A DNA stretch of 64,000 nucleotides from Novipirellula artificiosorum. Its GTDB lineage: Bacteria > Planctomycetota > Planctomycetia > Pirellulales > Pirellulaceae. Position 1 is the stretch's first letter. Each line of letters begins with the position of its first letter. The notes beneath the pieces were generated by a model. It made no database searches. It was not told the DNA's origin and was given only the letters and a program-made list of their open reading frames with translations. Below are positions 1 through 64,000 of this stretch, in pieces. The stretch is from the NCBI RefSeq assembly GCF_007860135.1, contig NZ_SJPV01000001.1:1051299-1115298 (forward strand), given 5' to 3'. The position numbers were made by a program, and so were the translations under genes.

Positions 1-238
1 CAGGAGAGGCTCTGATTCGAGAACCCTGACTGATTGTTCGGCGAAAGCGGGAAGGTCGCTTGGCCTCTGCACAGAACGGCACAAAACCGCTCGGCTGAGT
101 CTGCCAAACACCTCCAGAACCGATGTGTCGGGGATTGTGGGTGTAGGTGCGAGCAACTCACTCGCTTTCCATCCCCCATTGTATTGACCGACGCAGAAGA
201 GTCAAAGGCGTAAGGTTCCCAAAACCAGCGATTTTCCA
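1..238. other. intergenic, no gene seen
   Basis: This is the left edge of the window. I see no convincing reading frame, RNA gene or terminator hairpin. It lies just past the stop codon of the minus-strand CRTAC1-like gene, so it would hold that gene's 3' untranslated region. Confidence 0.5.
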
Positions 239-3200
239 CTACTGCCAAAACGCCTGGAACGACTGAGTCCGCTGACGGTGAGCCGCATTGATCGCGTCCG
301 TTTTCTCGCTTTCGGCCCATTGTCGTCGCGTGGGCGGGTAGGTTTCCATCGATTTGAACGGTAGCGGATCGGCACTTTGTCCGGTCAGCGTGTTCAAATC
401 GGCGTCCTTGTCCCAACCGACACAGTGCAGGACGAAGTCACGCTTCCAACCCTCCGGTGGCGACGCTTCGGGAACGGGGAAACGCAACCGCAATTCGTCG
501 CCCGCCCCCATCACGACCATCGAATCGTCCCAAGCCTCAACCAAACTTTGGCAGTCGCCATAATTCGTAAACTTGCCCCGCAGCGGTGGCCATTTGGGCG
601 TTTCGGTCACATGGGTGTAATCGTAGGTTTCTGGCGCCAACGGCGACTCCTTCCATCGCCGCGAAAAGCCGCGGTAAACCAATTCGGCATCGCGGAGCGT
701 CAAAGGGTGCGTCCGCGTTTCCACCGGTTTCTGCTGGATCACCAATTCGGCACTGTCCCAGTAGATCTGAGCCGAGGTGCGAACTCGCATCCGCAAATCG
801 TCACGATTGATGGCATCGGTCACGTCCACCACAATCGTCTTCGTCTTTCCCCCGGGGAAGCCGACATAGGGAATTGCTTTTCGCCATCCTCCCTCGGCTT
901 CGGTGTCGGGCACCCATAGCGATGGAAACTCAATCGGCTGCAGTTCGGGGTTTTGGTCAATTTGTATGTTGAGCGAAGTGTCGGTAGGCAAAATCCAGCC
1001 AGTCAAAACCAGGTAGACCGATTCGCCCGAGGGTTCTTGAGGCAAACCCGCCTTGGCAAAACCAACATCGATCCAGTGTGGCGGACAAAGGCCTTGCCGC
1101 AATCTGCGATCGAATCCTTGAACGTAGTCCTGGTCGATGGAGGTCAGTTTCTCTGTGACGTCCCGGTCGGCGGTGTCGAATGCACGGGTCACGTTCCGCC
1201 GACTCGGCTCATCAAACGCAAAAATCGTTGGTTTCGCGATTGCCGCTGGGCCAACCTTCTCGTTGGTCCAAATGTCCACTTCCTCGGGATGATCCACGGC
1301 GACCAACGCGACATGGTCAAAATAGCCAACTTCCCAAAGCTCTTCGGTGATTCGCATTTCGTAATGCCCCTCGCGCTCGACCACGAAATCACCATCAACT
1401 TTCAAATACTCCCACGGCCGATCCTTCGCAACGACCCCTTCGGCTACCTGTAATCCGAGCGGTGCCGCCCACAAACAATCGGTCACGAAGGCAAATTTCT
1501 CTCCATCCCAAGCGTACAAGTAAGGGCAGGAACCCTTGAGCGTTTGCTCTTCTTCGACCAACGTGTCGACCGTGGGTTGCAAGATCGTTTGGGACAAACC
1601 GTTTGGGAAAATCACCCGCAGCGTTGCGGCCGCGTCGAACTGTCCCAAACCAAAATGGGTCATCGGTGTCGTAATCACCTCAGCCCGGTAATAGGGACCA
1701 AACCTCACTTCGACCACCGATCCGACGGCGTAATGATTCACCCGACCGCTATTGGCATTGTTGTCGTCGATCCCTCGGAATCGAACCTGCAAGAAGTGGT
1801 TCGTGGACTCGGTCGTGTTCAGCGCGACGGTCGGTTGACCTTGACGCACGGCCAATGTGTCGAGCAAACCATCGAGATTAAAATCGGCAACGGCTAAGGA
1901 TTGATTCCCCAGGGCCGTGTCAATGGTTTGAACCGTATCGCCCTCTTTCGACCCCATTCTCAGCACATCGGCAGCCGACTCGCTAGAACGAAGCACATCG
2001 GGCCAGATGTCATTATTGAAATCAGCCAGCGCCAATCCATTCCCCGTCTGCTTGACCGTTTCGGCCCGGTCGACGGTCCAGGCTCCCGCGTCGGCGGTTT
2101 GGGAATAGGCGATCACCGACGTACCTTTTCCGGCAACCACGAGGTCCCAGGAGATGTTTCCATCCAAGTCGCCGATGGCGATTCCAGCCGGTTCGTCAAC
2201 AGCCGGCACCTCGTCTAGGTTGCGGAAACGAAACTGTAGGTGCAGCAGATTCTCGACCAATCCGACCTGGCCCGATTGATCCAAGGTGACAATGTCCAGG
2301 TCCAAGTCACGGTCCAGATCAACGATGGCCAGCTGCTGAATCGAATTTTGAGACGCCAGCGACGAGCTGTTGCCGGCAGTCGCGGTTTCAAAGAAGGTTC
2401 GGTTCCCGCGATTGACAAACGTTCGAATGCCGAGATCCGTTGTGGCCAACACCAGGTCCAAGTCTCCGTCGCCTTCTAGGTCTCCGACGGTCGCCGCTGT
2501 CACGCCGGTCACATCGTCCAGTCCGGCCGAAGGTTCCGCGAGCGACATCCGCTGGTCCTCCCCCGTTTCCCCGCGACCGTCGACCGTGACCAGCCGGACG
2601 CCTTGGTCGCCATAGGCAATCACGGTAAGGAACGTGTTGTGACGCGACGACGAATCGGCCACCGCAGCACTCGATCCGCCATCGCCCGATGCGGTAGCCG
2701 ATTGTCCGCTCGCTTGGATCCGTTTTGGATCGCTGCTATCGACCATGAATAAGTCAGCCGCCAACAAACCCTTGATCGGCATTTTCAGATCGAGTGAGCC
2801 GGCAGATTCCCAGGTCGCGGAACTGCCCATCCGATTCCGTAGCAGGGTCAGTTTTCCGTCCGTTGTAGCGGTCAACACATCGGGGGCAAGGTCCAAATCA
2901 AAGTCAATCGGAATCGCGACGGCGACGTCGTGGGCTTCGCTGACCGACTTGGCGTCGAACGTGATCGGTGCCAAATCCAAGGGGGCCGGTTGCGCTTCGG
3001 CAACGGCAGCCGACGCACGCCGCATTGCATCAAAGCTGAGCCGATCAAGCGGGTGAGGCGCCGAGCGGCGACGATCAAGTTTCACCAATTCCGTACTGTT
3101 GAGGACGTTGAACCAAAGTAACATTTGGTTTTCCGCGACCGACCAATCTTCCGAATCAATTCCATCAAGGATCTTTTGGACCAACTCGTCGGGCGTCAAT

Positions 3201-4018
3201 CCAATCGGTTCCGTTTGGCGACGCAGCGAGGGCTCGATGGATCTGGCAAGCTCGCCGGTGCGACGGACTGCGGCGGTGGCGGATGGCGACTGGATCGAAA
3301 GATTGGATCTCGCCGCCCGCAGCGCGATGTAAAGATTTTCGGGGTTTGTGTCGGACAAGGTCACCAGTGCTTTTGCGGCCACAGGCTCAATCTCTTTCGG
3401 CAACCCGTCAATCGGGTCTTCCATCTCGTCGAGCACTTGAGTCAACGGCCCGCCGAGCATGATGGATCCAGGGCGTTTGCCGAGATCCCCTTCGATCGCA
3501 GCGACAAGACGATCGAAGATTTCTTTCCGCATCGATCGCGTCAGGGTCGGCGGCAATAGCGACGCTTCATGGAGATCCACTCGACAACGCAGCCATAACG
3601 CGACGACGGTTTCGCCATCGGTCTTGCTATAATCGTCGACACCTTGCCGCGCCGCGTCGATCGCCTCTGGCAATTGCTTGCGAGCGGCCTGTTTTTCCGC
3701 AGGCGTTAGCAGCGAATTGGTGGCTTGGGACGTCAGTGCATCGACGTGCAGCACTCGCGACAACGCTCGGTTGAGCGTGATAGAGCGATCGTCTGGATGA
3801 TCGCGGTAGAGGGAAGTCCAATCCCTGTCGGCGGCGACGACCTCCAAGTTCTCGGTGTCGGCCAAGGCTTGACGAATCTGTTCGAGTTTTGCAAACGCTG
3901 CATTGTTCTCGGACGAAGCGGTCTGTTGGGCCTCGTTCGCAGGGCGTCGGTTTGCAACCACGATGATCACCACGGCGGCGGCGACCAGCACCAAGAATGC
4001 CAAGAAAATGCGTTTCAT
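239..4018 (-). CDS. exported VCBS/FG-GAP repeat protein, CRTAC1/ASPIC-UnbV-like
   Basis: A 1259-aa protein with one N-terminal hydrophobic segment (about residues 3-22), then a soluble part, so it is secreted or anchored. From about residue 370 it has FG-GAP/VCBS-type repeats with calcium-binding-like acidic signatures (GDLEGDGDLDLV, DLDRDLDLDIV, ADFNLDGLLD). An ASPIC/UnbV-like segment follows at about 755-830 (VEVRFGP, IFPNG). The remaining ~430 residues (about 830-1259) are a C-terminal domain I do not recognise. The start is ATG 4018, because AAGGA lies 8 nt upstream; an in-frame GTG at 4033 abuts the stop of the upstream gene and has no such site. It is the second gene of an operon with the SMP-30-like gene, whose TAA ends 15 nt upstream. 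The ASPIC/FG-GAP architecture is known from extracellular adhesive or matrix-like proteins; the function here is unknown. Confidence 0.85.
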   Translation of the reverse strand: MKRIFLAFLVLVAAAVVIIVVANRRPANEAQQTASSENNAAFAKLEQIRQALADTENLEVVAADRDWTSLYRDHPDDRSITLNRALSRVLHVDALTSQATNSLLTPAEKQAARKQLPEAIDAARQGVDDYSKTDGETVVALWLRCRVDLHEASLLPPTLTRSMRKEIFDRLVAAIEGDLGKRPGSIMLGGPLTQVLDEMEDPIDGLPKEIEPVAAKALVTLSDTNPENLYIALRAARSNLSIQSPSATAAVRRTGELARSIEPSLRRQTEPIGLTPDELVQKILDGIDSEDWSVAENQMLLWFNVLNSTELVKLDRRRSAPHPLDRLSFDAMRRASAAVAEAQPAPLDLAPITFDAKSVSEAHDVAVAIPIDFDLDLAPDVLTATTDGKLTLLRNRMGSSATWESAGSLDLKMPIKGLLAADLFMVDSSDPKRIQASGQSATASGDGGSSAAVADSSSRHNTFLTVIAYGDQGVRLVTVDGRGETGEDQRMSLAEPSAGLDDVTGVTAATVGDLEGDGDLDLVLATTDLGIRTFVNRGNRTFFETATAGNSSSLASQNSIQQLAIVDLDRDLDLDIVTLDQSGQVGLVENLLHLQFRFRNLDEVPAVDEPAGIAIGDLDGNISWDLVVAGKGTSVIAYSQTADAGAWTVDRAETVKQTGNGLALADFNNDIWPDVLRSSESAADVLRMGSKEGDTVQTIDTALGNQSLAVADFNLDGLLDTLAVRQGQPTVALNTTESTNHFLQVRFRGIDDNNANSGRVNHYAVGSVVEVRFGPYYRAEVITTPMTHFGLGQFDAAATLRVIFPNGLSQTILQPTVDTLVEEEQTLKGSCPYLYAWDGEKFAFVTDCLWAAPLGLQVAEGVVAKDRPWEYLKVDGDFVVEREGHYEMRITEELWEVGYFDHVALVAVDHPEEVDIWTNEKVGPAAIAKPTIFAFDEPSRRNVTRAFDTADRDVTEKLTSIDQDYVQGFDRRLRQGLCPPHWIDVGFAKAGLPQEPSGESVYLVLTGWILPTDTSLNIQIDQNPELQPIEFPSLWVPDTEAEGGWRKAIPYVGFPGGKTKTIVVDVTDAINRDDLRMRVRTSAQIYWDSAELVIQQKPVETRTHPLTLRDAELVYRGFSRRWKESPLAPETYDYTHVTETPKWPPLRGKFTNYGDCQSLVEAWDDSMVVMGAGDELRLRFPVPEASPPEGWKRDFVLHCVGWDKDADLNTLTGQSADPLPFKSMETYPPTRRQWAESEKTDAINAAHRQRTQSFQAFWQ

Positions 4019-4033
4019 TTTGAGTTCCTTCAC

Positions 4034-4897
4034 TTACAGCCGAGGTCGTACGTCCTTGTTCGCCAAATTGAACTGGTAAACTTGCAGCTGTTTGGGGTCG
4101 GCAACGTAGAGCGACGCTTCATCGATGGCCATGCCCACGGGACCGACCAACGGGTCGCCTTCGTGCCAAACCTCGGTCTTTCCATCGGCCGTAAACTTCC
4201 AGATTTTCTTAGCGTAACCATCACTCACGAATCCATGTTCGCCGGACCAAACCAAGCCATTGGGGTATTGGAAAGGCCGCCCCGTCACGATCGCTTGCGA
4301 TTCCTTTGTTTCGACGTCAATGCGATGAACCGCGGCATCATCGGGCGTGACCGCCCACAGCTTTCCTTCGGCGTCAAACGCCAATCCGCGGGCGTTCACT
4401 CGCACGACCAACTCCGGATCGCCGCCTTCGATTGGAAATCGAAATACCGAACGCTTTTCGGCATCACCAACGTAGACGGTTTTTTGATCGGGTGACACGG
4501 CGAGCGCCATCGCGACCCCAACGCGAGCGTTGCACAATGGCTTGGGGTCCGCGTTCGGTTCCGCCACGTAGTAGACTTCGCGAGTGGCGGAATCGCCCAC
4601 CAACAAGCCACCGTTGGGATGGTTGGCGATCGGGCGGGGCCGGTTCATCGGTTTTCGTAGTAGGTTCGAACCCCGTGCATAGAGCGATCGACCCGACGCA
4701 TCCACTTTCCAGACACCCGGCAGGTCTAAGTCAACCACAAACAGTGCCTCGCCATCGACGGCTACCGAAATCGGGTACTTAGGGTCGGCCGGCGCGTCGT
4801 TACGATCTTGCCCAAACAAAGGGACAGCGGACGTGAAAAACAACACCAGACAAACCGGCATCGACCATCGTCGGGAAGATTGAGATAAACTCTTCAT
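4034..4897 (-). CDS. exported NHL/SMP-30-like beta-propeller protein
   Basis: A 287-aa protein with a signal peptide (KSLSQSSRRW then a hydrophobic run ending near FGQ, about residue 26). The body has repeated YVAEP/YVGDAE/YVADP-type blades (SVAVDGEALFVVD, AVSPDQKTVYVGD, MAIDEASLYVADP) typical of NHL/SMP-30/gluconolaconase propellers. An upstream extension of the frame to 5011 exists, but the signal peptide marks ATG 4897 as the start. Its stop lies directly before the ribosome binding site of the CRTAC1-like gene, so the two are co-transcribed. No catalytic metal ligands could be assigned with confidence; it may bind a ligand or partner rather than catalyse. Confidence 0.8.
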   Translation of the reverse strand: MKSLSQSSRRWSMPVCLVLFFTSAVPLFGQDRNDAPADPKYPISVAVDGEALFVVDLDLPGVWKVDASGRSLYARGSNLLRKPMNRPRPIANHPNGGLLVGDSATREVYYVAEPNADPKPLCNARVGVAMALAVSPDQKTVYVGDAEKRSVFRFPIEGGDPELVVRVNARGLAFDAEGKLWAVTPDDAAVHRIDVETKESQAIVTGRPFQYPNGLVWSGEHGFVSDGYAKKIWKFTADGKTEVWHEGDPLVGPVGMAIDEASLYVADPKQLQVYQFNLANKDVRPRL

Positions 4898-5104
4898 TTG
4901 GGGGCCAACACCAAGTGGGAACTGTGTGTTCGAAACGAGCAACTCTGGCTGATTGTACGGCATTCGTCTCCGGCCGTGAACGCGGCAGCTGGCTTCGGGC
5001 AAGCCAAACAACAGGTCTGAAAGGCCGGCGGGATTCGGTGGTCAGTTGCCGATGCTCTAGAATACAGTAATCCTTGCTTAAAACCCTCAGAGAAATCTTG
5101 ACTC

Positions 5105-6346
5105 ATGCCAAATCGCAGCCTAATGAAATTTGCGTTCTCGATTGCGATCGCGTCCGTTTGCCCTGCTGCCGAGCCGGATAGCTCGTGGAACCAATGGCGA
5201 GGCCCCTCGCGAGATAGCCAAGTGCCCGCTGTCCCGTGGCCAGAAGACCTTCAAAGCAGCATGCAATTGCTCTGGCAACGGGCTCACGACCCAAGCTATA
5301 GCGGGCCGGTCGTTCTGGAAGGCCTCGTCTTCACGACCGAAACGATTGGCAAAGCGATCGAACGGGTGACGGCGTACAACCTAGAAGATGGCAGCGTGGC
5401 GTGGTCCAAAGAGTGGCAAGGGGCGATGGCGGTGCCTTTCTTCGCTGCATCCAATGGTGACTGGATTCGATCGACCCCGGCTGTGGTTGAAGGCCACCTT
5501 GTTGTGCTGGGCATGCGAGATGTCCTGGTCTGCTTGGATCCGAAAACGGGGGACGAAAAATGGAGAGTCGATTTTCCGAGCGAGATGGGGACTCCTCTTC
5601 CCTCGTTTGGGGCCGTCTGTTCGCCACTGATTGATGCGGGGGCGATCTACGTTCAAACTGGCGGTGCGCTGGTGAAGGTGGCGCTCGCCGATGGCCGTAT
5701 TCTCTGGCAATCGCTTGAAAACGAAGCGGGCATGATGAGTAGCGGTGCTTTTTCGAGCCCCGCGATCGCGACGTTGTGCGGCGAACGTCAATTGCTGGTT
5801 CAAACACGAGAGGAGCTGTGCGGTGTTTCCCTTGATGATGGGACGGTCCTCTGGAAGGAGCCGATCGAAGCCTATCGCGGTATGAATATCCTCACGCCAC
5901 TGGTGATTGGAGACACCGTTTTCACTTCGGCACATAGTGGCAAGGCGCAACGTTTTCAAATAGGAAAATCCGAGGATGGGACTTGGAGCGTCGAGGAACA
6001 ATGGTCTCAAAAGAGTCAAGCTTACATGTCGTCTCCCGTTGTGATAGACGATACCATCTACTTGCACTTGAAGAACCAACGTTTTGCCGCAATCGCGGTC
6101 GACGATGGGGCGATCCGGTGGACGAGTGCGCCGTTCGGAAAATATTGGAGTATGGTTGCTTGCGGCGATAAGATGTTATGTTTGGACCAGACCGGTGAGC
6201 TGCTACTGATCCAAGCGGACGATGAGAAGCTAAACATCATCGACCGCGTCCAGGTCGGAAGTGATACCTGGGCTCATTTGGCGATCAACAATGATTTTCT
6301 GATCGTCCGTGACTTGGCCGCGTTAAAGGTCTATCGCTGGAAGTAG
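5105..6346 (+). CDS. exported PQQ-like beta-propeller (BamB-like) protein
   Basis: A 413-aa protein with a short signal sequence (MKFAFSIAIASVCPAAEP) followed by NQWRGPSRDS, the WRGP opening seen in many planctomycete PQQ-like propeller proteins. Blades carry the A/V-LD-x-GxxxW signature (CLDPKTGDEKWR, ALADGRILWQ, SLDDGTVLWK, AVDDGAIRWT). Either ATG 5105 or ATG 5123 could be the start; 5123 gives the cleaner signal peptide and neither has a strong Shine-Dalgarno. Such proteins are usually periplasmic scaffolds or dehydrogenase-like propellers. No PQQ-coordinating acidic pair could be verified, so no reaction is claimed. It is divergent from the SMP-30-like operon and 55 nt before the nitroreductase gene. 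Confidence 0.8.
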   Translation: MPNRSLMKFAFSIAIASVCPAAEPDSSWNQWRGPSRDSQVPAVPWPEDLQSSMQLLWQRAHDPSYSGPVVLEGLVFTTETIGKAIERVTAYNLEDGSVAWSKEWQGAMAVPFFAASNGDWIRSTPAVVEGHLVVLGMRDVLVCLDPKTGDEKWRVDFPSEMGTPLPSFGAVCSPLIDAGAIYVQTGGALVKVALADGRILWQSLENEAGMMSSGAFSSPAIATLCGERQLLVQTREELCGVSLDDGTVLWKEPIEAYRGMNILTPLVIGDTVFTSAHSGKAQRFQIGKSEDGTWSVEEQWSQKSQAYMSSPVVIDDTIYLHLKNQRFAAIAVDDGAIRWTSAPFGKYWSMVACGDKMLCLDQTGELLLIQADDEKLNIIDRVQVGSDTWAHLAINNDFLIVRDLAALKVYRWK

Positions 6347-6401
6347 TGGCATTGCGGGTCGCCATGCATTTTGACATTCAGAATAAAAACTGGACGAGAC
6401 A

Positions 6402-7028
6402 ATGAGTTCCCCCTCTCCGAAAGACGTGAACCCCACGGATCTTGGTGTTCTTGATGCGATTCGCCAGCGATGGAGTCCGTATCGATTTGAAGATCGATGG
6501 GTGGAAGACGAGAAAGTGGTGCGTTGTCTCGAGGCGGCCCGTTGGACCGCCAGCAGCTACAATGATCAGCCGTGGTCGTGGATAGTGGCTCGCCGGCAAG
6601 ACACCGAGCCTTTTCAAACCATGCTGAGTTGCTTGCTCGAGGCGAATCAAGCGTGGGCAAGCCAATCGGGAGTGTTGTTGATTTCGGTGATCCGAACGAC
6701 GTTTCGCAAGAATCAAAAGCCCAATCGAGTTGCCTTGCACGATCTTGGACAAGCCGCCGCTCATTTGGCACTCCAGGCAACGCAGATTGGCCTTCAGGTT
6801 CACCAGATGGCTGGACTCAATCTAAGCCGCGTGCGCCAAATCTACGAGATTCCCGACAGTCACCAGCCGCAGACGGCAATCGCGATCGGCTACCCTGATC
6901 GGAGTGCACCGGTAACCGAGGTTGACCGCGAATTGCAGCAGCGAGAAACGAGGGCCCGCGAACGCATGCCGCTTCGCGATCAGGTGTTTTCTAGCAAGTG
7001 GGGCAACACGAGCAGTATCCTGAAATAG
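6402..7028 (+). CDS. nitroreductase family protein
   Basis: A 208-aa flavoprotein of the nitroreductase fold. The N-terminal AIRQRWSPYRF is the family's FMN-binding Arg/Ser region (usually RRSxRxF). Next comes CLEAARWTASSYNDQPWSWIV, the family's 'EAAxxAPSxxNxQPW' motif, and the C-terminal IAIGYPD is the usual closing strand. It probably reduces a small substrate using NAD(P)H and FMN; the substrate is unknown. It follows the PQQ propeller gene by 55 nt and may be co-transcribed. Confidence 0.88.
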   Translation: MSSPSPKDVNPTDLGVLDAIRQRWSPYRFEDRWVEDEKVVRCLEAARWTASSYNDQPWSWIVARRQDTEPFQTMLSCLLEANQAWASQSGVLLISVIRTTFRKNQKPNRVALHDLGQAAAHLALQATQIGLQVHQMAGLNLSRVRQIYEIPDSHQPQTAIAIGYPDRSAPVTEVDRELQQRETRARERMPLRDQVFSSKWGNTSSILK

Positions 7029-7217
7029 TCCTCCCACCAGCGTGCTCCGGTTCACTCCCCGCGTCTCGTCTATCCGTTTCGGGCCACCGGTGATTAGACT
7101 ACGCTTGCTCTCCTCATGGCTGAGTGTCCCATTTGGGATTCGTTCACCGGGTCGGTGCATGCCGAACGTAAACGATGCATCGTCTGCCCGTTTCTTTCTA
7201 ACGTTAAAGCAATCCTC

Positions 7218-7949
7218 ATGATCGAACTTGGTGTCAACATTGACCACATCGCCACGGTTCGCCAAGCGCGTCGAACCTACGAGCCCGACCCGGTGATCGC
7301 CGCAGGCTTGGCCGAACAAGGCGGCGCCGATGGAATTACGTTTCATCTACGCGAAGATCGACGTCACATCCAGGACCGTGATATCGAAATTCTGATGAAA
7401 ACGGTGACGGTTAAAACCAATTTCGAGATGGCTTGTGCGGACGACGTGCTCAGCATCGCGTGCAACGCAAAACCGTCGTGGGGCCTGTTGGTCCCCGAAA
7501 GTCGCCAAGAAATCACGACCGAGGGAGGACTTGATGTCGTGAACGATCGTGGTCGGATTCGGGATGCCGTTAAGCGACTGCAAGATTCAGGTATCCTGAC
7601 AAGCCTGTTTATCGACCCGGATCCCGCTCAGGTGCAAGCGTCGGTGGACCTCGGAGTCGACGCCGTCGAATTGCATACGGGCCCCTACGCGCTCGCCACG
7701 CATCAAACTCAAACGACCGAATTAGCGAGGCTCGACTCTGCGGGCCAAGTTGCCCGAGAGGCGGGGATCCGGCTGCACGCTGGGCACGGACTCCATTACG
7801 CGAACGTTCGTCCCGTCGCGGCGCTGGCAAACATGATCGAATTGAACATCGGTCATTCGATCGTCAGTCGAGCGTTGATGGTGGGGATGCGTGAAGCGGT
7901 TGCCGAAATGCGACGCATTTTGGACCTGGTGAGATCGCCAGTTTCGTAG
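7218..7949 (+). CDS. pdxJ: pyridoxine 5'-phosphate synthase
   Basis: PdxJ condenses 1-deoxyxylulose 5-phosphate with 3-amino-2-oxopropyl phosphate to make pyridoxine 5'-phosphate, the last ring-forming step of the DXP-dependent vitamin B6 pathway. From ATG 7218 it is 243 aa, the same as the family norm. It begins with the hallmark [14 protein letters not shown] (residues 5-18), followed by [33 protein letters not shown] and [11 protein letters not shown]. The frame continues upstream to 7116, but that extension has no homology-like content and the conserved start is ATG 7218. Confidence 0.97.
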
Positions 7950-8087
7950 TGCGTCCCCCACGCAGTGTGCATTTCAAACCCTGACGTTTCCCAAAACTTT
8001 GCAGCAGCACCCTTCCTCTTTAGCTCCCCTTTCCCCCGATTTGAGGTTGTACCGTTCTTAGGTCGTTGTTTGTCCAGGAGTTACGGT

Positions 8088-8191
8088 ACCGTTACCTCTC
8101 CTTTGGGGAGGTCGGCGTCTAAACGCCGGGAGAGGGCCGGTGTTGCTGCATCGAGTGAAGACCCTCCCCCTCGCTGCGCTCGACCCCTGCC
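8088..8191. repeat. intergenic GA-rich inverted repeat (family copies 1-2)
   Basis: A segment reading GGGGAGGTCGGCGTCTAAAC... then GGGAGAGGG (8106-8136) is followed by the inverted form CCCTCCCCCTCGCTGCGCTC (from 8163). The same motif, GAGAGGTCGAGC-N-AGCGAGGGAGAGGG or its complement, occurs at 8941-8972, 29660-29690 and 29741-29770. All copies are outside genes. It can form GA/CT-rich stems and is probably a dispersed intergenic repeat of this lineage. Confidence 0.6.
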
Positions 8192-8347
8192 CTCGCAGCG
8201 CTCGCTGTACCGCGCATCTCGGGTGGTGTCTAATACATCTGCGGGGTAGGTGACGAGATTTCGCTTTGGACTTTCGACAAACCGCTGCGAATGATAGTTG
8301 CCTTACGGTCCGCGCTGGTGCTGCGAACATGGGAAAGCCTGTTGCAC

Positions 8348-8600
8348 GGAGGTATGGCTCCGGTGTCCAATGATCTCTTAGAAAAGAGTCCCCGACGGTC
8401 GGTCGTCCGCCGGGAACCTGTAGCACCCTTGGCGCACCGTCGACCGGGATATCCCTTGTCAAGTTGCAACTCTGCAGAGCTCGACTCCGTTTCTACCGGC
8501 AACTGCACGATAACAAGTGAAAATAGCTCCTGCCAGCAATGATGGGACACCGGAGAGATGCCTCGAAAACCTCCTGCGCACGCTTCCGCCGGATGAGCCA
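8348..8600. repeat. dispersed 253-bp TIR-bounded repeat, copy 1
   Basis: This stretch matches 51131-51383 over 253 bp with nine substitutions and no gaps. Within it, 8349-8374 and 8539-8564 form 26-bp terminal inverted repeats (inner core CTCCGGTGTCCAAT). A second nested inverted repeat (AGTTGC/GCAACT) and the palindrome CTCTGCAGAG lie inside. Both strands are open by chance, but most copy-to-copy changes would alter amino acids in either frame, so it behaves as non-coding DNA. Here the right TIR has one extra mismatch (GGGAC for TGGAC), so this copy is probably the more decayed one. MITE-like element or structured RNA are the two readings. Confidence 0.8.
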
Positions 8601-8677
8601 AAAAACCTAGGTGCGCAAGAGCCTCAGCAAGCTTACACCTTCGCAAAAATCGGACAAGCGACGCAGTCCCCCGATCT

Positions 8678-8833
8678 CCGAGAAGGAAAGTATTCGTTGG
8701 CTCGAAGGATCTTCCCCCGAGCGTCCGCGTCAACGTGGTGCTGTGCGAAGAGGTCAATGTACCCGAAGGGGAGGATCCGATTTGCTGGATGCTGGTGACC
8801 ACCTTACCGATCGATACCGACGAGGACCTTGTG
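8678..8833 (+). pseudogene. IS4/Tn5-type transposase remnant
   Basis: One frame reads PRRKVFVGSKDLPPSVRVNV, then VVLCEEVNVPEGEDPICWML and VTTLPIDTDEDL. This pattern (V-N-V-V-L-x-E-E-V-x-x-P-E-G-E-x-P-I-x-W-x-L-L-T-T-L-P) is the conserved segment just before the YREK-type catalytic region of IS4/Tn5-superfamily transposases. It lacks the downstream 'W-x-I-E-x-F-x-x-x-L-K' part and the upstream DDE residues, so it is a short fragment. It starts 78 bp after the dispersed repeat copy 1. Confidence 0.7.
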
Positions 8834-8940
8834 GATCGGAATGCAACGCTGCCACGACCTGTCCAACGCATGGAACACATTCGGACCAGGAGCCAAAAAA
8901 ATATCACCGGATTAGGATGTGGGGTACAACGAGCCGCGCA

Positions 8941-8972
8941 GCGGGAGAGGTCGAGCGCAGCGAGGGAGAGGG
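8941..8972. repeat. GA-rich intergenic repeat, family copy
   Basis: GCGGGAGAGGTCGAGCGCAG followed by CGAGGGAGAGGG, the same core as at 29660-29690 and the inverted complement of 8163-8187 and 29741-29770. Confidence 0.6.
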
Positions 8973-9112
8973 TTTCTTGGCACCCAATTGACTTGCTCCC
9001 TACGACTACTTTCGAATCGTTGATACTTTTCATCGGTCTCCAAATCCCCACCGATTCGTCAGCCGACCCCCGCGGAAGGGGGGGTGCTGGGTCAGCCCTC
9101 GCTTCTGAATAC

Positions 9113-9175
9113 CGACTTAGAAACTGCACGACCTTCAAAGGTGGAGGTGACATTACGAAGCTCGCACGGAATAAC
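9113..9175. repeat. diverged copy of a repeat also found at the end of the 67-bp array
   Basis: GACTTAGAAACTGCACGACC, then a GGAGGTG...CGAAGCTC.CACGGAATAAC tail, parallels 30017-30080 (AACTTAAAAACCGGACGACC, GGAGGTG...GTGAAGCTCCCACGGAAAAAC). The first part is also the last part of the 67-bp unit at 29772-30039. This links the two intergenic repeat blocks 21 kb apart. Confidence 0.5.
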
Positions 9176-9228
9176 AACTTCAAACCTTTCCACCCTCAAC
9201 GATTGAGGGTGTATTCGCCGAGTCGCGC

Positions 9229-9265
9229 AAAAAAACGGCAAGAGCGTTCGTTGAACGTCTTGCCG
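9229..9265 (-). terminator. rho-independent terminator of the Gfo/Idh/MocA gene
   Basis: On the minus strand CGGCAAGA-CGTTC-AAC-GAACG-C-TCTTGCCG forms a 13-bp stem with one bulge, followed at once by seven T. It lies 25 nt beyond the stop codon at 9290. A separate perfect 9-bp hairpin (CACCCTCAA/TTGAGGGTG, 9191-9211) sits just beyond it. Confidence 0.92.
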
Positions 9266-9289
9266 TCATGGAGTTGGTTTACGGAATGC

Positions 9290-10471
9290 CTACTTCACGT
9301 CGTCCATGTTGATGGCATGCTTTTCCGCTGCCGACAAGGATGCCGCTTCGAGGACTCGCTGCGTTTGATACGCGTCTTCAAACGTCGGAATCGGCACGGT
9401 TGGCGTCTGGCCAGCGATTTGACACAAGAAGTCATAGGCTTCGTTGGTGAAGCAGTGCTCGTACCCGATCAAGTGTGCGTCGGGCCACCAATTAGCAACG
9501 TAGGGGTGGTCACCCGCGTGGGTGCACATGATGTTGGTCCAACCTTGAACGGCACGTGGACGCGTTGCGTCGTAGTACTCGAGTTCATTCATTCTTTCAA
9601 AGTCAAACTTCAGCGAACCCTTGGTTCCGTTGATTTCGAAACCGTTTCGGTTCTGGTTGCCGGTTGCTTGACGAGCCGCTTCGAAGCTGGCCACGGCACC
9701 GCCACTGAATCGAGCCAAGAACAACACCGTGTCATCGACGGTGACGTCCCCCATATCCTTCCCTGCATCCAACCCACCGGCGATGCTGCCGGAAGCAACA
9801 CCGGTCATCAGTTTGCGTTTCTTGATAAAGGTCTCCGAGATTGCACCGGAGATCTCAGTGATTTCCTGGCCCGTCACAAAACGAGTCATATCGATGATGT
9901 GGGCGTTCAAGTCGCCATGAGCACCCGACCCAGCGAGCTCTTTCTTGAATCGCCACACCAATGGCACCGACTCGTCGGCCCAATCTTGTAGGTACTGAGC
10001 TCGAACGTGAAGAATGTCACCAATCAGTCCGTCTTTGACCATTTGGTAGGCCAGCGCTACGGCGGGCACGCGACGATAGCAGAACCAGACAGCGGTTTTC
10101 ACGCCCGCCTTATTGGCTGCTTCCGCCATTTCGCGGGCTTCGGCAAGCGTACCGGCGATCGGCTTTTCGCATGCCACATGCTTGCCGGCTGCGATGGCCG
10201 CTTTGGCTGGCGGCGCGTGCATGAAGTTAGGCGTCACGATATCGACGATGTCGATGTCGGGTGACTTGACAACGGATTCCCAATCGGTCGCAGCGTTCTG
10301 CCATCCCCAATTGTCCGCAAACGCCTGCGGGTTTTCCGCTTCTTGGCCAAACACGGTGTGCATCACTGGCTTCGAGGGGCATTGAAAGAACTTTGCCACT
10401 TGGCCCCAGGCGTTCGAGTGCGAACGCCCCATGAACCCTTGACCAATCATTGCCACGTTTATGTTACTCAT
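9290..10471 (-). CDS. Gfo/Idh/MocA family NAD(P)-dependent oxidoreductase
   Basis: A 393-aa cytoplasmic oxidoreductase. The N-terminus NINVAMIGQGFMGRSHSNA is the Rossmann GxGxxGxxH fingerprint; ACEKPIAGT (about residue 97) is the family EKP motif carrying the catalytic lysine; HIIDMTRFVTG resembles the catalytic-His region (usually GxHxxD). It likely oxidises a sugar or inositol derivative with bound NAD(P); the substrate is unknown. The start is ATG 10471, with GGAGA about 7 nt upstream; an in-frame TTG one codon earlier is less likely. It has no signal peptide, unlike the paralogue at 40124. It ends at a strong terminator. Confidence 0.92.
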   Translation of the reverse strand: MSNINVAMIGQGFMGRSHSNAWGQVAKFFQCPSKPVMHTVFGQEAENPQAFADNWGWQNAATDWESVVKSPDIDIVDIVTPNFMHAPPAKAAIAAGKHVACEKPIAGTLAEAREMAEAANKAGVKTAVWFCYRRVPAVALAYQMVKDGLIGDILHVRAQYLQDWADESVPLVWRFKKELAGSGAHGDLNAHIIDMTRFVTGQEITEISGAISETFIKKRKLMTGVASGSIAGGLDAGKDMGDVTVDDTVLFLARFSGGAVASFEAARQATGNQNRNGFEINGTKGSLKFDFERMNELEYYDATRPRAVQGWTNIMCTHAGDHPYVANWWPDAHLIGYEHCFTNEAYDFLCQIAGQTPTVPIPTFEDAYQTQRVLEAASLSAAEKHAINMDDVK

Positions 10472-10650
10472 CAAAAGTCTCCGCTAAAACCTAGTAATCG
10501 AACCAAGAATCAATTTGCTGGCGAACCAGAACGCCTGCGATCCACTTGCAACCCAAGTCAGGCAGTTTTCTACGGTGAAGTGGGCCCGTTTTCAAGGGGA
10601 CGGGTTGCGTTTGCTCCCTTGTCGGCGGTTAAGCCCGCTTAGGACGTGAC

Positions 10651-14406
<3,756 letters not shown>

Positions 14407-14550
14407 TCATAGGGCAGGAAAAATGGCAGCCGCAGACAACGTGGCGGCAGTCGCCTCTCGTTGCCGTCTTTCGACGGCGGATCAGACGCCCTTCAAAGAT
14501 GATGAAAGGTGCTGCGAAAGTCCAGCCCTGGCAGCTTGGGTGAAGGTGAA

Positions 14551-15069
14551 TTAGAGGGTCACCCAGCCGGGCCGGGTCGGCTGGGAACCTCGCTTGCGAT
14601 GCGCGGAAATCAAGGACGGCATCCAAAGCAATTGGTCTGCCACAGCAATCAACGCATGGGGGTCAACGGGTTTGAACAAGCAGCGGCTTGCGGCTGCCAT
14701 CTGATCCGTCTTCTTTTCCAGTCCCGCCCAGCGAGTGTCGGCCAACAAAACGACCGGAATTTGTTCATAGTCGGTTTGTTGGCGAATTCGTTGGATGGCC
14801 TCTAATGCCGCAGTCGCATCGTCGGCGACATCCCAGATCAATAAATCTTGGGTGCCCAGTGCGAGTGCGGATACCGCGGCCTCGGCCGTCCGAGCGCACG
14901 TACACGCATAGCCTTCATAGTGAAACACGCCGGCGGTCGCCAGCAAGGACAAGGGACTTGGATCAACCACCACAATCGATGCCTGTTTCGTTGGCGGCGT
15001 CGCGTGTTTCGTTCCGCTGGCCCTCAAGCCAGCGACGCTGCCGGCATCGTGTCGAACTTTACGTTGCAT
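14551..15069 (-). CDS. response-regulator receiver-like domain protein
   Basis: A 172-aa protein from ATG 15069. Residues about 30-150 resemble a CheY-like receiver: SIVVVDPSPL (strand 1, with one Asp rather than the usual acidic pair), DLLIWDVADD (predicted phospho-acceptor Asp), IPVVLLADT (strand 4) and CLFKPVDP (conserved Lys-Pro). No output domain follows, and no histidine kinase is adjacent. The frame extends to 15243, but that part is unlike the family. It is 157 nt upstream of the beta-galactosidase gene on the same strand. It may be a stand-alone or degenerate receiver. Confidence 0.65.
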   Translation of the reverse strand: MQRKVRHDAGSVAGLRASGTKHATPPTKQASIVVVDPSPLSLLATAGVFHYEGYACTCARTAEAAVSALALGTQDLLIWDVADDATAALEAIQRIRQQTDYEQIPVVLLADTRWAGLEKKTDQMAAASRCLFKPVDPHALIAVADQLLWMPSLISAHRKRGSQPTRPGWVTL

Positions 15070-15338
15070 GGTGGTGTCTATCGAAGAAGTCGGGTGCAAT
15101 CCGGAAACGGGGGCTGCGGATGCTGTCGAACAACACGCCGCAGGCCCCCAGATCCCCTGATACATCCATTTCGCCAGATAAAGCAAGATCGCTCGTGGTT
15201 GCGTGTTTGCCAAATCGTGCCGACAATCTGACGAAACAACCATACGATTGCGGACGTCTCGTGTGACGAAAAGCCGCAGGTTCGAGTCCCGAAATATTCC
15301 CCCATTCTAGCCACGGCGTTGCCGTTTTCTGTCAACTC

Positions 15339-16925
15339 ATGAGCCAAAAACTCCCCGCATCGCCCGTTGGCGACGACCACACCGACCCCAAAGTCGCCCG
15401 CCGAAACAAGCTAAATCAGTTGGTCGAGCGGGGCATTGACCCGTTCGGCAGCCGGTTTGATGATCGCTCGTTTGTCAGCGATTGCCAAGATCGATCGGGC
15501 GAGGTGCAGTTTGTCACCGCCGACGGCAACAACATTGAACTTCCCGACTTCGACGCACCCGATCTCGATTATCGTCAGTGGAAATCGGACAATGGACCTG
15601 GCCAGGAAATCGGACCCACCGTTCGTGTCGCAGGCCGGATCATGTTGTCGCGGCCGACGGGGAAGTTGATTTTCTTGAACTTGCGTGATTGGACCGGCGA
15701 TATTCAAATCTTCGTTGGTAAGAAGCAGGTGGGTGACGACGACTTCGAAGTCGCCAAATTGTTCGATCTTGGCGACTTGGTCGGCGCCGAAGGACGCCTC
15801 GGCCGAACCAACACGGGCGAGTTAACCGTGTTTGCCGAGAAACTTTTCTTCTTCACAAAAATGCTGGAACCGGCCCCCGACAAGCACGCCGGGTTGACCG
15901 ATCCCGATCTGCGTCAGCGAATGAGGTACGCCGATTTAGCGTTTAACGATGGAGTGATCCATACCTTCATGGACCGAACGCGGATCATTAAGTCGATCCG
16001 CCAAACGCTTGACGATGACCGCTTCTGCGAGGTCGAAGGTCCTACGCTGCATACGATTGCCGGTGGTGCCGCCGCTCGACCTTTCATCACGCACCACAAC
16101 ACCCTCGACATGCAACTCTACCTGCGGATTGCATTGGAGTTGCATCTCAAACGCTTGATGGTCGGGGGGATGGAACGCGTCTACGAACTGGGACGCGTCT
16201 ATCGCAACGAAGGGCTGAGTCCTCGGCACAACCCCGAATTCACGATGCTCGAAGCCTACCAAGCGTACGGTGATTACGAATCCATGATGGATTTGACGGA
16301 GCGTTTGGTCAGCGGCGCGATCCGCGCGACAGGCGGCAACACTCAGCGAGAGTTTGCAGGGAAGGTCATTGATTTCAGTGTCCCGTTCCAACGAGCCACC
16401 TATGCTGATCTGTTCCAAGAAGCCACGGGCGTCGACCCAGCCGATGAGGATGCCGTGATCGCATTGGCGACGAAGTTGGACATCGACACCGCTGACAAGC
16501 ATCCCGACGTGATTCGCAATGAGATCTTTGAAGAGAAGGTCGAAGATACCTTGGAGGGGCCGATTTTTGTGATCGACTACCCCGCCAGTATCTGCCCCCT
16601 GACGAAGCGAAAGAAGGATAATCCCGCGATCGCGGAACGATTTGAGTTGTTTGTGCGAGGAATGGAAATTGCAAACGCTTACACCGAATTGAATGATCCT
16701 GATTTACAGCAACGGTTGTTCGAAACGCAACTCGATGGCCAAGACGAAGAGGATTCGATGGCCAAGATGGACCACGATTTCGTCCGAGCGTTGCGCTACG
16801 CGATGCCGCCGGCGGGTGGATTGGGCGTTGGAATCGACCGATTGGTGATGCTGCTGACCGGACAGAAATCGATCCGCGATGTGATCCTCTTCCCGGTCCT
16901 AAGACCCGAAAGCGAGTCGAAGTGA
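15339..16925 (+). CDS. lysS: lysyl-tRNA synthetase, class II
   Basis: LysRS charges tRNA-Lys. At 528 aa it is close to the family length (about 500). The N-terminal OB-fold anticodon domain includes VRVAGRIMLSRPTGKLIF. Class II motif 2 is VYRNEGLSPRHNPEFTMLEA at about residues 286-305, and motif 3 is GLGVGIDRLVMLLTG near 494-508. An IDYPASICPLTK segment matches the usual 'P..xSPLAK' strand. The start is ATG 15339. Confidence 0.97.
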   Translation: MSQKLPASPVGDDHTDPKVARRNKLNQLVERGIDPFGSRFDDRSFVSDCQDRSGEVQFVTADGNNIELPDFDAPDLDYRQWKSDNGPGQEIGPTVRVAGRIMLSRPTGKLIFLNLRDWTGDIQIFVGKKQVGDDDFEVAKLFDLGDLVGAEGRLGRTNTGELTVFAEKLFFFTKMLEPAPDKHAGLTDPDLRQRMRYADLAFNDGVIHTFMDRTRIIKSIRQTLDDDRFCEVEGPTLHTIAGGAAARPFITHHNTLDMQLYLRIALELHLKRLMVGGMERVYELGRVYRNEGLSPRHNPEFTMLEAYQAYGDYESMMDLTERLVSGAIRATGGNTQREFAGKVIDFSVPFQRATYADLFQEATGVDPADEDAVIALATKLDIDTADKHPDVIRNEIFEEKVEDTLEGPIFVIDYPASICPLTKRKKDNPAIAERFELFVRGMEIANAYTELNDPDLQQRLFETQLDGQDEEDSMAKMDHDFVRALRYAMPPAGGLGVGIDRLVMLLTGQKSIRDVILFPVLRPESESK

Positions 16926-17016
16926 GAACGTTGGTCAGCGACCGCGTCAGGCAGCCTACGTCGAAGAGGTTTTACAAGGAATGGCATCGAGCCCCAACGT
17001 GACGCCCACCGGCGCT

Positions 17017-17117
17017 GGCCTTATTGTACAACGGCCTTATTGTACAACGCCTGCGGCGTAGGAAGACGCTTTTCGACACCGTGGCCCCAGGGTGCGCCGC
17101 TGTGCGTCGACCCTGGG
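17017..17117. repeat. 16-bp tandem duplication and CCCAGGG hairpin
   Basis: GGCCTTATTGTACAAC is repeated exactly at 17017-17032 and 17033-17048. A hairpin with arms CCCAGGGT (17086-17093) and ACCCTGGG (17110-17117) follows. It lies between convergent lysS and the DHOD-like gene. The CCCAGGG stem may act as a bidirectional terminator, but no T run follows. Confidence 0.6.
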
Positions 17118-17154
17118 CACTGGAATCCAACCGCTTCGCGGCAATGGACTCGGC

Positions 17155-18156
17155 TTACTTCGACGTGGTGTAGGAGGTCAGTGCCTTCATGTAGTTCGCG
17201 CGACTGAGACCTTCGGGATTTGAGCAATTCTCTTTGCTCATGCTGCCCTTCATTTGTTCGACCGAGGTGTACTCATGCTCGGTCATCCACTGGATCAGTC
17301 CCGTGCGAAGCGTGTCGAGGTGGTTGGGGCCCTGTTTCAACAATGCGGACGCCAGCATCACGGCATCGCTGCCCACCAGCAAGGCTTTCACCAAGTCGGG
17401 TACTTCGTGAACGCCCCCCGTTGCGGCCAAGCTCGCGTCGACTTGATCTCGAAGGATTGCGATCCATCGCAAAGCAACCCGCAACTCATCCGCTGTGCTG
17501 AGAACCAAATCGGGTTTGAACGTTAAGGTTTCCAAATCGATGTCGGGGGCCAAGTAGCGATTGAACAAGACGAGTCCATCAGCGCCCGCTTGGACAAACC
17601 GCCGCACCAGATCGGGAAGCGAGCTGAAGTAGGGTCCGATCTTAACACCGACCGGAATATGAACCGTCTCGCTAACTGCCGCAATCAATTCACAGTATTG
17701 ATTCTCGACATCGTCAGCGATGGCGTTAGGTTCTGTGGGAATGAAGTAGATATTCAACTCGATCGCTCGCGCACCGGCTCGTTCCATCAGCTGAGCGTAA
17801 TGCACCCAGCCACCCCGCGTCGATCCGTTCAAGCTGGCGATGATTGGCATCTTGACCGTGCTCACAGCGTCACTGATCAGCTTCAAATACTGGTCTGGCC
17901 CAAGGTTGTATTCGACTTCAGGAAAGAAACTGAGCGATTCGGCCATGGAATCGGATTGGAATTCATGCAGCCGCTGAACCTCTTGCCGATCATGTTCAAT
18001 TTGCTCTTCAAACAACGAGGGCAAAACCGCCGCCGATGCCCCCGCCTGCTCCAGTTTCTGCAGCGAATCGATATCGCCGGTCAACGGACTCGCCGACGCG
18101 ATCAGGGGGCTGTCAAGTTTCATGCCCAAGTATTGGGTCGATAGATCAATGGCCAT
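17155..18156 (-). CDS. dihydroorotate dehydrogenase-like FMN protein, coupled to nifJ
   Basis: A 333-aa TIM-barrel protein of the dihydroorotate/dihydropyrimidine dehydrogenase family. It opens STQYLGMKLDSPLIASASPL, with later LPSLFEEQIEHDR, IASLNGSTRGGWVHYA, IELNIYF, VGVKIGPYFS, DGLVLFNRY and a terminal ATGGVHEVPDLVKAL phosphate-binding segment. The stop of nifJ overlaps its ATG by one base (TGATG, 18154-18158), which implies translational coupling. It is therefore likely a functional partner of pyruvate:ferredoxin oxidoreductase rather than the pyrimidine pathway enzyme. Its own substrate is not known. Confidence 0.85.
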   Translation of the reverse strand: MAIDLSTQYLGMKLDSPLIASASPLTGDIDSLQKLEQAGASAAVLPSLFEEQIEHDRQEVQRLHEFQSDSMAESLSFFPEVEYNLGPDQYLKLISDAVSTVKMPIIASLNGSTRGGWVHYAQLMERAGARAIELNIYFIPTEPNAIADDVENQYCELIAAVSETVHIPVGVKIGPYFSSLPDLVRRFVQAGADGLVLFNRYLAPDIDLETLTFKPDLVLSTADELRVALRWIAILRDQVDASLAATGGVHEVPDLVKALLVGSDAVMLASALLKQGPNHLDTLRTGLIQWMTEHEYTSVEQMKGSMSKENCSNPEGLSRANYMKALTSYTTSK

Positions 18157-21100
18157 CAGTTCTCCTTCACTACCTTTTTTAAATCGGTGTATTCACGTTC
18201 TACATCGGCAAGCTGCTGATAGTAGTGCCAAGTCTCGTCGATGTCACGTTGTGCAAGGCCCATCAATTCGCGAGCCCGATCCGGTTTGGATCGCGCCAAC
18301 ATCGCAAAACGAGCCTCTTTCATCGCGACCTCTTTGAACGGCAGGCTCGGTTTCCGCGAATCCAGTCGGAACGGATGTTCTCCCTGACGTGCATTTCGCG
18401 GGTCGTAGCGGTAGAGCGGCCAAAAACCGCTCTTGACCAAATCCTTCTGGTGCGACATGGCGGTGGTCATGTCGATGCCGTGGGCGATACAGTGACTGTA
18501 GGCCAGAATCAGCGAGGGACCCGGAAACGATTCGGCCTCGTGGAACGCCTTGATCGCCTGTGCGGGATTGGCACCCATCGCAATCTGAGCCACGTAAACG
18601 CTGCCGTAGGCAATTGCCATTTGGCCCATGTCCTTACGGTGGGCTTCCCGGCCAAACGCGGCGAACTTCGCCGTGGCCGCTCGCGGTGTTGCCTTGGAGG
18701 CCTGGCCACCGGTGTTGGAGTAGACGCCGGTGTCGAGCACCAGCAAATTCACGTTTCGTCCAGTGGACAATACGTGGTCGACACCACCGAAATCAATATC
18801 GTAGGCCCAGCCGTCTCCGCCGATGATCCACATGCTGCGATTCACTAAGGAATCAGCGATCATCAACAGTTCCGCCGCTTCGGGGGTCGTCAACGGGTGG
18901 AGTGCCTGCTTCAACCGGGCGATTCGATCACGCTGAACATGGATTTCCTGTTCATTCGACTGAGTGGCGTACAGAAACTCGGTCGCCAATTCCAAGCCGA
19001 TGTCTCCAGCGACTGCTTTGAGCAACTGTTCGGCGCGATCGCGTTTGCCATCGAGTGCCAAGCGAATCCCCAGACCGAACTCGGCGTTGTCTTCGAACAG
19101 CGAATTTGCCCAAGCCGGGCCGCGGCCTTCTGCGTTGGTCGACCAAGGGGTCGTGGGTAAGTTGCCGCCATAAATCGAGGAACACCCCGTTGCATTCGCC
19201 ACGACCATGCGATCGCCAAACAACTGCGACAACAGTTTCAAATAGGGCGTTTCGCCGCAACCGGCACAGGCACCCGAAAACTCGAACAGTGGTAACATCA
19301 GTTGCGATCCCTTCACGGTGTCCGCCTTGACCGTGGTCCGATCGATGTCAGGGATGGTGTCGAAGTATTCAAAGCGAGTCTTCTCGACCTCGAAGTGCTC
19401 GCTTTTGGGAAGCATGTCGATCGATTTGTGCTTGACGACCTCCTTGCTCTTCGCTGGACACACGTTGACGCACACGCCGCACCCCGTACAGTCCTCGGGC
19501 GTCACTTGGACGGTCAATGCCGTTTGAGGCTGAGCATTCGGTTTGGACAATCGAGCTTGGAAATTCTCAGGAGCCTTTGCCAGTTCGGTAACATCGAATC
19601 GCTTGGTTCGAATCGCCGCGTGAGGACAGACGAGGGCACACAAGCCACATTCGATACAGATGTCAGGATCCCAAACAGGAATCATGTCGGCGATATTGCG
19701 TTTCTCGTAGGTGGCCGTCCCCGTCGGGAAGGTCCCATCGACGGGAAAGGCACTGACCGGCAACAAGTCGCCTTTCCCGGCAATGATCATCCCCGTCACT
19801 CGCTTGACAAAATCAGGCGCGAACTCGGGGACCGGGGGCAACATGTGTTGGTCACCACCGATTTTGGCAGGAACCTCAACTTGTTGGAGGGAATCGACAG
19901 CGGTGGTGACAGCCCTAAGGTTTCGCTCAACCACACTCGGCCCGCGCTTGCTGTACGATTTTTCGATCGCCGTATTGATTTGCTCGAGCGCCTCGTCCAT
20001 CGGCAAGACTTTCGAGAGCGCAAAGAACGCAGTCTGCATCACCGTGTTGATCCGTCCGCCCAAGTTCACCTCGCGAGCGATCTTGGCCGCATCAATGACA
20101 TAGAACTTCAACTGCTTGTCAATGATCTGCTGTTGAAGCTCAATTGGCAATTGATCCCAGACCTGGTCCGCCGCGAAGGGGCTATTGAGCAAGAACGTCG
20201 CGTTCGGCTGAGCCGTCTCCAAAACATCCATTCGCCTCAGCAATTCGAATTGGTGACATGCCACGAAGCTGGCTTTGCGAATCAAATAGGTCGATTGAAT
20301 CGGTCGAGGACTAAATCGCAGGTGGGAAACCGTCGTCGACCCCGCCTTACGCGAGTCGTAGACGAAGTAGCCCTGTGCATAGAGCGGAGTGTTTTCGCCA
20401 ACAATCTTGACGGAATTCTTGTTCGCCCCGACGGTGCCGTCGCTGCCCAGCCCATAGAAAATCGCACGCGTGACGTCGTCGGGCTCGCTAAATCGCTCCT
20501 CGTCCCATGGCAAACTGGTCAGCGAAACATCGTCGTGAATGCCGATCGTGAAATGGCGTTTTGGGTTGTCGGCTTTGAGTTCGTCCATCACCGCAATCAA
20601 CATCGCCGGCGTGAATTCCTTGGACCCCAGTCCGTATCGCCCGCCGATCACCAGCGGCATCCGCTCGGATTGTGGGTTCCAGCCTTCTGCGACCGCAGTG
20701 ATCACATCCTGATACAGCGGCTCGCCAATCGCACCGGGCTCTTTGGTTCGATCGAGCACCACCATCCGCTTTGTCGTTTTTGGAAGTGCCGATACGAATC
20801 GAGTCACATCGAACGGACGGAACAAACGGACCTTCAGCAATCCGACCTTCTCGCCCTCGTTGACCAGCTGTTCGATCGCCTCTTCGGCCGCACCCACGCC
20901 CGATCCCATCATCACGACAACTCGATCCGCGTCGTCCGCTCCCAGATATTCAAACAGCTTGTATTGCCGACTCGTTCTCGCCGCGAAGCGGTCCATCTCT
21001 GCCTGCACGATGTCCGCTGTTGCAGCATAAAACGGATTTGCGGCTTCACGAGCTTGGAAAAAGACGTCGGGGTTCTGTGCCGTTCCACGCAGCACCGGTC

Positions 21101-21734
21101 GATCCGGGTCCAAGCTACGGTTGCGGTGTGCCCACAGCGAGGGCATGTCAAGCAAACTGCGAATGTCCTCATCGCCGAGCGGTTCAATCTTGTTGACTTC
21201 GTGTGAGGTGCGGAATCCATCGAAGAAATGCAGGAACGGAACTCGCGAGCGGAGCGTGGCCGATTGCGAAATCATCGCAAAGTCATGAGCCTCTTGGACC
21301 GATGCGGACGAGAGCAAGGCGAACCCCGTGCCGCGAACCGACATGACGTCGCTGTGGTCTCCGAAAATCGACAGCGCGTGAGTTGCCAAGCTGCGAGCCG
21401 CCACGTGGATCACCGCCGACGTCAGTTCGCCCGCGATCTTGAACATGTTCGGAATCATCAGCAGCAAGCCTTGCGACGCGGTAAACGTCGTCGAGAGTGC
21501 GCCGCCCTGCAACGAACCGTGAAGCGCCCCAGCCGCTCCCCCTTCACTTTGCATCTGAATGACCTGCGGAATGCTGCCGAGCACATTGGGCTGTTCTGAC
21601 GCCGCCCAGGCATCAGCCAGTTCCCCCATCGTCGAGGAAGGCGTGATCGGATAAATCGCGATCACTTCGTTTGTCGCGTAGGCAACACGGGCGGTCGCCT
21701 CGTTCCCATCGACGGTGACATACCCGATATCCAT
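18156..21734 (-). CDS. nifJ: pyruvate:ferredoxin (flavodoxin) oxidoreductase
   Basis: The single-chain POR oxidatively decarboxylates pyruvate to acetyl-CoA, passing electrons to ferredoxin or flavodoxin. It is 1192 aa, as in the family. The pyrimidine-binding domain carries AIYPITPSSTMGE. The gamma domain is followed by two ferredoxin [4Fe-4S] sites, CIECGLCALVCP (about 693-704) and CTGCGVCVNVCP (about 749-760). Then come GACAGCGETPY, ATGCSSIYGG and the TPP motif GDGWAYDIDFGG. The start is ATG 21734 with GGAG 9 nt upstream; an upstream in-frame extension of five codons is less likely. It is first in an operon with the DHOD-like gene. Loss of none of the key cysteines is seen. Confidence 0.95.
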   Translation of the reverse strand: MDIGYVTVDGNEATARVAYATNEVIAIYPITPSSTMGELADAWAASEQPNVLGSIPQVIQMQSEGGAAGALHGSLQGGALSTTFTASQGLLLMIPNMFKIAGELTSAVIHVAARSLATHALSIFGDHSDVMSVRGTGFALLSSASVQEAHDFAMISQSATLRSRVPFLHFFDGFRTSHEVNKIEPLGDEDIRSLLDMPSLWAHRNRSLDPDRPVLRGTAQNPDVFFQAREAANPFYAATADIVQAEMDRFAARTSRQYKLFEYLGADDADRVVVMMGSGVGAAEEAIEQLVNEGEKVGLLKVRLFRPFDVTRFVSALPKTTKRMVVLDRTKEPGAIGEPLYQDVITAVAEGWNPQSERMPLVIGGRYGLGSKEFTPAMLIAVMDELKADNPKRHFTIGIHDDVSLTSLPWDEERFSEPDDVTRAIFYGLGSDGTVGANKNSVKIVGENTPLYAQGYFVYDSRKAGSTTVSHLRFSPRPIQSTYLIRKASFVACHQFELLRRMDVLETAQPNATFLLNSPFAADQVWDQLPIELQQQIIDKQLKFYVIDAAKIAREVNLGGRINTVMQTAFFALSKVLPMDEALEQINTAIEKSYSKRGPSVVERNLRAVTTAVDSLQQVEVPAKIGGDQHMLPPVPEFAPDFVKRVTGMIIAGKGDLLPVSAFPVDGTFPTGTATYEKRNIADMIPVWDPDICIECGLCALVCPHAAIRTKRFDVTELAKAPENFQARLSKPNAQPQTALTVQVTPEDCTGCGVCVNVCPAKSKEVVKHKSIDMLPKSEHFEVEKTRFEYFDTIPDIDRTTVKADTVKGSQLMLPLFEFSGACAGCGETPYLKLLSQLFGDRMVVANATGCSSIYGGNLPTTPWSTNAEGRGPAWANSLFEDNAEFGLGIRLALDGKRDRAEQLLKAVAGDIGLELATEFLYATQSNEQEIHVQRDRIARLKQALHPLTTPEAAELLMIADSLVNRSMWIIGGDGWAYDIDFGGVDHVLSTGRNVNLLVLDTGVYSNTGGQASKATPRAATAKFAAFGREAHRKDMGQMAIAYGSVYVAQIAMGANPAQAIKAFHEAESFPGPSLILAYSHCIAHGIDMTTAMSHQKDLVKSGFWPLYRYDPRNARQGEHPFRLDSRKPSLPFKEVAMKEARFAMLARSKPDRARELMGLAQRDIDETWHYYQQLADVEREYTDLKKVVKEN

Positions 21735-22087
21735 GTGCGCAATCTCCAATGATTCAAACTAAGTGATGGGTGTTGGGTGAAGTGGTGTTCTTTTTGGACT
21801 TTTCGGGCCGCTCGCCCCTAGCGATACAGCCGCAACTTCCCCATCTGGGCAGCGGCCACGCAATGTTACCCCAATCGGCGCCGAGTCAGAATGACCCCTG
21901 GTCGCGAACGTGCTCTGTGCGTGAAGATGCGATACCTCTTGACGTCCTTAGCGGCGTCCAGACACCCTTTTGCAGCGCGCGAATTCGCACGCATGCGACA
22001 ATATGGCCCAGTTTTGACCTATGCACAACTCGGCATCGAAGCCCATTTTTGGCAATTCGCGGGATCCGATCTGGGTTTCGACAATCG
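21735..22087. other. nifJ upstream region, no gene seen
   Basis: A 353-bp gap between the DUF389 gene and nifJ, both minus strand. It must contain the nifJ promoter, but I found no clean -35/-10 pair, and no credible small gene or terminator hairpin. Confidence 0.4.
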
Positions 22088-23089
22088 CTAGGGGGCGTCG
22101 GTAGCGAGGTGGATCAGCACGACCAAGATCCCCAGCAACACGACCCAAGTGAGGATCGCGAGACGCGTCGCCTTTTTAGCTCGCTCGGTTTCCCACCACG
22201 TTCGCGGCCCAACGCCTTGAGCGAGGAAGGTCAACACTCCGGCAAGATTGACGCAGATCACGTTGGTCGCAGTCAACAACAATGCACCTTTGGCCGAGTC
22301 GAATTCACCCACGGCCAGCAGCAACCCGAAGACGGCGAAGGGTGGCAGCAGCGCGACAGCGACCATCACGCCAACCAGGGCCGACGGTGCGCCAGTCGTG
22401 AAAGCCAAGACTCCGGCGCATCCGGATGCCAAAGCGAGAACGATGTCCCCCATGCCAACTTCGGTGCGAGATCGAATCGCATCACCGTTGGGGTCGATCG
22501 CAAAGCAGACTCCCACGACCAACGATGCGACCAACGCGATGGAGAGCCCGACGGCATTGGTTCGGAGCGACTTGAAGACTAAATTCCAATCGCCAAGTGT
22601 GGTAGCCAGGCAGAGCGACATGTTTGGCCCCAGCAGGGGGGCGATCACCATCGCCCCAATGATGATGGCCGTATCGTTGCGCATCAATCCGACTGCAGCA
22701 ACCAAGGTGGCGATCACGACCTCGGCAGCGAAGACGCGAGAAAGCTCCGCGCTCTCAGCGATATCCGCATACAATTCTTCACGACCAATCCGCTCGGGCG
22801 AATTCCCCTCACCATTGGACCGTTTGGTCGACTCGACCGGTTTGGGCCGAGGCAGCGTTGCTTCGACCGGCAGCAGCATGACACGGAAGGGCTGAAGAGA
22901 TGAGAAATGATCTTGCAACGGATCCATCAGCGCTTCGGTCTTTTCCGCATTGACCAACATACGGATCAACGAAGTGTCGTCGCCAATCGGTTGCGCCCAA
23001 CGATCGAGTATGTGCTCGTCATCACATTGGTCGAACAGGTCGTCGACGGAACCGCTTGGAATCACAATTTCGATTAGTCTCAAGGCCAT
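22088..23089 (-). CDS. DUF389 family membrane protein
   Basis: A 333-aa protein. The N-terminal cytoplasmic ferredoxin-like portion (RLIEIVIPSGSVDDLFD, VLMLLPVEA region) is followed by a multi-pass membrane domain from about residue 135. It carries the DUF389 signature VAAVGLMRNDTAIIIGAMVIAPLLGP. About six helices follow, to LAILTWVVLLGILVVLIHLA. The ATG at 23089 begins the conserved LRLIEI strand. The family has no assigned reaction; members are described as conserved transporter-like membrane proteins. It stands alone, divergent from the PpsR gene. Confidence 0.85.
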   Translation of the reverse strand: MALRLIEIVIPSGSVDDLFDQCDDEHILDRWAQPIGDDTSLIRMLVNAEKTEALMDPLQDHFSSLQPFRVMLLPVEATLPRPKPVESTKRSNGEGNSPERIGREELYADIAESAELSRVFAAEVVIATLVAAVGLMRNDTAIIIGAMVIAPLLGPNMSLCLATTLGDWNLVFKSLRTNAVGLSIALVASLVVGVCFAIDPNGDAIRSRTEVGMGDIVLALASGCAGVLAFTTGAPSALVGVMVAVALLPPFAVFGLLLAVGEFDSAKGALLLTATNVICVNLAGVLTFLAQGVGPRTWWETERAKKATRLAILTWVVLLGILVVLIHLATDAP

Positions 23090-23231
23090 GATGATGTCGC
23101 CCGATCCACGATCTTTGAAGGAGTTTTGAAACGCGATCCCCAACGCGAATCGAAGATGGTATGATCAAGTTTCGGTTCGCGTTGAAGTTGGCCCCCATCT
23201 TACCCGGAACCTGATCATCCACGGGATTCGC

Positions 23232-24068
23232 ATGCCCAACACCAAATCCAAGAAGACGCCCAAGATCGTGATTCTTTCGGGTGGCACCGGTCGCACGGTC
23301 GACAGCTTGCTCCGTGCTGCGTTGGAACAGTTTCCAGACAGCCCGGTCGAAGTGGTGATTCATGCGGGGGTCCGCAAAGTAGACAAGGCCATGGGGGTCA
23401 TCCGCGATGCGGATCGTTCCGAGGCGGTCGTTTGCCATTCCTTGGTGGAACCCGAAATTCGCAAAGCGGTCGAAAAAGAAGCTCGGAGGTTATCCGTCCC
23501 TTGCATCGATGTGCTTGGACCTGCGATGTCGCTGCTTGCCGATCATCTTGGGGCGTCGCCACGTGGCCGAGCAGGGCTGTTGTATCAAGTTCATCACGAG
23601 GAAATCGATCGGATGGATGCGATGGATTTCACGCTCGCCCATGACGATGGCCAAAACCCAAGCGATTTGAAGAAGGCCGACGTGGTCTTGGTGGGGGCGT
23701 CAAGAACCAGCAAGAGCGTCACCTGCTGCTACTTGGCTTTCCGAGGCATTCGAGCGGCCAATGTTCCCCTCATCCCTAATTTGCCACCACCACCCCAGCT
23801 ACTGAAGCTCGACCCCCGCCGCGTCGTGGGGCTGACGATGAGCGCATCGCGTCTCGAAGCGGTTCGCTTGACCCGAATGGAACGGATGAGTCATCGATCG
23901 GTCCCCAAATACGCGAGTCTGCGCGACATTCAAGGGGAACTTCGGCAAATCCGCGAATTGATTCAGGGCAACGGCTGGGAATGCATTGACGTGTCGTACA
24001 AAGCGACCGAAGAAGTCGCGGATTTGGTAGCCGAACTGTTGCCCCGCCGTCGCCCGCGCAAGAAATGA
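23232..24068 (+). CDS. PEP synthase/PPDK regulatory protein (kinase-pyrophosphorylase)
   Basis: A 278-aa member of the PSRP/PDRP (DUF299) family, which phosphorylates with ADP, and dephosphorylates with phosphate, the catalytic threonine of PEP synthase or pyruvate phosphate dikinase. Signatures include VILSGGTGRTVDSLL (residues about 13-27), GLLYQVHHEEIDRMDAMDFTL, the P-loop-like GASRTSKSVTCCYLA (family form GVSRTSKTPTxxYLA, so Pro is replaced by Val) and VPLIPNL-P-PPPQL. The target enzyme is not in this window. Its stop overlaps the next gene's start by ATGA. The position near nifJ suits control of the pyruvate/PEP node. Confidence 0.9.
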   Translation: MPNTKSKKTPKIVILSGGTGRTVDSLLRAALEQFPDSPVEVVIHAGVRKVDKAMGVIRDADRSEAVVCHSLVEPEIRKAVEKEARRLSVPCIDVLGPAMSLLADHLGASPRGRAGLLYQVHHEEIDRMDAMDFTLAHDDGQNPSDLKKADVVLVGASRTSKSVTCCYLAFRGIRAANVPLIPNLPPPPQLLKLDPRRVVGLTMSASRLEAVRLTRMERMSHRSVPKYASLRDIQGELRQIRELIQGNGWECIDVSYKATEEVADLVAELLPRRRPRKK

Positions 24069-24613
24069 AATGGATCACGTGGCTGTTGTGGTGCTGGACC
24101 GTGATGACGCTCAGCCATGAAGTCGGACATGTCATCGGCGGCTGGGCAAGTGGTGCGGCGATCACCGACTTAGAACTCCGCCCGTGGCATTTGCCGCATA
24201 GTTTGTTCCAGCCCGACCCTCATCCGATCGTGACCCTTTGGAGTGGCCCAATCCTCGGATGCGTGGTCCCCTGCATTGCAGCGGCAATCTCCCGTCGCGA
24301 TGCTTGGTGGCTGGTCGCTTGGTTTTGCGTCTTAGCCAACGCCACCTACATGCTTGTCGGTTGGTTCAGTGGTGATGCGGAACTGGACACCACGAAAATG
24401 ATCCAAGCGGGCACGCCACCTTGGCTGCTGCTGGCGATCTGGACCACGGTGTTACCGGTTGGCTACGTGAAATTCCGAGAACGGCTTGTGCAACGTTTTG
24501 CAGCGGACCGATCGGAGGCTTTTGCGAAGGAGCATTTGAAATCAGCAGCTGCATGGGCTGCCGTTTTCCTGGTCCAGTCGATCGTTGGCGAGTTACTGGC
24601 CGCGCTCTTCTAG
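24065..24613 (+). CDS. small integral membrane protein with HEVGH motif
   Basis: A 182-aa, strongly hydrophobic protein with four to five predicted membrane segments. LSHEVGHVIGGW near residue 17 is a HExxH zinc-protease-type motif lying inside the first helix, as in M50 site-2 proteases. Later SGPILGCVVPC and LANATYMLVGW are reminiscent of M50, but I could not find a firm NPDG-like third ligand. The start ATG overlaps the stop of the PpsR-like gene (ATGA), so the two are translationally coupled. A function in the same regulatory step is inference. Proteolytic activity is not proven. Confidence 0.75.
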   Translation: MKWITWLLWCWTVMTLSHEVGHVIGGWASGAAITDLELRPWHLPHSLFQPDPHPIVTLWSGPILGCVVPCIAAAISRRDAWWLVAWFCVLANATYMLVGWFSGDAELDTTKMIQAGTPPWLLLAIWTTVLPVGYVKFRERLVQRFAADRSEAFAKEHLKSAAAWAAVFLVQSIVGELLAALF

Positions 24614-24880
24614 CTGCTCGCGATAGCTATCACGTTCTCGGCGAGTGGCTTCGAGATCGAAGATCAAGTACTTCATGTCCAAACGTAACTGCGAGAGCGC
24701 CTCTTGGACCAAGTTGAGGATACGGCGACGGCGGGTGCTGCATTCGATCACGCGTCCAAGGGCAGGGGCAACGGCATCCCGATAGCGAGCGGGCAACGCG
24801 TTGATCGCATCGACCATTTCCTGCAGTTCCACTGGAGTTTCGTCGTTCAGCTTGTTGGTCGATCCGATGGTCTTAGGCAT
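24593..24880 (-). CDS. conserved small coiled-coil protein
   Basis: A 95-aa protein (start ATG 24880, GGAG 11 nt upstream). It is rich in charged residues; the last ~45 residues (QEALSQLRLDMKYLIFDLEATRRERDSYREQLEERGQ, in parts) have a heptad pattern consistent with a coiled coil. The RYRDAV-P-ALGRVIECSTRRRRI segment looks helical and basic. Its 3' end overlaps the convergent HEVGH gene by 21 bp. I do not recognise a family; it may be a planctomycete-specific regulator or scaffold. Confidence 0.7.
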   Translation of the reverse strand: MPKTIGSTNKLNDETPVELQEMVDAINALPARYRDAVAPALGRVIECSTRRRRILNLVQEALSQLRLDMKYLIFDLEATRRERDSYREQLEERGQ

Positions 24881-25242
24881 GTCAGGGGTGCTCCAGAAAA
24901 AACAGCAAGTTGTGTGATTCAATGTTTTGCTATCCATTGCATTTCAAATGCCGAATCCCTAGCCCGATCTCGCCCTCGACGACGTAACCTCTTTCCTTGG
25001 AAGGCTTTATCGCTAGCACAGTGCCAATGTTGTCAAAACACCACGTTGCAAGAAATCCACGCGTTTTCGCCTTGGCTTCATGACTTAAATCATGGTATGG
25101 AAAGGTCTTACGTTTTACGCATGCAGTCTAAAAACCGTTGGTGCCTTTTTTCAACAACGTGTCGTGTTTACCGCACATCCATCGGCTACCGAGTCGAGTG
25201 CCAGCAGATTGTTCCGCTTTTGATCCCTTGGGTCAACGATCA
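24881..25242. other. intergenic region with a short palindrome
   Basis: A 362-bp gap upstream of the large exported protein. The only structure I see is CATGA-CTTAAA-TCATG (25079-25094), a possible operator, about 150 bp before the start of the next gene. No gene was found. Confidence 0.4.
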
Positions 25243-28059
25243 ATGTCCTCACCGAAACCAAAGCGAACGAAATCGCCGTGGGTGATTCCATTGGGGCAAA
25301 CGCTGCGCGTTGCGCTCGGCGGTTTGGTATTTGCGTTTACGGGATTGTTGCTGAGTCTCTCCCCGGCCAGCGGCCAGTTGTATGATGCCCTGGACGCCTA
25401 CCCACCCCGCTGGCACCTGGACCATTCCGATTGTGACGCTCGTGTTGTCACACACAAACACCTTGGCGACGGTGGCGTCGACGGTCGCGGTTGCGAGCTG
25501 ATCACCATGACGGCCTCGCACGGCACTCAGATCGTGCTCGCCTACCCCATTGAACCTGTTTTGCCGATCGATGGCTTGACTGCGAACGTCTCGGTCATGA
25601 GTGCGCTCAACGGAGCACGGATTGGACTTCGTGTTCGGTATCCCTACCTGCGAGTCGATTCGTCTCGTCAATCTGCGTCCGTGATCGTCTACGGCACCGC
25701 TTACAAGGATGCCGGCAAATATGCGGCGATCGGCATCGGGATGATCGAAAAATCGCTTGAGGAGAAGGTTATCGCGCTTCGTGCCGAGCATGGATCCGAT
25801 TCGGACCTGCGAGATCCCTACGTTGACGCGGTGGTGATCAATGCTTACACCGGTGCGGGATCCAGTTCCCTCAGGATCGACGAGTTGCGAGTCGACGGAT
25901 TGGTCAGTGTGAGCGACGTTTCCGGTGCGACGCTTCGATCGGCATCCGACCATCGCGGCGATGACCTTGTTCAGGCTGGCCGAATCGGTGAGGGGTCGCA
26001 ACTTGGTTCGTCCGGTTGGCAACACGATACGACGCAAACGATTGCATTCCCACTGGGTCGCATCACTCGAATTTTGCAGCACAACGGGGAACCGCTTTCT
26101 TGGGTTCGTTCACTTGGTTTCGATGCGGTCCTCCTGTCCAAACCTCCCGACGCTGCCATTTTGGGTGAAGCCATCCGATCCCGCATCGCGATCTACGCAC
26201 CTCCCCCCTCGTCCCCGGATCCGTCGCTTCAGTCGCTCTTGCAACCGGTAGCAGGATGGTGCATTGGAATGAATGTCGCGCTCGACTCGACAAAAATCAA
26301 CGACGCCGAGATGACATCGCGTCGCTTGCGAGCGATGCCGATGGTTTGGCAGCGTCCGATTCTGGCTGCCCCCTTAGAGTCCTATCGGCAATACGTCCCG
26401 ATGTTGGACGCGATGATTCACGATCTACCGATCCGATCGCGTGGCGTAGCGGACAGCGAGGAGATCTCGCAACTTTTGAGTGTCCGCCAACGCGTCGGCG
26501 ATCGGATCGAATTGGCGACGGGAGTGATGAGCATGCCCCCAGAGCGGGCGCTGCGTCAAGCCGAAGCGATCGCCGATTCGATTGGTGCTCCACGACCGAC
26601 GGGGTTCCGATGGCATTCGATGTGGATTCAAGCAATGCGTTCCTTGCAGGCCGCTCCATCGGCAATTGTGTTTCGCTCGACTCGTTCACTTCTCTCAGGT
26701 GCGGAGATTGAAAATCAGCGTTCCATGGCCTTGAGCTATGTCAATCGAATGATTGCCATGATTGAACCGTGGGCCTCGGGTGCAACGCCCAGTCCGCCGC
26801 TATCGATTCGTGGCGCCCCCTACCGCTGTTCGCGTTTGGTCAAGGGCAAGGCGGAAGTTTTGATTTTGACTTCTTCGACGGCCCGTGGTTCGGAGGTGCT
26901 CGCAGGCGATGGGAATTCCCTTGAACTGGTCCTTTCCCCCAGCGACGCCAACAAGACGATGTGGCGGATGACCCACTTTTCTGCGGAACGATTGACACCC
27001 GAGACGACGGCCGAAGGCGCACGCGTGGAAATTGTTTCACCCGACGCTGTCGAAGTGATTGTGGTGAGCAGCGATCCGTCACTCGGATCCCAACTCAGTC
27101 AGGCGGCAAATCGATTCTCAAGGCAAGCGGCCCTTGACCGTTGGCAATTAGCGGGTGATCTGGTTCGCCGCACGCGCGATCATTGGCAAACAACCAAGGC
27201 GGCTCGAGTCACCAACCGCCCGCCCCCCATGGATCTACTACGCGTCGCCACGCAATCACTGCATGACGCGGAACCTCTGTATCGGGCAGGCGAGACGGAA
27301 GCGAGTTTGCGAATGGCTCGACGCGCGGACGCCTGGGCAATGCGCAGTGAGTGGCAATTGAGTGAAACATTGATGCCGGATTGGCCACGGCCTACGAGTT
27401 GCCCGACCATCGATTGCGGTGCGACTGAAGTTCAAGCGATCTGGTATCCGTTAATGCGAGATCGCGGGTGGAGTTCGAACTACTTGACAACCGGTTCGCT
27501 TGATAGCGCCGATCTGATTGATCAAAACCGCTGGACATTCGGAAAGCGACTCGAAGGCCGAGCGAACAGCGAAGTCGTGTTTGCCCACCGTGGATCTTAC
27601 AGTGGCCCAGGCGCGTTGGTCACACGTGCAACCTCCATCGCCGACGACCCGTTGCCCGGGGGCTATGAAGGCACCGTGCTACAAGTCCGCAGCCCCGGGG
27701 TGCGGATTCCAGCCCAAACCGCGGTACGAATTGATGCGCTGGTGCGAACGATCGGCTTCGGCAGACCTCAACAAGGCATTTTGGTGTATGACAATATCGG
27801 CGGTCAGGAAATGGGCGTCCTGGTCCGCGGTCGGTCAACCTGGACTCCCGTCCGGCTGTATCGCCAAACCACCGCTGAAACCGAAGTCAGCGTGATGTTT
27901 GAACTGATGGGCGATGGCGAAGCCATGATCGACGAGGTGGAAATCAGGATCTGGCAACCCAGCGAAGCGATCCGTCCCCCAATGCCGATCCGGCCAATCG
28001 AGGGTTCCCAAACGGGTATGCAAATCAGCAGCGAGCCCGAGCTCACCCACAAGCACTAG
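25243..28059 (+). CDS. large exported protein of unknown function
   Basis: A 938-aa protein with a signal sequence (charged RTKSPWV, hydrophobic run to SLSPASGQLY, about residues 1-45). Residues 45-230 look like a beta-sandwich (VTANVSVM, IGLRVRYP, SSLRIDELRVDG). The middle region contains a putative barrel-like stretch with VRSLGFDAVLLSK and PMVWQRPILAAP. A second sandwich-like part (about 790-910) ends the protein (VRIDALVRTIGFG, VMFELMGDGEAMIDEVEIRIW). I do not recognise a family and see no catalytic motif. The start is ATG 25243, chosen because the signal peptide begins there; the frame is open upstream. Confidence 0.75.
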   Translation: MSSPKPKRTKSPWVIPLGQTLRVALGGLVFAFTGLLLSLSPASGQLYDALDAYPPRWHLDHSDCDARVVTHKHLGDGGVDGRGCELITMTASHGTQIVLAYPIEPVLPIDGLTANVSVMSALNGARIGLRVRYPYLRVDSSRQSASVIVYGTAYKDAGKYAAIGIGMIEKSLEEKVIALRAEHGSDSDLRDPYVDAVVINAYTGAGSSSLRIDELRVDGLVSVSDVSGATLRSASDHRGDDLVQAGRIGEGSQLGSSGWQHDTTQTIAFPLGRITRILQHNGEPLSWVRSLGFDAVLLSKPPDAAILGEAIRSRIAIYAPPPSSPDPSLQSLLQPVAGWCIGMNVALDSTKINDAEMTSRRLRAMPMVWQRPILAAPLESYRQYVPMLDAMIHDLPIRSRGVADSEEISQLLSVRQRVGDRIELATGVMSMPPERALRQAEAIADSIGAPRPTGFRWHSMWIQAMRSLQAAPSAIVFRSTRSLLSGAEIENQRSMALSYVNRMIAMIEPWASGATPSPPLSIRGAPYRCSRLVKGKAEVLILTSSTARGSEVLAGDGNSLELVLSPSDANKTMWRMTHFSAERLTPETTAEGARVEIVSPDAVEVIVVSSDPSLGSQLSQAANRFSRQAALDRWQLAGDLVRRTRDHWQTTKAARVTNRPPPMDLLRVATQSLHDAEPLYRAGETEASLRMARRADAWAMRSEWQLSETLMPDWPRPTSCPTIDCGATEVQAIWYPLMRDRGWSSNYLTTGSLDSADLIDQNRWTFGKRLEGRANSEVVFAHRGSYSGPGALVTRATSIADDPLPGGYEGTVLQVRSPGVRIPAQTAVRIDALVRTIGFGRPQQGILVYDNIGGQEMGVLVRGRSTWTPVRLYRQTTAETEVSVMFELMGDGEAMIDEVEIRIWQPSEAIRPPMPIRPIEGSQTGMQISSEPELTHKH

Positions 28060-28171
28060 CCGCGCGGTCATGATCAGGTGATAATGGTCTGCGAAAGGCT
28101 GAGTCGTCTCAACGCGAGTCTGTGCTCGAATCGCGAAAACTATATCGAATCGCGCCACGCAGGGAAGTCCC

Positions 28172-28390
28172 ATGCAACAAGTCAAGATTTTTAAAACCGT
28201 CGATACGGAACTGTCCGAGTTAGAACAACAAATCAATCGCTGGATGCGGAAGAGTGGTGCCCGCGTGATCTCGATTACGGGTAACCTGACCTCCCAGCCG
28301 CCGTCGAGCGGCGGCCCGCTGAACTCCTTTTCCGCGGGTAACATCATGCTGGTCGTGCTCTATGAAATCGATAAGCCGCCAGCTTCGTAG
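28172..28390 (+). CDS. small conserved 72-aa protein, Cse60/DUF1737-like
   Basis: A 72-aa soluble protein with AGGGAAG just before the ATG. It begins QQVKIFKTVDTELSELEQQI, continues NRWMRKSGARVISITGN, has a low-complexity PPSSGGPLNSFSAG linker, and ends NIMLVVLYEID. This V-K-x-F ... L-E-x-x-I-N-x-W ... G-A-x-V-I-S-I ... V-L-Y-E pattern recalls the small Cse60/DUF1737-type proteins. No biochemical role is known. It is transcribed alone between two unrelated genes. Confidence 0.7.
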   Translation: MQQVKIFKTVDTELSELEQQINRWMRKSGARVISITGNLTSQPPSSGGPLNSFSAGNIMLVVLYEIDKPPAS

Positions 28391-28539
28391 TGCTGACCAT
28401 GACGGATCCATCGCCCCGCCCCTGCCGGTTGTGCGGACGTGTGACCCGGCACGGCTGCACGGCCCCCCTTTGATTGCCGCGATCGGTTACACTAGCGGGT
28501 TAGTGCATTCCATTCTTACCCGTCTCAACCAACGATCCC

Positions 28540-29466
28540 ATGAACCTGACCCGCCGTGAATCGATTGCCGCGCTGGGCGGCTCCTTGCTACTTGCGTCGT
28601 TGCCCTCTCGATCGCTGGCTGCGAACGAGTCACAAATTCATGTTGCCACGAACACCTATCCTTGGCTCACTTTTTGTCGGCGAGATGGCCAGGAGTTCGT
28701 GCTGCATACCGATCAGCTCCTTCGCGATATCTCGCTATCGAAGATGAATGGGTATGAGCCGATCATCAACGACGTCTCCGAGTTCGTAGGTCTGCGAGAG
28801 CGACTCCAGAACCATGGATTGGAAATGCGATCGCTTTATGTCAACAGTGCGCTACACGAGAAAGACCAGGCTGACGCGAGCATCAAAGCCGTTTTGGCGA
28901 TCGCAAAAGCTGCTTCGGATCTTGGCACAAGCATCGTCGTCACCAACCCGTCTCCGATTCGATGGGGCGGGCCCGAGGACAAATCCGATGCTCAACTTCG
29001 TACGCAAGCGGAGTCGCTTGATCGGCTTGGAGCGGCACTCCGCAAGCAAGGACAGTTCTTGGCCTATCACAACCACGACGCCGAGTTGCGACAGGGGGCT
29101 CGCGAGTTCCATCACATGCTCTCCGGCACGAACCCCGAGAATGTGAAATTCTGTCTCGATGCCCATTGGGTATTCCGTGGCTGCGGCGATTCCGAAGTGG
29201 CCGTCTTTGATGCACTCTCGCAGTATGCGGATCGGATTGTCGAGCTCCATTTACGGCAATCGGTCGACGGTGCTTGGACCGAAGCGTTTCAATTGCAGGG
29301 CGACATCGACTACGTGGCGTTGTTTGAGTTTCTTCAGCACAGGAACATCCTTCCCCATTTGGTCCTGGAACAAGCAATTGAAGATCGATCGCCAAAACAG
29401 CTGACCGTGATCGAGGCTCACCAACAAGGTCGTGAACAGTTGGTGAAAGGGTGGGGAGCCACCTAA
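28540..29466 (+). CDS. Tat-exported sugar phosphate isomerase/epimerase-like protein
   Basis: A 308-aa protein of the xylose isomerase-like TIM-barrel family (AP endonuclease family 2). It begins with a twin-arginine leader TRRESIAALGGSLLLASLPS and would be cleaved near SLAANE. Barrel landmarks include FLAYHNHDAEL (metal-binding His region), FCLDAHWVFRGC, VELHLRQS and LVLEQAIE. The substrate is unknown. Its folding before export by Tat fits a metal-cofactored enzyme. It is followed by a repeat-rich intergenic block. Confidence 0.88.
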   Translation: MNLTRRESIAALGGSLLLASLPSRSLAANESQIHVATNTYPWLTFCRRDGQEFVLHTDQLLRDISLSKMNGYEPIINDVSEFVGLRERLQNHGLEMRSLYVNSALHEKDQADASIKAVLAIAKAASDLGTSIVVTNPSPIRWGGPEDKSDAQLRTQAESLDRLGAALRKQGQFLAYHNHDAELRQGAREFHHMLSGTNPENVKFCLDAHWVFRGCGDSEVAVFDALSQYADRIVELHLRQSVDGAWTEAFQLQGDIDYVALFEFLQHRNILPHLVLEQAIEDRSPKQLTVIEAHQQGREQLVKGWGAT

Positions 29467-29521
29467 GACGGAAACCGCAGCGCTGCAAAACGTGGCACTC
29501 GCAGATCGGTGGAGAGGGGGT

Positions 29522-29580
29522 TGGAGTTCAGGCTTTAGCCGCACGAGCGAATTTCGCTGTCGCCTGAAGGCTAAACTCCA
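29522..29580. repeat. imperfect inverted repeat downstream of the isomerase gene
   Basis: TGGAGTTCAGGCTTTAGCC at the left pairs partly with GCCTGAAGGCTAAACTCCA at the right: the two blocks CAGGC/GCCTG and TTTAGCC/GGCTAAA are both present but in swapped order. A run of ten C (29584-29593) follows. Possibly a terminator-like or REP-like element; no T run. Confidence 0.5.
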
Positions 29581-29650
29581 GCGCCCCCCCCCCGCTTGAA
29601 GGTCGTCCGGTTTTTACGTTATTGATTGAAAAAGACTTACAAGATTTAAC

Positions 29651-29770
29651 TCTCCCTCTGGGAGAGGTCGAGCCTAAGCGAGGGAGAGGGAAAACGGGCT
29701 GCGATGACAACATGAAATTCCAGCACTGTTTCTATACCGGCCCTCCCCCTCGCTGCGCTCGACCCCTCCC
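29651..29770. repeat. GA-rich intergenic repeat pair, inverted
   Basis: Left arm: CTGGGAGAGGTCGAGCCTAA-GCGAGGGAGAGGG (29658-29690). Right arm, inverted: CCCTCCCCCTCGCTGCGCTC-GACCCCTCCC (29741-29770). The left block also contains its own CTCTCCC-tct-GGGAGAG hairpin. Same family as 8106-8187 and 8941-8972. Confidence 0.6.
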
Positions 29771-29771
29771 G

Positions 29772-30039
29772 CTGCGCGGGCAGGGGTGGTTGGATACCTA
29801 AACACTTCAGCAGTCACAACTTAAAAACTGCACGACCTCTGCGCGGGCAGGGGTGGTTGGATACCTCAACACTTCAGCAGTCACAACTTAAAAACTGCAC
29901 GACCTCTGCGCGGGCAGGGGTGGTTGGATACCTAAACACTTCAGCAGTCACAACTTAAAAACTGCACGACCTCTGCGAGGGCAGGGGTGGTTGGATACCT
30001 AAACACTGTGTTAGTCACAACTTAAAAACCGGACGACCT
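29772..30039. repeat. 67-bp tandem repeat array, four units
   Basis: Four head-to-tail units of exactly 67 bp at 29772-29838, 29839-29905, 29906-29972 and 29973-30039. Each starts CTGCGCGGGCAGGGGTGGTT and ends AACTTAAAAACTGCACGACC-T. Units 1 and 3 are identical, unit 2 differs by one base (TCAACAC for TAAACAC), and unit 4 is more diverged (GTGTTAGTC for TTCAGCAGTC, ACCGGACG for CTGCACG). No frame runs across it. It is not CRISPR-like, since the units abut with no spacers. Confidence 0.92.
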
Positions 30040-30540
30040 CCGAGCTGGAGGTGTCGTTGTGAAGCTCCCACGGAAAAACGACCATAAAGCGGCTCGGCAT
30101 CTTCCTGTGGGGGGGCGTGACTAGTCCCTTGATGGACGAACTGGACAATCGGACGCTGGTCGTGACGGCATCTCAAAGCCGAGCGTTTGGAAGCCGGCAA
30201 GATCGCGACAAAAAATCGGTTGGAATTTTCTAACTCAGTCTCGCTCAAGGCTTTACATCGCAAGCAAGGTGGGTGCTGCGATGAAAACAGAAAAACTGAG
30301 GTTGACCGGGGCGCCGAACAACGTAACCTAAGTCTGTCGAGACAACGTTTGCCCCACACATCGCCGGTCCAACGCAGGTTGGATCGGCCAGCTTCTGTTT
30401 GTCGCTAAACGCTTGTTATCAATTGACTTACAACTTCCGGACGAGGGCGGCTGCCGAATGGTAGGCCTTTGGAATGTCCGATTAGAATCCACTGATGGAT
30501 TTGCTATCACGCGTCTTCCGCGAGTTCGCCTCGCGTGGGG
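30040..30540. other. intergenic, no gene seen
   Basis: The rest of the repeat-rich block. A diverged repeat tail runs to about 30080. After that I see no credible coding frame, RNA gene or hairpin up to a weak possible remnant at 30541. Confidence 0.4.
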
Positions 30541-30618
30541 TCAACGAAGGATCAGCTTGCGGCCACGGGCTGATGCATCGTCGATGTTTTGTTTGGCATG
30601 AGCCGCCCAATCCATCAT
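30541..30618 (-). pseudogene. possible protein 3'-end remnant (weak)
   Basis: A minus-strand frame ends MMDWAAHAKQNIDDASARGR then KLILR and TGA. Its composition (amphipathic, charged) looks protein-like, unlike the surrounding DNA, and it stays open upstream to about 30705. A different frame upstream (starting MKQQVPRHR) might continue it after a frameshift. I do not recognise the family. It may be a decayed gene or chance. Confidence 0.25.
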
Positions 30619-30899
30619 GAACCCACGGGCCGGGTACACGGTAAAAGGTACCCGGTCGCGAACGCTCGCGCGTCTTCCTGAGCGATTTCGGATCGTTTTT
30701 GACCGCGTTTTTTACGACGCTCTCGGGGGATCTGTGCCGCGGCACCTGCTGCTTCATCGTGCTGTCCTCGAACGCTGCCCATCGAAGTGGCTTCCCAACG
30801 TTGAACAATGGTTGGCCGGCGTCTCTATTTTCTTCACGGAAATCCGGTTCTTAGTTTGGCAAAACATGCTGAGTTTTTCATTTGATTTGATGGGAATGA

Positions 30900-31439
30900 A
30901 TGATGGTCCCCACCACCGTACCTTTGATGCATTACGACCCCAGTTGGCCACAACAGTTTGAGCAAACTCGCAGCAACATTCTCGCCGCTTGTGACGGGCT
31001 TGTCGTTGCGGTAGAGCACATTGGGGGCACGGCAATCTCGGGGTTAATTGCTCGACCCACGATTGATGCGGTTGCAATGGTTGCTGAGTCGGATTCGATT
31101 CCGACTGCCGCCCTGCTCATCGAAGGGCTGAACTACCGCGTACAACCTAAGACGAGTTGGTGTGATTCGGCATGGGTCTTGACCAAGCCGCGTTATCTCA
31201 GCTCAACTCAAACCGCAACAAACCGTTGCATCTACTTACTGGCGTCTGAATCTCCATTTTGGAAATCGGCCTTGGCGATCCGTGACCTGCTGCGTCGAGA
31301 TCGACGAGCCGCGATCGATTTCGAGCAGGCAAAGCTGCAAAGCTGGAAAGAATCTGAGGGCGATTTGGAACGATACAACTCCGAGAAAGCGGAGATCTTC
31401 GCACAGCTCCACTCCATGCTCCCACCGGACTTTTCCTAG
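30900..31439 (+). CDS. GrpB (UPF0157) family nucleotidyltransferase-fold protein
   Basis: A 179-aa protein of the GrpB/UPF0157 family, which has a nucleotidyltransferase-like fold. Signature: LMHYDPSWPQQFEQTRSNI near the start, VEHIGGTAISGLIARPTIDA (family form VEHIGSTAVPGLxAKPxIDI, with Gly for Ser), a mid-region tripeptide-like RCIYLLA strand (family H-hydrophobic-H replaced by RCIYLLA), and the C-terminal YNSEKAEI. The two ATG codons at 30900 and 30903 are both possible starts. Its TAG shares the palindrome CTAG (31436-31439) with the stop of the convergent patatin gene. Function unknown. Confidence 0.85.
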   Translation: MMVPTTVPLMHYDPSWPQQFEQTRSNILAACDGLVVAVEHIGGTAISGLIARPTIDAVAMVAESDSIPTAALLIEGLNYRVQPKTSWCDSAWVLTKPRYLSSTQTATNRCIYLLASESPFWKSALAIRDLLRRDRRAAIDFEQAKLQSWKESEGDLERYNSEKAEIFAQLHSMLPPDFS

Positions 31440-32380
31440 CCTGCTTTTCGCGCAAGAAAGCCCGCGAGTGATTTTCGGCCCGCATCGCGCCCACGATCGA
31501 TCAGCGCTTGTGGATTTTGGAAATCGAACCATTGCACCCCGTCCAAATGTGGCCGAATCAATAGATCGGCAACTTCCGATTTCTCGCGTCGCATCATTCG
31601 TTCTCCGAGGTCTTGCATGCGCATGACGACATCCAACGCAGTCGAGCAATCTTCGACGTGGCTCTGTGCCTGCCCGACATCCACGGCGATGGTCATGTCG
31701 GATGCATAGGACTTTGCGACCGTGGATGGCAAGGAATCGACGACGCCAATGTCGCACAGCAGCATGCCGTCCCACTCAACCGGTGGGAAGATCCCGGGAA
31801 TTGCCATCGACGCTTTGACGGCCTTTCGCACCGATCCGCTTTCCAGCACCACTCGGTGTCCGCTCCGCAGATCTGCTGCAACCACACTCAGCGGAGTCAC
31901 AAGATCCGCGAAGGAGGTGTCATCAATCAAGGCATCGATCGCATCGGCCAAAATTGCGCCGGGCATCAGGGACATTTTTGTAACGGCCCGCGTCAAGCGA
32001 CGGTGAGCGGAGTAAAGGTGTTTGACTCGGTTGTACCACGCCATCATTGTCGAGTCGCAATCACCAAGGTGCGGTGTCGTCGAGCCAAACAGCAATCGTT
32101 GATCACGAGCAAAGGTCGGGGAGGACAGGAACTCGATCGTTCGAGTCTCAACGCGACGAAGATTGGGATCGATGGCACACATCGCTCCAACCATCGCTCC
32201 GATACTGACTCCAACGAATCGCTCGGTTTGAATTCCTGCTTCACCGACTGCTTGAATCGCTCCGAGATGGGAAAGTCCTCGCGCACCGCCACCACCGAGT
32301 GCAATCACGGCTCTCCGCATGGGTGGTTGTCGTACCGCGTCGCCAGAACGAAACCCCAGAAAATCAATCAGCTTCCTCAT
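31436..32380 (-). CDS. patatin-like phospholipase
   Basis: A 314-aa protein of the patatin/RssA-like family. The oxyanion loop GGGGARG is at residues 29-35, and the nucleophile elbow GVSIG has Ser59. The catalytic Asp is probably in LLCDIGVVDSLP (the usual DGG/DGA is DIG here). It probably hydrolyses an acyl ester. It starts 11 nt after the acyl-CoA dehydrogenase stop, so it is the last gene of the fatty-acid degradation operon. This would release fatty acids for the upstream enzymes. It has no signal peptide. Confidence 0.88.
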   Translation of the reverse strand: MRKLIDFLGFRSGDAVRQPPMRRAVIALGGGGARGLSHLGAIQAVGEAGIQTERFVGVSIGAMVGAMCAIDPNLRRVETRTIEFLSSPTFARDQRLLFGSTTPHLGDCDSTMMAWYNRVKHLYSAHRRLTRAVTKMSLMPGAILADAIDALIDDTSFADLVTPLSVVAADLRSGHRVVLESGSVRKAVKASMAIPGIFPPVEWDGMLLCDIGVVDSLPSTVAKSYASDMTIAVDVGQAQSHVEDCSTALDVVMRMQDLGERMMRREKSEVADLLIRPHLDGVQWFDFQNPQALIDRGRDAGRKSLAGFLARKAG

Positions 32381-32391
32381 TCCAGGCCACC

Positions 32392-34317
32392 TTACTTATA
32401 CGGCATCATGATCATTCCATCCGAAATTCCCTTCAACTCCTCCCAACCCTGTTCGGAAAGCGTCCGGCCCAGACGAGTGACTCGGCGGAAGTCGTTATCG
32501 GTTGGCTTCCCCCCGGTGATCCGCAGTCGAAGTTCGTGGCAAACGGTATCGGCAGCCATCCGGGTAACCGGGTCGTTTGAACCCTTGGCGTACAAGCTTG
32601 TCACTAACAAGACGATTGCATGCTGCACGTCCGAAGAGATGGCGGACATGCGACATTGGCGATCTGCTAACTTCAATTGATACTTGGTCATCTTCAAGCT
32701 AATCGACGTCCCGCTACGGGAGAGAAACCTCTGGGCGAACCGAGTGTGCTGGTTCAGCGAGCGGTCACCGGGCTTCACGCTCGACCACCGTGATGGAACC
32801 AGCGCATGCGCAGCGAACCATGTCACGTAGCGTGCCAAGGCCCCCTTCAGTGCCCAAGCGTGACGTGGGTTGAGCGGGTTGGGTTTTTGCACCCCCAGCT
32901 CGCCAAGGGTTCGACCGATTGGCTCAAAAAACTGTTTACCGTGGTGCTTCACGAGCGACTTGAAGAATGCCATACCAAGCATTTCGCCTTCCCCCTCGTA
33001 GATGCATGGCGCTAAAAAATCGTGAACGTTGTCGCCGAACAAGTGCCCCTGCAAAAAGGACCGTCCACCATGCGTCTTCATGAACAGCTCGACGGCAGCT
33101 TCTTTTTGCGTTTCGCTGCCAAAGATCTTGGCGATGATACATTCCATTTCACCTCGATAGCCCTGGTCAAGCAGCCCGGCACACCACGCGGTCATCGCGT
33201 CACATGCGACGATGAATCCCGCCATGCGTCCGATTCGTCGCTGAACCAACTCACGTTGGTTGATCGGTTGACCGTAGGTTTCCCGGTAACGCCCCCACGG
33301 CAACATCTCGGCCAGCATCCAACGCATGGCACCCGCCGCATTCGCACACAGAGCGACTCGGCCAAGATTCAAGCCATGGTAAGCGATCGTTAACCCATCA
33401 CCTTGAACAGGACGAAGCAAGTTCTCGACGGGCACTCGGAAATCCTTAAACACCAAACCCACATTGTGTGCGCGGCGAAGCGCGTAGAGACCATACTTTT
33501 TGATTTGAAAGTGGGCGCTGTTTTGCAGTGGCAGATCGACAATCAGCACGCTTGGTTTACCATCAATTCTGCATACCAATCCGATGGTTCGTCCAGGTGC
33601 CGCGTTGGTGATAAACAGTTTTTCGCCGTTGACGACATACTCGTCCATGTCCAGTTCGGCATGAGTCCGTAATGCGGTCAAGTCGCTGCCTGCACCCGGT
33701 TCGGTTAACGCAAATGCCGACAAACGACGGCCATCCGCCAATTTCGGCAAGAAGCGAGCTTTTTGTTCATCGCTGCCAAAGGAGCGAACCGGGTCGACCG
33801 CACCGATGCATCCGTGTACGGACGCCAAACCCGCAACGGTGGGGTCAATCGTCGCCATCTGCGTAATCATTTCCGCAAACGCTCGTGTCGATGCGCCGCT
33901 TCCGCCAAACACCGGATCGACGAGGAGTCCCCAGTAGCCAACTGTGCCAAGTTCTGCCAAGACGTTCGCCGCAATCTTTCCGTCCGCATCGAGTAGCGTT
34001 CCCTCGTCACGGTGCTTTCGGACAATCGCGATCGACTGTGAGATGACTCGGGAAACCGATTCCTGCTGCGGCATCGGTTCGACTTCAAACGATTCGGTAC
34101 AAACTCGCTTTTCCCAAACCGCACGATGCACGGGGCTGTTGACCGTTTGATACTTGGCCGCAAACAAGGCTTCGACTTGATCATCCGCAGTATCGATCAC
34201 GCCAGTCCGCTGCGATTCGTCTTGTGATGCACCGCCGAGACGGAGGGCAACTTCGGCGAACGATTCGGCCGCGCGTGGATCGAGCGGCTTGCTCTGAGAT
34301 TGCATGTCGATGTTCAT
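32392..34317 (-). CDS. acyl-CoA dehydrogenase
   Basis: A 641-aa flavoenzyme, longer than the usual 380-aa ACAD because of a C-terminal extension (about 190 residues, as in VLCAD-like proteins). It oxidises acyl-CoA to trans-2-enoyl-CoA, with electrons normally passed to ETF. Seen: YWGLLVDPVFGGSG, LTEPGAGSDLTAL (FAD/acyl region), VNGEKLFITNAAPG, and GRVALCANAAGAMRWML. Start ATG 34317 has GGAG 9 nt upstream; the longer open frame upstream shows no family homology. It lies 32 nt after the FadB-like gene. No ETF genes are in the window. Confidence 0.92.
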   Translation of the reverse strand: MNIDMQSQSKPLDPRAAESFAEVALRLGGASQDESQRTGVIDTADDQVEALFAAKYQTVNSPVHRAVWEKRVCTESFEVEPMPQQESVSRVISQSIAIVRKHRDEGTLLDADGKIAANVLAELGTVGYWGLLVDPVFGGSGASTRAFAEMITQMATIDPTVAGLASVHGCIGAVDPVRSFGSDEQKARFLPKLADGRRLSAFALTEPGAGSDLTALRTHAELDMDEYVVNGEKLFITNAAPGRTIGLVCRIDGKPSVLIVDLPLQNSAHFQIKKYGLYALRRAHNVGLVFKDFRVPVENLLRPVQGDGLTIAYHGLNLGRVALCANAAGAMRWMLAEMLPWGRYRETYGQPINQRELVQRRIGRMAGFIVACDAMTAWCAGLLDQGYRGEMECIIAKIFGSETQKEAAVELFMKTHGGRSFLQGHLFGDNVHDFLAPCIYEGEGEMLGMAFFKSLVKHHGKQFFEPIGRTLGELGVQKPNPLNPRHAWALKGALARYVTWFAAHALVPSRWSSVKPGDRSLNQHTRFAQRFLSRSGTSISLKMTKYQLKLADRQCRMSAISSDVQHAIVLLVTSLYAKGSNDPVTRMAADTVCHELRLRITGGKPTDNDFRRVTRLGRTLSEQGWEELKGISDGMIMMPYK

Positions 34318-34348
34318 GGCTTGGACTCCAGAAAAGGACAATGGGAAG

Positions 34349-36571
34349 CTAGTGGGTTGAAACCGCATGATCGTTTGATTGAGGATTTGACTTTGGAAAG
34401 AATTGGCGATTCTGTTTCGCCATCTCCACGAGCATTCGTGGCGAAGCAAACCGGTCACCGTAGAGCTCTTGCAGCTGACGTAAGTTCTCGTGCACGATGT
34501 GCTGGCCGATCGAATCGACAACATGCAGCGGGCCGCCCGTGTGGGGTGCAAAACCGGTTCCCAGCACCATCGCTAAATCAATGGCCCAACACTTGTCGAC
34601 CACACCTTGCTCCTTGCAGCGAATCGATTCGGTCAACATGGGGTAGAGCAGCCGCCGTTGGGTCGTTGTCAAAGAATCGTTGACAAACCTAGCCTCATGG
34701 CCGTCTGCGGCACCGGCGTGACTTGGTGCGGACTTCAATCGTGGGAACGTTGCTTCGGCCGTTCGTTTGCCGTTGCGATAGCGATAGAAACCGCTGCCCG
34801 ATTTCTTACCCATCCGTCCGTCGTCGACCATCATCTGCAATTGATCCAACACCGGTCTCAGTCCACTCACGATGTTGTCGAGTGACCTTGCCACATGCCA
34901 AGCCACGTCCAAACCGACTTGATCGAGCAACTCCAATGGCCCCATGGGCATACCAAACGATCGCGTCTGATTGTCCAAATCACGAATCGAATGTCCCTCG
35001 GCCACCATCAACACCGCCTCGCCAAGGTAGGGGAACAGGACCCGATTGACCAAGAAACCAGGTGTATCGGCTGTGACAACGGGAGTTTTTCCGATCGCAC
35101 GGACAAAACCGAGCAGTCGTGCGATGGTGGCGTCATCGGTTTGCTTGGCTCGCACCACTTCGACCAATTCCATCTTGTGAACGGGATTGAAGAAATGGAG
35201 CCCCGCAACGAGTCGTCCTCGACCGGTAGCGTTTGCCATTGCGTCCACAGACAGCGACGAGGTGTTGGTCGCCAGGATCGTCTCGGGCGACATGATTCGG
35301 TCGAGCGTTCGAAACAAGTTCTGCTTGACGTCGATCTTCTCCACGATCGCTTCAATCACCAAATCAGCGTCTGCGATCGCGTCCGCCTCGGTGACGACGC
35401 GGATGCGATCGAGCAGTTCGGACTCGTTCGCATGGCTCATTCCCTTGTGTCGGGCCCATTTCCGCACGAGCGTCGTAACGCGTTCGCGTCCCCGGTCGGC
35501 TGCTTGCTCGTCGACCTCCACCAAGACAACTTCATAGCCATGATTTGCCGCAAGTTGGCCGATTCCCGCGCCCATCGCGCCAGCGCCAATCACGCCGATT
35601 TTTCGAAGCAGTTTTTCATGGATCACGGCGGATGGGTCTGTCCAACTCCGTAGCGACCGAGCGGATTCGCGGGCGAAGAACAATTGCAACAGATGTCGAC
35701 ACGTTGGCGTTGCCAACAGATCAATGAATTCATTCCGCTCCGTCATGAATCCCTTGGGCCTCAGACCATAGCTGCTTCGAACCGATCGTATCGCAGCCCC
35801 CAGTGCGGGATAGTGCTGGAGTTTCGCGGCAATCCGTCGCCGCGTTGCCGCAAAAACCAACGCCCGTCCCAGACGTGTCTTCTCGATCCATCGGCCCAGG
35901 TACGCGTTCTTTGCATGGCGTCGTCTTGGTGGGCTCGAAGCCAGCACGAGATCCACAAACACGTCGACATCGTCGTCCCAATCATCCGGCGAAATGGCTC
36001 GATCGATGAGACCAAGCTTAACGGCCTCGGCAGCCGACACGTGCTTGCCGGTGAGGATCATCGACAGGGCAGCCGGCAGCCCGATCAGCTTCGGCAATCG
36101 CTGTGTGCCGCCCCAACCGGGGATCAGTCCGAGCTTTATTTCTGGCAAGCCGATTTTTGTGCTGCTGTTGTCACGGGCAATCCGGTAATCGCAGGCCAGC
36201 GCCCATTCCAATCCGCCCCCCAAACAAGGTCCGTGGATCACCGAGATCGTCGGCATGGGAAGCCACTCGATCGCGTCAAACAGCCGCTGCCCACCGTCGA
36301 TCAATTTTGCCGCTTCGACAGGGCAACTCAAATCCGCAATTGCTCCTACATCGGCTCCTGCTAGAAAGCCACTCTCTTTTGCGCTTCGAAAGATCACGGC
36401 GGCGCATCCGATTCGGTGTTGCAGATCGCGAACGATCTGGCTTAGTTCGCTCATGACAGACGCATCCATGACGTTCATCGGGCGGCCCTGCACGTTCAAC
36501 GTGATGGTCACCACGGAGCGATAGTCGGTGGTCACGGTAAAGGACTTGTAAGATCGTTCTTTCTTGTTCAT
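34349..36571 (-). CDS. FadB/FadJ-like enoyl-CoA hydratase/3-hydroxyacyl-CoA dehydrogenase
   Basis: A 740-aa bifunctional enzyme. The N-terminal crotonase half has GGGLEWALACDYRIA with E122 and GLPEIKLGLIPGWGGTQRL with E144, likely the two catalytic glutamates. The NAD-binding domain begins at about 324 with KIGVIGAGAMGAGIG. The C-terminal half has ATNTSSLSVDAMA, VAGLHFFNPVHKMELVEVV, the catalytic-region P-x-F-x-VNR (TPGFLVNRVLFP) and GFYRY. It hydrates enoyl-CoA and oxidises the 3-hydroxyacyl-CoA. The start ATG 36571 has GAGG upstream. Gene order with the thiolase and ACAD makes it the core of the beta-oxidation operon. Confidence 0.95.
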   Translation of the reverse strand: MNKKERSYKSFTVTTDYRSVVTITLNVQGRPMNVMDASVMSELSQIVRDLQHRIGCAAVIFRSAKESGFLAGADVGAIADLSCPVEAAKLIDGGQRLFDAIEWLPMPTISVIHGPCLGGGLEWALACDYRIARDNSSTKIGLPEIKLGLIPGWGGTQRLPKLIGLPAALSMILTGKHVSAAEAVKLGLIDRAISPDDWDDDVDVFVDLVLASSPPRRRHAKNAYLGRWIEKTRLGRALVFAATRRRIAAKLQHYPALGAAIRSVRSSYGLRPKGFMTERNEFIDLLATPTCRHLLQLFFARESARSLRSWTDPSAVIHEKLLRKIGVIGAGAMGAGIGQLAANHGYEVVLVEVDEQAADRGRERVTTLVRKWARHKGMSHANESELLDRIRVVTEADAIADADLVIEAIVEKIDVKQNLFRTLDRIMSPETILATNTSSLSVDAMANATGRGRLVAGLHFFNPVHKMELVEVVRAKQTDDATIARLLGFVRAIGKTPVVTADTPGFLVNRVLFPYLGEAVLMVAEGHSIRDLDNQTRSFGMPMGPLELLDQVGLDVAWHVARSLDNIVSGLRPVLDQLQMMVDDGRMGKKSGSGFYRYRNGKRTAEATFPRLKSAPSHAGAADGHEARFVNDSLTTTQRRLLYPMLTESIRCKEQGVVDKCWAIDLAMVLGTGFAPHTGGPLHVVDSIGQHIVHENLRQLQELYGDRFASPRMLVEMAKQNRQFFPKSNPQSNDHAVSTH

Positions 36572-36611
36572 GGTTCTGCCTCGCTTTTTGTGAGGTGTTT
36601 CTTGGGCGGAC

Positions 36612-37898
36612 TCACTGGCTTTGCACTGCGATCGCGACTCCCTGGCCACCTCCGACGCAAAGGGTTGCCAATCCGCGACGTCTGCCGCTGGCTCGTAAGG
36701 ACCGAAGAAGTGTGATGATCATTCGGGTCCCGGTTGTTCCCACCGGATGGCCAAGGGCAATCGCCCCGCCGTGGATGTTCGTGCGATCGATCGGCAATGT
36801 TCCCACTGGCGTCGATTGGGAGAGTTCCCTTTTCGCAAACGAAACCGACATCATCGCACGACGGCAAGCAATGACTTGGGCGGCGAAGGCTTCGTTGATT
36901 TCGATCAAGTCATAGTCTTCGAGCGTCGATCCCGTTTTCTGAAGCAATTTTGCAGTCGCGTAGACCGGACCCAATCCCATCCGACGTGGATCGCACCCCG
37001 CAATGGCATAGGCGGTGATGAAACCCAGCGGTGGTCGCGAAAACCGATCAAGCTGATCGGGGTCGGATAGCACCACCGCTGCTGCCCCATCGGTCAAGGT
37101 GCAACTGTTACCAGCCGTAACCGTTCCGTGCTCGTCAAACAGCGGCCGAAGTCGGGCGAGCTGATCGAGTGATTGAGTGTGACGTGGGCCATCGTCCTTG
37201 TCGATCGTTTGCCCGGCTGGAACGGAAACACCGACAATTTCTCCGGACATGAAACAAGCCTGCTGAGCAGAACTGGCTTTTTGGTGGCTGGAAAGTGCAA
37301 ATTCGTCTTGTTCCGTTCGTGTGATCGCGAATTCCGTCGCCAACTCTTCCGCTGTCTCGCCCATCTTCAAGCCCGACACGGGGTCGGTCAAACCCAGTTC
37401 AATCGCAGCGACAGGCTTAAAGTGTCGTGGCCGCATCGAAGCGATCGCGGAAATTTTTTGCGAGATCGTTTTCGCTCTTGCCAATCGCATCCATGCCTTC
37501 GCTGCTGCTCGTGAAAAGAGCATGGGGATTTGCGACATCGATTCGCTTCCGCCCGCAACGACCGTTACCGCCTCACCATCGTGAATCCGCGAACAACCTT
37601 GAAGAATCGACTCCATGCCGGAAGCACAATTGCGGTTGACGGTGTGAGCGATTCGGTCATTCGGTACGCCGGACCGCAAAGCAATCACACGAGCGATGTT
37701 GGCCGCCTCGGCCGGTCCTGCGACGTTTCCGATGATGACTTCATCGATCATGTCAGGGGTTAAGCCGCATCGGCGGATCGATTCCGCAACGACGACACGT
37801 CCAAGCTCGACGGCGGAGATGCTATCCAATGCACCGAACGCTTTCGCAAAAGGAGTCCGAATGCCATCCACCACAGCTATGGGTTTTGACCGATTCAT
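36612..37898 (-). CDS. 3-ketoacyl-CoA thiolase
   Basis: A 428-aa thiolase of the FadI/trifunctional type. The acyl-binding Cys is C91 in NRNCASGMES. The active-site His is in HGGAIALGHPVG and the second Cys is in LCVGGGQGVA. The family motif NEAFAAQ is present. It cleaves 3-ketoacyl-CoA to acetyl-CoA and a shortened acyl-CoA. The start overlaps the acyl-CoA ligase stop by 4 bp (ATGA, 37895-37898), with GGAGGAGG upstream, so the two are coupled. Confidence 0.95.
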   Translation of the reverse strand: MNRSKPIAVVDGIRTPFAKAFGALDSISAVELGRVVVAESIRRCGLTPDMIDEVIIGNVAGPAEAANIARVIALRSGVPNDRIAHTVNRNCASGMESILQGCSRIHDGEAVTVVAGGSESMSQIPMLFSRAAAKAWMRLARAKTISQKISAIASMRPRHFKPVAAIELGLTDPVSGLKMGETAEELATEFAITRTEQDEFALSSHQKASSAQQACFMSGEIVGVSVPAGQTIDKDDGPRHTQSLDQLARLRPLFDEHGTVTAGNSCTLTDGAAAVVLSDPDQLDRFSRPPLGFITAYAIAGCDPRRMGLGPVYATAKLLQKTGSTLEDYDLIEINEAFAAQVIACRRAMMSVSFAKRELSQSTPVGTLPIDRTNIHGGAIALGHPVGTTGTRMIITLLRSLRASGRRRGLATLCVGGGQGVAIAVQSQ

Positions 37899-39550
37899 CG
37901 CAGCCTCCTCCGAACAACCTTCCCCAAGAAGTTACGTGGCAAATCACCGCTGCACCTCTCGTACAGCCTTGGCTGTTTGTGTTTCGACAAATGGTCTCGG
38001 CAATGTTGCCGGAGCTTTTCTTCGTCCCATACGGATCCCGGCTTCATGACGATAAACGCTTTCACGACCTCGCCTCGTTTGGGATCCGGTGCCGAGACGA
38101 CGGCGGCATCTTGGACACCCTCCACCGTTCGCAATACGGCTTCAACCTCCGCGGGATAGACATTGAATCCCGACGTAATGATCAAGTCCTTCTTGCGACC
38201 CACAATCTCAAACAGCCCCTCGCGATCGCGCATTGCCAAATCACCGGTGAAGAGCCATCCGTCGCGCAGGGCTTCCGCGGTTGCAGTGGGATTTTCCCAG
38301 TAACCAAGCATCACTTGCGGGCCTCGAATCAACAATTCTCCAACCTGGTTCACGCCCACGTCGCGAATGCCACTCAACGATTCCTCAATGATGCGACAAC
38401 GCGTTTCGGGTAGCGGATACCCAATCGTGCCGTAGCGTGGCTCACTGAAAAGATCGCCAACATGGGTCACCGGCGAGGATTCGGACAATCCAAAACCTTC
38501 GACAACGACCGCACCACAATGCTCCGTGAACTCCTCGGCTATCTTTGCTTCCAAGGGAGCACCCCCACAAATTACCCATTTGAGTGAGCGGAGATCTGCC
38601 GGATAATCTCGGAGTCGTTCGTTGAACGCTACCAGCATTGCGGGAACTGCGTGAAGCACCGTTGGCTGATGCTGTTGCATCAACTGAATCACCTGCCGAG
38701 CATTGAAACGATGGTGCAAAATGAGTGTTGCCCCCATCGCCGCCCCCCCCATCGCGATAGCTGAGACGCCGTAGCTGTGGAAAAACGGTAAAACGGCCAT
38801 CATCGTCTCGGATGCGAATGTCCGCCCTGCCCATTGGAACTGTTGCCACGCATTGGCAACCATATTCTCGTGACTGAGTGTGACCGACTTTGGGGAACCG
38901 GTCGTTCCACCCGTCGGCAGTATGTATGCGGGATCCGTTGCCGGATCAATCGCTACCGGTTTCCACTCGCGACGCGCCTGTTCAATCTCGTTCCAGAACC
39001 ATGAATGTGATGCGTCACTGGGTAGCGACAAGACCCCAGTCCGTTGCATCCGAACCCACAAGTAGCCGATTTGTTTCAGTGACGGCAAATGCTCGCGGAT
39101 GGAAACGTACAGTGTTTTTTCGAGGTGCGACTGACAGCCCCCGAGCAAATGCGCGAGCATGTCGAGCGTAATGACCACTCGACACTTCGTCTGCTGAACC
39201 AATTGGGTCACTTCGTCTGGCACCATCAACGGGCTCAGCGCGACAACAATCCCCCCGCATCGCCAGATACCGTTGATGGCGATCAGGAACTCCGGCACGT
39301 TGGGCAACAACACTCCGACGCGATCGCCTGGGGCAATCCCAAGCCGTTGCAGCATTGCGGCAGCACGAACGGAGTCGTGATTGAGCTGGGCATAGGTCCA
39401 GCACTGGCTACCGTAGATCACCGCGTCTCGATCGGGGATCACCTCCGCGGCATAGCGAAGCAACCCGAACGCGGGCAAGCCTTTGTAGTAGGCGATGCCT
39501 TCTACCAGCGTCGGAACCGACGCCTGTCTGTTCTGTAGCAAGTGACCCAT
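37895..39550 (-). CDS. acyl-CoA ligase (long-chain fatty acid CoA ligase-like)
   Basis: A 551-aa ANL-superfamily enzyme. AMP-binding motif ILPTGGTTGSPKSVTLSHEN (about residues 205-225), a later EGFGLSESSP motif, the hinge-region TGDLAMRDREG, and GFNVYPAEVEAVL with the catalytic-Lys end KVVRRRL. It activates fatty acids to acyl-CoA. The start is ATG 39550, with GGGAG 7 nt upstream; the frame extends further upstream without homology. It is the first gene of the beta-oxidation operon, and the 573-bp region before it holds the promoter. Confidence 0.93.
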   Translation of the reverse strand: MGHLLQNRQASVPTLVEGIAYYKGLPAFGLLRYAAEVIPDRDAVIYGSQCWTYAQLNHDSVRAAAMLQRLGIAPGDRVGVLLPNVPEFLIAINGIWRCGGIVVALSPLMVPDEVTQLVQQTKCRVVITLDMLAHLLGGCQSHLEKTLYVSIREHLPSLKQIGYLWVRMQRTGVLSLPSDASHSWFWNEIEQARREWKPVAIDPATDPAYILPTGGTTGSPKSVTLSHENMVANAWQQFQWAGRTFASETMMAVLPFFHSYGVSAIAMGGAAMGATLILHHRFNARQVIQLMQQHQPTVLHAVPAMLVAFNERLRDYPADLRSLKWVICGGAPLEAKIAEEFTEHCGAVVVEGFGLSESSPVTHVGDLFSEPRYGTIGYPLPETRCRIIEESLSGIRDVGVNQVGELLIRGPQVMLGYWENPTATAEALRDGWLFTGDLAMRDREGLFEIVGRKKDLIITSGFNVYPAEVEAVLRTVEGVQDAAVVSAPDPKRGEVVKAFIVMKPGSVWDEEKLRQHCRDHLSKHKQPRLYERCSGDLPRNFLGKVVRRRLR

Positions 39551-40123
39551 AACCGAGCTCCCGAAAGAGGCCGAGTGTGAAGGGACCGCCGGCTCGAGAG
39601 TTCCAGCCCAAAAAAAGAGAGTAGAGAATAATCGACGCACCACGCTGGCAGGATCGTGAACCACCCTGTGACGCGGGCAAACAGAGGAGAAGCAGATAAC
39701 CGAGCCGAGATTGCCCCTTACTGCCTGCAACCCCATTCTAGGCACTATCTTCTTTTAGGGAAGCAGTAAAACCTTAAATATGCGATAAGGACTAAATATA
39801 GAACCTAATGAATTTATGATCCAAGTATTCCCAAGCATTTCAGCGACGCGGTCGTCGTTTGGCGGCGTATGAACGATGGGCACGGATCACGGTCCAACGC
39901 CCCGCGGCGCGACGTCTTTTCGGGAGAGAAGGGCTGGGGATGAGCGGGCAGCAGCAGCGTGATCGAGCCAAGTAGTCGGTCCGCAATCGGTGTGCGAAAA
40001 GGACACCTCCGCCCGCCCCTGATTTGGCTATAATCATTCGCACTTGCCGCTGGCATCTTCCCCCCCACTGCAATCGCTGCTCCGCGGATGTGTGTGTCGC
40101 TCCCACCAATGAAAGGCCTACCG
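39551..40123. other. divergent regulatory region of fatty-acid operon and Gfo/Idh/MocA gene
   Basis: A 573-bp divergent intergenic region. The stretch 39740-39840 is strikingly AT-rich compared with its surroundings. It contains CCTTA-N9-TAAGG (39772-39790) and two AAATAT blocks. On the minus strand, TTGGAT and TATATT about 18 bp apart could be a promoter for the operon. No gene was found. Confidence 0.5.
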
Positions 40124-41464
40124 ATGACCGAAATGCCCACTCAACGACGAAATTTTCTCAAACGAACCTCCGTCGCTGCCGGCGCCGTTGCACTTTCGGC
40201 CAGCGCCATTCCGAGCGTCCATGCTGCGGGTGACGAAACGATCAAAGTCGCATTGGTCGGTTGTGGCGGTCGAGGCACGGGGGCGGCATCGCAAGCCCTC
40301 AATACGGCGGGTCCGGTCAAGTTATGGGCGATGGCCGATGTTTTTGAAGACAAGTTGAAAACAAGTCTCGAGGTCTTAACCAAGGGACAAGAACAACGCT
40401 ATGATCGCGAGGCGCACGACGGCTTTGCGAATCAAATTGACGTTGCACCGGAGCGACAGTTTGTCGGTTGGGATGCCTACAAGCAGGCCATCGACAGCGG
40501 TGTGGACGTGGTGATTTTGACGACCTTTCCCCACTTTCGCCCGATGCAGTATGCGTATGCGGTTGAGCAAGGCAAACACGTCTTCATGGAAAAGCCGGTT
40601 GCCTGTGATGCGGCGGGCGTCCGCCAGATCTTGGCAGCGAACGAGATCGCCAAGCAAAAGAACTTGAAGGTGGGGGTGGGTTTGCAACGTCGCCATTCCC
40701 CGCTCTACCTCGAAACGCTCGATCGAATTCACGGCGGTGCGATTGGCCCGATTCAATCGATGCGGTGCTACTGGAATTCGGGATCCGCGGGCCAATTAAA
40801 TCCGCGTCGTGGCGAAACGGAAATGGAGTTTCAGATGCGTAACAAGTATTACTTTACATGGCTCGCCGGCGATCACATCGTCGAGCAACACATTCACAAT
40901 ATCGACATTTGCAATTGGATGGCTGGTGGTCATCCCGTAGAGTGCAACGGGATGGGGGGCCGAATGTGGCGAAACGGGCGAGAGCATGGGGAGATCTACG
41001 ACCATCATTTCGTCGAATACACCTATGCCGATGGAACGAAGATGCACAGCCAATGTCGGCACATCCCTCGGTGTTTTAGTAGCATGTCTGAACATGCTCA
41101 GGGATCCAAGGGCTCGGCGATGCTGGACAATCGCAATGGCGTGATCGAGATCGCGGGTGCGGAGCCGTGGAAATATAGGGGCGAAAAAGTGAACCCCTAT
41201 CAGAGCGAGCATGATTGCTTGTTCGACGCGGTGCGAAAGGACTTGCCTTTCAATGAAGCGGAGTACGGAGCGATCAGCACGATGACGGCGATCATGGGAC
41301 GGATGGCAACCTATAGTGGTAAGGTCGTTCAATGGGAGGATGCCTTGAATTCAGAGGTTGACTTGAAGCCCGACCGCTACGCCTGGGACGGCACCCCCCC
41401 AGTGGTTCCGGATGCCGACGGAGTCTATCCGTGTGCGATGCCGGGAATGACCAAGGTACTGTAG
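40124..41464 (+). CDS. Tat-exported Gfo/Idh/MocA oxidoreductase
   Basis: A 446-aa protein with a Tat leader QRRNFLKRTSVAAGAVALSA cleaved near VHAAG. The Rossmann motif is VALVGCGGRGTGAA (GxGxxG), and MEKPVACDA is the EKP motif. DHIVEQHIHNIDICNWM holds the usual His-x-x-x-Asp motif. It probably oxidises or reduces a sugar in the periplasm or a compartment, with pre-bound NAD(P). ATG 40124 is favoured because AAAGG and the Tat leader both lie there; an upstream ATG at 40088 is possible. Confidence 0.92.
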   Translation: MTEMPTQRRNFLKRTSVAAGAVALSASAIPSVHAAGDETIKVALVGCGGRGTGAASQALNTAGPVKLWAMADVFEDKLKTSLEVLTKGQEQRYDREAHDGFANQIDVAPERQFVGWDAYKQAIDSGVDVVILTTFPHFRPMQYAYAVEQGKHVFMEKPVACDAAGVRQILAANEIAKQKNLKVGVGLQRRHSPLYLETLDRIHGGAIGPIQSMRCYWNSGSAGQLNPRRGETEMEFQMRNKYYFTWLAGDHIVEQHIHNIDICNWMAGGHPVECNGMGGRMWRNGREHGEIYDHHFVEYTYADGTKMHSQCRHIPRCFSSMSEHAQGSKGSAMLDNRNGVIEIAGAEPWKYRGEKVNPYQSEHDCLFDAVRKDLPFNEAEYGAISTMTAIMGRMATYSGKVVQWEDALNSEVDLKPDRYAWDGTPPVVPDADGVYPCAMPGMTKVL

Positions 41465-41506
41465 TCACACGTTGTTCTCACTCTTTTCGAACCAAGCGAA
41501 CTGCGA

Positions 41507-42709
41507 ATGAATCGATATCGCATGCGTTTTGCACCCAGTGTGTGGAAGCCCAAGTTGAATCCGTGGTTAGTCGATTGGTTACGTCCGCTGCGAAAGAGGC
41601 GTCAATGGTCGGAGTTGAGGATCAATCGGGTCTCGGTCGTCGGCGAATCGATCGTACGCGACCAGTTGGATGCTGGCAGTGGCGTGCTGCTGATGCCGAA
41701 CCACTCCAGCCACGCCGACCCGTATATCATCTATGCTGCGGCCGATCGGATCGGGACGGCGCTCTACGTGATGGCGACGTGGCACGTCTTTGACGGACAA
41801 CCCTGGCTGACTCAGCAACTCCTTCGATGTCATGGTTGTTTTAGCGTGGACCGTGAAGCGAACGACATTGGTGCGTTTCGATTGGCCACAGGAATTCTGC
41901 AAGAGAAGAAGCAGCCGTTGGTTCTTTTTCCTGAGGGAGAAATCTATCACTGCAATGACCGAGTGACTCCGTTTCGCGAAGGAGCCGCTGCGATCGCAGT
42001 GTCCGCCGCGAGGAAATCGAAACGGCCGATTGTTTGTGTCCCCTGTGCGATGACCTATCGCTATGAAGACGATCCGACCGATCAACTCGTCGAAACGATG
42101 GGTGAACTTGAAGAGGCGATTCTTTGGCGACGGCGAACCGGTCGGCCGCTGAGCCAACGCGTCTATCAGTTTGCCGAAGCCTTGTTAGCTGTCAAAGAAC
42201 TCGAGTACTTTGACCATGCAAGTCGCGGCCCGCTGCCCGAACGCATTCGCGTTCTTGGCGATCACATCCTGAGCCAGGTGGAATCACGTCACGGAATTCT
42301 TGCGGGAAGCAGTTCCGTACCGGAGCGGGTCAAGGCGGTGCGACGCACGATTATCGAACAGCTTGAATCGGACGACTGTTCGTCGGAATTGGCCGCAAAG
42401 CTGAATGACGACTTGGAAGACATGTTCCTCGTGGTTCAATCCTTCAGCTATCCGGGTGACTATGTGAAGGCGGAACCGTCCATCGAACGGTTGGCCGAGA
42501 CCCTGGACAAATTCGAAGAGGATATCCTGCGGCGGTCCACCGCATCAATCAAGGCCGAGCGGAGTGTTCGCGTTCAGTTCGGTGACGCGATCGCGGTAAC
42601 GGGTGATCGTAAGGATAAGGGCCAAACGTCTCGAATCACGTCGAAAGTCGAGGCGGCAGTCCAATCGATGCTCGACGAGGGGGCCCGTTGGCGCTGCGGT
42701 TCGGCCTAA
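41507..42709 (+). CDS. PlsC-like 1-acyl-glycerol-3-phosphate acyltransferase
   Basis: A 400-aa acyltransferase. The HX4D motif is NHSSHADPYI (about residues 65-74) and the second motif is LFPEGEIY (about 140-148). These are diagnostic of PlsC/LPLAT enzymes that acylate lysophosphatidic acid. The C-terminal 180 residues are an extra, largely helical part. It follows the Gfo/Idh/MocA gene by 42 nt and precedes the MMPL gene by 218 nt. Lipid synthesis or remodelling is likely; the exact acyl acceptor is not shown. Confidence 0.9.
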   Translation: MNRYRMRFAPSVWKPKLNPWLVDWLRPLRKRRQWSELRINRVSVVGESIVRDQLDAGSGVLLMPNHSSHADPYIIYAAADRIGTALYVMATWHVFDGQPWLTQQLLRCHGCFSVDREANDIGAFRLATGILQEKKQPLVLFPEGEIYHCNDRVTPFREGAAAIAVSAARKSKRPIVCVPCAMTYRYEDDPTDQLVETMGELEEAILWRRRTGRPLSQRVYQFAEALLAVKELEYFDHASRGPLPERIRVLGDHILSQVESRHGILAGSSSVPERVKAVRRTIIEQLESDDCSSELAAKLNDDLEDMFLVVQSFSYPGDYVKAEPSIERLAETLDKFEEDILRRSTASIKAERSVRVQFGDAIAVTGDRKDKGQTSRITSKVEAAVQSMLDEGARWRCGSA

Positions 42710-42927
42710 CCGAGAGAAGAATCGCCTGCACGGAAGCCGTTGCAACGACTCCGACGCCGCAAAGACACCGTGATCGGCATATCCGGCGGCGTTATGACCG
42801 TCGTTCGCATGGCAGCGGTCGATGTGAAGTGGACCATCGGCGCTTCGGTTGGTAGCCTTTATATTGCCTGTTGGTTTCTTGAACACGGAAACCAACGCGC
42901 CCAAAACCCCCGAGATCCAAGTTGTCC

Positions 42928-45900
42928 ATGCCGCCTTTTCTCGAGCGACGTAGCCCTGCACGGGTCTCGTATGCGCTGTTGATCTTGATGGCTTTCTTTT
43001 TCTTTCTCCCCTCGGTGTTTCGCGCCGCACGGCTGAGTTTGGGAGAGAAACAGAATAATATCAAAGATTGGTTGCCAAGCGACTTCCCTGAAACAGCCGA
43101 ATTGGAGTGGTTTGGTAGCCACTTCGTTGGGGAGAGTTTTGTCTTGGCGACCTGGCCAGGCTGTACCAGCGGCGATCAGCGGTTGCAGTTGCTCGAACAA
43201 AAATTGCTTCACGAATCCGACGCCTTCGATCCGACGGGCAAGCTACCCCCCGACGACATCGACGATTACCGACGCGCGAAGGAGTTGGGTAAAAAACTCG
43301 AGCTGCTCAATACGGGACGCAAATTTGATAACTGGGGTGGCAAGCAAGAGAAATGGGTTCGTGCCGCCAAGGGGACATGGTTTTACTTGACGCCCGACGG
43401 TCGGTTTTATCGTTGGGAAGGATCGATGACCGGGCCGGCATCCTTGGTTCGGTCGATCCAACGCAGCCTCGGTCGTTATGAACTCGATGGGACCTTTGTG
43501 ACAGCGTTCGGGCAACAACCTGATGATGAGCAGAGCAACCCCTTTCACAACGATCCGACCCTCCTTTGCGCGCCGCTTTTTCACACCGTTCAAACCGGTG
43601 GCTCGATCGCAGAGCAGTTAGCGTCCGAAGGGGGGCCGCTTTGGCCCATCGAGTTGATCGACCCTGCAAGTCGCCCGACGATTGCCCGTCGTTTGGCCAT
43701 GAAGCGATTGACCGGGACGATGTTTGCCCCTGCGGTACCGCCCCAGTTTGATTGGACGGCGAAGTCGTTTCGTGCAGCGATCCCTGAGGAGGTTGGCGAA
43801 ACGCTAAGTGACGACTTTGAGTTGACGGTTTCCGAGACCCTCCGTGAGATCGTCGAGACTCGTTTCGCGGGATCGATCGAGCAGCTTCAAGCGGCTCCGA
43901 TCGACGAGCAAGCCGACGTCTGGTATGCGGTTTTTGATGCGGTTGCGATCGAGCCCCCCCCGCGTTTGAGTTGTGTTTTGGTCACCTTGACCGACATTGC
44001 GAAAGAGAACCTGCCGTACGTGCTGGGGCGTGGTGCAGCGGGAGGCCCGCGAGGCCGGCTGCTTCAATTGGCCGAGGAATCGGGCATTCATCCCGCTCCG
44101 CCACCTTCGCTTGCACCGCCTCCCTTCAACCGCGAACCGGTCGAATCGGTAGCGGGAATGCCAACGCTGCATCTTGGTGGGCCGCCGGTCGATAACTTAG
44201 CGATCGATGAGGAAGGCACGGTGACCCTGATTCGGCTGCTTGGATACAGCTTGTTGGTTGGAGTCGTTTTGTCGTACCTCTGCTTCACCAGTATCAAGAT
44301 CACCGTGATGGTGTTTGTGGTGGGTGGTAGTGCAGCGATGTTGAGCATGGCGACGGTTTGGTGGACCGGGGGCAAGGTCGATGCGATTTTGATGAGCATG
44401 CCGTCGCTGGTTTACGTGATGGGACTTTCCGGTGCGATTCATGTTGTCAACTACTATCGCGATGAGGTTCGCCATCGTGGTTCAAGCGGTGCCGCGGGGC
44501 GAGCGATTCGCCATGCGGTCGTTCCTTGCACGCTCGCGTCGCTGACCACGGCGATCGGGTTGGTCTCTCTTTTCACCAGCAACCTGGCACCGATCAGCAA
44601 CTTTGGGCTCTATTCGGCGATCGGGGTGATGGCGACCCTGGGTGTTTTGTTTTCTTACTTGCCCGCTGCATTGCAAACGTTTCCGCCCTCACTTCATTTC
44701 GCAAAGGAAGGTAAAAAGGCTTCGGAAAAGTCCGCTTCGCAGGAAAAGGTTGGGCAAGCTGATCGAGCGGAGGAGAGTGCATTCGCCGAGGCATGGGCAT
44801 CGGCGGGGCGATGGATCACTTCGCACCATCTCGCGGTCACAACGGTTTGTTTGTTGGTGCTGTTTACAGCGGCCATGGGACTGCGGCACATCAAGACTTC
44901 GGTGCAACTTTTGAAGCTGTTCGATACCGAATCACGGATCATCCGTGATTATGCATGGCTTGAAGACCATTTTGGCAAACTGGTGCCGATGGAAATGATC
45001 GTCCGCATGCCTCCGTTGCCAGAGATTGCAGAAGAAGCGAATGAGTTGACGGATAACGTCGAACCGGCCGATACGGTGACGTCGCTCAACATGCTCGAGC
45101 GTGCCGAGGCGGTGTCACGGATCACGACGGTCGTGCGGCGGACCTTGGGTGAAACCGGGACCGATGTGGTGGGCCAGACGTTGAGTGCCGATACGTTTTT
45201 GCCCCCTTTGCCGGAACCCGAGTACCGTTGGACGAGCCGTCGATCGACGTTCAACCGTCGATTGTTGGCTTCCCGCTCGGAGTTGTTGGATAGCGACTAC
45301 ATCCGGATCGAAAAAGAGGGCCCCTTTGCTGGTAGCGAGTTGTGGCGAATCAGTTTACGCGTCGGGGCACTTTCGGATGTCGACTACGGACGCTTCATTT
45401 CTACGTTGCGAACCGCCGTCGAGCCAGTCCTGCGAGCCTATGACACACGCGAGGCCATCCTTGCGGCAATGACACGCGATGCGGAAGGCAACGCGGTCGG
45501 TTTGTCTGCTAAAACGCGTCTCTTGATCATCGGCCATTCACGCCCGGAATCGCTCGACCAGGCTAAGTTGCTTGCCGAGGACGGCGAAACCCTTGACGCG
45601 GAACAGATTTATCTCGCGACCCTTGGCGAACTACTCGCCGGAGTCCCGATGCGAACGCCAGGATGGATGGCCGAGGCGAACGTTACGCAAGACTCGAAGC
45701 AGTGGCAGCAAGCGATCGCGAACAATTTTGATGCCGTTGTTTGGGTTGGCGACCAGACGCCCGATGAAGCAACGCGAACAGCGATTCCTCGATTTATCGA
45801 TGCTCGAGCCATCTATGCCAAGTCGGTTACACCGATCTTGATCGACGGCAACGTTCCGGATGTTGAAGGCTCCGGTGAATTGCAAGTCGTTTACACCGGA

Positions 45901-46698
45901 GCGATCCCGGTCGTCTACAAGGCTCAGCGAACCTTGTTGTTTAGCTTGGTCGAGTCCATTGCCTTGGCCTTCGTGCTGATTGCGGGTGTGATGACCTTGC
46001 TTTTGAATCCGGGACGTTTTCCATTCGGGTGGTTCTCGCCGAGCAACTTTGCCTACGGTGCAACCGCAGGAATGATCGCCATGATTCCAAACGTCTTTCC
46101 GGTGCTCTTGGTGTTCGGCGTCATGTGCCACCGGGGCATTGCGATTGACATCGGCACGATGATGACCGCATCGGTGGCGATGGGGGTCGCCGTGGACGAC
46201 ACGATTCACTTCCTTTCTTGGTTCCGAGCCAATTTGGATGCGGGGCTTAGCCGCGTGGAAGCGGTGATCGAAACCTACCGGCGCGTCGGTCCAGCCATGA
46301 CGCAAACGACGATTGTCGGCGGACTCGGGTTGTTTGTATTTGCACTTTCCACTTTTACGCCGACACAGCGATTTGGAGTGTTGATGTTGGTCATGCTCGG
46401 CGCGGCTTTGGTGGGGGACTTGGTCTTGTTGCCGGCTTTGTTGGCGGGTCCCCTGGGTCGCTTCTTTAAACCGCGTGTTGTCGATCCCAATCCGATCCCA
46501 GCCTCCGACGTAGGCGCAGTAGAAGACGTGAGCGCCGAGGAAGACGCGGGCGCGGAAAAAGGCGCGGGCGAAGGGGAGGACGTGGGGGAAAAGGAAGGTG
46601 CATCATCGGGCGTGGAAGGCTTGCACGATGAAACGCTGCCTCGATTGAAAGTCCATTTCCCCTCGGGGCGAGTGGACTCGCCACACCGAGCACGGTAG
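42928..46698 (+). CDS. MMPL/RND superfamily transporter
   Basis: A 1256-aa membrane protein of the MMPL/SSD-type RND family. A first TM segment is at about 15-33, followed by a large exported loop. A TM bundle (about 430-600) includes VGVVLSYLCFTSIKI and the RIRHAVVPCTLASLTTAIGL-like segment of the family. A second loop and a C-terminal TM bundle (about 1000-1190) follow. The last ~60 residues are a low-complexity acidic tail (repeats of EDxGAEKGAG type). It likely exports lipids or drugs by proton motive force. A TTG codon at 42922 is possible, but ATG 42928 is likelier. It may act with the upstream PlsC-like enzyme. Confidence 0.9.
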   Translation: MPPFLERRSPARVSYALLILMAFFFFLPSVFRAARLSLGEKQNNIKDWLPSDFPETAELEWFGSHFVGESFVLATWPGCTSGDQRLQLLEQKLLHESDAFDPTGKLPPDDIDDYRRAKELGKKLELLNTGRKFDNWGGKQEKWVRAAKGTWFYLTPDGRFYRWEGSMTGPASLVRSIQRSLGRYELDGTFVTAFGQQPDDEQSNPFHNDPTLLCAPLFHTVQTGGSIAEQLASEGGPLWPIELIDPASRPTIARRLAMKRLTGTMFAPAVPPQFDWTAKSFRAAIPEEVGETLSDDFELTVSETLREIVETRFAGSIEQLQAAPIDEQADVWYAVFDAVAIEPPPRLSCVLVTLTDIAKENLPYVLGRGAAGGPRGRLLQLAEESGIHPAPPPSLAPPPFNREPVESVAGMPTLHLGGPPVDNLAIDEEGTVTLIRLLGYSLLVGVVLSYLCFTSIKITVMVFVVGGSAAMLSMATVWWTGGKVDAILMSMPSLVYVMGLSGAIHVVNYYRDEVRHRGSSGAAGRAIRHAVVPCTLASLTTAIGLVSLFTSNLAPISNFGLYSAIGVMATLGVLFSYLPAALQTFPPSLHFAKEGKKASEKSASQEKVGQADRAEESAFAEAWASAGRWITSHHLAVTTVCLLVLFTAAMGLRHIKTSVQLLKLFDTESRIIRDYAWLEDHFGKLVPMEMIVRMPPLPEIAEEANELTDNVEPADTVTSLNMLERAEAVSRITTVVRRTLGETGTDVVGQTLSADTFLPPLPEPEYRWTSRRSTFNRRLLASRSELLDSDYIRIEKEGPFAGSELWRISLRVGALSDVDYGRFISTLRTAVEPVLRAYDTREAILAAMTRDAEGNAVGLSAKTRLLIIGHSRPESLDQAKLLAEDGETLDAEQIYLATLGELLAGVPMRTPGWMAEANVTQDSKQWQQAIANNFDAVVWVGDQTPDEATRTAIPRFIDARAIYAKSVTPILIDGNVPDVEGSGELQVVYTGAIPVVYKAQRTLLFSLVESIALAFVLIAGVMTLLLNPGRFPFGWFSPSNFAYGATAGMIAMIPNVFPVLLVFGVMCHRGIAIDIGTMMTASVAMGVAVDDTIHFLSWFRANLDAGLSRVEAVIETYRRVGPAMTQTTIVGGLGLFVFALSTFTPTQRFGVLMLVMLGAALVGDLVLLPALLAGPLGRFFKPRVVDPNPIPASDVGAVEDVSAEEDAGAEKGAGEGEDVGEKEGASSGVEGLHDETLPRLKVHFPSGRVDSPHRAR

Positions 46699-46807
46699 AT
46701 CGTACTCGGTCGTTTCAGACGGGATTTTTCGGTGAATACGCCGAGCCAACGGTTGACGATCGCGGAGCGAAGCTTGCCTTCCGCGCACAACATGAGTCGT
46801 TTTTATC

Positions 46808-48664
46808 CTATTGGATCGTTGCTAAGACCTGGCCGGTTGCAACCTTGTCGCCGACGTGGAAGCGAATTTCCGCAATCGTTCCGTTGACCGGAGAGGAAAC
46901 CTCCATCTCCATTTTCATCGCTTCGAGAATCAGGATCGGATCGCCTTCGCGTACCTTGTCGCCAGGCCCGACGATGACCTTGAAGACGACGCCGGGCATC
47001 TGAGCGATCACTTGGGTCCTGTTGGCTTCTGACGCGGTGGAGGGTTCGATTTTCGCACCCCCTTCGTTGCCTTTTCCCTCTTCGGGACGAAGGGCAACCC
47101 GATAGACTTTGCCATCGACCGTGACCATGTCGCCTTCAAACGCCATAAAGAAATCTTCGCCATTGATCGTGACCGTGTATTCCGACGGTCCCTGTTTTGC
47201 GCTGGATGCGTCTTCCGAAGCGGTGCTTTGGGCCGATTGCGCCACCGGTGGGGCGCCCTTGTCGATCTTTCGCACGCCGACTTCCGCTTTTCCATGCAAG
47301 TAGCGGATTCCTTTTTCCTTACAGGTCGCTGCGATAAAGATATTTTCGTCGGTAATCCGCAATCCTTCTTCTTCGAGCAATGCCTTGGCCGGCTCGATCC
47401 CCTTATCCGGATCCGCATCGTTCAACTCAAGGACCTTTTGTGTCGTCGGTTGCAGGTTCAATTGCTGGCTAGCAAGCGCGACGATTTCGGGATCGGGTTC
47501 GACCGGTGTTTTGCCGAAGTAGCCAAGCACCATCTTGCCGTAGGGTTCGGCGATCTTCTTCCAAGGGCCGACCATGACGTTGTTGAACGCTTGTTGGAAG
47601 TAGAACTGCGAAACGGGCGTCACCGATGTGCCGTAGCCACCTTTCCGCACCACATCGCTCATGGCGGCGATGATTTCGGGATACTTGTCCATGATGTTGT
47701 TGTCACGCAGCATCTGCGTATTGGAGGTCAGCGCTCCGCCCGGCATCGGGCTCCAAGGAATCAGCGGTTCGACCGCAGTCGCTTCGGGCGGCAAGAAGTA
47801 ATCGCTCATACAATCCTTGAAGACAGCCTCGGCTTCACGAACCTTATCCAAATTGACGTTCAAGTCGTATTCGCTACCGCGCAGTGCGTGCCACATCACC
47901 AAGATATCGGGTTGGCAGGTGCCGCCACTGCAGGGTGCCATCGACAAATCAATCGCGTCGGCACCCGCATCGAGTGCGGCCTTGTTGGCGAGCACGCTGA
48001 CGCCCGCCGTCTCATGGGTATGGAAGTGAATGAACGTTCCCTCGGGCAACATCTTCCGCGCCGCTTTGATCGTTTCATAAACCTTTGAGGGGACGGCCGT
48101 TCCCGATGCATCTTTGAAGCAAACCGAATCGAAAGGAATTTCCGCATCCAGGATTTGACGCAAGGTTCTGGCATAGAAAGAAGCGTCGTGGGCACCTTCG
48201 CATCCCGGCGGTAATTCCATCAAGGTGACACAGACTTGATGTTTTAGTCCAGCGTCGACAATGCACTGGCCGCTGTAGATCAGATTGTTGACGTCATTAA
48301 GTGCGTCAAAGTTACGGATCGATGTGATGCCATGTTTCTTGAACAGGTCCGCGTGCAATTTGATAATATCACTCGGCTGCGATTCAAGTCCTACGACATT
48401 CACGCCACGCGCCAACGTTTGCAGGTTGGCATCTTTGCCAGCGGTTGCCCGAAATGCGTCCATCATCGCGAACGCGTCTTCGTTACAGTAGAAATAGAGC
48501 GATTGAAACCGTGCGCCACCGCCTGCCTCAAACCAGTCGATTCCCGCATCACAGGCTGCTTCCACCGCGGGCAAGAAATCTTTGGTAAAGACACGAGAAC
48601 CGTACACGCTCTGGAATCCATCGCGAAACGCGGTACACATGAACTTGACTTGTTTCTTCGACAC
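46808..48664 (-). CDS. oadA: oxaloacetate decarboxylase alpha subunit (biotin carboxyltransferase)
   Basis: A 618-aa protein that transfers the oxaloacetate carboxyl group to biotin; pyruvate carboxylase subunit B is the alternative reading. The carboxyltransferase TIM barrel has CTAFRDGFQSVYGSRV, VCFKDASGT and the metal site FIHFHTHETAG. The C-terminal biotinyl domain has EAMKMEME with the biotinylated Lys at about 584. The start is GTG 48664, because AGGA lies 7 nt upstream; the longer frame begins only at a TTG 81 nt earlier. It follows oadB in the operon, so it is the alpha subunit of a sodium pump. Confidence 0.93.
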   Translation of the reverse strand: MSKKQVKFMCTAFRDGFQSVYGSRVFTKDFLPAVEAACDAGIDWFEAGGGARFQSLYFYCNEDAFAMMDAFRATAGKDANLQTLARGVNVVGLESQPSDIIKLHADLFKKHGITSIRNFDALNDVNNLIYSGQCIVDAGLKHQVCVTLMELPPGCEGAHDASFYARTLRQILDAEIPFDSVCFKDASGTAVPSKVYETIKAARKMLPEGTFIHFHTHETAGVSVLANKAALDAGADAIDLSMAPCSGGTCQPDILVMWHALRGSEYDLNVNLDKVREAEAVFKDCMSDYFLPPEATAVEPLIPWSPMPGGALTSNTQMLRDNNIMDKYPEIIAAMSDVVRKGGYGTSVTPVSQFYFQQAFNNVMVGPWKKIAEPYGKMVLGYFGKTPVEPDPEIVALASQQLNLQPTTQKVLELNDADPDKGIEPAKALLEEEGLRITDENIFIAATCKEKGIRYLHGKAEVGVRKIDKGAPPVAQSAQSTASEDASSAKQGPSEYTVTINGEDFFMAFEGDMVTVDGKVYRVALRPEEGKGNEGGAKIEPSTASEANRTQVIAQMPGVVFKVIVGPGDKVREGDPILILEAMKMEMEVSSPVNGTIAEIRFHVGDKVATGQVLATIQ

Positions 48665-48782
48665 GTTGCGTTCCTGCTGTGAAAAATTGTAGGCCAAACC
48701 AACTGTCTGGCGAGTGAGTCGGTTCGTAAGGGATGAATCAGGCAAGCACCTGAGGGACGTTTCTCTGAGTGTGATTCGGTCG

Positions 48783-49949
48783 CTAAGGCAACACGGCCCA
48801 CAACACGCCGGCGGCGATCGCAGATCCGATCACACCGGCAACATTGGGTGCCATCGCATGCATCAACAAAAAGTTGTGAGGATCTTCTTGTTGGCCAACC
48901 ATTTGGACCACCCGAGCGGAGTCGGGAACGGCTGATACTCCTGCGGCTCCGACCAAGGGGTTGATCTTTTCGGTCAAGAACAGATTCATGAACTTGGCGA
49001 ATAGCACGCCACCCGCTGTGGCGACAACAAACGAAAGCGCCCCGAGTCCAAAAATCAATAAGGATTGAGGACGCAAGAACGTATCGGCTTGAGTGCTGGC
49101 TCCAACGGAAAATCCCAGCAAAATGGTGACCACATCGATCATCGCGGTGCGAGCCGTGTTGGCAAGCCGTTCGGTCACCAAGCTTTCTTTGAGTAGGTTG
49201 CCGAAGAACAGCATGCCCAACAAGACGATCGCCCCCGGCGCAATCAACGTCGCGATTAAGAATGCAGCCACAGGGAAAAACATCTTCTCGCGTTTCGACA
49301 CGTTTCGCGGTGGCTTCATGCGGATCAGCCGTTCTTTGCGAGTGGTCAACAGTCGCATCACCGGCGGTTGGATCACCGGAACCAGTGCCATGTAGGAATA
49401 GGCCGCGATGGCAATCGCGCCGAGCAGATCGGGAGCAAGTTTTGAGGAAAGAAAAATTGCGGTCGGGCCGTCCGCACCACCGATGATCCCAATCGCTCCC
49501 GCTTCCTTCAAGGTGAAGCCGAGGTAGATCGCTCCAAGAAACGTCAAGAACACGCCAACCTGCGCCGCAGCACCGAGCAAAACCAGTTTGGGGTTGGACA
49601 ACATGGTCGAAAAATCGGTCATCGCCCCGATCCCCAGAAAGATCAGTGGCGGGAACAGTCCCCAACTGACGCCAAAGTAAATGTAGCTCAGGACACTGCC
49701 GGGAACGTAACCGATTTCGCCATCGCTAAAGTTCCACGTATGCACGTCGTACACGCTCATCGACATCCCCTGGACCACCGGGATATTGCCCACGACGGCT
49801 CCCATCCCGATCGGCACGAGCAATAGCGGCTCGTAGTCTTTCTTGATGGCCAAGGTGATGAAGGCGATACCGATCACGATCATGATCGCATTACCCAGCG
49901 TCATGGCCGAAAAACCGGTTGTCTTCCAAAATTCGAGAAATATATCCAT
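48783..49949 (-). CDS. oadB: sodium-pumping decarboxylase beta subunit
   Basis: A 388-aa integral membrane protein with about nine to eleven helices. It decarboxylates carboxybiotin and couples this to sodium export. The conserved GGADGPTAIF segment has D160, which probably matches the essential Asp203 of Klebsiella OadB. Its ATG overlaps the oadG stop by one base (TAATG, 49947-49951). The coding order is oadG-oadB-oadA. Confidence 0.94.
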   Translation of the reverse strand: MDIFLEFWKTTGFSAMTLGNAIMIVIGIAFITLAIKKDYEPLLLVPIGMGAVVGNIPVVQGMSMSVYDVHTWNFSDGEIGYVPGSVLSYIYFGVSWGLFPPLIFLGIGAMTDFSTMLSNPKLVLLGAAAQVGVFLTFLGAIYLGFTLKEAGAIGIIGGADGPTAIFLSSKLAPDLLGAIAIAAYSYMALVPVIQPPVMRLLTTRKERLIRMKPPRNVSKREKMFFPVAAFLIATLIAPGAIVLLGMLFFGNLLKESLVTERLANTARTAMIDVVTILLGFSVGASTQADTFLRPQSLLIFGLGALSFVVATAGGVLFAKFMNLFLTEKINPLVGAAGVSAVPDSARVVQMVGQQEDPHNFLLMHAMAPNVAGVIGSAIAAGVLWAVLP

Positions 49950-50248
49950 TAACGTTCTTTCGAAGCCAACTGTTCTTGGTGTTTCATATGCAAGGCGTAG
50001 CCGATGGCGGCGTACAGGGCCTCATCATGCGGCTCCAGTCGCTCATGATGGCCTCGCCGGGCATGGGCGTCGTCTTGTTCAGGGAAAAGACGTCCCATCG
50101 CCGCCAAAACCTGCGGTAGCGCTGCGATAAACAGGCTGATAAACGCCAGCGCTAAGCCGACAATCACCATTCCCGCCACTGCGATCGTCAAACCTTGACG
50201 GGTGATGTCCGCGATCAGAAAAACATGCATGTCGGTAACAGACGCCAT
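49949..50248 (-). CDS. oadG: OadG-like gamma subunit of the decarboxylase
   Basis: A 99-aa protein with one N-terminal membrane helix (about residues 17-43, GLTIAVAGMVIVGLALAFI) and a hydrophilic tail rich in His (HARRGHHERLEPHDE). This is the layout of oxaloacetate decarboxylase gamma, which anchors the alpha subunit and may bind zinc. The start ATG 50248 is preferred; ATG 50230 is also possible. It is the first gene of the operon and is assigned mainly by context and topology. Confidence 0.75.
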   Translation of the reverse strand: MASVTDMHVFLIADITRQGLTIAVAGMVIVGLALAFISLFIAALPQVLAAMGRLFPEQDDAHARRGHHERLEPHDEALYAAIGYALHMKHQEQLASKER

Positions 50249-50560
50249 AGCGGAAATACTTGGGTTGGGAACGAGTTGATCGAGGACAGCCAACCGGGAA
50301 TTGACGGACGCGAGCCTACAAGATAGCAGACAAGGATATCAAATGGGACCATGATGTTCATCTATGGGGAATCAGGGCATCCGGGGGCGGAAGCGAACAA
50401 AAAACAAGGGAACCCCATAATTTGTCTTGGTCCGATTTCCGTGATCTGCTAATCTCCGAAACACGTCGTTGGTTGCGACGCATTTCTGAAAGCTCGAACG
50501 GGATGCCATGAGGGTGTTTTTTCGAGAGGAATCGTTCATTCAGGTGGAAAGGACTCCAGC
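50249..50560. other. divergent intergenic region, no gene seen
   Basis: A 312-bp region between the divergent oad operon and rimI. It should hold both promoters. I found only weak -35/-10 candidates and no small gene. Confidence 0.4.
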
Positions 50561-51079
50561 GTGGATACCAAGCAAGCTTCCGTCAGCGTTCACATTCGTT
50601 GGATGATTCGTCGCGATATGCCGGCGGTTCTGGGAATTGAAAACCGGAGTTTCGAGTTTTCTTGGACTGAAGAAGATTTTATTCGCTGTCTTCGCCAACG
50701 CAATTGCATTGGCATGGTTGCCGAAATCGATGATCAAGTCGTGGGGTTCATGATTTATGAATTGCACAAGAACCGGCTGCACATCTTGAACTTTGCGGTT
50801 CATCCAGATGCTCGCCGCAAGGGCGTCGCGAACTCCATGGTCAACAAGTTACTCGGCAAATTGTCGCAAGAACGGCGTAACCGAATCATGTTGGAAGTTC
50901 GCGAAACGAATCTCGAGGCGCAACTGTTTTTCAAGAAAATCGGTTTCCGCGCGATTTCGGTGCTGCGAGACTTCTATGAAGACACGGTCGAAGATGCGTA
51001 CTTGATGCAGTACCGCTACGCACCAACGGCCGAGGAATTGGCACAGCCGCACAACCGGATTTCGCGGATGGCCGGTTAG
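50561..51079 (+). CDS. rimI: RimI-like GNAT N-acetyltransferase
   Basis: A 172-aa GNAT protein that probably acetylates the N-terminal alanine of ribosomal protein S18. The start is GTG 50561 with AAGGA 7 nt upstream. Motif A is LNFAVHPDARRKGVANSMV (acetyl-CoA pyrophosphate loop), and the strand LEVRETNLEAQLFFKKIGF is the RimI-type 'E-V-R-x-x-N-x-x-A-x-x-x-Y/F' region. The C-terminus is EDAYLMQYRY. It is 51 nt upstream of the dispersed repeat copy 2. Confidence 0.85.
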   Translation: MDTKQASVSVHIRWMIRRDMPAVLGIENRSFEFSWTEEDFIRCLRQRNCIGMVAEIDDQVVGFMIYELHKNRLHILNFAVHPDARRKGVANSMVNKLLGKLSQERRNRIMLEVRETNLEAQLFFKKIGFRAISVLRDFYEDTVEDAYLMQYRYAPTAEELAQPHNRISRMAG

Positions 51080-51130
51080 TTTTTGCGCTCATCCGACGGA
51101 AGCGCGCAGAACGCAGACTCGAGGTTTTTT

Positions 51131-51383
51131 GGAGGTATGGCTCCGGTGTCCAATGATCTCTTAGAAAAGAGTCCCCGACGGACGGTCGTCCGCCGGGAAC
51201 CGGTAGCACCCTTGGCGCACCGTCGACCGGGATATCCCTTGTCAAGTTGCACCTCTGCAGAGCTCCACTCCGTTTCTCCCGGCAACTGCACGATAACCAG
51301 TGAAAATAGCTCCTGCCAGCAATGATTGGACACCGGAGAGATGCCTCGAAAACCTCCTGCGGACGCTTCCGCCGCATGAGCCA
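51131..51383. repeat. dispersed 253-bp TIR-bounded repeat, copy 2
   Basis: Partner of 8348-8600 (nine substitutions, no gaps). Here the TIRs are 51132-51157 and 51322-51347, matching at 22 of 26 positions, with core CTCCGGTGTCCAAT. A stem CCCG-a-CGGAC/GTCCG-c-CGGG is intact in this copy but broken in copy 1, so it is the better-preserved one. The left flank ends GTTTTTT and the right flank starts GTTTTT, a possible target-site duplication. No intact transposase is nearby. Confidence 0.82.
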
Positions 51384-51432
51384 GTTTTTCAACGTCGTGG
51401 ACCGTCAATATTGAAACTGCGAGTTGGGACGC

Positions 51433-51493
51433 AGTGGACTTCGCCAGAAGTCCCTAAGAATATTTGAGTTACGGATTTCTGGCGAAATCCACT
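51433..51493. repeat. REP-like hairpin between convergent genes
   Basis: AGTGGACTTCGCCAGAAGTC-C (51433-51453) and GGATTTCTGGCGAAATCCAC-T (51473-51493) form a 21-bp stem with two mismatches and a 19-nt loop. The 10-mer AAATCCACTA then recurs within the next 20 nt. It lies between convergent rimI and MATE genes and may act as a bidirectional terminator. Confidence 0.75.
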
Positions 51494-51590
51494 ATTAAAA
51501 TCCACTATCAAAAATTCAGTGCTGACAGTCCAGTTGGTTGGTTTTCGGGAGCGTCCGGATGGTATCCAAGACGGAGGGACACGGGTTCCC

Positions 51591-53075
51591 CTACACCATG
51601 CGCATCGTTTTCCATTTGCCTTGGGTGAAACGGGCGGCCATGAACAGGGCCAACATCCATACCCAGAGCGTGATCATCCACCACCACCAATTCAATTGGT
51701 TCTCGGCGGGTTCAAACATCACGCCGAATCCAAAGGCAAAAACGGACGTTGCTAGTCCGGTGCCCAGCACGAACCACGTGTCACCGGCGCCACGCAGCGC
51801 GCCGGCCAAAATCAACTGCGTTGCATCGACGACCACATAGATCGCGACGAACTTGAGCAGTCCTCGAGCAATCTCGATCGCTAAGGCGGAATCCTCGCTG
51901 GGTGTGTTGAGTTCGTAGAGATTCATCATCGTGTCGGGTAATGCCAAATAGCCGACGCACCAAAGGGCTGAATAGATCCAGCCGATCGCGAGAGCTGCAA
52001 AAACGCTCTTGATCGCCCTGGCGGGTCCCGTTTCGAGCAAATGGCGACCGACCAAAACGGATGCGGCGATCGACACGCCGACCAAGGGAATGAACGCGAC
52101 CATGTTAAAGTTGATCGCCATCGTGGTTGCCCGTAGCGGCACGTCACCCAGTTTTCCAATCTGTAAGACAATCGCCGTGAAGCCGCTGGCTTCGGTCAGG
52201 AACATCAAACCGCTTGGAAATCCAAAAAACAGCAGCTTTTTGATCAGTGGCCAATCGAAACCGAAGCTGCGGCGGACTTGGTATTCTCCGGCGGAATCAT
52301 AGTACAGAATCAAGAACGCAAAGCAAACGGCCTTAAACCAAAAGGCGATGGAACTGGCAATCGCCGCTCCCGCGATTCCCAGTTCGGGAAATGGGCCAGC
52401 GCCAAAGATCAAGATCCAATCAAAGACCAAGTTGACCAAGCCTGACATCAAGCTGACCCACATGATGACTCGTGTCCGTTCGGTTCCGCTAAAAAAACCG
52501 CTCAGGGCGTTTTCCAAAACCGCCCCAACTGCGCCGATTAACAACAGACGCAAGTAGGTCGCTTCGGCAGGGACGAGGCTATCAGGTTGCTCGCTGAGCC
52601 GAAACAAGTCGGGCGCGAAGTAGGCCACCAGGGCAAAGAACGGGGCCGACAACAAAGCGAGCCAGATCGATTGCCAAAGGAACCGGCCGATCCGATGTTC
52701 TTCGCCCGAGCCGACATATTGGCTGATGATGGCGCCCGTCATCGAGGCGATCCCGACCGGCAAACAGATCGAGACCCAGAAAAAATTCCCGCCTGCCATC
52801 GAGGCGCTCATCGACGCGCCGTCGTACCACAACAATAGCGTGCGGTCGATGAACAGGACGAGCGAGAAGGTGCCCGCACTGACCATCAAGGGCAGCGCAA
52901 CCGCGAGCAGTTCGCGGACGATCACGCCAACGGAATCGCCGCTGTGGTCCTCGGGATGGTGATGAGGCGTAGGCTGGCCGCGTCGCAAGAGGCGCGCGAG
53001 CGTTTGGGGAAAGAAACGTCGCGCGTTGGTGCAAATTCGGCTGAGAACCGATGGAGGCTTGGAAACGGTGGTCAC
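51591..53075 (-). CDS. MATE family efflux transporter
   Basis: A 494-aa membrane protein with about twelve helices, of the MATE/NorM family. Residues 1-50 form a cytoplasmic tail with a His-rich PTPHHHPEDH. The family pattern is seen in VSAGTFSLVLFIDRTLLL and GALRGAGDTWFVLGTG, and in the pseudo-repeat GFPSGLMFLTEASGF. It likely exports cationic compounds by Na+ or H+ antiport. The start is GTG 53075, 6 nt after the ROK gene stop, so the pair is co-transcribed. Confidence 0.9.
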   Translation of the reverse strand: MTTVSKPPSVLSRICTNARRFFPQTLARLLRRGQPTPHHHPEDHSGDSVGVIVRELLAVALPLMVSAGTFSLVLFIDRTLLLWYDGASMSASMAGGNFFWVSICLPVGIASMTGAIISQYVGSGEEHRIGRFLWQSIWLALLSAPFFALVAYFAPDLFRLSEQPDSLVPAEATYLRLLLIGAVGAVLENALSGFFSGTERTRVIMWVSLMSGLVNLVFDWILIFGAGPFPELGIAGAAIASSIAFWFKAVCFAFLILYYDSAGEYQVRRSFGFDWPLIKKLLFFGFPSGLMFLTEASGFTAIVLQIGKLGDVPLRATTMAINFNMVAFIPLVGVSIAASVLVGRHLLETGPARAIKSVFAALAIGWIYSALWCVGYLALPDTMMNLYELNTPSEDSALAIEIARGLLKFVAIYVVVDATQLILAGALRGAGDTWFVLGTGLATSVFAFGFGVMFEPAENQLNWWWWMITLWVWMLALFMAARFTQGKWKTMRMV

Positions 53076-53081
53076 ATTTGG

Positions 53082-54158
53082 CTACGCGGATGCTTGGGCC
53101 GTTTCATACGCTTCTGCCAACGCGCCAATCACCGATGCTTGGTCACCACACTGCGAAAAGGCAAAGCCCGGCAGGTTGCGGAACCCGTCGAGAGCGTGTT
53201 TCTTGTACGATTCTTCGGCGATTCTCGCGTAACGCTCGCGCATTTCCGCCGATAAATCACAAACACCACCACCGATCACCAAAAGCCCAAGGTCGCCGAT
53301 ATAGTTGACGACCAACATCGCGATTCCCAAGGCCGCAGCTTGGTCGTCAAACAACTGAATCGAGAGCGCGTCACCCGCGGCCGCGTACTCACGAAGTTTG
53401 CGAGCCTTGTCCTTGATCGTGCCCTCCTGGAAATTAAGCGGATGCTCTTTCCACTGAGGCAACGCCAATCGGTACTCCAATTGATGCGTCAGCGCGGTCA
53501 AAGAGATCGCCGATTCGGCCGTGCTCAGCGCGTTGCCCACTTTGAGTTGGCGATCGTGGTCGTAGCGAAAGGCATCGTGGGGTAAGAACAGGTGACCTGC
53601 ATGTCCGGCGCGTCCTTCGCAGCCGCGGACCACCTTGCCATCGGCGACTTCGCCGCCGCCCAGTCCGGTGCCGACCGCAACAAAGAACAATGATTCAAGG
53701 TTATCCGGTTGGTGATCATTGGGATCAAGCGGTGGGGCACTCGGCCACGCCAGCTTTTTTGTTCGGACGACGTATTCCCCCAAGGCTGCCGCTTGGCCGT
53801 CGCCAAGGTACCAAACCGGGACGGGGCCACCGTCGCGCGAGAGCCGCGTTTGAAGTTGTTCGCGAATCCCGCAATTCACCCATTCGGGGTGCCGTAAATT
53901 CGGGCTTGGCCTCAAAACCCCATCCAGCGTCGCGGGTCCCGGAGTCGCAATGACGGTGGAGCTGACGTCCGAAAGCGAGCCGCCGAGTTGCTTCAGTTCC
54001 TTTTCGAGGTTCACCGCGATGTCTTCGATGGTCGCCGTGGGGCCTTCGATGGCACGGGTCGCAAACTGATCCGAGATCCGCACGACTTCGCGACGGTCGT
54101 TCCCGATCGCAACGGTCGAAGTGGTGCCTCCGACATCAATCCCAACAAAAAAAGACAC
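53082..54158 (-). CDS. ROK family sugar kinase, glucokinase-like
   Basis: A 358-aa protein of the ROK family, which phosphorylates hexoses with ATP. The ATP-binding strand FVGIDVGGTTSTVAIG, catalytic-region LGDGQAAALGE, the phosphate loop AVGTGLGGGEV and GRAGHAGHL (family GxxGExGH) are present. The CxCGxxGCxE zinc motif that usually follows is absent. The GTG start at 54158 has GGAG 8 nt upstream. It precedes the MATE gene with a 6-nt gap. Substrate not shown. Confidence 0.85.
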   Translation of the reverse strand: MSFFVGIDVGGTTSTVAIGNDRREVVRISDQFATRAIEGPTATIEDIAVNLEKELKQLGGSLSDVSSTVIATPGPATLDGVLRPSPNLRHPEWVNCGIREQLQTRLSRDGGPVPVWYLGDGQAAALGEYVVRTKKLAWPSAPPLDPNDHQPDNLESLFFVAVGTGLGGGEVADGKVVRGCEGRAGHAGHLFLPHDAFRYDHDRQLKVGNALSTAESAISLTALTHQLEYRLALPQWKEHPLNFQEGTIKDKARKLREYAAAGDALSIQLFDDQAAALGIAMLVVNYIGDLGLLVIGGGVCDLSAEMRERYARIAEESYKKHALDGFRNLPGFAFSQCGDQASVIGALAEAYETAQASA

Positions 54159-54378
54159 CGGCCAATCTCCTGAAAAAAAACTCGCTACACAGCAATAAAA
54201 AAACGATGACGCCCGAGCGGTGGGTCGTGCCTGATCCTTTTCGACGCTCGGTCTTCAACATATCAGCCCCGTCCTTCTTAGGCGATACCCAGGAAACCGT
54301 CACGTCGTCAGGTCGTCCCGTCGCGAACGCGGCGATCGAATATCGGGTCAAACAACCGGTGGGAGGTTGGCACCTGGC

Positions 54379-55440
54379 CTACTTCATCCTGACTGCAAAA
54401 CAAACCTCGCAGCGGTTCCGAGCCAATTGGCGAACTTGGATCGCTTTGGGGTTCCATGTCTCGACGGTCTGCTGCCACTGATCGATCTTCTTGGCCGCCT
54501 TGTAGTCGCCCAATTTCAACGTGATCAACAGTCCTCGTACGTCGCTGTAACGACTGGTGACGATATTGCCCACCGTGACAAGCGTTTGCTCGGGCTTCAC
54601 GTTCGAATCGACTAAAATCCATTTCACGCCCCGAAAGTCTTTGCGAGGCAAATCGCCGGCACGGGCTTGGATGTACCGAAAATGGGGATGCTCGCTGATT
54701 CGGGGGTCCATCTCCGCAGGATCAATTCCAATGACTTTCAAACCGAGTTCGAGCAATCGACCGCATGCCCCACCGGGGGCGGCACCAATTTCCGCCGCCA
54801 AATCACCTCGTTGAATCGGAAAACCGCTCCATTGGATCGCTTCGGCGGCTTTGTAGTATGCTCGCGATACCGGCTCTTCCGCCAAGTCCATTGGCTGAAT
54901 TCCACCTGGCCACCGGGTGGGCCAAGTTGAGGCAACGTGGGTGCCGAAGAACCAATGCGCGGGCTCGACCAAGACCACATCCAATACACGTTCACCCGGC
55001 TGCGCGACTCGGTTGGCTGCGTCGCAACGCAAGTGGTCCGGCGACAAGGCCGCGTAGATTTCAGCGGCAACCGCTCTGGAAACCTCATCGACACCAGGCT
55101 CGAAATCGAACCGTCCAATCGGGGCGCGATCCTTGGGCCAAACGTGAAGTTGGTCGAAGCGATGCTCCGCCGGGTAGTGGTCGGCGAGCGACTTCCGCAA
55201 CGATTCGAGAAGTTCACTCGCATTCGGGCTGCGGGCTTGCCCGATCGACGTCGCGGCGGTGCGAATGAAAGTGCCCGAGGGGGTGGGGACACGTTCATCA
55301 TGTTTGGCGGTGACAAAACCGGGCCGCGAAAACGCCAGTCGCCATCCTTCACCCGCGATCGACTCTTTCACCAGCGGTTCGGCACCGTGGGCACAGCAGA
55401 TCATCGTAAATGTCGGACCAGGGGTCGATTCGGCGTTCAT
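54379..55440 (-). CDS. RlmM-like rRNA 2'-O-methyltransferase (FtsJ fold)
   Basis: A 353-aa SAM-dependent methyltransferase. An N-terminal THUMP-like RNA-binding region is followed by the FtsJ catalytic core: motif I AAEIGAAPGGACGRLLE, IGIDPAEMDP, WILVDSNVKPE and the late Lys strand LLITLKLGDYK. Length and order match RlmM, which methylates C2498 of 23S rRNA. It is 220 nt upstream of the ROK gene on the same strand. Confidence 0.8.
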   Translation of the reverse strand: MNAESTPGPTFTMICCAHGAEPLVKESIAGEGWRLAFSRPGFVTAKHDERVPTPSGTFIRTAATSIGQARSPNASELLESLRKSLADHYPAEHRFDQLHVWPKDRAPIGRFDFEPGVDEVSRAVAAEIYAALSPDHLRCDAANRVAQPGERVLDVVLVEPAHWFFGTHVASTWPTRWPGGIQPMDLAEEPVSRAYYKAAEAIQWSGFPIQRGDLAAEIGAAPGGACGRLLELGLKVIGIDPAEMDPRISEHPHFRYIQARAGDLPRKDFRGVKWILVDSNVKPEQTLVTVGNIVTSRYSDVRGLLITLKLGDYKAAKKIDQWQQTVETWNPKAIQVRQLARNRCEVCFAVRMK

Positions 55441-55497
55441 TCAAGGCTTCGTTCGAAAGGGGCGTTCGTAAAGGAACCGATGCGGAGCAGCCAAACG

Positions 55498-56877
55498 TTA
55501 GGGTTGCAAAAACGACCATCGAACTTCAAAGCCGGATTGAATCAGCCATGCAGCAACCTCGTCGGCGGATCGCTCGTCGGTGACGGGGAATTGTTCCCCC
55601 AGGCATTCCGGTCCACCCGGACATTCCGGTTCGCTTTGATCGCGGTAGCCACCCGGTGCCGTTGAACTGCCAGCGCTCATTTGTGTGATGCAGATTTGGG
55701 CCAACTGGCCGCGTAGAGCGGCCGGCTCACGCGTCGACAACACCAACTCGGCGTCCGGAAATGACAGCCGGCAAACGCTGTAAAGCCTGACAAGCATCTC
55801 GTCGGTCACTTGATAAGGAATGTCGAAATCGTCGGGCGCTTCGTGGATACGTGGCAAGCTGAAGGCGAGCTGCAAATTTGGAAATCGGTCTCGCAGGTAT
55901 TGCCCATGACGCAGCATTGCGGTGACGTCGGCGACCGGATCCGATAATCCTAACAAGACCCCAAGCCCGATCCGCCCGATCCCCGCTTCGGCTGCCCGCT
56001 CGGGCGCTTCCAATCGCCAATGAAACGATGCTTTCGGACCCCGAATGTGATACGTTTGGTAATCCGCTTCATCGAACGTTTCTTGGTACAAGGCCAAGCT
56101 GCGTACCCCGGCGTCCACCATGGCCGCGTAAGATTCGGTGGACTGAGCCGCGATCTCGATACCGACCTCGATGCCGTCGCGATGCAGCCCGTCGATCAAT
56201 TCGACAAAGTACTCGGTCGACGTGTGACGTGGGTAATCTCCTGCGACGATCAATTGATGGCCAAACCCGCGGCGCCGCAAAATGCGTGATTGCTCAAGCA
56301 CTTGGTCGACGTGCAAATGCGTGCGGTTGATCTTCAGCGGATAACGGAATCCGCAATAAGTGCAGTGATTCACACATTCGCTCGAAACGTAGAGGGGCGC
56401 ATAGAGCACCATCCGACGTTTGGCTGCTTCGGAGCCTCCGGAAACCTGCACCGAGAACCCTCGGTCCGTGACCTGCTTGGCCGCAGCGGTCAATTGGTCG
56501 AGGGGATAGGCAGCATCGAACCAAGTTGGCAATTTTGCGATCGGTTCGCTGTCGCGGGCGTCACTTCGTATGGCGTCGAGCGGACGACGAGGGGGACGCG
56601 GTTCGCCACCGCGAAGCTGGTTGGCATGAAGGTCCAAGTCATCCAGAAGCGATCGATCTTTCTCGTCCAGTGACCCATTTTGCTCATTCAAAATCTGGTA
56701 TCGCCAACGCTCCAGTTGGGCTGCCAATTGCCGACACAGCTCGTCGGAACGCTGGCGATCGTCAAGCAGTGCTTGCTCGACTTGTTCGATCAGTTTGAGT
56801 CGATGTTCGGCGTGATGGTCGGATGCCCGTATCCAATCGGACCAGTGCAGAAGGGGCGAAGGGGTCAGCGCAGTCAT
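55498..56877 (-). CDS. ThiH-like radical SAM protein (2-iminoacetate synthase)
   Basis: A 459-aa radical SAM enzyme with C168, C172 and C175 in ECVNHCTYCGFRY. It resembles ThiH, which splits tyrosine to 2-iminoacetate for thiamine thiazole synthesis. Also seen are LYQETFDEADY, LGVLLGLSDP, LAFSLPRI and QMSAGSSTAPGGY. It has an N-terminal extension of about 100 aa over E. coli ThiH (377 aa). HydG is the main alternative; its C-terminal cysteine motif is not apparent and no hydrogenase genes are nearby. No other thiamine genes are in the window. Confidence 0.78.
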   Translation of the reverse strand: MTALTPSPLLHWSDWIRASDHHAEHRLKLIEQVEQALLDDRQRSDELCRQLAAQLERWRYQILNEQNGSLDEKDRSLLDDLDLHANQLRGGEPRPPRRPLDAIRSDARDSEPIAKLPTWFDAAYPLDQLTAAAKQVTDRGFSVQVSGGSEAAKRRMVLYAPLYVSSECVNHCTYCGFRYPLKINRTHLHVDQVLEQSRILRRRGFGHQLIVAGDYPRHTSTEYFVELIDGLHRDGIEVGIEIAAQSTESYAAMVDAGVRSLALYQETFDEADYQTYHIRGPKASFHWRLEAPERAAEAGIGRIGLGVLLGLSDPVADVTAMLRHGQYLRDRFPNLQLAFSLPRIHEAPDDFDIPYQVTDEMLVRLYSVCRLSFPDAELVLSTREPAALRGQLAQICITQMSAGSSTAPGGYRDQSEPECPGGPECLGEQFPVTDERSADEVAAWLIQSGFEVRWSFLQP

Positions 56878-57023
56878 CGGTTTCCTAGCGATACAAAAGA
56901 GGACGCCGGTACCTTAGCGAACAAACCCCATTTTGTCATGCGGCGGTTCCTCAGCACGTGGCCCGTGAGGTGCTTTGCCGAAGGCGGCCGCCAAACGGAG
57001 CTGGAGCAAAGCACGAACGTCCC

Positions 57024-57051
57024 TTGACAGGCAGGATGCTTGGTGTACTAT
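57024..57051 (+). promoter_or_regulatory. sigma70-type promoter of the gntR-ABC operon
   Basis: TTGACA (57024-57029) and TACTAT (57046-57051), 16 bp apart, a near-consensus pair. A G/T-rich stretch (GGTAGCTGTGTGGCTGTG, 57059-57076) just downstream might be an operator. The first start codon follows at 57117. Confidence 0.75.
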
Positions 57052-57116
57052 GTTGCTAGGTAGCTGTGTGGCTGTGCTCCGTTTGCTGCCGCGGTTCCGA
57101 TTTCCCGGAGGGCGTT

Positions 57117-57572
57117 TTGTTTCTTTCCATTGATGTGCATTCCGACGTCGCGATCTATGCCCAGATTGTGCGTCAAGTGAAGTTTGCGGTCGCCGCTGGC
57201 ACGCTGCGGCCGGGCCAATTGTTGCCCAGCGCCCGGACCCTCGCCGGCAAGTTGGCGATCAACCCCAATACCGTTGCTCGCGCTTTCACCGCCCTGCAAG
57301 CCGATGGCGTGGTGGAAACCCTTCGAGGACGCGGCATGGTGATCCGCGACGACGCGGTGGCGATTTGTCGTCGTGAACGCGAAGACGTGCTGGCCGAGCG
57401 GATCGGTGTCGCGCTGGCCGAGTCATGGCACGCGGGTTTGGACGAGCACAAAATTCAAGCGATTGTGCAGAAGCACTTGAAGCAATTGACGAAAACGAAT
57501 CCGTCGGTTTGGGTTTCAATCCCTGATGGCGATGCAAACTCCGAAAGCACAACCCCGAAGGCCAAGTCATGA
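57117..57572 (+). CDS. GntR (YtrA-like) transcriptional regulator
   Basis: A 151-aa GntR-type winged-helix regulator. LSIDVHSDVAIYAQIVRQVK is the family opening; helix-turn-helix residues LPSARTLAGKLAINPNTVARAFTALQADGVVETLRGRG span about 40-75. It lacks a large effector domain, which fits the YtrA subfamily that controls adjacent ABC operons. The start is TTG 57117, with GGAGGG 4-5 nt upstream; no in-frame ATG is better placed. Its stop overlaps the ABC gene's ATG (ATGA). Confidence 0.88.
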   Translation: MFLSIDVHSDVAIYAQIVRQVKFAVAAGTLRPGQLLPSARTLAGKLAINPNTVARAFTALQADGVVETLRGRGMVIRDDAVAICRREREDVLAERIGVALAESWHAGLDEHKIQAIVQKHLKQLTKTNPSVWVSIPDGDANSESTTPKAKS

Positions 57573-58489
57573 AGCCCATCATCACTGCTGATTCCCTAAC
57601 GATGCACTTTCGCCGCTGCGACGCACTCCGCGGCGTCGATTTGCAAATCGAACCGGGCACGGTGTTTGCCTTGCTCGGTGAAAACGGTGCGGGGAAAACC
57701 ACCCTGATTCGAATTTTGACCGGCTACCAAGCCCCGTCGAGTGGGTCTTGCCGCGTTTGCGGCTTGGATCCGACACGCGATCCGCTAGGGGTCCGGCGAC
57801 AAATCGGCTACGTCTCGGATTCGCCCGCGCTGTACGACTGGATGACCGTCAGCCAGATCGGTGGCTTCACCGCTTCGTTTTATGACGATCGGTTCCGCGA
57901 TCACTTCAATGAATCGGTTCGTCGCTATGAGATCGATCCCGCTCAGCGAATCCGCAACCTCAGTCGTGGCCAACGTGCAAAGGTCGCACTATCCCTTGCA
58001 CTCTCGCACGACCCCGCACTCTTGATCATGGACGAACCGACGTCCGGGCTTGACCCGAAGGTACGCCGCAACTTTCTCGAAAGCATGATCGATCGCGCGG
58101 CCACGGGACGCACCGTCTTTTTGGCGTCGCATCAAATCAGCGAGGTGGAACGCGTCGCCGATACCGTCGCGATCATGCATCAGGGTCAGATTTGCTTGAC
58201 CGCTCCGCTGAGTGAATTGCGTGAATCGTTTTTCCATGTGGTGATCGACGTCGAAGACCCGCTGCGAACCTTGCCACCGCTTCCCTCTCCTGCCGAGATG
58301 TTGAGCGAAGAAACCGAAGGCCGTCAACGCCAATGGATCGTTCGCCATCTCGATCCATCGATGGTCAGCATGCTGAGGGAAGCTGCGGGCGTGATCGACG
58401 TTCGCCACCGTGTCGCGACACTCGAGGAAGTGTTCATTGCTTGCACCTCGAGTGATTTCGCGACCTCTTCGGCAGAGGTGTTGTCATGA
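57569..58489 (+). CDS. ABC transporter ATP-binding protein
   Basis: A 306-aa ATPase. Walker A GENGAGKTT (about 36-44), signature LSRGQRAKVALSLAL (about 130-145), Walker B LLIMDEPTSGLD and H-loop LASHQISEVERV. It is an ABC-2-type exporter ATPase with a C-terminal extension of about 80 residues. Its start overlaps gntR and its stop overlaps the permease gene (ATGA), so the products are made in fixed ratio. Confidence 0.95.
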   Translation: MKPIITADSLTMHFRRCDALRGVDLQIEPGTVFALLGENGAGKTTLIRILTGYQAPSSGSCRVCGLDPTRDPLGVRRQIGYVSDSPALYDWMTVSQIGGFTASFYDDRFRDHFNESVRRYEIDPAQRIRNLSRGQRAKVALSLALSHDPALLIMDEPTSGLDPKVRRNFLESMIDRAATGRTVFLASHQISEVERVADTVAIMHQGQICLTAPLSELRESFFHVVIDVEDPLRTLPPLPSPAEMLSEETEGRQRQWIVRHLDPSMVSMLREAAGVIDVRHRVATLEEVFIACTSSDFATSSAEVLS

Positions 58490-61041
58490 GCGAAGCAATC
58501 GTGAAACGAACCGGATCGAGTCCGATCAACTCGTGGCTTGTCTGGAAAGAGGTGATCCAAATCGTGCCGCTGGTGGCTTCACTGTTGGTGATCGTGGCGA
58601 TCTTGGTGACGCTTCAATACTGGAACAATCCACTTCGAGTCGATGGTTTTTTTGCGACGTTGGAACTGACCTGCTTGATCCTTCCAGGCATTTTCGCAAC
58701 CGGTGCCGCGGCGGTCACGGTCGGTCAAGAACGCGAGCATCGGACGATCGATTGGCTTTCATCGCTACCGATCACGCCAAAGCGACTCATCCTAACGAAA
58801 ATCGCCGTCGCCCTTGCGGGGTTGCTGATCATGTGGGTGATCGCGGTAAGCTTGATCACGCTGCTTGTCGGCCCCGATCCGCTCGTTTCCCGCTTTCGTT
58901 TGACCAATACCAGCGAGGTTCATAGCGATTTGACTCCCATCAGTTTTCCGATGTGGGGCGTCCATTCGCTGTTGGTGTTATCCGCGGGTTTTTACACCGC
59001 GTGGCGATTCAAAAACCAGTATTTATCTTTGATCTCGCTTCTTACCATTGCCGCGATTCCTACCGTCTTGGCATGGATCGCGTCGGAGTTATTCTCGAGT
59101 CATCGACATCTTGGATTGGGAGTCGAATTTTATGCCTGGTTGATCCTCTCGATCGTGATGATTCCGACGGTGTTCCTGCTTGGTTACCGCCGCGCGAAGA
59201 TTGTCTTGTCGCCGGCGTCGGCGAATCGCCCGCATGCACTCGGTCGAGTTCGCTCACTCCTTACCTCCAACGAAGTACCGGTCTTTCACAGCGATGTGTC
59301 ATCGATCCTTTGGCAATCGATTCATTCGTCACGGGTGTTGTATGCGATACTGGCGGTGATGTTCCTGGTCGGCGCGGGACATCCGACTGATATGCTGAAT
59401 CTGTTGCGGGTTCGATACTATGTTTCGACCTTCATTCCTTTGGCTTCGGTCGCGATCGCGGTGGCGTTGCCGGTCGCGATCTCCTGGGCCGGCGTGTCGG
59501 TCTTCAAGTTCGCCGGCAGTGCCGACCAGCTTCGCTTCCTCGCCGATCGAGGCGTATCGCCGACGAAAATCTACATCGCTCGACATGCGGTACCGATCGC
59601 GATGGTCGCCGCATCGGTGGTACTTTGCACGATCCTCTCGACGATCCAAGCCACATCGGGTACCCAGTCGTCTCGTTATGGTGAGTCGCCAAGTTTGTTG
59701 TCGTTGACGCTTTCTGCCGCGGGTATCTATGCGATCAGTCAGTGGGTTTCCCAATTGATCCGGACCACGACGGTGGCTGCCCTTGTCGCGCCGGCCGTAT
59801 CCTTCGTGATGTATCCCTCGACATGGTATTGGTATGACTTGGACAATCGCTGGCAAGTGCTGTTGCGGTTGTTCGCCGCGGCGATTCCGATGCTGGCGAC
59901 GTGGTGGTTGATGCAGCGGTACATGGACCGACGAGATTTTCTACGAAAGATCTTGCTGGCCGTATTGGTCGTCTTCTTCACCGCCAGCACGTCCTTTGCA
60001 GCGAGGTTGCTATGGGAGCGGGACCTCTTCGGTGAGCAGTTTGGCGTCGAGGGTGATGCGCGATCGATGCATATGAAGTGGTTGATGGAGCAGAAACAAC
60101 AGCCGAGGCCGAACCCCGTTTTGGTTCCCATCGATTCGAACCTGTTTGATGACGTGGAATGGTTCTACTCGGACGAATCCAAGGTCCAATTGGCGTCGGA
60201 GTTGATCGAGGCCAAACGTATTCGCCCGATGGATCTGCTAACCAACCTTGACCAACTTCAAAGCGATTCCACCTCGGCTGCCGCAATCGATTCGAATGCT
60301 TGGAGGGGATGGTTGGTATGGTTGATGTTCGAGCAGGTGCGGTTCGACGCGGCGATGGACGATGCGGACGACGCGCAGGCGGACGACGCGTTTGAGAGCC
60401 TTTTGCCTTGGATCGACAGCACGTCCTTGTTGGTCAGCACCTTGCGCCGCAGCCCTCGGTGGTTGGACCAGGAGGTCGCGGATCGTTTTGAGATTTGGCT
60501 CGCCCAAAGCTTGACACGACCTACCACTGCACCGTTTTTGAATCGCGACATGGTTCGGGTGGCGATCGCCCGGTTGCCCACGATCGCGGCTCGCAACGAA
60601 GCACGGCGTCATGCCATCCGTGCAACGAGGGAGTCGTGGCCTGATGGTCCGGGTGATCGTTTGGACCCGGCCGTTTTTGGGGGTGTAGAAGTGCTGAGTC
60701 ATAAAAGCACCGAACTGGGGATTCGTGTTAGCTATGACCCAAAGTATCAACTTGACCGCATGGCCGTTGCAGCGTTGGAAGCCGTCCGTCTGAGCGACCA
60801 AAAGATTTATTCCACCGACCCGAATCGAAAGCTGCTGTGGTGGGAGCGTCAAATGCACGAAGCCACCGTCAGCAGCTTGGTGCCGCCCGCAATCGGTCCG
60901 TACTCGCCTCGTTATCGAAGCCTTCCTGAGAGGATGACGTTGATTGCCCATGTGGGGTATCAGCCTCAGAAACTATACCCGGCTCAGTTTTTTGCGATGC
61001 CATGGGAATCGGTGGTGGAAGGAATGAAAAAGCAACGATGA
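58486..61041 (+). CDS. large ABC-2-type permease with soluble C-terminal domain
   Basis: An 851-aa protein. The first ~510 residues hold about ten to twelve membrane segments (VPLVASLLVIVAILVTL, LLIMWVIAVSLITLLV, ILLAVLVVFFTASTSFAARL). Residues about 520-850 are soluble and rich in Asp/Glu (for example DADDAQADDAFESL). The N-terminal REHRTIDWLSSLPITPKRL resembles the coupling region of ABC-2 permeases that contacts the ATPase. It is much larger than the usual ~250-400-aa permease. The stop overlaps the next gene (ATGA). Substrate unknown. Confidence 0.8.
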   Translation: MSEAIVKRTGSSPINSWLVWKEVIQIVPLVASLLVIVAILVTLQYWNNPLRVDGFFATLELTCLILPGIFATGAAAVTVGQEREHRTIDWLSSLPITPKRLILTKIAVALAGLLIMWVIAVSLITLLVGPDPLVSRFRLTNTSEVHSDLTPISFPMWGVHSLLVLSAGFYTAWRFKNQYLSLISLLTIAAIPTVLAWIASELFSSHRHLGLGVEFYAWLILSIVMIPTVFLLGYRRAKIVLSPASANRPHALGRVRSLLTSNEVPVFHSDVSSILWQSIHSSRVLYAILAVMFLVGAGHPTDMLNLLRVRYYVSTFIPLASVAIAVALPVAISWAGVSVFKFAGSADQLRFLADRGVSPTKIYIARHAVPIAMVAASVVLCTILSTIQATSGTQSSRYGESPSLLSLTLSAAGIYAISQWVSQLIRTTTVAALVAPAVSFVMYPSTWYWYDLDNRWQVLLRLFAAAIPMLATWWLMQRYMDRRDFLRKILLAVLVVFFTASTSFAARLLWERDLFGEQFGVEGDARSMHMKWLMEQKQQPRPNPVLVPIDSNLFDDVEWFYSDESKVQLASELIEAKRIRPMDLLTNLDQLQSDSTSAAAIDSNAWRGWLVWLMFEQVRFDAAMDDADDAQADDAFESLLPWIDSTSLLVSTLRRSPRWLDQEVADRFEIWLAQSLTRPTTAPFLNRDMVRVAIARLPTIAARNEARRHAIRATRESWPDGPGDRLDPAVFGGVEVLSHKSTELGIRVSYDPKYQLDRMAVAALEAVRLSDQKIYSTDPNRKLLWWERQMHEATVSSLVPPAIGPYSPRYRSLPERMTLIAHVGYQPQKLYPAQFFAMPWESVVEGMKKQR

Positions 61042-62414
61042 GAAACGACAAAACTCGAAGCGACTACCATTACTTGTTGTTGGTTGCTGCTCCGCTGGTA
61101 ACCCTTGTCACGATGTTCGGTATTGCGATCTTCTCGGCTTGGAAGAGTCAGCGATATTGTGAATCCGGTTTGCAGCTCGTTACCGGTCTTGAGCGCCCGA
61201 TGGCGCCGACGGCGCTCGCGGATTGGTATGACGCACGGTCGTCGAAAGCCGACACCGTCAAATGGCAGGAGTTGGAGATGGCGTCGGTCGCAGTGAACTA
61301 TTTGGAACGTGTTTCCAACATGAATCATCGAAACCGCTCACTTTCATGGGTGCCACCCGGCGAATCTTCTAGAACCGCCGAACGCAACGAGCGGTTTGCA
61401 ACCCTGGTCAAACCGATCGTCGATCAGCTGAAAGCGATGCCAGAGCCTGGACAACCGGTTTGGCATCCGCTGGACTATGACAATCTTACCCTTCAAAGCA
61501 TGCCAGCTCCTGTGTCAGCCGTATTGATGTTCGAGATGTCGGATGCGTATCATCAAGGCGACACCCGTCGAGCGATCGAGGCGATTCGACTGGGCGACCA
61601 ACTTTTGGGTCCGAGATCGAAAACAGCGATCCAGATTCCTCAATTCCACCAGCAAATGGTCGGCAGGTTGATTCGCCTCTCACTGAGAGACAACCTTTGG
61701 TCGGAGCCGGACCTTGCCGAAATTCAGCAGTTGATGTCCGCGCAGGGGGATGCCGAGGAAAGCTGGCGAAATCATGTCACGATGGATGCCTTGCGGGTCG
61801 CTCCATGGTTACTCGATCACTATCGGGGGTCTCGCTATCGCCACTATGCGCACGGAACGAATCCTTTGTCACAAGATCGAAGCGGCGAATGGCGGGTGGT
61901 TCCGAGTGAAGCGATCGGCATCGTTGATCAATACACCCATGCGGTGCAACTTGAAGGGCAACCCGGAACGGCCGACCATTCGAATTCGGCCGCGCGAACG
62001 TTGCCGTCGCGTTTCCCTCGGCCTTGGAACGACGAGCCACAAAAGCGATTCTATTTCGACCAATGGCTAAAAATGCCCTATGTGGATCCGAATCCCGATA
62101 TTTCGTCGATTGGAAACAACTTGCCGTCGTTTGCGCAGCAGCTGGTCGACCATACAAAGGACCAGCGATTCACTCGGACTGCGATTGCGCTGAAACAGTA
62201 CCAAATGAAGTTCGATCGGTACCCCGAAACGCTCAACGAATTGACCAAGGTTGGTTTGCCCGCTTCGGCGATGCTCGGCAGCGAGGGCAAGCCCTTCTAT
62301 TATCGTGTGGAAAAACAGGGTGAATCGGTGACGGTCGGAACGTTACCGTATGAAATCAAGATTGATCCCGAAAAGGAGGCCTACCGTTACCACTCGATGC
62401 TGCTGGAGTTGTAG
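61038..62414 (+). CDS. membrane-anchored protein of unknown function in the ABC operon
   Basis: A 458-aa protein with one N-terminal membrane helix (about residues 11-33, YLLLVAAPLVTLVTMFGIAI) and a soluble remainder. Helical, with a C-terminal small fold (QRYPETLNELTKVGL, GEGKPFYYRV-like). I do not recognise a family. It overlaps the permease stop by ATGA, so it is most likely a dedicated partner, perhaps a periplasmic component. The start ATG 61038 is fixed by that overlap. Confidence 0.7.
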   Translation: MRNDKTRSDYHYLLLVAAPLVTLVTMFGIAIFSAWKSQRYCESGLQLVTGLERPMAPTALADWYDARSSKADTVKWQELEMASVAVNYLERVSNMNHRNRSLSWVPPGESSRTAERNERFATLVKPIVDQLKAMPEPGQPVWHPLDYDNLTLQSMPAPVSAVLMFEMSDAYHQGDTRRAIEAIRLGDQLLGPRSKTAIQIPQFHQQMVGRLIRLSLRDNLWSEPDLAEIQQLMSAQGDAEESWRNHVTMDALRVAPWLLDHYRGSRYRHYAHGTNPLSQDRSGEWRVVPSEAIGIVDQYTHAVQLEGQPGTADHSNSAARTLPSRFPRPWNDEPQKRFYFDQWLKMPYVDPNPDISSIGNNLPSFAQQLVDHTKDQRFTRTAIALKQYQMKFDRYPETLNELTKVGLPASAMLGSEGKPFYYRVEKQGESVTVGTLPYEIKIDPEKEAYRYHSMLLEL

Positions 62415-62493
62415 CGGAAGCCGTAGCGGCTTCACGGATGTTGGAGATCACGGTTGGCGTGTTCCGTATGCCGAGCGAACGCTCTCGCGATCC

Positions 62494-63678
62494 TTACGAC
62501 TCGGTCGCAACACCGCTTGAGCCGATCGCCGCTTCGAGGTCTCGTCTCAAATCTTCGAACGACTCGAGCCCGACCGACAAACGGATCAAGCCATCGGTGA
62601 TCCCAAACCGCTCGCGGTCTGCCGCATCGTAGCTGGCGTGTGACATCGTCGCAGGTTGTTCAATCAACGATTCAACGGCACCGAGGCTGACGGCCAAGTG
62701 AAATAGCGTCGTTGACTCGCAAACCTTTGCTGTCTCGCGAATCCCCGCATCCAATTCGAAGGTCATCATCGCGCCGAAACCACCTTCAAATGTCTGTGAT
62801 GCCAACGCGTGTTGAGGGTGTGACGCCAATCCGGGATACAACACGCTGCGGATTCGCGGATGCAATTCCAACCATTGTGCCAATCGCAGCGCTGTCGCCG
62901 ACTGTTCACGGACGCGAAGATCGAGAGTTTTCAGCCCACGCGATACGAGGAAACAGCTCAGTGGATCGAGTACGGCGCCGGTCGAATTTTGGATAAAGTA
63001 CAATTGGTCGTACAGGGAGCGATCCGCGACCGCCAACGTTCCGCCCAGGCAATCGCTATGCCCACCCAGGTACTTGGTCGCGGAATGCATGACGATATCG
63101 ACCCCTTTTTCAAGTGGCCGGACGAGAGCGGGAGTGCCAAAGGTATTGTCGACGCCGAACAGGCATTCCCGTCCTCGGGCAATCGCTACCAATGCATCCA
63201 AATCGGGGATCGTCAACCGCGGGTTGCCAATCGTTTCGGCCCAAATCAGTCGGGTCTTTGCGGTGATTGCGGATTCGACCGCCACCGGGTCGGTCATGTC
63301 CACAAGCGTGACGTCGATACCGCTGCGGTCACAAATCTTGTGCAGCAGTCGATAAGCACCGCCGTACAAATCACACCCAGCGACAACATGATCGCCACTG
63401 CGTAGCAACATCGTCACGCAGTGAATGGCGGCCATGCCTGACGAAAATGCCAAGGCATCGGAACCGCCCTCGAGTGACGCCAACGTCGTTTCGAGGTTAC
63501 GGCGAGTTGGATTCCCGCTGCGCGAATAGTCAAATTCGCCCCATTCGCCAGCAGCCGGTTGGCGAAACGTGCTGGCGAGATGAATCGGCGGAACGACGGC
63601 GCCCGTCGCAGGGTCGATTTCGTTTCCGACATGGATCGCGCGGGTGCGAAAATCGGCATCCGATCGTTGCTTGTTCAT
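62494..63678 (-). CDS. trans-sulfuration family PLP enzyme (cystathionine gamma-synthase/lyase-like)
   Basis: A 394-aa Cys/Met-metabolism PLP enzyme. The N-terminal region is FRTRAIHVGNEIDPATGAVV-PPIHLASTF; then YSRSGNPTRRNLE and SSGMAAIH; the PLP Lys is in HSATKYLGGHSD; the C-terminus is LSVGLESFEDLRRDLE. Whether it is a gamma-synthase (MetB) or a lyase cannot be told from sequence alone. The start is ATG 63678; the frame is open upstream but the PLP-domain homology begins there. Its ATG overlaps the stop of the paralogous gene next to it (ATGA). Confidence 0.9.
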   Translation of the reverse strand: MNKQRSDADFRTRAIHVGNEIDPATGAVVPPIHLASTFRQPAAGEWGEFDYSRSGNPTRRNLETTLASLEGGSDALAFSSGMAAIHCVTMLLRSGDHVVAGCDLYGGAYRLLHKICDRSGIDVTLVDMTDPVAVESAITAKTRLIWAETIGNPRLTIPDLDALVAIARGRECLFGVDNTFGTPALVRPLEKGVDIVMHSATKYLGGHSDCLGGTLAVADRSLYDQLYFIQNSTGAVLDPLSCFLVSRGLKTLDLRVREQSATALRLAQWLELHPRIRSVLYPGLASHPQHALASQTFEGGFGAMMTFELDAGIRETAKVCESTTLFHLAVSLGAVESLIEQPATMSHASYDAADRERFGITDGLIRLSVGLESFEDLRRDLEAAIGSSGVATES

Positions 63679-64000
63679 GCCGTCAACGCTTGCTCGATGT
63701 CGGCAATCAAATCCTCGGTGTCTTCGATTCCACAAGACATCCGAATCATGTTGTCTGCGATCCCAAAGCGTTTCCGATCTTCGGGTGTGTAGTTGAAATA
63801 GCTCATCACGTAAGGTTGTTCGATCAACGATTCGACTCCACCGAGGCTCGGCGCGATACGGGCCAATTTCGCGGCATCCACGATACGCGAGGTTTGTTTC
63901 CAATCGGCATCTTTGACCTCGAAGGTGATCAATCCGCCGAAGCCTCGCATTTGTTGCCGAGCGATGGAGGAAGTGGGATGAGATTCGGCGCCTGGGTAAT
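63675..64000 (-). CDS. second trans-sulfuration PLP enzyme, partial at window edge
   Basis: Only the C-terminal ~108 codons are in the window; the gene runs past position 64000. The visible part reads YPGAESHPTSSIARQQMRGF, FEVKDADWK, GGVESLIEQPYVMSYFNYT and RMSCGIEDTEDLIADIEQAL. It is the typical end of cystathionine gamma-lyase/synthase and is clearly paralogous to the next gene (same LIEQP, RxRFGI and EDLxxDxE landmarks). The stop TGA overlaps that gene's ATG. Confidence 0.9.
   Translation of the reverse strand, partial: YPGAESHPTSSIARQQMRGFGGLITFEVKDADWKQTSRIVDAAKLARIAPSLGGVESLIEQPYVMSYFNYTPEDRKRFGIADNMIRMSCGIEDTEDLIADIEQALTA

What the first reader, a model, noticed from the sequence alone, without database searches (positions are those of the whole stretch)
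8348..8600. Dispersed 253-bp non-coding repeat with 26-bp terminal inverted repeats, two copies 42.8 kb apart
The stretches 8348-8600 and 51131-51383 differ at only nine positions with no gaps. Each is bounded by TIR-like arms (22/26 matches in copy 2) around nested hairpins. Seven of the nine changes would alter an amino acid in the minus-strand frame, so coding selection is not seen. It could be a MITE-type mobile element or a structured RNA. Copy 1 sits 78 bp before an IS4-type transposase remnant, and copy 2 has possible GTTTTT flanking repeats.
Basis: partly seen in the sequence, partly recalled or inferred. Interest (0 to 1): 0.65.

Follow-up and report, generated by a model that had tools for sequence, protein, structure and literature searches.

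The report
ISL3-type mini-transposon carrying an sRNA gene
The repeat is a 297-bp non-autonomous transposon present in about 77 copies in this bacterium, and inside it sits what looks like a complete gene for a small structured RNA that many unrelated insertion sequences in several bacterial phyla also carry, which matters because no described RNA family that I could search matches it.

Summary
In the whole genome its core occurs 77 times. Intact copies are 297 bp, with TIRs GGCTCATCCGACGGAAGCG and 8-bp A/T-rich target duplications. Window copy 2 is 51086-51382. Copy 1 is a left-truncated copy ending at 8599, nested in another repeat. Complete 1336-bp ISL3-family elements in related genomes have the same ends and 8-bp duplications, so this is a MITE moved by an ISL3 transposase in trans. 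The window genome itself has only ISL3 fragments.

The interior is not ISL3 debris. The minus strand encodes a ~122-nt RNA with a -10 box, a covarying scaffold, a variable segment and a terminator. Across 67 non-redundant homologues from several phyla the helices are 90-99% paired, against 56-73% after shuffling. The scaffold lies convergent to transposases of at least five IS families (IS3, IS110, IS256, IS21, IS66). Its variable segment changes in step with a DNA arm beside a conserved GG(A/T)TTTTTnAGGCAT motif. No Rfam family matches. The RNA's function is inferred, not shown.

The parts
51086..51382 (-). copy 2: complete 297-bp ISL3-type MITE (first base C instead of the consensus G)
   Evidence: ends defined by aligning 77 genome copies, modal length 297; coordinates
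51086..51104 (.). left TIR, [G/C]GCTCATCCGACGGAAGCG
   Evidence: same 19 bp at the ends of the other copies and closely similar at the ends of the 1336-bp ISL3 element L143
51364..51382 (.). right TIR, CGCTTCCGCCGCATGAGCC
51078..51085 (.). left target-site duplication AGTTTTTG
   Evidence: 7/8 identical to the right flank; other copies have exact 8-bp duplications
51383..51390 (.). right target-site duplication AGTTTTTC
51163..51284 (-). candidate small RNA gene, about 122 nt (scaffold + variable segment + terminator)
   Evidence: CM hit 98.2 bits; fold and coordinates; covariation in homologues
51290..51298 (-). -10-like box (GGTTATCGT) of the small RNA promoter
   Evidence: lies where the TAnnnT peak falls, 4 nt upstream of the core, in 36 of 67 homologues
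51225..51284 (-). conserved RNA scaffold (helices Pa, Pb, Pc around GAAACGGA / AGGGATA)
51210..51224 (-). variable segment V1, GACGGTGCGCCAAGG
   Evidence: in homologues this segment matches the adjacent arm; in this subfamily itself the match is weak
51163..51199 (-). intrinsic-terminator-like hairpin with U-rich tail
51131..51154 (.). inner arm on the 3' side of the RNA (ATTGGACACCGGAGCCATACCTCC on minus)
51321..51354 (.). inner arm on the 5' side of the RNA (GGTTTTCGAGGCATCTCTCCGGTGTCCAATCATT on minus)
8348..8599 (-). copy 1: same MITE, left ~46 bp lost at a GGAGGT repeat; nested in a larger dispersed repeat
   Evidence: intact nested copies such as L002 show the lost part; extent of the larger repeat
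8581..8599 (.). right TIR of copy 1
8600..8607 (.). right target-site duplication AAAAAACC of copy 1 (left partner deleted)
   Evidence: the same 8 bp flank both sides of intact nested copies
8380..8501 (-). small RNA gene of copy 1
   Evidence: CM hit 95.9 bits

Best explanation
It is a non-autonomous transposon (MITE) of the ISL3 type. An ISL3 transposase acting in trans recognises the TIRs, moves the 297-bp unit into A/T-rich sites and leaves an 8-bp duplication. The window genome no longer shows an intact cognate ISL3, so its copies are probably stranded or were spread by an element since lost. Between the TIRs the MITE carries a complete small RNA gene on the window minus strand: promoter, 60-nt scaffold, 15-20-nt variable segment, terminator. 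The same RNA is a passenger of IS3, IS110, IS256, IS21 and other elements in several phyla, usually tail-to-tail with the transposase gene. I infer that the RNA is an IS-borne regulatory RNA whose variable segment recognises the adjacent arm sequence, most likely to adjust expression or mobility of the element carrying it. Shown: the MITE anatomy, the autonomous relative, RNA structure by covariation, fixed promoter spacing, cross-family association, and variable segment and arm changing in step. Inferred: transcription, the trans transposase in this genome, and the regulatory role.
For: 77 core copies; shared ends, 297 bp, 8-bp duplications at independent sites. Full ISL3 elements with the same ends and 8-bp duplications. 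Covariation in 67 non-redundant sequences: Pa 93.3% vs 60.9% shuffled, Pb 89.9 vs 55.9, Pc 99.3 vs 73.2; in Pa G-U pairs outnumber A-C mismatches 45:7, which fixes the strand. TAnnnT ends exactly 4 nt upstream of the core in 36/67 (background 0.8 per position), Bacteroidota-type TAnnTTTG at one position in 10; terminators in 25/59 vs 4 on the reverse strand and 1/52 in control stretches. Transposases of several families as convergent neighbours. Variable segment matches its own arm better than others' arms (46 sequences, p 3e-26; upstream arms 22 sequences, p 1e-8).
Against: No transcription data. No intact cognate ISL3 in the window genome, though repeats may be lost in a 66-contig draft. In the window subfamily itself the variable segment matches the arm only weakly (scores 12-14, near the background mean of 10-12). 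The regulatory role has no direct test. The p-values ignore residual relatedness after 85% clustering.
Confidence: 0.75

Rival explanations
1. Plain MITE: an internally deleted ISL3 element whose interior is neutral filler and whose inner palindrome is only part of the TIR.
For: TIRs, duplications and copy number are those of a MITE; transposase-derived ISL3 fold-backs also exist (L176).
Against: The interior is absent from the intact ISL3 elements but conserved, with compensatory changes, in several phyla and other IS families.
Confidence: 0.07
2. Guide RNA of an RNA-guided protein: the variable segment is a guide, the arm its DNA target, and GG(A/T)TTTTTnAGGCAT a motif like a PAM or TAM next to it.
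For: Lockstep of segment and arm even where the only arm lies upstream of the promoter and cannot be in the transcript (L267, L036, L256). Scaffold 5' and guide 3' with the motif 5' of the match is the TnpB/Cas12 geometry (established knowledge).
Against: No TnpB above cut-off in 20 carrier genomes; no IscB-type RRXRR hit, but that search has no positive control. No common protein partner beside the RNA. Matches usually contain an internal mismatch or one-base bulge.
Confidence: 0.2
3. Cis structure: a read-through transcript pairs the variable segment with the downstream arm around the terminator hairpin, a larger single RNA fold with no trans target.
For: Most homologues outside Planctomycetes have the arm downstream; isolated mismatches are wobble-compatible 15 to 2.
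Against: In several planctomycete IS3/IS110 carriers no downstream arm was found and lockstep is kept with an upstream arm outside the transcript.
Confidence: 0.25
4. Bridge/seek RNA of IS110-type recombinases, spread to other elements.
For: Nine of 47 convergent neighbours are IS110 family, which use a non-coding RNA (PMC11208160, PMC11187229).
Against: The same scaffold sits in DDE elements (IS3, IS21, IS256, ISL3 MITEs), runs antiparallel to the recombinase gene, has its own promoter and terminator, and shows one variable segment rather than two programmable loops (inference).
Confidence: 0.06

Closest known systems
ISL3 family insertion sequences and their MITEs
   Same: TIRs, 8-bp A/T-rich duplications; complete relatives carry PF01610, HTH_Tnp_ISL3 and Zn_ribbon_ISL3.
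   Different: The interior is not a remnant of the transposase gene but an unrelated RNA gene.
ISPpu9 small RNAs Asr9 and Ssr9 (PMC8450116)
   Same: Small RNAs of similar size in an IS; ssr9 also occurs without the IS and is thought to move independently.
   Different: Ssr9 is on the same strand as the transposase and known from one IS110-type element; no sequence comparison could be made here.
IS110 bridge RNA / seekRNA (PMC11208160, PMC11187229)
   Same: IS-encoded structured RNA with element-specific segment.
   Different: This RNA is present in many non-IS110 elements, antiparallel to the transposase, with a single variable segment.
TnpB / IscB omega RNAs (IS200/IS605)
   Same: Scaffold followed by a variable segment, with a conserved motif beside the matching DNA.
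   Different: No TnpB found in 20 carrier genomes.
Rhodopirellula-1 RNA motif (listed in PMC2864571)
   Same: Reported from Planctomycetes and Proteobacteria, with no Rfam accession in that table.
   Different: Its sequence could not be read here; identity with this RNA is an open lead.

Membership tests
MITE (non-autonomous DNA transposon) | terminal inverted repeats shared by all intact copies | tested here: met
   19-bp ends in the intact copies among 77
MITE (non-autonomous DNA transposon) | target-site duplication at independent insertion sites | tested here: met
   exact 8-bp duplications, e.g. AAAAATTT, AGAAAATT, CAAAGAAC, ATCTTTCT
MITE (non-autonomous DNA transposon) | no transposase gene, high copy number | tested here: met
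   297 bp; 77 core copies
ISL3-mobilised element | same ends and duplication length as a complete ISL3 element | tested here: met
   L143 and L142: 1335-1336 bp, GGCTCATCCGAC..., 8-bp duplications, ISL3 transposase
ISL3-mobilised element | cognate transposase present in the same genome | tested here: not met
   only ISL3 fragments in G000, none intact; 66-contig draft
ISL3-mobilised element | transposition by the ISL3 transposase | not testable with these tools
   needs a mobility assay
structured non-coding RNA gene | compensatory base-pair changes | tested here: met
   with shuffled and slid controls
structured non-coding RNA gene | own promoter and terminator | tested here: met
   sequence level only
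structured non-coding RNA gene | transcript detected | not testable with these tools
   no RNA data held
any Rfam 15 family | score above gathering threshold | tested here: not met
   no hit on the window RNA or on homologous RNA genes
TnpB-type guide RNA system | TnpB protein in the carrier genomes | tested here: not met
   0 of 20 above cut-off, positive controls rang
IscB-type guide RNA system | IscB protein in the carrier genomes | tested here: inconclusive
   0 of 20, but no control genome rang
IS110 bridge RNA | confined to IS110-family elements, two programmable loops | tested here: not met
   also beside IS3, IS21, IS256-type and IS66-type transposases and in ISL3 MITEs; loops not tested in detail
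Rhodopirellula-1 RNA motif | matches the published alignment | not tested
   supplement not available

The most novel reading that the evidence does not exclude
A widespread, undescribed class of IS-borne RNA: one conserved scaffold shared by many unrelated transposon families across phyla, each copy with its own variable segment that recognises a DNA arm beside a conserved motif, working with an unknown host or trans-acting protein to control or direct the element.
Probability: 0.3. Interest if true: 0.93.

Novelty: new variant of a known kind. Interest (0 to 1): 0.75.

Why it matters
The IS-encoded RNAs I know of belong to single transposon families. Here one structured RNA is shared by unrelated transposase families in several phyla and is itself spread by a MITE in this genome. 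That suggests an RNA service useful to transposons in general. The lockstep between RNA segment and DNA arm makes a recognition function directly testable, and the covariance model gives a ready way to find more.

Tried and rejected
Exact 20-mer scan of genome contigs: nothing. Plasmid searches with the MITE and with two homologues: no match. Rfam at relaxed threshold gave only chance-level hits on the RNA, such as atoC at E 8, and microRNA models on a perfect ISL3 palindrome. Plus-strand RNA rejected: weaker consensus energy, fewer G-U pairs, more terminators on the minus strand. A shared partner protein: the 492-aa ORF beside the IS3 carrier in G253 occurs in none of the other loci. TnpB as partner: absent. 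'IS4 remnant' next to copy 1: no Pfam support. Antisense control of the transposase start codon was considered while reading the arms (ATGCC...), but the arms lie at the transposase 3' side in most carriers. Papers on small RNAs or structured RNA motifs linked to several IS families: none found that describes this RNA.

Full report
OBSERVATION. The two stretches differ at nine positions with no gap. The core 36-mer occurs 77 times in the 9.2-Mb genome and its reversed control never. Aligning all copies with their flanks gives a unit of 297 bp in most intact copies, bounded by GGCTCATCCGACGGAAGCG ... CGCTTCCGCCGGATGAGCC and flanked by 8-bp A/T-rich direct repeats that differ from site to site. 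Copy 2 of the window is such a unit (51086-51382). Copy 1 belongs to a group of about two dozen copies that share the duplication AAAAAACC because they sit inside another dispersed repeat (roughly 200 bp on one side, 80-100 bp on the other). In copy 1 the left end is missing: intact nested copies show GGAGGT in both the outer repeat and the MITE, and copy 1 joins the two at that hexamer.

MOBILE ELEMENT. A search for the TIR in 241 genomes of the family found a match in 48, with many copies in some: 157+159 in G215, 20+24 in G046, 16+13 in G216. Most pairs enclose about 290-320 bp, but in G205 and G206 pairs enclose 1335-1336 bp with 8-bp duplications (AAAAGCCC, TTATTTAC) and one ORF of 403-421 aa that matches all three ISL3 Pfam domains. 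That is the autonomous relative. G000 itself has only C-terminal or internally deleted ISL3 pieces. The MITE is therefore an ISL3-type element without a resident partner in this draft.

THE INTERIOR. The inside of the MITE is not ISL3 sequence: the RNA model does not hit the complete ISL3 loci. Yet it is recognisable at 70-80% identity in other genera and families. An alignment of 16 diverse cores folds better on the minus strand (-39.0 vs -28.1 kcal/mol) with compensatory changes. A covariance model built from it finds the RNA in 85 of 396 genomes of the order, 53 of 144 genera, often once per genome. A degenerate DNA pattern then found it in Bacteroidota, Desulfobacterota, Ignavibacteria, Calditrichota, Nitrospinota, Acetobacteraceae and Planctomycetota records (capped list), and in two viral contigs. 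L303 names one carrier, Rhodopirellula solitaria CA85, whose contig length fits G215.

IS IT RNA. In 67 sequences less than 85% identical, taken by a pattern that leaves the paired positions of Pa, Pb and Pc free, pairing is 93.3% in Pa (60.9% when partners are shuffled, 20-50% when slid), 89.9% in Pb (55.9%) and 99.3% in Pc (73.2%). In Pa G-U pairs outnumber A-C mismatches 45 to 7, so the transcribed strand is the window minus strand. A TAnnnT hexamer ends exactly 4 nt upstream of the core in 36 of 67 sequences; background is 0.8 per position. Ten sequences have the Bacteroidota-type TAnnTTTG at one fixed position. A hairpin with a T-run follows within 100 nt in 25 of 59, against 4 on the reverse strand and 1 of 52 in control stretches. 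I conclude that the core is a stand-alone small RNA gene of about 120-140 nt, at the sequence level; transcription was not tested. Rfam has no match.

CONTEXT. Of 81 downstream neighbours, 58 are convergent with the RNA. Among 47 convergent ORFs scanned, IS3 (10), IS110 (9), IS256 Zn-variant/IS1249 (7), IS21 (2) and IS66 (2) transposases account for most. In the planctomycete IS3 type the RNA lies inside the element: two copies in one genome share 99.7% identity from about 163 bp upstream of the core through the transposase gene. In Planctomycetes the ISL3 MITEs are a further carrier.

VARIABLE SEGMENT AND ARMS. Between scaffold and terminator lies a variable segment. Beside the RNA gene there is an arm next to a conserved motif (ATGCCTYRAAAAMCC downstream, or its reverse complement GGKTTTTYRAGGCAT upstream). 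Each segment matches its own arm better than the arms of others: mean score 19.5 vs 10.3 for 46 downstream arms (p 3e-26), 19.0 vs 11.5 for 22 upstream arms (p 1e-8). Isolated mismatches are wobble-compatible 15 to 2. In several carriers (L267, L036, L256) the only arm found lies upstream of the promoter, where it cannot be part of the transcript. In the window subfamily the match is weak, so the MITE copies may be relaxed. TnpB is absent from 20 carrier genomes; IscB was not seen but that search had no positive control.

MECHANISM. Shown by sequence: MITE anatomy, ISL3 relative, RNA structure and signals, cross-family association, lockstep of segment and arm. Inferred: an ISL3 transposase moves the MITE in trans; the RNA is an IS-borne regulator that recognises its arm. 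Whether by DNA recognition with an unknown protein, or partly by a read-through RNA fold, is open.

CAVEATS. The pattern search fixes about 27 positions, so their conservation is not independent evidence. The neighbour sample is capped and redundant in places. P-values do not model phylogeny. The Rhodopirellula-1 motif (PMC2864571) might be the same RNA and could not be compared, so novelty of the RNA is provisional.

Noticed in passing
window 8150-8700 and about 23 other loci, e.g. L002: The MITE sits inside another dispersed repeat (about 200 bp + 80-100 bp) that spread with the MITE in it; its family is unknown.
   Followed up: partly
L114 1190-1530 (G046): A second palindromic element with the same RNA core but other termini (CATCCGGGGTTATCGTGGG) is inserted inside a relative of the window MITE.
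   Followed up: partly
L176 625-877 (G046 C1:974924-975176): A 253-bp near-perfect palindrome made of two ISL3 transposase 3' ends with the same TIRs; a fold-back ISL3 MITE.
   Followed up: no
L188 1096-1722 (G000 C2:616976-617602): An ISL3 deletion derivative next to a second, diverged RNA copy, with the window-type MITE inserted beside it; several such loci in G000.
   Followed up: partly
L205 around 2265 (G215 C8): Apparent junction of the RNA with an ISL3 transposase reading frame.
   Followed up: no
L237 (G253), +1616 to +3076 from the RNA core: A 492-aa ORF with a second arm-like sequence just upstream; it occurs in no other locus fetched except its sister copy L238.
   Followed up: partly
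window 51079-51086: Copy 2 lies 6 bp after the stop codon of a GNAT acetyltransferase gene (50561-51079).
   Followed up: yes
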